From assembly GCA_949291975.1 (NCBI GenBank), contig CASEYA010000068.1:1-14922 (forward strand): DNA of 14,922 nucleotides. Direction: 5' to 3'. Below, piece by piece: positions 1 through 14,922 of this stretch; within the stretch, counting starts at the first letter, position 1, and every line of letters starts with the position of its first letter. The translations under genes and the position numbers were made by a program. The notes below the pieces were generated by a model that saw only the letters and a list, made by a program, of their open reading frames with translations, made no database searches and was not told the DNA's origin. Origin of the DNA: an uncultured Christensenella sp. (GTDB taxonomy: Bacteria > Bacillota > Clostridia > Christensenellales > UBA1242).

Positions 1-1
1 A

Positions 2-3000
2 CATTGGTTAAATAATCAAAACCGCTTTATAAACGCCACAACAAATGACGACACCACTTCATTTGTTAGTGTGGGCGAAATTTGGAATAAAGATTTTGGA
101 TATTTTGATAGCAAAAATCTAAACAAATTGCTTCAATATGTCACAGGTGACATAAATATTACAGTAAATGATGTCAAAAATACTGGTTCAATTGGTGAGA
201 TAAAAAGCTCCGAAGATATAAGAAAAAATGCTGTAAACGAAAAAACAAATGTTCAAGATGTTCAAGTAACTTTTGGTGGACTGACTTGGCAAGTTGTTTA
301 TCTTTCACAAGATGCAGACGGAAATGATATTTTAACTTTGTGGCTTTCTTCAAGCTATCAAAAAGCGTGGGAAGATAGACCTACTGATGAGGGATTATAC
401 TATGGTTTCGTTGATGGTAGCCTATATTCAGATTGGTCAGCAGATTGGTACAGTTACTCTACAGAAGTAGCATACCCAAGCAATATGTATGGAACAAGTT
501 ATATAAATATAGTAACCTTGAATAATGGTGGTGAATATTCAAACAGAGACGGAAATTCAACTACAACATTTACTCAAAATGATAATAGTGTGTTTGCAAT
601 GTTTACCATGGAAGATAAAGCGGGGAGTGTTATAAAATATTTGGTAAAACCAAATCAAGTAGAATATCAAAAAACAGAAACAGCAGTTGCAACAGAAAGT
701 GCTAATTTAAATCACTTAACCCCTAATGATGCATATGGCACACCAAGTAGTGGAAGTTGGTATGATTCAGCTTATAACTATTCATTAAAAGCGGGCTATA
801 CAGATTGGGCAAATAACTATTTATGGTTACCAAGCATAACAGAAACTGGTTATTCAGATATATATAATGGAATATGGAATACATCAAGTTATCAAAGACA
901 AAATTATTCTAGTTTGGCAGAACATATAGACATTGGTGTTGGATCAAACAATAATAATTATGGTACATATGTGAAAAGTTATACATGGCTTCGCTCTGGT
1001 TTTTATGGTAATTCAAATGATAGTTATTATTTGCAATCATCAAATAATGGGTATAATAATTATACTGTTCACGAATCATATGCTGTGCGTCCGGCACTAC
1101 ACCTTAATATTAATGCGGCTGCAGCAAATACGCCATATGTTATGGTGGATGAGATTTGGAACGAAGATGGCAGTTATTTCAATGAACAAAATGTAAATAC
1201 TCTCTTGCGGTATATAACTGGCAATAATTCACTCACAGTAGGAGATGTTACAACTCCCGGCTCAATCAATCAAACAAAAACTTCTTCTGATATAAGAGAT
1301 ATCTCATATAATGCTGGAAGAACTTATACAAATAGCAATGATGAAACTGTAGGGCAAGATATCCAAGTGACTTTTGGTGGACTGACTTGGCAAGTTGTTT
1401 ATCTTTCACAAGATGAAGATGGAAATGATATTTTAACTTTGTGGCTTTCTTCAAGCTATCAAGAAAAATGGGATAATGATAGCAGTTTAACTAATAGAAA
1501 TGGTTTATACCATGGTTTTATCAATGGTGTATTATATTCAGATTTCTCCGGTGATTGGGCAGGTTCAAGCATTGCGGATTCATATCCTGCACAAATGTAT
1601 GGAAGTTCATATGTGCGTGCTGTGGCATTGAATAATGGTGGTCAATATTCGGTTAATGCATCTAATTTATCCACAAGTGTACAGCAAAGTGAAAATAGTG
1701 TGTTTGCGATGTTCACAATGGATGACGTTTATGGCAGTGTAACTGATTTTCTTGTTACTCCAGGTAAGGTTGCTTGGCAACAAACAGAATCTTCGACAAC
1801 AGAATTTGGTTCAAGTTGGAACGGTGGATATATTGTTCCAAATGAAGCATATGGAGTGTCAAATGGTGCATGGGCAAATCTAGATTATCCTTATACAAAT
1901 AAAAACAATTATGATGTTTGGCAAAATGATTATTTATGGTTACCAAGTTTAACTGAAACAGGATATGATGAGACATATATTGGTATTTGGGAGACATCTC
2001 TTGAGCAGAAACAAAATATCTCTTCTTTAGGCAGTCCTGAGCTTGGTGTTGGAACAGATAATGTAAATGATTCAAATGCGACATATGGTTATACTTGGCT
2101 TCGTTCTGGACATTATTATGATACAAATTATACATATTTTTTGTATCCAGAAACAAATTCTTTTAATAATGGTTATGTGTGGAGTTCTTGTGCAATTATG
2201 CCAGCACTTCATATTAATTTGAATAAAGTTGCTCTATCGGCAGATATTGCATTTTCACCAGTTTGGGATGGGAATTCTGCAGTTATGCCAACCTTACAAA
2301 ATGATTTTCAAGAAAACAGCAAGGACAATCCATATATTATAGATAGTGCGGCAAAACTTGCGTATCTAAGCAAAAACTACGCTTGGGCAGCAGATAAATA
2401 TTTCTTACAAACCGAAAATCTTGACCTAAACAATGAGCCATGGACACCGATTAACAACACATCAAGTGGTCTGACATATTATTACAATGGTGGAGGACAT
2501 TCTATTTCAAATTTAAATATAAATGCCACAGAGAATACTAATTTGAATGCGAACTATCTTGGGCTGTTTGGTAATATAAATGGCGGATATATTACAAATT
2601 TGAAAATATTATCTGGAAGAGTTGAGGGGGTAAGCGCTGTTGGTTCATTTGCAGGACAAGCATCAAATGCAACAATATTTTTATGTTATAATGTTGGCGT
2701 TAGTGTTTCTGGAAGTAGTTCTGTTGGAGGTGTTGTTGGATGTGCTTATTCTTGTGTTATAACAGGTTGTATTAATGACGGAGCAATTACATCAACATCA
2801 AATAATACAGGAGGAATTGTTGGAGATTCGTCAACTTTAACAATATCAAGCTGTTATAATGCAGGAAATATAACGGGTGTTGGAAATCTTGGCGGAATTG
2901 TTGGACAATGCAGTAATTATGCTTTAATTACAAACTCATATAACGCAGGAAGTATAACAGCAAGTGGTTCACTTATTGGCGGAATTGTTGGTTATATTCA

Positions 3001-3334
3001 AGGATATGGAACAAACAAGTCTGTTGTATCCAGTTGTTATAGTTATGGATTTATGGCAGGCGGTTCATGTGTTGGTGGAGTTGTTGGATACATTGAAAAC
3101 ACAGCAAGCAATCCATCAAGAAATGTGAGTGTTGGTTGGTGCTACTATAACACAGAAACAATTGGAACAGTAAGTGGCGTTGTTGGCTTTGGAGCAAGTT
3201 TTCAAAGTTATGGCTTAACAACCACAGAGATGCAAGGGGCGCAAAACACAAACTGGATGTATTTATCAAGTGCGTTTTGGAACTTTGAAAGTGGACAATA
3301 TCCAACTTTAAAGTATATTGCACAACCAGCATAA
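2..3334 (+). CDS. Repeat-containing surface/secreted protein (two DUF6273-like units plus GLUG repeats), 5' partial
   Basis: The reading frame is open from base 2, so the gene starts left of the window. The GTG at 71 lies inside a repeat and has no ribosome binding site, so it is not the start. Two homologous units of about 360 residues begin at GEIWN (74) and DEIWN (1148). Each carries VTFGGLTWQVVYLSQD near its start, a YLWLPS..ETGY segment, and near its end TWLRSG followed by RPALHLN or MPALHIN. The WLRSG...RPAL pattern resembles DUF6273, recalled from family knowledge. From about 2260 a third region follows: a PYIIDSAAKLAYL/NLDLNNEPWTPI entry, then at least six GLUG-like repeats (GG[IV]VG...CYN.G.I) to about 3200, ending FESGQYPTLKY. 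GLUG repeats occur in extracellular adhesin-like proteins. The protein is rich in Tyr, Asn, Ser and Trp. No LPXTG or hydrophobic anchor is seen at the C-terminus, so secretion or attachment must depend on the missing N-terminus. An adhesive or structural surface role is inferred. Confidence 0.85.
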   Translation, partial: HWLNNQNRFINATTNDDTTSFVSVGEIWNKDFGYFDSKNLNKLLQYVTGDINITVNDVKNTGSIGEIKSSEDIRKNAVNEKTNVQDVQVTFGGLTWQVVYLSQDADGNDILTLWLSSSYQKAWEDRPTDEGLYYGFVDGSLYSDWSADWYSYSTEVAYPSNMYGTSYINIVTLNNGGEYSNRDGNSTTTFTQNDNSVFAMFTMEDKAGSVIKYLVKPNQVEYQKTETAVATESANLNHLTPNDAYGTPSSGSWYDSAYNYSLKAGYTDWANNYLWLPSITETGYSDIYNGIWNTSSYQRQNYSSLAEHIDIGVGSNNNNYGTYVKSYTWLRSGFYGNSNDSYYLQSSNNGYNNYTVHESYAVRPALHLNINAAAANTPYVMVDEIWNEDGSYFNEQNVNTLLRYITGNNSLTVGDVTTPGSINQTKTSSDIRDISYNAGRTYTNSNDETVGQDIQVTFGGLTWQVVYLSQDEDGNDILTLWLSSSYQEKWDNDSSLTNRNGLYHGFINGVLYSDFSGDWAGSSIADSYPAQMYGSSYVRAVALNNGGQYSVNASNLSTSVQQSENSVFAMFTMDDVYGSVTDFLVTPGKVAWQQTESSTTEFGSSWNGGYIVPNEAYGVSNGAWANLDYPYTNKNNYDVWQNDYLWLPSLTETGYDETYIGIWETSLEQKQNISSLGSPELGVGTDNVNDSNATYGYTWLRSGHYYDTNYTYFLYPETNSFNNGYVWSSCAIMPALHINLNKVALSADIAFSPVWDGNSAVMPTLQNDFQENSKDNPYIIDSAAKLAYLSKNYAWAADKYFLQTENLDLNNEPWTPINNTSSGLTYYYNGGGHSISNLNINATENTNLNANYLGLFGNINGGYITNLKILSGRVEGVSAVGSFAGQASNATIFLCYNVGVSVSGSSSVGGVVGCAYSCVITGCINDGAITSTSNNTGGIVGDSSTLTISSCYNAGNITGVGNLGGIVGQCSNYALITNSYNAGSITASGSLIGGIVGYIQGYGTNKSVVSSCYSYGFMAGGSCVGGVVGYIENTASNPSRNVSVGWCYYNTETIGTVSGVVGFGASFQSYGLTTTEMQGAQNTNWMYLSSAFWNFESGQYPTLKYIAQPA
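263..361 (+). repeat. Near-identical intragenic DNA repeat, copy 1
   Basis: This 99-base segment matches 1364-1462 with 3 mismatches by eye, 1101 bases apart. It encodes the QVTFGGLTWQVVYLSQD part of the first repeat unit and continues to SSSYQ. The flanking DNA of the two units is clearly more diverged, so this block may have been homogenised recently. Confidence 0.85.
1364..1462 (+). repeat. Near-identical intragenic DNA repeat, copy 2
   Basis: This is the partner of 263-361 (96 of 99 bases identical by eye) inside the second repeat unit. The unit starts are 1074 bases apart but these blocks are 1101 apart. The second unit therefore carries a 27-base (9-residue) insertion between its start and this block. 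Confidence 0.85.
2545..3200 (+). repeat. GLUG-type protein repeats
   Basis: About six tandem degenerate units of roughly 30 residues are seen. Each has a small-residue core such as VGGVVG, TGGIVG, LGGIVG or IGGIVG, followed by a cysteine-containing SCYN.G or similar strand. This is the signature of the GLUG motif, thought to form a repetitive beta structure. The sequence identity of the repeats is at protein level only. Confidence 0.75.
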
Positions 3335-3557
3335 AATTGGTGTTTAAAAAGTTAATATAAACAGCAAAACAATCAATAAGTCGAGTGCGGAGCACACCTT
3401 GAAATACGTTGAAGAATAGAGATAAAGATAACTAAAAATTGATATAAAAATAAAATTTTGTTCATTTTTCAAGCATGAAACACACCCAACTTTAAAAATA
3501 TGCGGAAGCTGTATAACTTTTAGTTTTATAAAAAATTAGCTATTACAATTTGTTTTA

Positions 3558-3588
3558 CAAAGCACGGATAAAGTCTGTGCTTTTTTAT
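3558..3588 (+). terminator. Rho-independent terminator
   Basis: The stem AGCACGGA pairs with TCTGTGCT (one G-U pair) across a five-base loop, extended by A-T pairs and followed by a run of T. It lies about 225 bases after the surface-protein stop and is the first plausible end of that transcript. It also insulates the tRNA promoter. Confidence 0.75.
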
Positions 3589-3658
3589 TTTGATAATTTT
3601 TATATATTGAAATATTAAAAAATAATAAATTACGCTTAAAAATATTTGTTCTTTATGA

Positions 3659-3687
3659 TTGACAACACTTTTTTAATATGATATACT
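3659..3687 (+). promoter_or_regulatory. Near-consensus housekeeping-type promoter for tRNA-Ser
   Basis: TTGACA at 3659-3664, a 17-base spacer, then TATACT at 3682-3687. Transcription would start near 3694, a few bases before the mature tRNA 5' end at 3700. Confidence 0.85.
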
Positions 3688-3699
3688 GAAATTATCTTT

Positions 3700-3790
3700 G
3701 GAGAAGTACTCAAGTGGTTGAAGAGGATGCCCTGCTAAGGCATTAGTACGGGAAACTGTAGCGAGGGTTCAAATCCCTCCTTCTCCGCCA
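3700..3790 (+). tRNA. tRNA-Ser (anticodon GCT)
   Basis: The acceptor stem GGAGAAG (3700-3706) pairs with CTTCTCC (3780-3786), followed by discriminator G and an encoded CCA. The anticodon stem ATGCC/GGCAT encloses the loop CTGCTAA, giving anticodon GCT at 3734-3736, which reads AGC and AGT serine codons. A long variable arm (TAGTACGGGAAACTGTAGC) marks it as a class II tRNA, as expected for serine. The T arm has GAGGGTTCAAATCCCTC. It is a single tRNA, with its own promoter just upstream and a terminator just downstream. Confidence 0.97.
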
Positions 3791-3794
3791 ACAC

Positions 3795-3832
3795 AAGCGT
3801 AAGTCTAAAAACGGTCAGACTTACGCTTTTTT
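3795..3832 (+). terminator. Strong terminator of the tRNA transcript
   Basis: A perfect 12-base stem, AAGCGTAAGTCT and AGACTTACGCTT, encloses a 10-base loop and runs into a T-tract ending at 3832. The next gene's ribosome binding site begins about four bases later, leaving no room for a separate promoter. Confidence 0.92.
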
Positions 3833-3845
3833 AAAAGGAAAAAAG

Positions 3846-4580
3846 ATGTTTTATCATATTTCTTCACAAAAAGGTTTAACTGAATTAGAACCAAGGGTAA
3901 GCACACATGGTAAACCTTGGGTATATGCTTTAAAAAATCCAGCAATAGGTTTAATTTTTGCTGGTAGAGACGACTTGGGAAATAAAGCTGATGATAAGTT
4001 CACAAAATATGGAGTAACAAAGGATAACATTCCAGAAGTGTTTGAATTATATCAAGGTTGTTTAGATGAAATTCTAAAAAATAAAGATTGCTATATCTAT
4101 AAACTTGAAGATAGTGGATTTTTACCAAATCAAACCTCATGGTCGCCAGAATGGGTGAGTCCAAATAAGACAAAGGTCATTGGTGTTGAGTATATTGCAG
4201 ATATACTAAAAGAAATTAAAAAACTAGAAGCGGAAAGAAAATTTGTTATACATTATTACAAAAATACATATGAATATAATGAGTTTGTAAAAGACATAAT
4301 ACACGACCTAGTAAAAAGATATTGTGATTCTGGCTGGATAAATATTGCGCTAGTGAAACACTATGAAGATGTTATAAAAATGGCTGTGAATAACAGTATT
4401 GAAAACAATTTTAGAAAGGGTTATGAAAATCTTTCAAATGAGCAACTGCAAGAAGTTTTTCACAGATTAGATAATGATGAAAATCATGGCAGATTTGTGC
4501 GCAAAGAACTTTTATATTTTTATCCAGAAGAAACAGTTCAATGGATAAACAAGAAATATCAATCAGCAAATAAAAAATAA
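3846..4580 (+). CDS. Hypothetical protein with possible ADP-ribosyltransferase-like N-terminus
   Basis: This 244-residue soluble protein has no signal peptide or membrane segment. The start is supported by AAAAGGA six bases upstream of the ATG. The N-terminus FYHISSQKGLTELEP, then STHGKPWVYA and a GLIFAGRDDLG segment, resembles the opening strands of ART-fold families of the YH-G/S type such as DUF3990. That is a pattern-level impression, not a firm match. A SWSPEWVS segment near residues 99-106 ends this part. The remainder is largely helical and charged, with no recognised motif. The gene sits immediately after the tRNA-Ser terminator, so its transcripts may come from terminator read-through. 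A membrane-protein gene follows after 57 bases with no terminator, suggesting a two-gene unit. Whether it is an enzyme, a toxin or something else cannot be told here. Confidence 0.8.
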   Translation: MFYHISSQKGLTELEPRVSTHGKPWVYALKNPAIGLIFAGRDDLGNKADDKFTKYGVTKDNIPEVFELYQGCLDEILKNKDCYIYKLEDSGFLPNQTSWSPEWVSPNKTKVIGVEYIADILKEIKKLEAERKFVIHYYKNTYEYNEFVKDIIHDLVKRYCDSGWINIALVKHYEDVIKMAVNNSIENNFRKGYENLSNEQLQEVFHRLDNDENHGRFVRKELLYFYPEETVQWINKKYQSANKK

Positions 4581-4637
4581 ATTAAAATATGAATTTTTAT
4601 TTATTTTCATAAAATTAAAGAATTGGGTGGTGACAAC

Positions 4638-5381
4638 ATGAAAAATTTATTTTGTTCTAAATATTTCTGGATTATAATTGCCATTATTGTGGGAATAATT
4701 TTGACAATTTTAGGTTCGACATTTGTTTGTGACATTGATATGTTAATGGCTATTGGGTCAGGTGTTTTAAGTTCTTCTGTTGTATCTTTGATATTGGAAA
4801 TTTTGAATGATAAAAGACATAAAGAAGAAATTGAAAATCAGCGTGATTTTGTATTTGAAGATATTAAGTTTGAAGTTTTAAACATTTTTAAATATGAAAT
4901 TTTAAATTTTTCATCTTATTGTTACTTATACTCTGAAAGAAAAGAATTTATAAAAAAGCAAGAGTCAATAGAACATATCCTTGATTCATTAAAAGATTAT
5001 ATTCATAAAATCAACAACCATATTGCAGAAGATTCCAAATCTAAAAAGAATTTAGTTATTGATGAAAAATGGTTGCAGTTAGATAAAAACAAAGATAAAT
5101 ATTTATGTATTAATTGTTTACAAAACTATGAAAATTTATTAAAAAAATTAAATAAAATCATGGGTAATAAAGATTTTTATTTTAATTTAAAAATTATCAG
5201 TCAGGAAGAATTTGACCAAATAACTGCTATAATTTCTATTCTTGAAGATATAGTCATGTTTTCGCAAATTAAATCAAGGCATTATATTCTTGAAGAAAAG
5301 GGAAAGTTTTTTGAAGAAATAAAAAATACCTTTGATTTGTTGGGAATAGACAAAGAAAAAGTGATTAAAATACAATTTTAA
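4638..5381 (+). CDS. Two-helix membrane protein with cytoplasmic helical domain, unknown function
   Basis: This is a 247-residue protein. A TTG at 4623 is also in frame, but the ATG at 4638 is preferred because GGGTGGTGA ends just upstream at the right spacing. Residues about 8-30 (FWIIIAIIVGIILTILGS core) and 34-56 form two hydrophobic helices with a very short connection. The remaining ~190 residues are strongly charged, Lys/Glu/Asn-rich and predicted helical, probably coiled coil, and likely cytoplasmic. No catalytic motif is seen. It lies 57 bases after the possible ART-like gene with no hairpin terminator between them, so co-transcription is likely. The DNA here looks even more AT-rich than the flanking genes. 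I do not recognise the family. Confidence 0.78.
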   Translation: MKNLFCSKYFWIIIAIIVGIILTILGSTFVCDIDMLMAIGSGVLSSSVVSLILEILNDKRHKEEIENQRDFVFEDIKFEVLNIFKYEILNFSSYCYLYSERKEFIKKQESIEHILDSLKDYIHKINNHIAEDSKSKKNLVIDEKWLQLDKNKDKYLCINCLQNYENLLKKLNKIMGNKDFYFNLKIISQEEFDQITAIISILEDIVMFSQIKSRHYILEEKGKFFEEIKNTFDLLGIDKEKVIKIQF

Positions 5382-5430
5382 TTAGATTTGTTAAAAATCA
5401 TGTGAATGTTTAATAATTTATAAAATCACA

Positions 5431-5460
5431 AAATGGCTTGCTTTATAGCTGGCCATTTTT
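5431..5460 (+). terminator. Rho-independent terminator
   Basis: AAATGGC (5431-5437) pairs with GCCATTT (5452-5458), with an inner GCT/AGC helix across a TTAT loop, followed by a T-run. It would end the 3846-5381 unit. Confidence 0.75.
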
Positions 5461-5527
5461 AATATAATGTTAAGCTTATTATGAGTTAATAGGACTATAT
5501 TAAATAAAATATCTTAATAAATATTTT

Positions 5528-5557
5528 TTTACAATATTAAAAAGTTCTTGCTAATAT
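5528..5557 (+). promoter_or_regulatory. Possible promoter for the FkbM gene
   Basis: TTTACA at 5528-5533, an 18-base spacer and TAATAT at 5552-5557 form a fair match. The region is so AT-rich that chance matches are expected, so this is tentative. It would give a leader of about 60 bases. Confidence 0.35.
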
Positions 5558-5622
5558 AAAATAAAAAATCGCACTAAAATATAGAGTTTTGAATATATAA
5601 AATAAAAGTTAAAGGAGGAAAA

Positions 5623-6588
5623 ATGGCAAATTACATAGATGAAAAGTTTTATTCTTTAATTGGCGAATTTGAAAAAAATGATTTTTATCAAATTTATTCA
5701 CATATGGTAAAAAAGTTTAGGCAAATACCAAAAGTAACACAATCTTCTCTGGAATCTTATTTTAATCGCTATAATTATTGGGGAAATTTTAATATTTCAG
5801 AAGAAAACTTTGAAGTCCTTTTTCAAAAAGCAAAAATATTTAAAGAAAATGCACAAGATTATATTTGGTTATATGAAAATCTAGCAGACTATCAATCTAA
5901 AAATCTTCTTTATGCAATTTTAAACAATTTTTATAATTTTGATTTTAATAGTTTAAAAAATGCAACTGAAAATGTGTTTTTACAGTATTTTGATTTAAAT
6001 TTATTGCCAAAGTGTAAAAATGAAATTTTTGTTGATGTTGGTGCATATGTTGGAGATACCGTCCTTGATTTCATTAAATCATATGGGCAAGAAAGTTATG
6101 ATAAAATCTATTGCTATGATATTACTGACAAAATTTTAGATACAGCAAAAAATAATTTAAGTGCGTATAAAAATATTGAGTTTAGAAATAAAGCAGTTTC
6201 TAGCATTGCTGGAATTGCTACTATAAGTGAAAATACCTTTTCAGCTTCAGCTAATAAGACTAATAGCATTGAACAAAATGGCATTCAGGTAGATTCCGTT
6301 AAACTGGATGATGATATATCAGAAAAAATTACCCTTATAAAAATGGATATAGAAGGTGGCGAACAAGATGCAATTCGTGGAAGTATTCGACATATAAGAG
6401 AAGACCTGCCAAAAATGTTTTTATCAGTTTATCATAATAATGTTGATTTAATTGAGATACCAAAAATGATAAATAATATAACTTCACAATATAATTTTTA
6501 TCTTCGATATTATGGTGGTTGTGTATATCCAACCGAAATAGTGTTGGCTTGTTTGCCTAAAACGGCAGAAATGTGTGATATTAGATAA
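5623..6588 (+). CDS. FkbM-family SAM-dependent methyltransferase
   Basis: This 321-residue enzyme is likely to transfer a methyl group from S-adenosylmethionine to a hydroxyl, as FkbM-type proteins do on polyketides and sugars; the substrate is unknown. Residues ~1-130 form a helical extension of a kind common in clostridial members. The Rossmann part begins with FVDVGAYVGDT (about 136-146), which contains the glycine-rich SAM motif I. IYCYDI follows as motif II. KMDIEGGEQ (240-248) is the FkbM hallmark, and the C-terminus has SVYHNN...EIP and YLRYYGG. There is no signal peptide or membrane segment, so it acts in the cytoplasm. The ATG is preceded by an excellent AAAGGAGG. The gene stands alone between two terminators, with no glycosyltransferases next to it to indicate a glycan pathway. 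Confidence 0.93.
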   Translation: MANYIDEKFYSLIGEFEKNDFYQIYSHMVKKFRQIPKVTQSSLESYFNRYNYWGNFNISEENFEVLFQKAKIFKENAQDYIWLYENLADYQSKNLLYAILNNFYNFDFNSLKNATENVFLQYFDLNLLPKCKNEIFVDVGAYVGDTVLDFIKSYGQESYDKIYCYDITDKILDTAKNNLSAYKNIEFRNKAVSSIAGIATISENTFSASANKTNSIEQNGIQVDSVKLDDDISEKITLIKMDIEGGEQDAIRGSIRHIREDLPKMFLSVYHNNVDLIEIPKMINNITSQYNFYLRYYGGCVYPTEIVLACLPKTAEMCDIR

Positions 6589-6661
6589 TATTTTGTTAAA
6601 TTATATGTTGTAACTTTTATTATTTGAGCAAAAAACACTAGAATACTTATTAAATTTCTAT

Positions 6662-6691
6662 AAAAAAGCAGGCTTTAATTTCCTGCTTTTT
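6662..6691 (+). terminator. Rho-independent terminator after FkbM gene
   Basis: AAAAAGCAGG and CCTGCTTTTT form a perfect 10-base stem around a nine-base loop, with the T-run as part of the 3' arm. It lies about 75 bases after the methyltransferase stop. Confidence 0.88.
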
Positions 6692-6692
6692 C

Positions 6693-6721
6693 TTGCTTAT
6701 TAGATTTAGCAATGGTATAAT
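6693..6721 (+). promoter_or_regulatory. Promoter for the GH16 gene, extended -10
   Basis: TTGCTT at 6693-6698, a 17-base spacer and a perfect TATAAT at 6716-6721 preceded by TGG (extended -10). The predicted start is near 6728, giving a leader of about 40 bases. The -35 element begins right after the preceding terminator's T-run. Confidence 0.75.
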
Positions 6722-6766
6722 GAATATATAAAATGCTGTTTATATAAGAAATAAGGCGGTATTAAA

Positions 6767-7660
6767 TTGACAAAATCAAAAAAGATAACAATAATAATTG
6801 TAAGTTTATTTTTGTCTGTTATTTTTATATTTGCAAGCATCTTTTGCATTTTATGCTTTCCCATTGCCGATGTAATTGATGACGAGTTCATTTCTCAAAA
6901 TGTATCATTAAGTGAGATTAAAAAAGACTATCAAGAAGTATTTGTTGATGATTTTAATAGCGAAACGCTTGATATGAATTCATGGAACTTTGAAGGAAGC
7001 AGAGTGAATAGGAATAATGAATTACAAACATATGCTGACAGTATGGCAGACGGCAATGTTTTATTGGAAGAAGGTTGCCTTAGCATAGTTGCAAAAGAAG
7101 AAGGGCGGAATGGAAAAAATTATACATCAGCAAGCATAACGACGCAAGGCAAAGTTGCCTATAAATATGGTATATTTGAAATGAGAGCCAAACTTCCTTT
7201 TGGAAACGGGCTTTGGCCTGCATTTTGGCTTATGGGACAAACAAATTTCTTTAATGCACAACTTTGGCCAGTAACTGGTGAGATAGATATTATGGAGTCT
7301 ATTTGTGGCCGTGAAAATGATAACACAATTCACAGCACAATTCATTATGGAGGAACAATATTTTCTGGTTCACTTTATAGACAGGGTGGTTCATTTATCT
7401 TAGAGGAAGATAGATTTAGCAATGATTTTCATGTTTTTGGTGTAATTATAACCGATAGACAAATGCTTTTTTATGTGGATGATACAATTCACACATATAT
7501 TGATATAACAAGCCCCGAGTGTGACACATTCAGGAAATATGATAAATATATCATTATTAACTTAGCAATAGGAGGACAGTGGGCTGGCAGTCCAGATGAC
7601 TCTACCGTTTTTCCGAACAGTTATTTAATAGATTATGTAAAAATATATCAGCATATATAG
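6767..7660 (+). CDS. Glycoside hydrolase family 16 (laminarinase/beta-glucanase-like), membrane-anchored or secreted
   Basis: This 297-residue protein starts at TTG, with AAGGCGGT seven bases ahead; no ATG occurs in frame before residue 70, inside the catalytic domain. Residues 7-31 are a hydrophobic segment after a lysine-rich end, acting as signal peptide or membrane anchor; no clean lipobox is seen. The rest is a compact GH16 domain: FVDDFNSETLD, WNFEG, NNELQTY, the YGIFEMRAKLP strand, GLWPAFWLMG, and the active site GEIDIMES. In that site E172 is the expected nucleophile, D174 the assisting aspartate and E177 the acid/base. HSTIHYGG and a final YVKIYQ strand complete it. Family members cut beta-1,3 or mixed beta-1,3/1,4 glucans, outside the cell. 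The exact substrate cannot be read here. It has its own promoter, and no terminator separates it from the TrpF-like gene 54 bases on. Confidence 0.93.
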   Translation: MTKSKKITIIIVSLFLSVIFIFASIFCILCFPIADVIDDEFISQNVSLSEIKKDYQEVFVDDFNSETLDMNSWNFEGSRVNRNNELQTYADSMADGNVLLEEGCLSIVAKEEGRNGKNYTSASITTQGKVAYKYGIFEMRAKLPFGNGLWPAFWLMGQTNFFNAQLWPVTGEIDIMESICGRENDNTIHSTIHYGGTIFSGSLYRQGGSFILEEDRFSNDFHVFGVIITDRQMLFYVDDTIHTYIDITSPECDTFRKYDKYIIINLAIGGQWAGSPDDSTVFPNSYLIDYVKIYQHI

Positions 7661-7714
7661 ATTCATGCAAAAGTAATGGTTATAAATATAATTTTTTAAT
7701 TAAAGGTGAAAGTT

Positions 7715-8359
7715 ATGAATATACAAGTTGCGGGTATAACGAGTGTTAAAGAAGCACTATTATGTGTTGAGTGCGGGGTCAATATAATTGGCTTGCTTGT
7801 TGGACAAAAACACAAAAGTAATCAATTTATATCAAAAGAATTGGCCAAAACAATAAAAATGCATTTACCAGAAGAAATAAAAACAACACTTATCACACAT
7901 CTGGAAGATGCAGGTGAAATAGTTAAAATAGCGAAGTTTATTGATGTTGATTATATTCAATTGCATTCTTCAATAAATGAAGAGAGTGTTTTAAAAATTA
8001 AACAAGCCCTTCCAGATAAAAAAATTATCAGGTTAATACATATTGCAGAGGATGGAACAGTTTTAACAGATTATTTAAAAATGAAGGTTGTCGATTTCTA
8101 TTTTACAGATAGCAGGAATGAAAAGACTGGTCAGGTTGGAGGCACGGGACTGGTGCATAACTTTGAAACAGATAGAAAACTGGTAAGCACATTAAATAAA
8201 CCAGTGTTTATCGCTGGAGGATTGACTCCTGAAAATGTGGGTGAAGTTATAAAGCTTTGTCATCCATTTGGTGTTGATGTTAATTCAGGCTGTAAGGGGG
8301 CAAACGGCTTAACGGATGAGAAGAAAATGAGAGAGTTTGTAAAAAATGCTTTGATGTAA
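7715..8359 (+). CDS. Orphan phosphoribosylanthranilate isomerase-like (TrpF-fold) protein lacking the catalytic cysteine
   Basis: This is a 214-residue beta/alpha-barrel protein. The ATG at 7715 is chosen over the GTG at 7706 because AAAGGTGA, which overlaps that GTG, is then correctly spaced. TrpF landmarks in order: VAGITSVKEA (5-14), GVNIIGLLV, YIQLHSS (80-86), TDSR (131-134), GGTGL (142-146), FIAGGLTPENV (165-175) and GVDVNSG (186-192). TrpF converts phosphoribosylanthranilate to CdRP in tryptophan synthesis, using a Cys in the N-terminal KICGIT motif and an Asp in the barrel. Here the motif reads QVAGIT, so the Cys is Ala6. The Asp (D132) is present, but a seven-residue insert precedes GGTG. 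The Arg-containing loop after strand 2 reads KHKSNQF, with no Arg. No other trp genes are nearby. It may be a paralogue with a different phosphosugar-type substrate; isomerase activity is doubtful. It may be co-transcribed with the glucanase gene. Confidence 0.8.
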   Translation: MNIQVAGITSVKEALLCVECGVNIIGLLVGQKHKSNQFISKELAKTIKMHLPEEIKTTLITHLEDAGEIVKIAKFIDVDYIQLHSSINEESVLKIKQALPDKKIIRLIHIAEDGTVLTDYLKMKVVDFYFTDSRNEKTGQVGGTGLVHNFETDRKLVSTLNKPVFIAGGLTPENVGEVIKLCHPFGVDVNSGCKGANGLTDEKKMREFVKNALM

Positions 8360-8412
8360 TGGTATATATTTATTTAAAAGGGTTATTTTATAAACTATTT
8401 TTTGCTTTTATC

Positions 8413-8439
8413 TTGACAAAACAATATAATTTTTATAAT
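8413..8439 (+). promoter_or_regulatory. Probable promoter for the lipoprotein gene
   Basis: TTGACA at 8413-8418 and TATAAT at 8434-8439 are both perfect, but the spacer is only 15 bases. An overlapping AATAAT would give 18. No hairpin terminator is seen between the TrpF-like gene and this site. Confidence 0.55.
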
Positions 8440-8462
8440 AATTAAGAAAGGGGGTGTTATTT

Positions 8463-9539
8463 ATGGAAATGGTAAAAAGAAAAGTGTTATCTGTGTTCGC
8501 TATCATGGTTATTGCAATGTTTTCTGTTTTATTTGTTGGTTGTGGTGATGAGATTTCAAGTCCAACAAAATATACCATAACCTTTCCTGAAAGCAATAAT
8601 AATTTTGTGGTTACAGCAGATAAAACAACGGCGGAATTTGGAGAAACTATTTCATTTTCTGTTAGTGTAACAAATGAAGATAAATACATTGATTCAATCA
8701 CAAGAAATGGCAATAGCATTTATGTTGATGATCTTGCAAGAGAGGGAACATATAGTTTCACAGTTACTAGTGACACAGTTATAGAGGTAAATCTTGCAGA
8801 TTTTGTTGAGATTTTAGATGATGATTTTATTGATTTTGATACAAGCATTTCAAGAACGATAGTTAAAACGAATACATCAGATAATTTTGATTTGAAGTTG
8901 TCTTTAAATCGTGTGGGCCAACTTTGGAATCTTGATGCAGAGTTTATTTCCAGTAATGAAGATGTTATATCAAAAGAAGCAATAGAACTAAGCACATCAA
9001 AAAACCATAACAGTGGATTTGTATCTTCTGCCTCAGTAAGAATTGATACTTCACTTGTTAATGCTGGAAGTACATGGCTTGTTATTGATTTAGATAATCC
9101 AAATGTATCTTCTTCATCTTATAGTTGTCGTTTAATTATTAAGCTCACAGTTGTGGAATCTGAGATAACTTTGGAAGAATGGAATGAAACCATTATTTTT
9201 GATGTTGAAAAAATAAGTGGGGTTGATTATTTTGCGGTTACAATATGGGATAAAACATATGTTACTGGCTCGACAAATGAAGAGTATCAATCTTTTGATA
9301 ATCTTAATGCGGTAGACAGTAAGGTTGTTGTAAATATCAAGTTTATTCAAGGACACGTTTACACAGTTAGTCTTTTTGGTTTTGTTGAAGAAGATGGCAC
9401 TAGATATGATTATGTTCTTGGTGAAAGTTTAGGTCAGGGTGTAGGGCAAGATGAAGAAGATTTTTCCAGATACAAAAATGGTGAGCTTGTTTTTCTTACT
9501 CCAAATGAAAGTTTGACTATTATTGCGAGTGCGGAATAA
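8463..9539 (+). CDS. Putative lipoprotein with beta-rich extracellular domains
   Basis: This is a 358-residue exported protein. The ATG at 8463 is chosen because AAAGGGGG ends eight bases upstream; a GTG at 8454 overlaps that site. The N-terminus MEMVKRK, then a hydrophobic stretch ending LFVGC (Cys27), fits a type II signal peptide, though the lipobox is not ideal (F at -3). The mature part starts GDEISSPTKYTITFPES and is Thr/Ser/Asp-rich with alternating hydrophobic residues. The segment at about residues 33-110 (ITFPES..., ADKTTAEFGETISFSV, TVTSDTVIEVNLA) resembles the Ig-like or bacterial-repeat domains of surface proteins. The remainder has no recognised motif. It is expected to sit lipid-anchored on the outer face of the membrane. 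It has its own promoter and ends at a hairpin shared with the opposing gene. Confidence 0.82.
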   Translation: MEMVKRKVLSVFAIMVIAMFSVLFVGCGDEISSPTKYTITFPESNNNFVVTADKTTAEFGETISFSVSVTNEDKYIDSITRNGNSIYVDDLAREGTYSFTVTSDTVIEVNLADFVEILDDDFIDFDTSISRTIVKTNTSDNFDLKLSLNRVGQLWNLDAEFISSNEDVISKEAIELSTSKNHNSGFVSSASVRIDTSLVNAGSTWLVIDLDNPNVSSSSYSCRLIIKLTVVESEITLEEWNETIIFDVEKISGVDYFAVTIWDKTYVTGSTNEEYQSFDNLNAVDSKVVVNIKFIQGHVYTVSLFGFVEEDGTRYDYVLGESLGQGVGQDEEDFSRYKNGELVFLTPNESLTIIASAE

Positions 9540-9548
9540 AAACATATT

Positions 9549-9577
9549 AAAAAGAGTCGTTATTCAGACTTTTTTTC
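9549..9577. terminator. Bidirectional terminator between convergent genes
   Basis: AAAGAGTC pairs with GACTTTTT (one G-U) around an eight-base loop. On the plus strand it is followed by a T-run and closes the lipoprotein gene. Read on the minus strand the same hairpin is followed by T-rich sequence (TTTTTAATATG). The minus-strand stop codon (9562-9560) lies in the loop, so the hairpin includes the last codons of the opposing gene. Confidence 0.75.
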
Positions 9578-10282
9578 TATTTTACTTTTTTGAATGCTGT
9601 TTTCCTCATTTTTATTTTTTTCTAGATATAAATTTTTCTTCTTGTAAATAATTTTTGTAAATAGCCATATAACAACAGCAATAGTAATTGATAAAATTTT
9701 ACCAACATAAGAGGATAACAATATCCATCCAAAGTTATCATTAAAGCCTCCGTCAAGGATGGCAAGACCACCATAGTAAATAAAAGAATTAATTAAACTT
9801 GCTAAAAAGGCACACAAAATAAAAATTAAATATTCATTCCAATTTTTTTGTTGTAGTTTTTGTGGTAATTTCAAAATCAAGAAAACAGCAACAAAGGTTG
9901 CCAAAGCACTTAAAATGTTTGATAAAAGTCCATAAGTGACTCCGCTTTCTATTCCTGTTGAACCCCAACTTGCACAAAATTGTAAAACTGCATTAAATAG
10001 CACAGCACCAATTCCTGAATACATTAAAAGATAGGCTGTTTTATTTTGATTTTCTAAAACAAGCAGAATAACACAAGATAGGAATAGGGTATATATGACA
10101 GAATCAATTCCAAAAACGAAATTACCATCAACAATTGGATAGTCTATAATGTGATAGACATTAGAACCAACAATTCCTCCAATTCCTAAGGTTATTAAAC
10201 CGTTGCTGCCAAAAATATGCTTAACTATAAATAGCAAAACAAAGCAAAAAACACTTACAATTAAAATCAGCCAAAATCCCAT
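9560..10282 (-). CDS. Multi-pass membrane protein, divergent VUT/YhhQ-like (queuosine-precursor transporter family?)
   Basis: This is a 240-residue protein. The start codon at 10282-10280 is preferred because AAGGAG lies seven bases upstream of this ATG; a longer frame back to 10381 adds a charged, unlikely N-terminus. About six hydrophobic helices are seen, followed by a highly charged Lys/Glu/Asn tail of ~30 residues. The pattern resembles VUT/YhhQ proteins: an opening helix then FGSNGL, a GSNVYHII helix, GNFVFGIDSVIYTLF, a loop with ENQNKTAY, a late helix FLASLINSFIYYGGLAIL and a final SYVGKILSITIAVVIWLF. Family members import queuosine precursors. The match is by shape and spacing only and the polar residues are not all conserved, so the substrate is a guess. 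No queuosine genes are nearby. The 3' end overlaps the shared terminator. Confidence 0.78.
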   Translation of the reverse strand: MGFWLILIVSVFCFVLLFIVKHIFGSNGLITLGIGGIVGSNVYHIIDYPIVDGNFVFGIDSVIYTLFLSCVILLVLENQNKTAYLLMYSGIGAVLFNAVLQFCASWGSTGIESGVTYGLLSNILSALATFVAVFLILKLPQKLQQKNWNEYLIFILCAFLASLINSFIYYGGLAILDGGFNDNFGWILLSSYVGKILSITIAVVIWLFTKIIYKKKNLYLEKNKNEENSIQKSKIEKKSE

Positions 10283-10342
10283 TTTAAAACTCCTTGAGCT
10301 AAGAATATCATAATAATTGCAAAAAGAAAAGTATTTTTTGCG

Positions 10343-10371
10343 TTGACAATAATTTTTTACTGTGATAAACT
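10343..10371 (+). promoter_or_regulatory. Promoter for the 10417 gene
   Basis: A perfect TTGACA at 10343-10348, 17 bases, then TAAACT at 10366-10371. The predicted start is near 10378, giving a ~39-base leader that contains AAGGAG. It lies just upstream of, and diverges from, the minus-strand membrane protein gene. Confidence 0.7.
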
Positions 10372-10416
10372 TGATGTGCAATTTTAATGTTACTGTTAAA
10401 ATTTAAGGAGAAATAA

Positions 10417-11007
10417 ATGCAAGATATTGCTGACTATTTTCAGCAAAGAAAGACAATTAGTTGGTGCTTACAACAAGATAAAGAGTTATGGGATAAGATT
10501 GACATCCGTTCTGAACAAGACCAAAAATCAGAGGAGGTTTTAAAACTTTATTATTATAAGTGTTATGAACCAATAAGGCAAAAAATGTATCCACAAAAGA
10601 ATCAATTAAATGAATTTGAACAAGATATAGTTGGTTTTGCTGCATCAAGAGATTTTACGCAAAAATACTTAAATTCTTCACATTCATTGTCAGCAAAAAA
10701 TAAAATGCTGATATTTGGTGCAATTTCTATGGCAGCAGCCACAGCGGGCTGTTTTGTTTTGGATGATGTGTTAAAATTTGGTGCTGGACTAGGGGCAATT
10801 GGTTCTGCTTTAATTACTGCACACTTTGCAAGAAAACAAAGTGAAAAATCTACTGAAAAAGTTTTACCAAAAGCGTGGGACGTAAAGACAAATATGTCTA
10901 AGAACGGTTTTTTTAATTCATTAAATGCTGAATGTGAAGATTTCTATATAGTTAAGCATTTTAAATACACACATAACAAACAAAAATCTGGGGCATTGAC
11001 TCGTTAA
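10417..11007 (+). CDS. Hypothetical protein with central membrane hairpin
   Basis: This 196-residue protein is not recognised. AAGGAG six bases ahead of the ATG supports the start. Residues 1-92 are soluble, charged and helical, with a YYYKCYEPIRQKMYP segment. Residues ~97-115 (MLIFGAISMAAATAGCFVL) and ~119-136 (small-residue, Gly/Ala-rich) form two close hydrophobic helices. A further ~60 polar residues follow, so both ends would face the same side, probably the cytoplasm. It has its own promoter and a strong terminator, hence is a one-gene unit divergent from the VUT-like gene. No enzyme motif is visible. Confidence 0.75.
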   Translation: MQDIADYFQQRKTISWCLQQDKELWDKIDIRSEQDQKSEEVLKLYYYKCYEPIRQKMYPQKNQLNEFEQDIVGFAASRDFTQKYLNSSHSLSAKNKMLIFGAISMAAATAGCFVLDDVLKFGAGLGAIGSALITAHFARKQSEKSTEKVLPKAWDVKTNMSKNGFFNSLNAECEDFYIVKHFKYTHNKQKSGALTR

Positions 11008-11010
11008 AGG

Positions 11011-11033
11011 CAGAGTGATTACTCTGTTTTTTT
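11011..11033 (+). terminator. Rho-independent terminator
   Basis: CAGAGT and ACTCTG form a perfect six-base stem with a GATT loop, followed by seven T. It starts four bases after the stop codon of the 10417 gene. Confidence 0.9.
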
Positions 11034-11136
11034 GTTAATTAACAAATATTCAAGATAAATTTTGCATAGTTACAACCAAAATTTGCCATAAAAAAGCTAA
11101 AATATTTCACAAAACAATTTTTTTGTTGAAAAATGC

Positions 11137-11165
11137 TAGACATCATACTTTATATTTGTTAAAAT
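11137..11165 (+). promoter_or_regulatory. Promoter for the 11187 gene and possibly the exporter operon
   Basis: TAGACA at 11137-11142, a 17-base spacer and TAAAAT at 11160-11165. No clear second promoter or terminator is seen between 11576 and 11633, so this may also serve the YwaF-ABC gene. Confidence 0.55.
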
Positions 11166-11186
11166 ATTTAACATAGGTGAGAATTT

Positions 11187-11576
11187 ATGCGAAAGGAAAA
11201 AGTAGGCAAAAACATAATATTCACTCTTGCTATACAATTTATTTGTTTAGCTGTTTTATTTGTTGTTTTTTCTAAGAACGGCTTGCTTAATGAAATAAAA
11301 TCTGCATTAAATTTCTTTTTTAGAAATGTAGCTTGTTTTTTTGATGAGATGTTTTTAAAAGTATCATCATTATATCTTTCGCATTTCGCAACATTTTTGA
11401 TTTATTTGATTTTCTTATCATTTTTTGTTGTATCAATCTATATTTTATTTAAAATATTCGTTTGTAAAAAATATAAAAATTTAGAATCAAAATTTACAGA
11501 AACTAAAAATAAAAAAGAACAAAATAAAATTTGTTTTGAAAAAATATATTTGATTCGTTCTAAATTTCTATGTTAA
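11187..11576 (+). CDS. Small two-helix membrane protein, unknown function
   Basis: This is a 129-residue protein with AGGTGAG a short distance before the ATG. Residues ~9-28 and ~67-92 are hydrophobic helices rich in Phe and Ile. They are joined by an amphipathic ~35-residue segment (SALNFFFRNVACFFDEMF). A basic tail of ~35 residues (KKYKNLESKFTETKNKKEQNK) follows, probably cytoplasmic by the positive-inside rule. No known motif is seen. It lies 56 bases ahead of the YwaF-ABC fusion on the same strand without an intervening terminator, so it could be the first gene of that operon. A regulatory or accessory role is conjecture. Confidence 0.68.
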   Translation: MRKEKVGKNIIFTLAIQFICLAVLFVVFSKNGLLNEIKSALNFFFRNVACFFDEMFLKVSSLYLSHFATFLIYLIFLSFFVVSIYILFKIFVCKKYKNLESKFTETKNKKEQNKICFEKIYLIRSKFLC

Positions 11577-11632
11577 ATATCTAAATTTTACACATAATAA
11601 GATAACTAACATTACAAATTTAGGAGAAAAAA

Positions 11633-14059
11633 GTGTTAATAGCACAAATTGTTGTTTTGGCGATAGTTGCAATTTCTTTAATATGTGCTTATTTTATTCT
11701 AAAAGTTAAAAAAATTAAAATTCCAGATATTGCATATAAAATTGTTTCTGGAATTTTAGCGCTCATATTCTTTTTCCGCTTTATGTTGGGAGATGATGCG
11801 ATAAGTGAGATTTTCGCTTTAACAAACTCGCCAATAGATAATAGTTTTTTAACTGCCATAAGTCTTATTTTAAACTGGTTTTTATACGCAGTTATTTTGC
11901 TTGTTGTGCTTTATCCATTTTTTAAAAACAGCAAATATGCAACTGTGATTAAATATTTTGGACTTATTGTTACTGTATTATGCACTGGATTTATATATTA
12001 TTTGACAACTGGCATTATTGGAACAAGTGCATATGAAGGTTTTTCTGTTAGAGCTTTGCTTATTGGCTTAGAGCTTGGAATTTTGCTTGCATATTGTTTT
12101 GTTGTTTTTATGGAAAATGGCAAATTTAAAGTTAGCAAAAATGATGCATGGGGTTTTGCTTATATTGTTGGAATGCTTCTTGCCACAATGCCTTCATATA
12201 TGCTTTGTGCTTTGTTTGGAAACTTAAATTATGCAATTCCAGTGGATAAATTAAGTCAGCCTCACAGAATTATATTGTATTTATCCTTTATTATACCTTT
12301 TGTTTTATATGTCCTTTTAAGAAAGAAAGACAGTGAAACGGTCAGAGGAATTTTACTTTATATAAGTCTTGGCACGCTTTTAACATTTAGTATTAACTAT
12401 CGTTTTGCAGATTTCCTTGATGTTACTCATTGGCCAATTCATCTTTGCAACACTGCTATGTATATTATTCCACTTTGTTTGATTTTTAAGTGGAACAAAT
12501 TGTTCTATTTTACATATTTTATAAATGTTTTAGGCGCATTATTTGCAATGGTTATGCCAAATTATGATGAAACAATGAATCTGTTTTCAGACCGCATAGT
12601 ATCTTTTTATGTTAATCACTTTATAGCGTTCTTTATGCCAATTTTAATGGTAGCACTAAAAGTTTATAAGAGACCACGACTTAAAGAATTTAAGTATTCC
12701 ATGATTGGATTTTTAATCTACTTTATTATAGTTTTAATATTTAATGCATGGTTTAGTAATTATGGTGATGTTGATTACTTCTTCCTTAATAGTGATTTTA
12801 TTCCAGCAAAACTTGGCTCATGGGCAGTTGACTTAATGAATATTCAACTAGCATTCAGCATAGGAGGCTTAGATTTTGTTTTCTATCCAGTTTATCAAAT
12901 TCTATTCTTCTTGGTCTATGTCCTTCTTGGTGCTGCTGTTTGGTTTGTTTACGAAGGGGCATATTCATTTGCTGATACTGTTAATGATATAATTGAAAGG
13001 AAAAGAAAAATCAAAATGGACCAACTTGCGCTTGAAATTCAACTTGCAGGAAGGAAAAGGGAGGAACCTATGAATATAGATGGAGTAAACAAGGTTATTT
13101 TGCGTAACTTTACAAAACGCTATGGCAAAAGCAATGTTTATGCGGTTAAAGATGTGAATCTTGAAGTACATGGCGGAGAAATTTTTGGCTTTTTAGGACA
13201 CAATGGTGCAGGTAAAAGCACAATCATAAAGAGCATGGTTGGAATTCAGCCTATAACCAGTGGCAACATAGAGATATGTGGCTATGATATGGACAAGCAA
13301 TCGGTTATGGCAAAACAAAATATTGGATATGTTCCTGACCATTATGCACTTTATGAGAAGTTAACAGGGCGTGAATATATATCATATATAGCAGATTTAT
13401 ATCATGTCAGCCCAGAACAACGCAATCTTGCAATTGCAAAATATGTTTCATTGTTTGAATTAAATGATGCTTTTGATAACCAAATCAAAACATACAGTCA
13501 TGGAATGAAGCAAAAAATTGCAATCATGTCGGCACTTGTTCACAATCCAAAGGTTTGGATTCTTGACGAACCATTAACGGGTCTGGACCCAGTTAGTATT
13601 TTTCAGGTAAAAGAGTGTATGAGGCAACACGCAAAAGAAGGAAATATTGTTATTTTTAGTAGTCACTTGATTGACATAGTAGAAAATTTGTGTGATAAAA
13701 TTGCAATTATAAAGCGCGGACGGATTTTAAGCACAACAAATGTCAATGATGTTTTGTCAAAACAATCACTTGAAGACTACTATCTTGATGTAACAAAAAC
13801 TCCAGTTGATTATTCCTATGTGGAAAAGGAAATTCTTGATAAAGAGCAAGAGTTGATTAATTCAAAGAGAATTCGGGATAAAAAGGGGAATAAAGGCAAA
13901 ATTGATAGTGAAGAAAAAATAAAAATAGGGGAAGAAAATAAAGAAACTTCACAAATTGATTTGGTTGCCGAAAATATAAAAGACAAAACTGAATCAGCGT
14001 TAAAGCATGAAAGTTATGATGTAAAAATAAAAGTGAAAAAATCTAAGCGTAAAAAATAA
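11633..14059 (+). CDS. YwaF-like polytopic membrane domain fused to ABC transporter ATPase
   Basis: This 808-residue protein starts at GTG, with AGGAG six bases upstream. Residues 1-445 hold about 12 membrane helices. The second half of these (~210-400) matches the YwaF/TIGR02206 pattern: HWPIHLCNTAMYI with H270-L-C-N273, YFINVLGALFAMVMPNYDE, FYVNHFIAFFMPILM around N328-H329, and NAWFSNYGDVDYFFLN. A charged linker (~447-479) leads to a complete ABC ATPase: Walker A GHNGAGKST (522-530), Q-loop region NIGYVPDHYALYEKLTG, signature YSHGMKQK (621-628; SHGMK in place of LSGGQ, as is usual in drug/bacteriocin-type exporters), Walker B VWILDEP with D645-E646, and the H-loop SSHL (H678). A Lys/Glu-rich tail of ~80 residues ends KKSKRKK. 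The ATPase would sit in the cytoplasm and drive the permease encoded 19 bases downstream. YwaF function is unknown; the fusion suggests a sensing or partner role. Confidence 0.9.
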   Translation: MLIAQIVVLAIVAISLICAYFILKVKKIKIPDIAYKIVSGILALIFFFRFMLGDDAISEIFALTNSPIDNSFLTAISLILNWFLYAVILLVVLYPFFKNSKYATVIKYFGLIVTVLCTGFIYYLTTGIIGTSAYEGFSVRALLIGLELGILLAYCFVVFMENGKFKVSKNDAWGFAYIVGMLLATMPSYMLCALFGNLNYAIPVDKLSQPHRIILYLSFIIPFVLYVLLRKKDSETVRGILLYISLGTLLTFSINYRFADFLDVTHWPIHLCNTAMYIIPLCLIFKWNKLFYFTYFINVLGALFAMVMPNYDETMNLFSDRIVSFYVNHFIAFFMPILMVALKVYKRPRLKEFKYSMIGFLIYFIIVLIFNAWFSNYGDVDYFFLNSDFIPAKLGSWAVDLMNIQLAFSIGGLDFVFYPVYQILFFLVYVLLGAAVWFVYEGAYSFADTVNDIIERKRKIKMDQLALEIQLAGRKREEPMNIDGVNKVILRNFTKRYGKSNVYAVKDVNLEVHGGEIFGFLGHNGAGKSTIIKSMVGIQPITSGNIEICGYDMDKQSVMAKQNIGYVPDHYALYEKLTGREYISYIADLYHVSPEQRNLAIAKYVSLFELNDAFDNQIKTYSHGMKQKIAIMSALVHNPKVWILDEPLTGLDPVSIFQVKECMRQHAKEGNIVIFSSHLIDIVENLCDKIAIIKRGRILSTTNVNDVLSKQSLEDYYLDVTKTPVDYSYVEKEILDKEQELINSKRIRDKKGNKGKIDSEEKIKIGEENKETSQIDLVAENIKDKTESALKHESYDVKIKVKKSKRKK
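13056..13072 (+). promoter_or_regulatory. Internal ribosome binding site and ATG at the membrane/ATPase junction
   Basis: AAAAGGGAGG followed five bases later by ATG (13070-13072, Met480), in frame with the long protein. It is placed exactly before the ATPase domain (MNIDGVNKVILRNFTKRYG). It is as strong as any gene-start site in the window and could yield a 329-residue free ATPase. Confidence 0.6.
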
Positions 14060-14078
14060 TTTTAAAAAAGGTTGAAAA

Positions 14079-14922
14079 ATGAAAAAATTTAATGCACTAG
14101 TTATGATGCAGCTTAAAGATAAGGTTGACTTTTCTTTTACCAAGAGTAAAAAGGCAACCATTTTCAAAGTTGTTTTGGGAATTTTAAAATTTGCAATTAT
14201 AACTGCTGTGTTTTATTTTGCCTTTTTTATATTGGAATATTTACGACTCGTATCACTTCTCCCAGGAATACCGCAAAACTTTTTTAATGTTTTGTTTACA
14301 ATAATGTTTTTACTTTCTGTTGTTGTTTGCACTTTTAAGTTGATGAATAATCTTTATTTTACAAAAGATAATCCACTTTTGTTAACATTACCAACAGACA
14401 GAACAAGCATTTTTACATCAAAGATAATTGTTTATTATTTATATGAACTTATAAGAAATCTAAGTTATATGCTTCCACTTTTTGTGGCATATGGAATAAT
14501 TAATGGTTTGCCTTTTTACTTCTATTTGTGGCTTGTTGTTGCATATCCAATTATAACTGCTTTGCCTGTTGTTATTGGTGCATTGTTATCTATTCCTTTA
14601 ATGTATATAACAATTTTTATCAAACAATATAAAACTTTGCAAATTTCTTTAACAGCATTAGGTTTAGCGGGCGTGGTTGCACTTCTTATATTTATAATAA
14701 GTAAAATCCCAGCCAACATTGACCTAATTTCAACTTGGGGGACAACATATTGGGAAATTCAAGATTTTTTGACTTCTTTTAATCAAATTTTTGTTCCTAT
14801 CACTTATATTGTAACTTTTGTAATAGGGGCAAGAGCGGGTTCAGTTAATCAATTCTTTATTATTGACCAATTGTGGTGCTTCTTTGGAATAATGCTTTGC
14901 ATTTTGGTTGTTTTGGGTTTAA
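14079..14922 (+). CDS. ABC exporter permease (ABC-2-like), 3' partial
   Basis: The frame opens at ATG 14079 and stays open for 281 codons to the window edge, so the gene is truncated here by the window. AAAAAGG precedes the start. The N-terminus MKKFNALVMMQLKDKVDFSF is the amphipathic lead-in typical of permeases of putative Bacillota ABC exporters. Then come about six hydrophobic segments, among them FAIITAVFYFAFFIL, FTIMFLLSVVVC and ALGLAGVVALLIFIIS. A cytoplasmic loop has YFTKDNPLLLTLPTDRTSIFTSK, the LL.LP...F..K pattern seen in these permeases. The gene begins 19 bases after the ATPase fusion, so translation is probably coupled and the products are likely to form one transporter. The substrate is unknown. 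Such families handle peptides, antibiotics or envelope components. Confidence 0.85.
   Translation, partial: MKKFNALVMMQLKDKVDFSFTKSKKATIFKVVLGILKFAIITAVFYFAFFILEYLRLVSLLPGIPQNFFNVLFTIMFLLSVVVCTFKLMNNLYFTKDNPLLLTLPTDRTSIFTSKIIVYYLYELIRNLSYMLPLFVAYGIINGLPFYFYLWLVVAYPIITALPVVIGALLSIPLMYITIFIKQYKTLQISLTALGLAGVVALLIFIISKIPANIDLISTWGTTYWEIQDFLTSFNQIFVPITYIVTFVIGARAGSVNQFFIIDQLWCFFGIMLCILVVLGL

Follow-up and report, generated by a model that had tools for sequence, protein, structure and literature searches.

A TMEM164/YwaF-type membrane domain fused to an ABC ATPase in an uncultured Christensenella sp., with a predicted internal start for a free ATPase

Why should a YwaF-like membrane domain be joined in one reading frame to a complete ABC ATPase, and what might the two parts do together? 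This question is raised by a contig of 14,922 nucleotides from an uncultured Christensenella sp., the whole stretch of which was analysed and will be referred to as the window. Positions 11633-14059 of the forward strand form a single, unbroken frame of 808 amino acids that starts with GTG, closely preceded by the Shine-Dalgarno (SD) sequence TTAGGAG, and encodes an N-terminal membrane region of six segments, a TMEM164/YwaF domain and an ABC ATPase. Altogether, about 13 membrane helices are followed by an ATPase with intact motifs. A preliminary description of this DNA had regarded the YwaF part as a module of unknown function tied to an exporter ATPase, perhaps as a ligand sensor or an extra transmembrane partner. 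The tie to an exporter-type ATPase with an adjacent permease was borne out, but the sensor role lost ground, and an internal start, a small protein and a lipoprotein had been missed.

The membrane domain (residues 208-391, positions 12254-12805, forward strand) matches the Pfam family PF14808 with 72.7 bits against a cut-off of 25 (E = 3.9e-20), which places it in this family. With TIGR02206 (intg_mem_TP0381, YwaF), the membrane part scored 62.9 bits (E = 2.7e-17; 64.5 bits for a shorter piece) compared to a curated cut-off of 75, so that the domain belongs to the TMEM164 family by Pfam and not to TIGR02206 by the NCBI threshold; of the YwaF/TIGR02206 assignment made previously, the Pfam side stands and the TIGR02206 side does not. 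The NCBI name for TIGR02206 is now 'TMEM164-related integral membrane acyltransferase'. The signatures pointed out earlier were found as HLCN at residues 270-273, including Cys272, and NH at 328-329, with GALFAMVMPNY at 301-311 between them. The core of the ABC_tran domain (PF00005, residues 505-648, positions 13145-13576, forward strand) scored 100.2 bits (E = 2e-28) and carries Walker A (GHNGAGKS), the signature region (YSHGMKQK) and Walker B (ILDEP), followed by the H-loop SSH at 676-678. The motif residues are identical in 81/81 aligned fusions for Walker A and in 80/81, with one gap, for the signature, which reads SHGMKQ, Walker B and the H-loop.

The extra membrane region of some 200 residues in front of the YwaF part, which had also been noticed before, comprises residues 1-205 (positions 11633-12247, forward strand) and contains six hydrophobic segments; in the AlphaFold2 model it shows helices at 2-25, 32-51, 71-96, 100-119, 121-129, 139-161 and 169-184. 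No meaningful match to a Pfam or NCBIfam family was obtained with these residues. In a profile comparison with the YwaF domain, similarity was limited to a weak match of 42 columns over the first two helices of each (probability 13.5%, E = 0.002); the region is possibly a degenerate duplicate of this domain.

The AlphaFold2 model of the fusion, built with 82 sequences, reached a mean pLDDT of 84.7 and a pTM of 0.70 and consists, after the membrane part, of a long helix (419-471), a linker and an ABC fold from residue 487 onwards. Structure searches with the whole model returned ABC ATPases, as the ABC domain fills the list, and PDB sequence searches gave no match for the membrane part or for the permease. 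Hydropathy averaged over the relatives revealed 13 segments, with positive charge alternating between the loops. This positive-inside pattern argues for an N-terminus outside and an ATPase inside, with Cys272 and His329 lying in the membrane's outer half. Cys272 (codon 12446-12448, forward strand), a candidate nucleophile, is predicted to lie where hydrophobic segment 9 ends on the outer side, and His329 (codon 12617-12619, forward strand), a candidate for its catalytic partner, within the outer half of segment 11. Both residues are kept in 81/81 aligned fusions and, in a separate comparison, in 34/34 fusions and 5/5 non-fusion relatives, and they are spaced by 57 residues. The catalytic residues of TMEM164, from the work of Reed in 2023, are reportedly also a Cys and a His, about 58 residues apart. 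By analogy, Cys272 and His329 are candidate catalytic residues.

The TMEM164/YwaF domain is counted in the ATGY superfamily of lipid enzymes, two members of which, human TMEM164 and LhaT, are reported acyltransferases (PMC12345273). TMEM164 is described as moving acyl chains between phospholipids (PMC10474074; PMC12345273), and LhaT as acylating the N-termini of lipoproteins on the outer face of the membrane, the crossing of the membrane by the lipid donor being stated there as open (PMC12345273). The fusion shares with this superfamily, including LhaT/YpjA, the Pfam domain above cut-off and the invariant Cys and His, and the predicted outer-leaflet place of this pair fits the extracellular reaction described for LhaT (PMC12345273). 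It differs from them in its additional six-segment region and ABC ATPase and its position within an ABC operon, in scoring below the TIGR02206 cut-off and in not belonging to DUF1405 (PF07187), which matched neither the fusion at E values up to 0.1 nor any of nine genomes of the genus. The present family name, the two reported acyltransferases and the constancy of the Cys/His pair make the label 'unknown function' less supported than before. Titles in the open-licence literature gave no study of the protein under the YwaF family names, and titles and abstract openings there gave no report of a TMEM164/YwaF-ABC fusion.

How widespread is this arrangement? At least 1347 homologues were obtained (7999 best candidates scored), and 119 of the 120 best listed carry both Pfam domains, the lone exception being a 459-aa protein on a 2.2-kb contig. 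Among 297 genomes of the order, 47 gave a match and 37 contain an ORF of fusion length (> 600 aa). In the collection of named genomes, all of the best 80 of 203 loci, five of them cut by the contig end, carry the fusion; this search started from the YwaF parts of fusion proteins and is therefore biased towards fusions. These 80 loci originate mostly from bins labelled Clostridia, Clostridiales or Christensenella, and seven from Bacilli or Erysipelotrichales/-aceae. A class-wide search with an unfused relative, a weak query applied to a sample with few genomes of the order, found 5/391 genomes, all of them in the order of the window. An assembly error joining two genes was rejected, since the same architecture recurs in many independent genomes. 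Within the genus, the fusion is present in 4/9 genomes and lgt in 8/9, a patchy occurrence which suggests an accessory system rather than a housekeeping lipoprotein acyltransferase. Two loci, L124 (JAMPEJ010000003.1) and L153 (JAMPCO010000029.1), are labelled Corallococcus sp. and Prevotella sp., respectively, yet carry the clostridial operon; these organism labels are probably wrong.

The fusion is the first gene of a conserved set of four, in which it is followed by an ABC-2 permease, a small one-helix protein and a large lipoprotein. A separate permease gene had already been recognized in the window; it starts at 14079 on the forward strand and is cut by the contig end (14921) after 281 of about 549 amino acids, the full-length permease of the relative at L042 having 549. 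With PF16949 (ABC_tran_2, cut-off 25.7), the window fragment scored 29.3 bits and the relative at L078 19.7 bits, and the 549-aa relative gave no match. Permeases of this kind, about 550 amino acids long, contain two sets of hydrophobic segments; those at L066, L070, L072 and L073 are overlapped by antisense ORFs. Among the best 80 of 203 loci, the permease lies next to the fusion in all 78 whose contig reaches that far (2/80 are cut before), an adjacency that the preliminary description had named as support for a distinct exporter class. The small protein, one helix with an extracytoplasmic domain, is present in 72/72 and the lipoprotein in 68/69 of these loci where the contig is long enough. 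The remainder of the operon of the window was located on contig C138 of the same genome (G000; locus L213), which carries the C-terminal 269 aa of the permease, the small protein (156 aa) and at least 698 aa of the lipoprotein. The overlap between these contig ends is only 6 bases, so that their adjacency rests on the permease match.

The lipoprotein has an N-terminal Ig-like part, and its lipobox Cys was found in all 63 aligned sequences (52 of the 62 uncut lipoproteins and 11 database proteins). A second look at the lipoprotein model and the strand pattern of this model point to a probable beta-helix. With Foldseek, the top matches of the model were Ig-like S-layer domains, which had low TM-scores, and beta-helix proteins appeared only at E values of about 0.015; NosD was absent among the 50 best matches listed in either structure listing. 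A profile of the lipoprotein beyond the Ig-like part matched 31/297 genomes of the order, 30 of which carry the fusion, compared to 37/297 overall; in the opposite direction, 7 of the 37 genomes with a fusion lacked a match to this profile at an E value of 1e-15. This co-occurrence with one lipoprotein family, together with the tight linkage, suggests that the lipoprotein belongs to the machine. Genes for regulators or peptides are not conserved with the operon. In genome G172 (L214:4534-6633), a lipoprotein was found with no match to fusion, permease or small protein in the 9 kb read, possibly an orphan.

Unfused YwaF genes were present at 23 loci, of which 18 were scored with the YwaF profile, L176-L180 giving no profile match. 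Five of the 18 have ABC and permease genes of the same kind as neighbours, and 13 have no such ABC neighbour. At L078, an N-region plus YwaF protein (472 aa) is encoded separately from the ABC protein (244 aa), together with a permease, an Ig-like protein and a large lipobox protein not matched by the lipoprotein profile. At L079, L081 and L170, the genes for ABC, permease, a large extracytoplasmic protein and a YwaF protein of about 290 aa stand in a row, and at L172 the same four kinds of gene are arranged divergently. Two loci with no ABC match nearby were also observed: L182 (9785-12585) contains three adjoining ORFs of 276, 327 and 263 aa matching the YwaF profile (55, 35 and 29 bits), and at L077 (7155-9392) a YwaF-like ORF of 241 aa lies directly 5' of a 500-aa N-region plus YwaF protein.

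The affinities of the ATPase were also considered with respect to its substrate. The top NCBIfam match is DrrA (TIGR01188) with 204.7 bits, below the cut-off of 312.45. The system thus resembles the DrrA-type ABC-2 exporters in this profile and in the ABC-2 type of its permease, as judged by PF16949 on the window fragment, but it differs from them in that the ATPase stays below the DrrA cut-off and is carried by a membrane domain resembling an enzyme, and in a permease family with no sequence match among solved structures. A closest relationship to the ABCA lipid transporters was rejected, because the two ABC domains of each ABCA protein had been summed; taken as single domains, one of ABCA3 scored 116.4 bits (116.4 or less among the three single domains listed) compared to 136.8 for 1vpl, a single-domain Thermotoga ATPase. 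With this likeness dropped, the ATPase sequence says nothing on the substrate and does not point to a lipid.

The linker between the membrane part and the ATPase contains a second feature. Positions 13058-13072 on the forward strand read AGGGAGG AACCT ATG, an SD sequence (13058-13064) within the linker codons followed in frame, at the domain boundary, by an ATG (13070-13072) that encodes Met480. Initiation at this codon would yield a free ABC ATPase of 329 aa (13070-14059). The calculated pairing with the anti-SD sequence is -11.9 kcal/mol for this site, compared to -7.3 for the start of the fusion itself and -4.0 for that of the permease. A start codon is present at exactly this column in 65/79 aligned genes (79 of 81 had a residue at the site), and columns 478-480 show the three best mean anti-SD energies of all 729 columns, with -7.9 at column 480 and an overall mean of -1.3; the starts of downstream genes average -6.8 (218 starts). 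Of the genes with ATG at column 480, 93% pair at -4.5 or better, whereas at 16 other ATG-rich columns this was the case for 0 to 18%. Shuffling of synonymous codons reduced the mean at the site from -7.9 to -4.0, so that the amino acids explain about half of the signal; the difference between observed and shuffled energies was -3.85 at the internal site and 0.13 ± 0.31 at 63 control positions.

The site is conserved well beyond exact columns. In each of the 33 fusions from the genus and order sets, even those with an identity near 30% in the membrane part, an in-frame start with an energy of -6.4 or better is located 35 to 51 codons before Walker A, and its exact place shifts between clades, mostly to -42, -40 or -35 codons from Walker A. 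After removal of duplicates (114 genes to 99), an in-frame start with an SD of -5.5 or better was detected within a 20-codon window in 95/99 distinct fusion genes; among 3459 background windows 7.9% qualified, and the two alternative frames of the linker window gave 19% and 8%. Only L109, L113, L123 and L150 have no good internal site, and 98/99 genes have some in-frame start codon there. Among other ABC domains fused to membrane parts, 5/32 have a site and 0/32 reach -7.5, compared to 93/97 and 67/97 for the fusions, and at the protein level 75/79 database relatives have a Met within 10 linker residues, compared to 24% of background windows. Some window elsewhere scores better than the linker window in 26/99 genes, the linker window still qualifies in 47% after synonymous shuffling, and taken one by one 35% of the genes beat 95% of their own shuffles (p < 0.05), so that it is the genes taken together that make the case. 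Owing to their relatedness, the sequences are not independent of each other and these counts should not be read as probabilities; the shift between clades together with the controls carries the argument.

A conserved SD and in-frame start that move between clades indicate that one ORF probably makes two proteins, the fusion and, from an internal ribosome-binding site, a free ATPase of 329 aa; a nested gene for the latter would be the simplest reading of the internal start. The site might instead merely slow ribosomes between the domains, or be the relic of two once-separate genes, with no free ATPase made. Split arrangements such as that at L078 do exist, but a relic should decay, yet this site moves while keeping its in-frame start; ribosome pausing needs no start codon, and nearly every gene has one, mostly with a good SD. 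We therefore regard this alternative as improbable. A comparable case is cas8b, for which an internal in-frame start is described as giving Cas11b (PMC11899642). The likeness lies in the separate production of a C-terminal part from an internal ATG, which in that account leads to unequal subunit numbers (PMC11899642) and which for the fusion is predicted from sequence; it differs in that the nested product here would be a transporter ATPase. A free bacterial ABC ATPase arising by internal initiation was not reported in the titles and abstract openings of papers in the open-licence literature.

What, then, might the locus do, judged from sequences and models of single chains? Taking together the invariant Cys272/His329 in the outer membrane half, the acyltransferase name given by NCBI and the lipoprotein partner, we favour an ABC machine coupled to an acyltransferase, in which ATP-coupled acyl transfer at the outer leaflet would serve a lipoprotein, a reading held tentatively and with slightly less than even confidence. 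The ATPase would also be made alone from the internal ribosome-binding site, and the single-chain, two-lobed permease could then carry one fused and one free ATPase. ATP hydrolysis would drive the permease, by which a lipid might be supplied or positioned at the outer leaflet, and the YwaF domain would there transfer an acyl group. Judged by operon and co-occurrence, the most likely acceptor would be the operon's own lipoprotein, or else a lipid handled by it, with the folded part of the lipoprotein being presumably the surface-exposed working part. That the system represents an undescribed class of ABC machine, with two unequal ATPase subunits from one gene by way of its conserved internal start (one bearing an outer-leaflet ATGY acyltransferase, one bare), a two-lobed permease and ATP-powered acylation of a dedicated surface lipoprotein, is a larger claim that we consider doubtful.

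In the earlier proposal, the YwaF domain would be the ligand-sensing or extra transmembrane partner of a drug or peptide exporter. The DrrA-type profile as top match of the ATPase, below cut-off as it is, agrees with such an exporter; the acyltransferase name of the TIGR02206 family, the retained Cys/His pair and an operon with a lipoprotein and no conserved regulator or peptide gene speak against it, leaving the sensor a minor and very improbable rival. A transporter for lipid remodelling would accommodate the Cys/His pair: the ABC part would move phospholipids or glycolipids and YwaF would re-acylate them, as TMEM164 is described to shift acyl chains between phospholipids (PMC10474074; PMC12345273), and the lipoprotein would be a separate effector or receptor of the same regulon. 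However, the close linkage to a single lipoprotein family, and its co-occurrence with the fusion, suggest that the lipoprotein is a component of the machine, and the nearness to ABCA, with its single domain scoring below the Thermotoga ATPase, failed. We consider lipid remodelling unlikely.

The probable beta-helix also brings to mind NosDFY, a copper-maturation ABC complex. A mechanical machine of this kind, in which ATPase and permease would push or pull a docked beta-helix surface protein and YwaF would be a non-catalytic scaffold or regulator, is a fair rival, though in our estimate not a likely one. An invariant Cys/His pair would be unexpected in a mere scaffold, and no NosD Pfam match was detected at E values up to 0.1 in the three operon lipoproteins scanned (L042, L046 and L058). 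The fusion system differs from NosDFY, moreover, in its acyltransferase-like module and predicted nested ATPase, and in its probable beta-helix protein, which is a lipoprotein and includes an Ig-like domain.

For the favoured acyl-transfer machine, the fixed operon of ATPase, permease and lipoprotein and the intact Cys/His pair turn an 'unknown' YwaF domain into a testable outer-leaflet acyltransferase. Such a machine would bear on the route across the membrane taken by acyl donors for the modification of lipoproteins outside the cell, the point stated as open for LhaT (PMC12345273). The internal start, if true, would be a neat way for a single gene to provide an asymmetric ABC transporter, and a second protein could then be overlooked when such fusions are annotated.

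Elsewhere in the window, a large ORF of 1110 aa (2-3334), open at the contig start, shows a weak match to the GLUG motif and possibly encodes a surface protein. An FkbM-type methyltransferase, a family-16 glycosyl hydrolase and a phosphoribosylanthranilate isomerase are encoded in a row at 5623-8359, and the minus strand at 9560-10381 encodes a protein with a DUF4153 match below threshold (24.9 compared to 27 bits).
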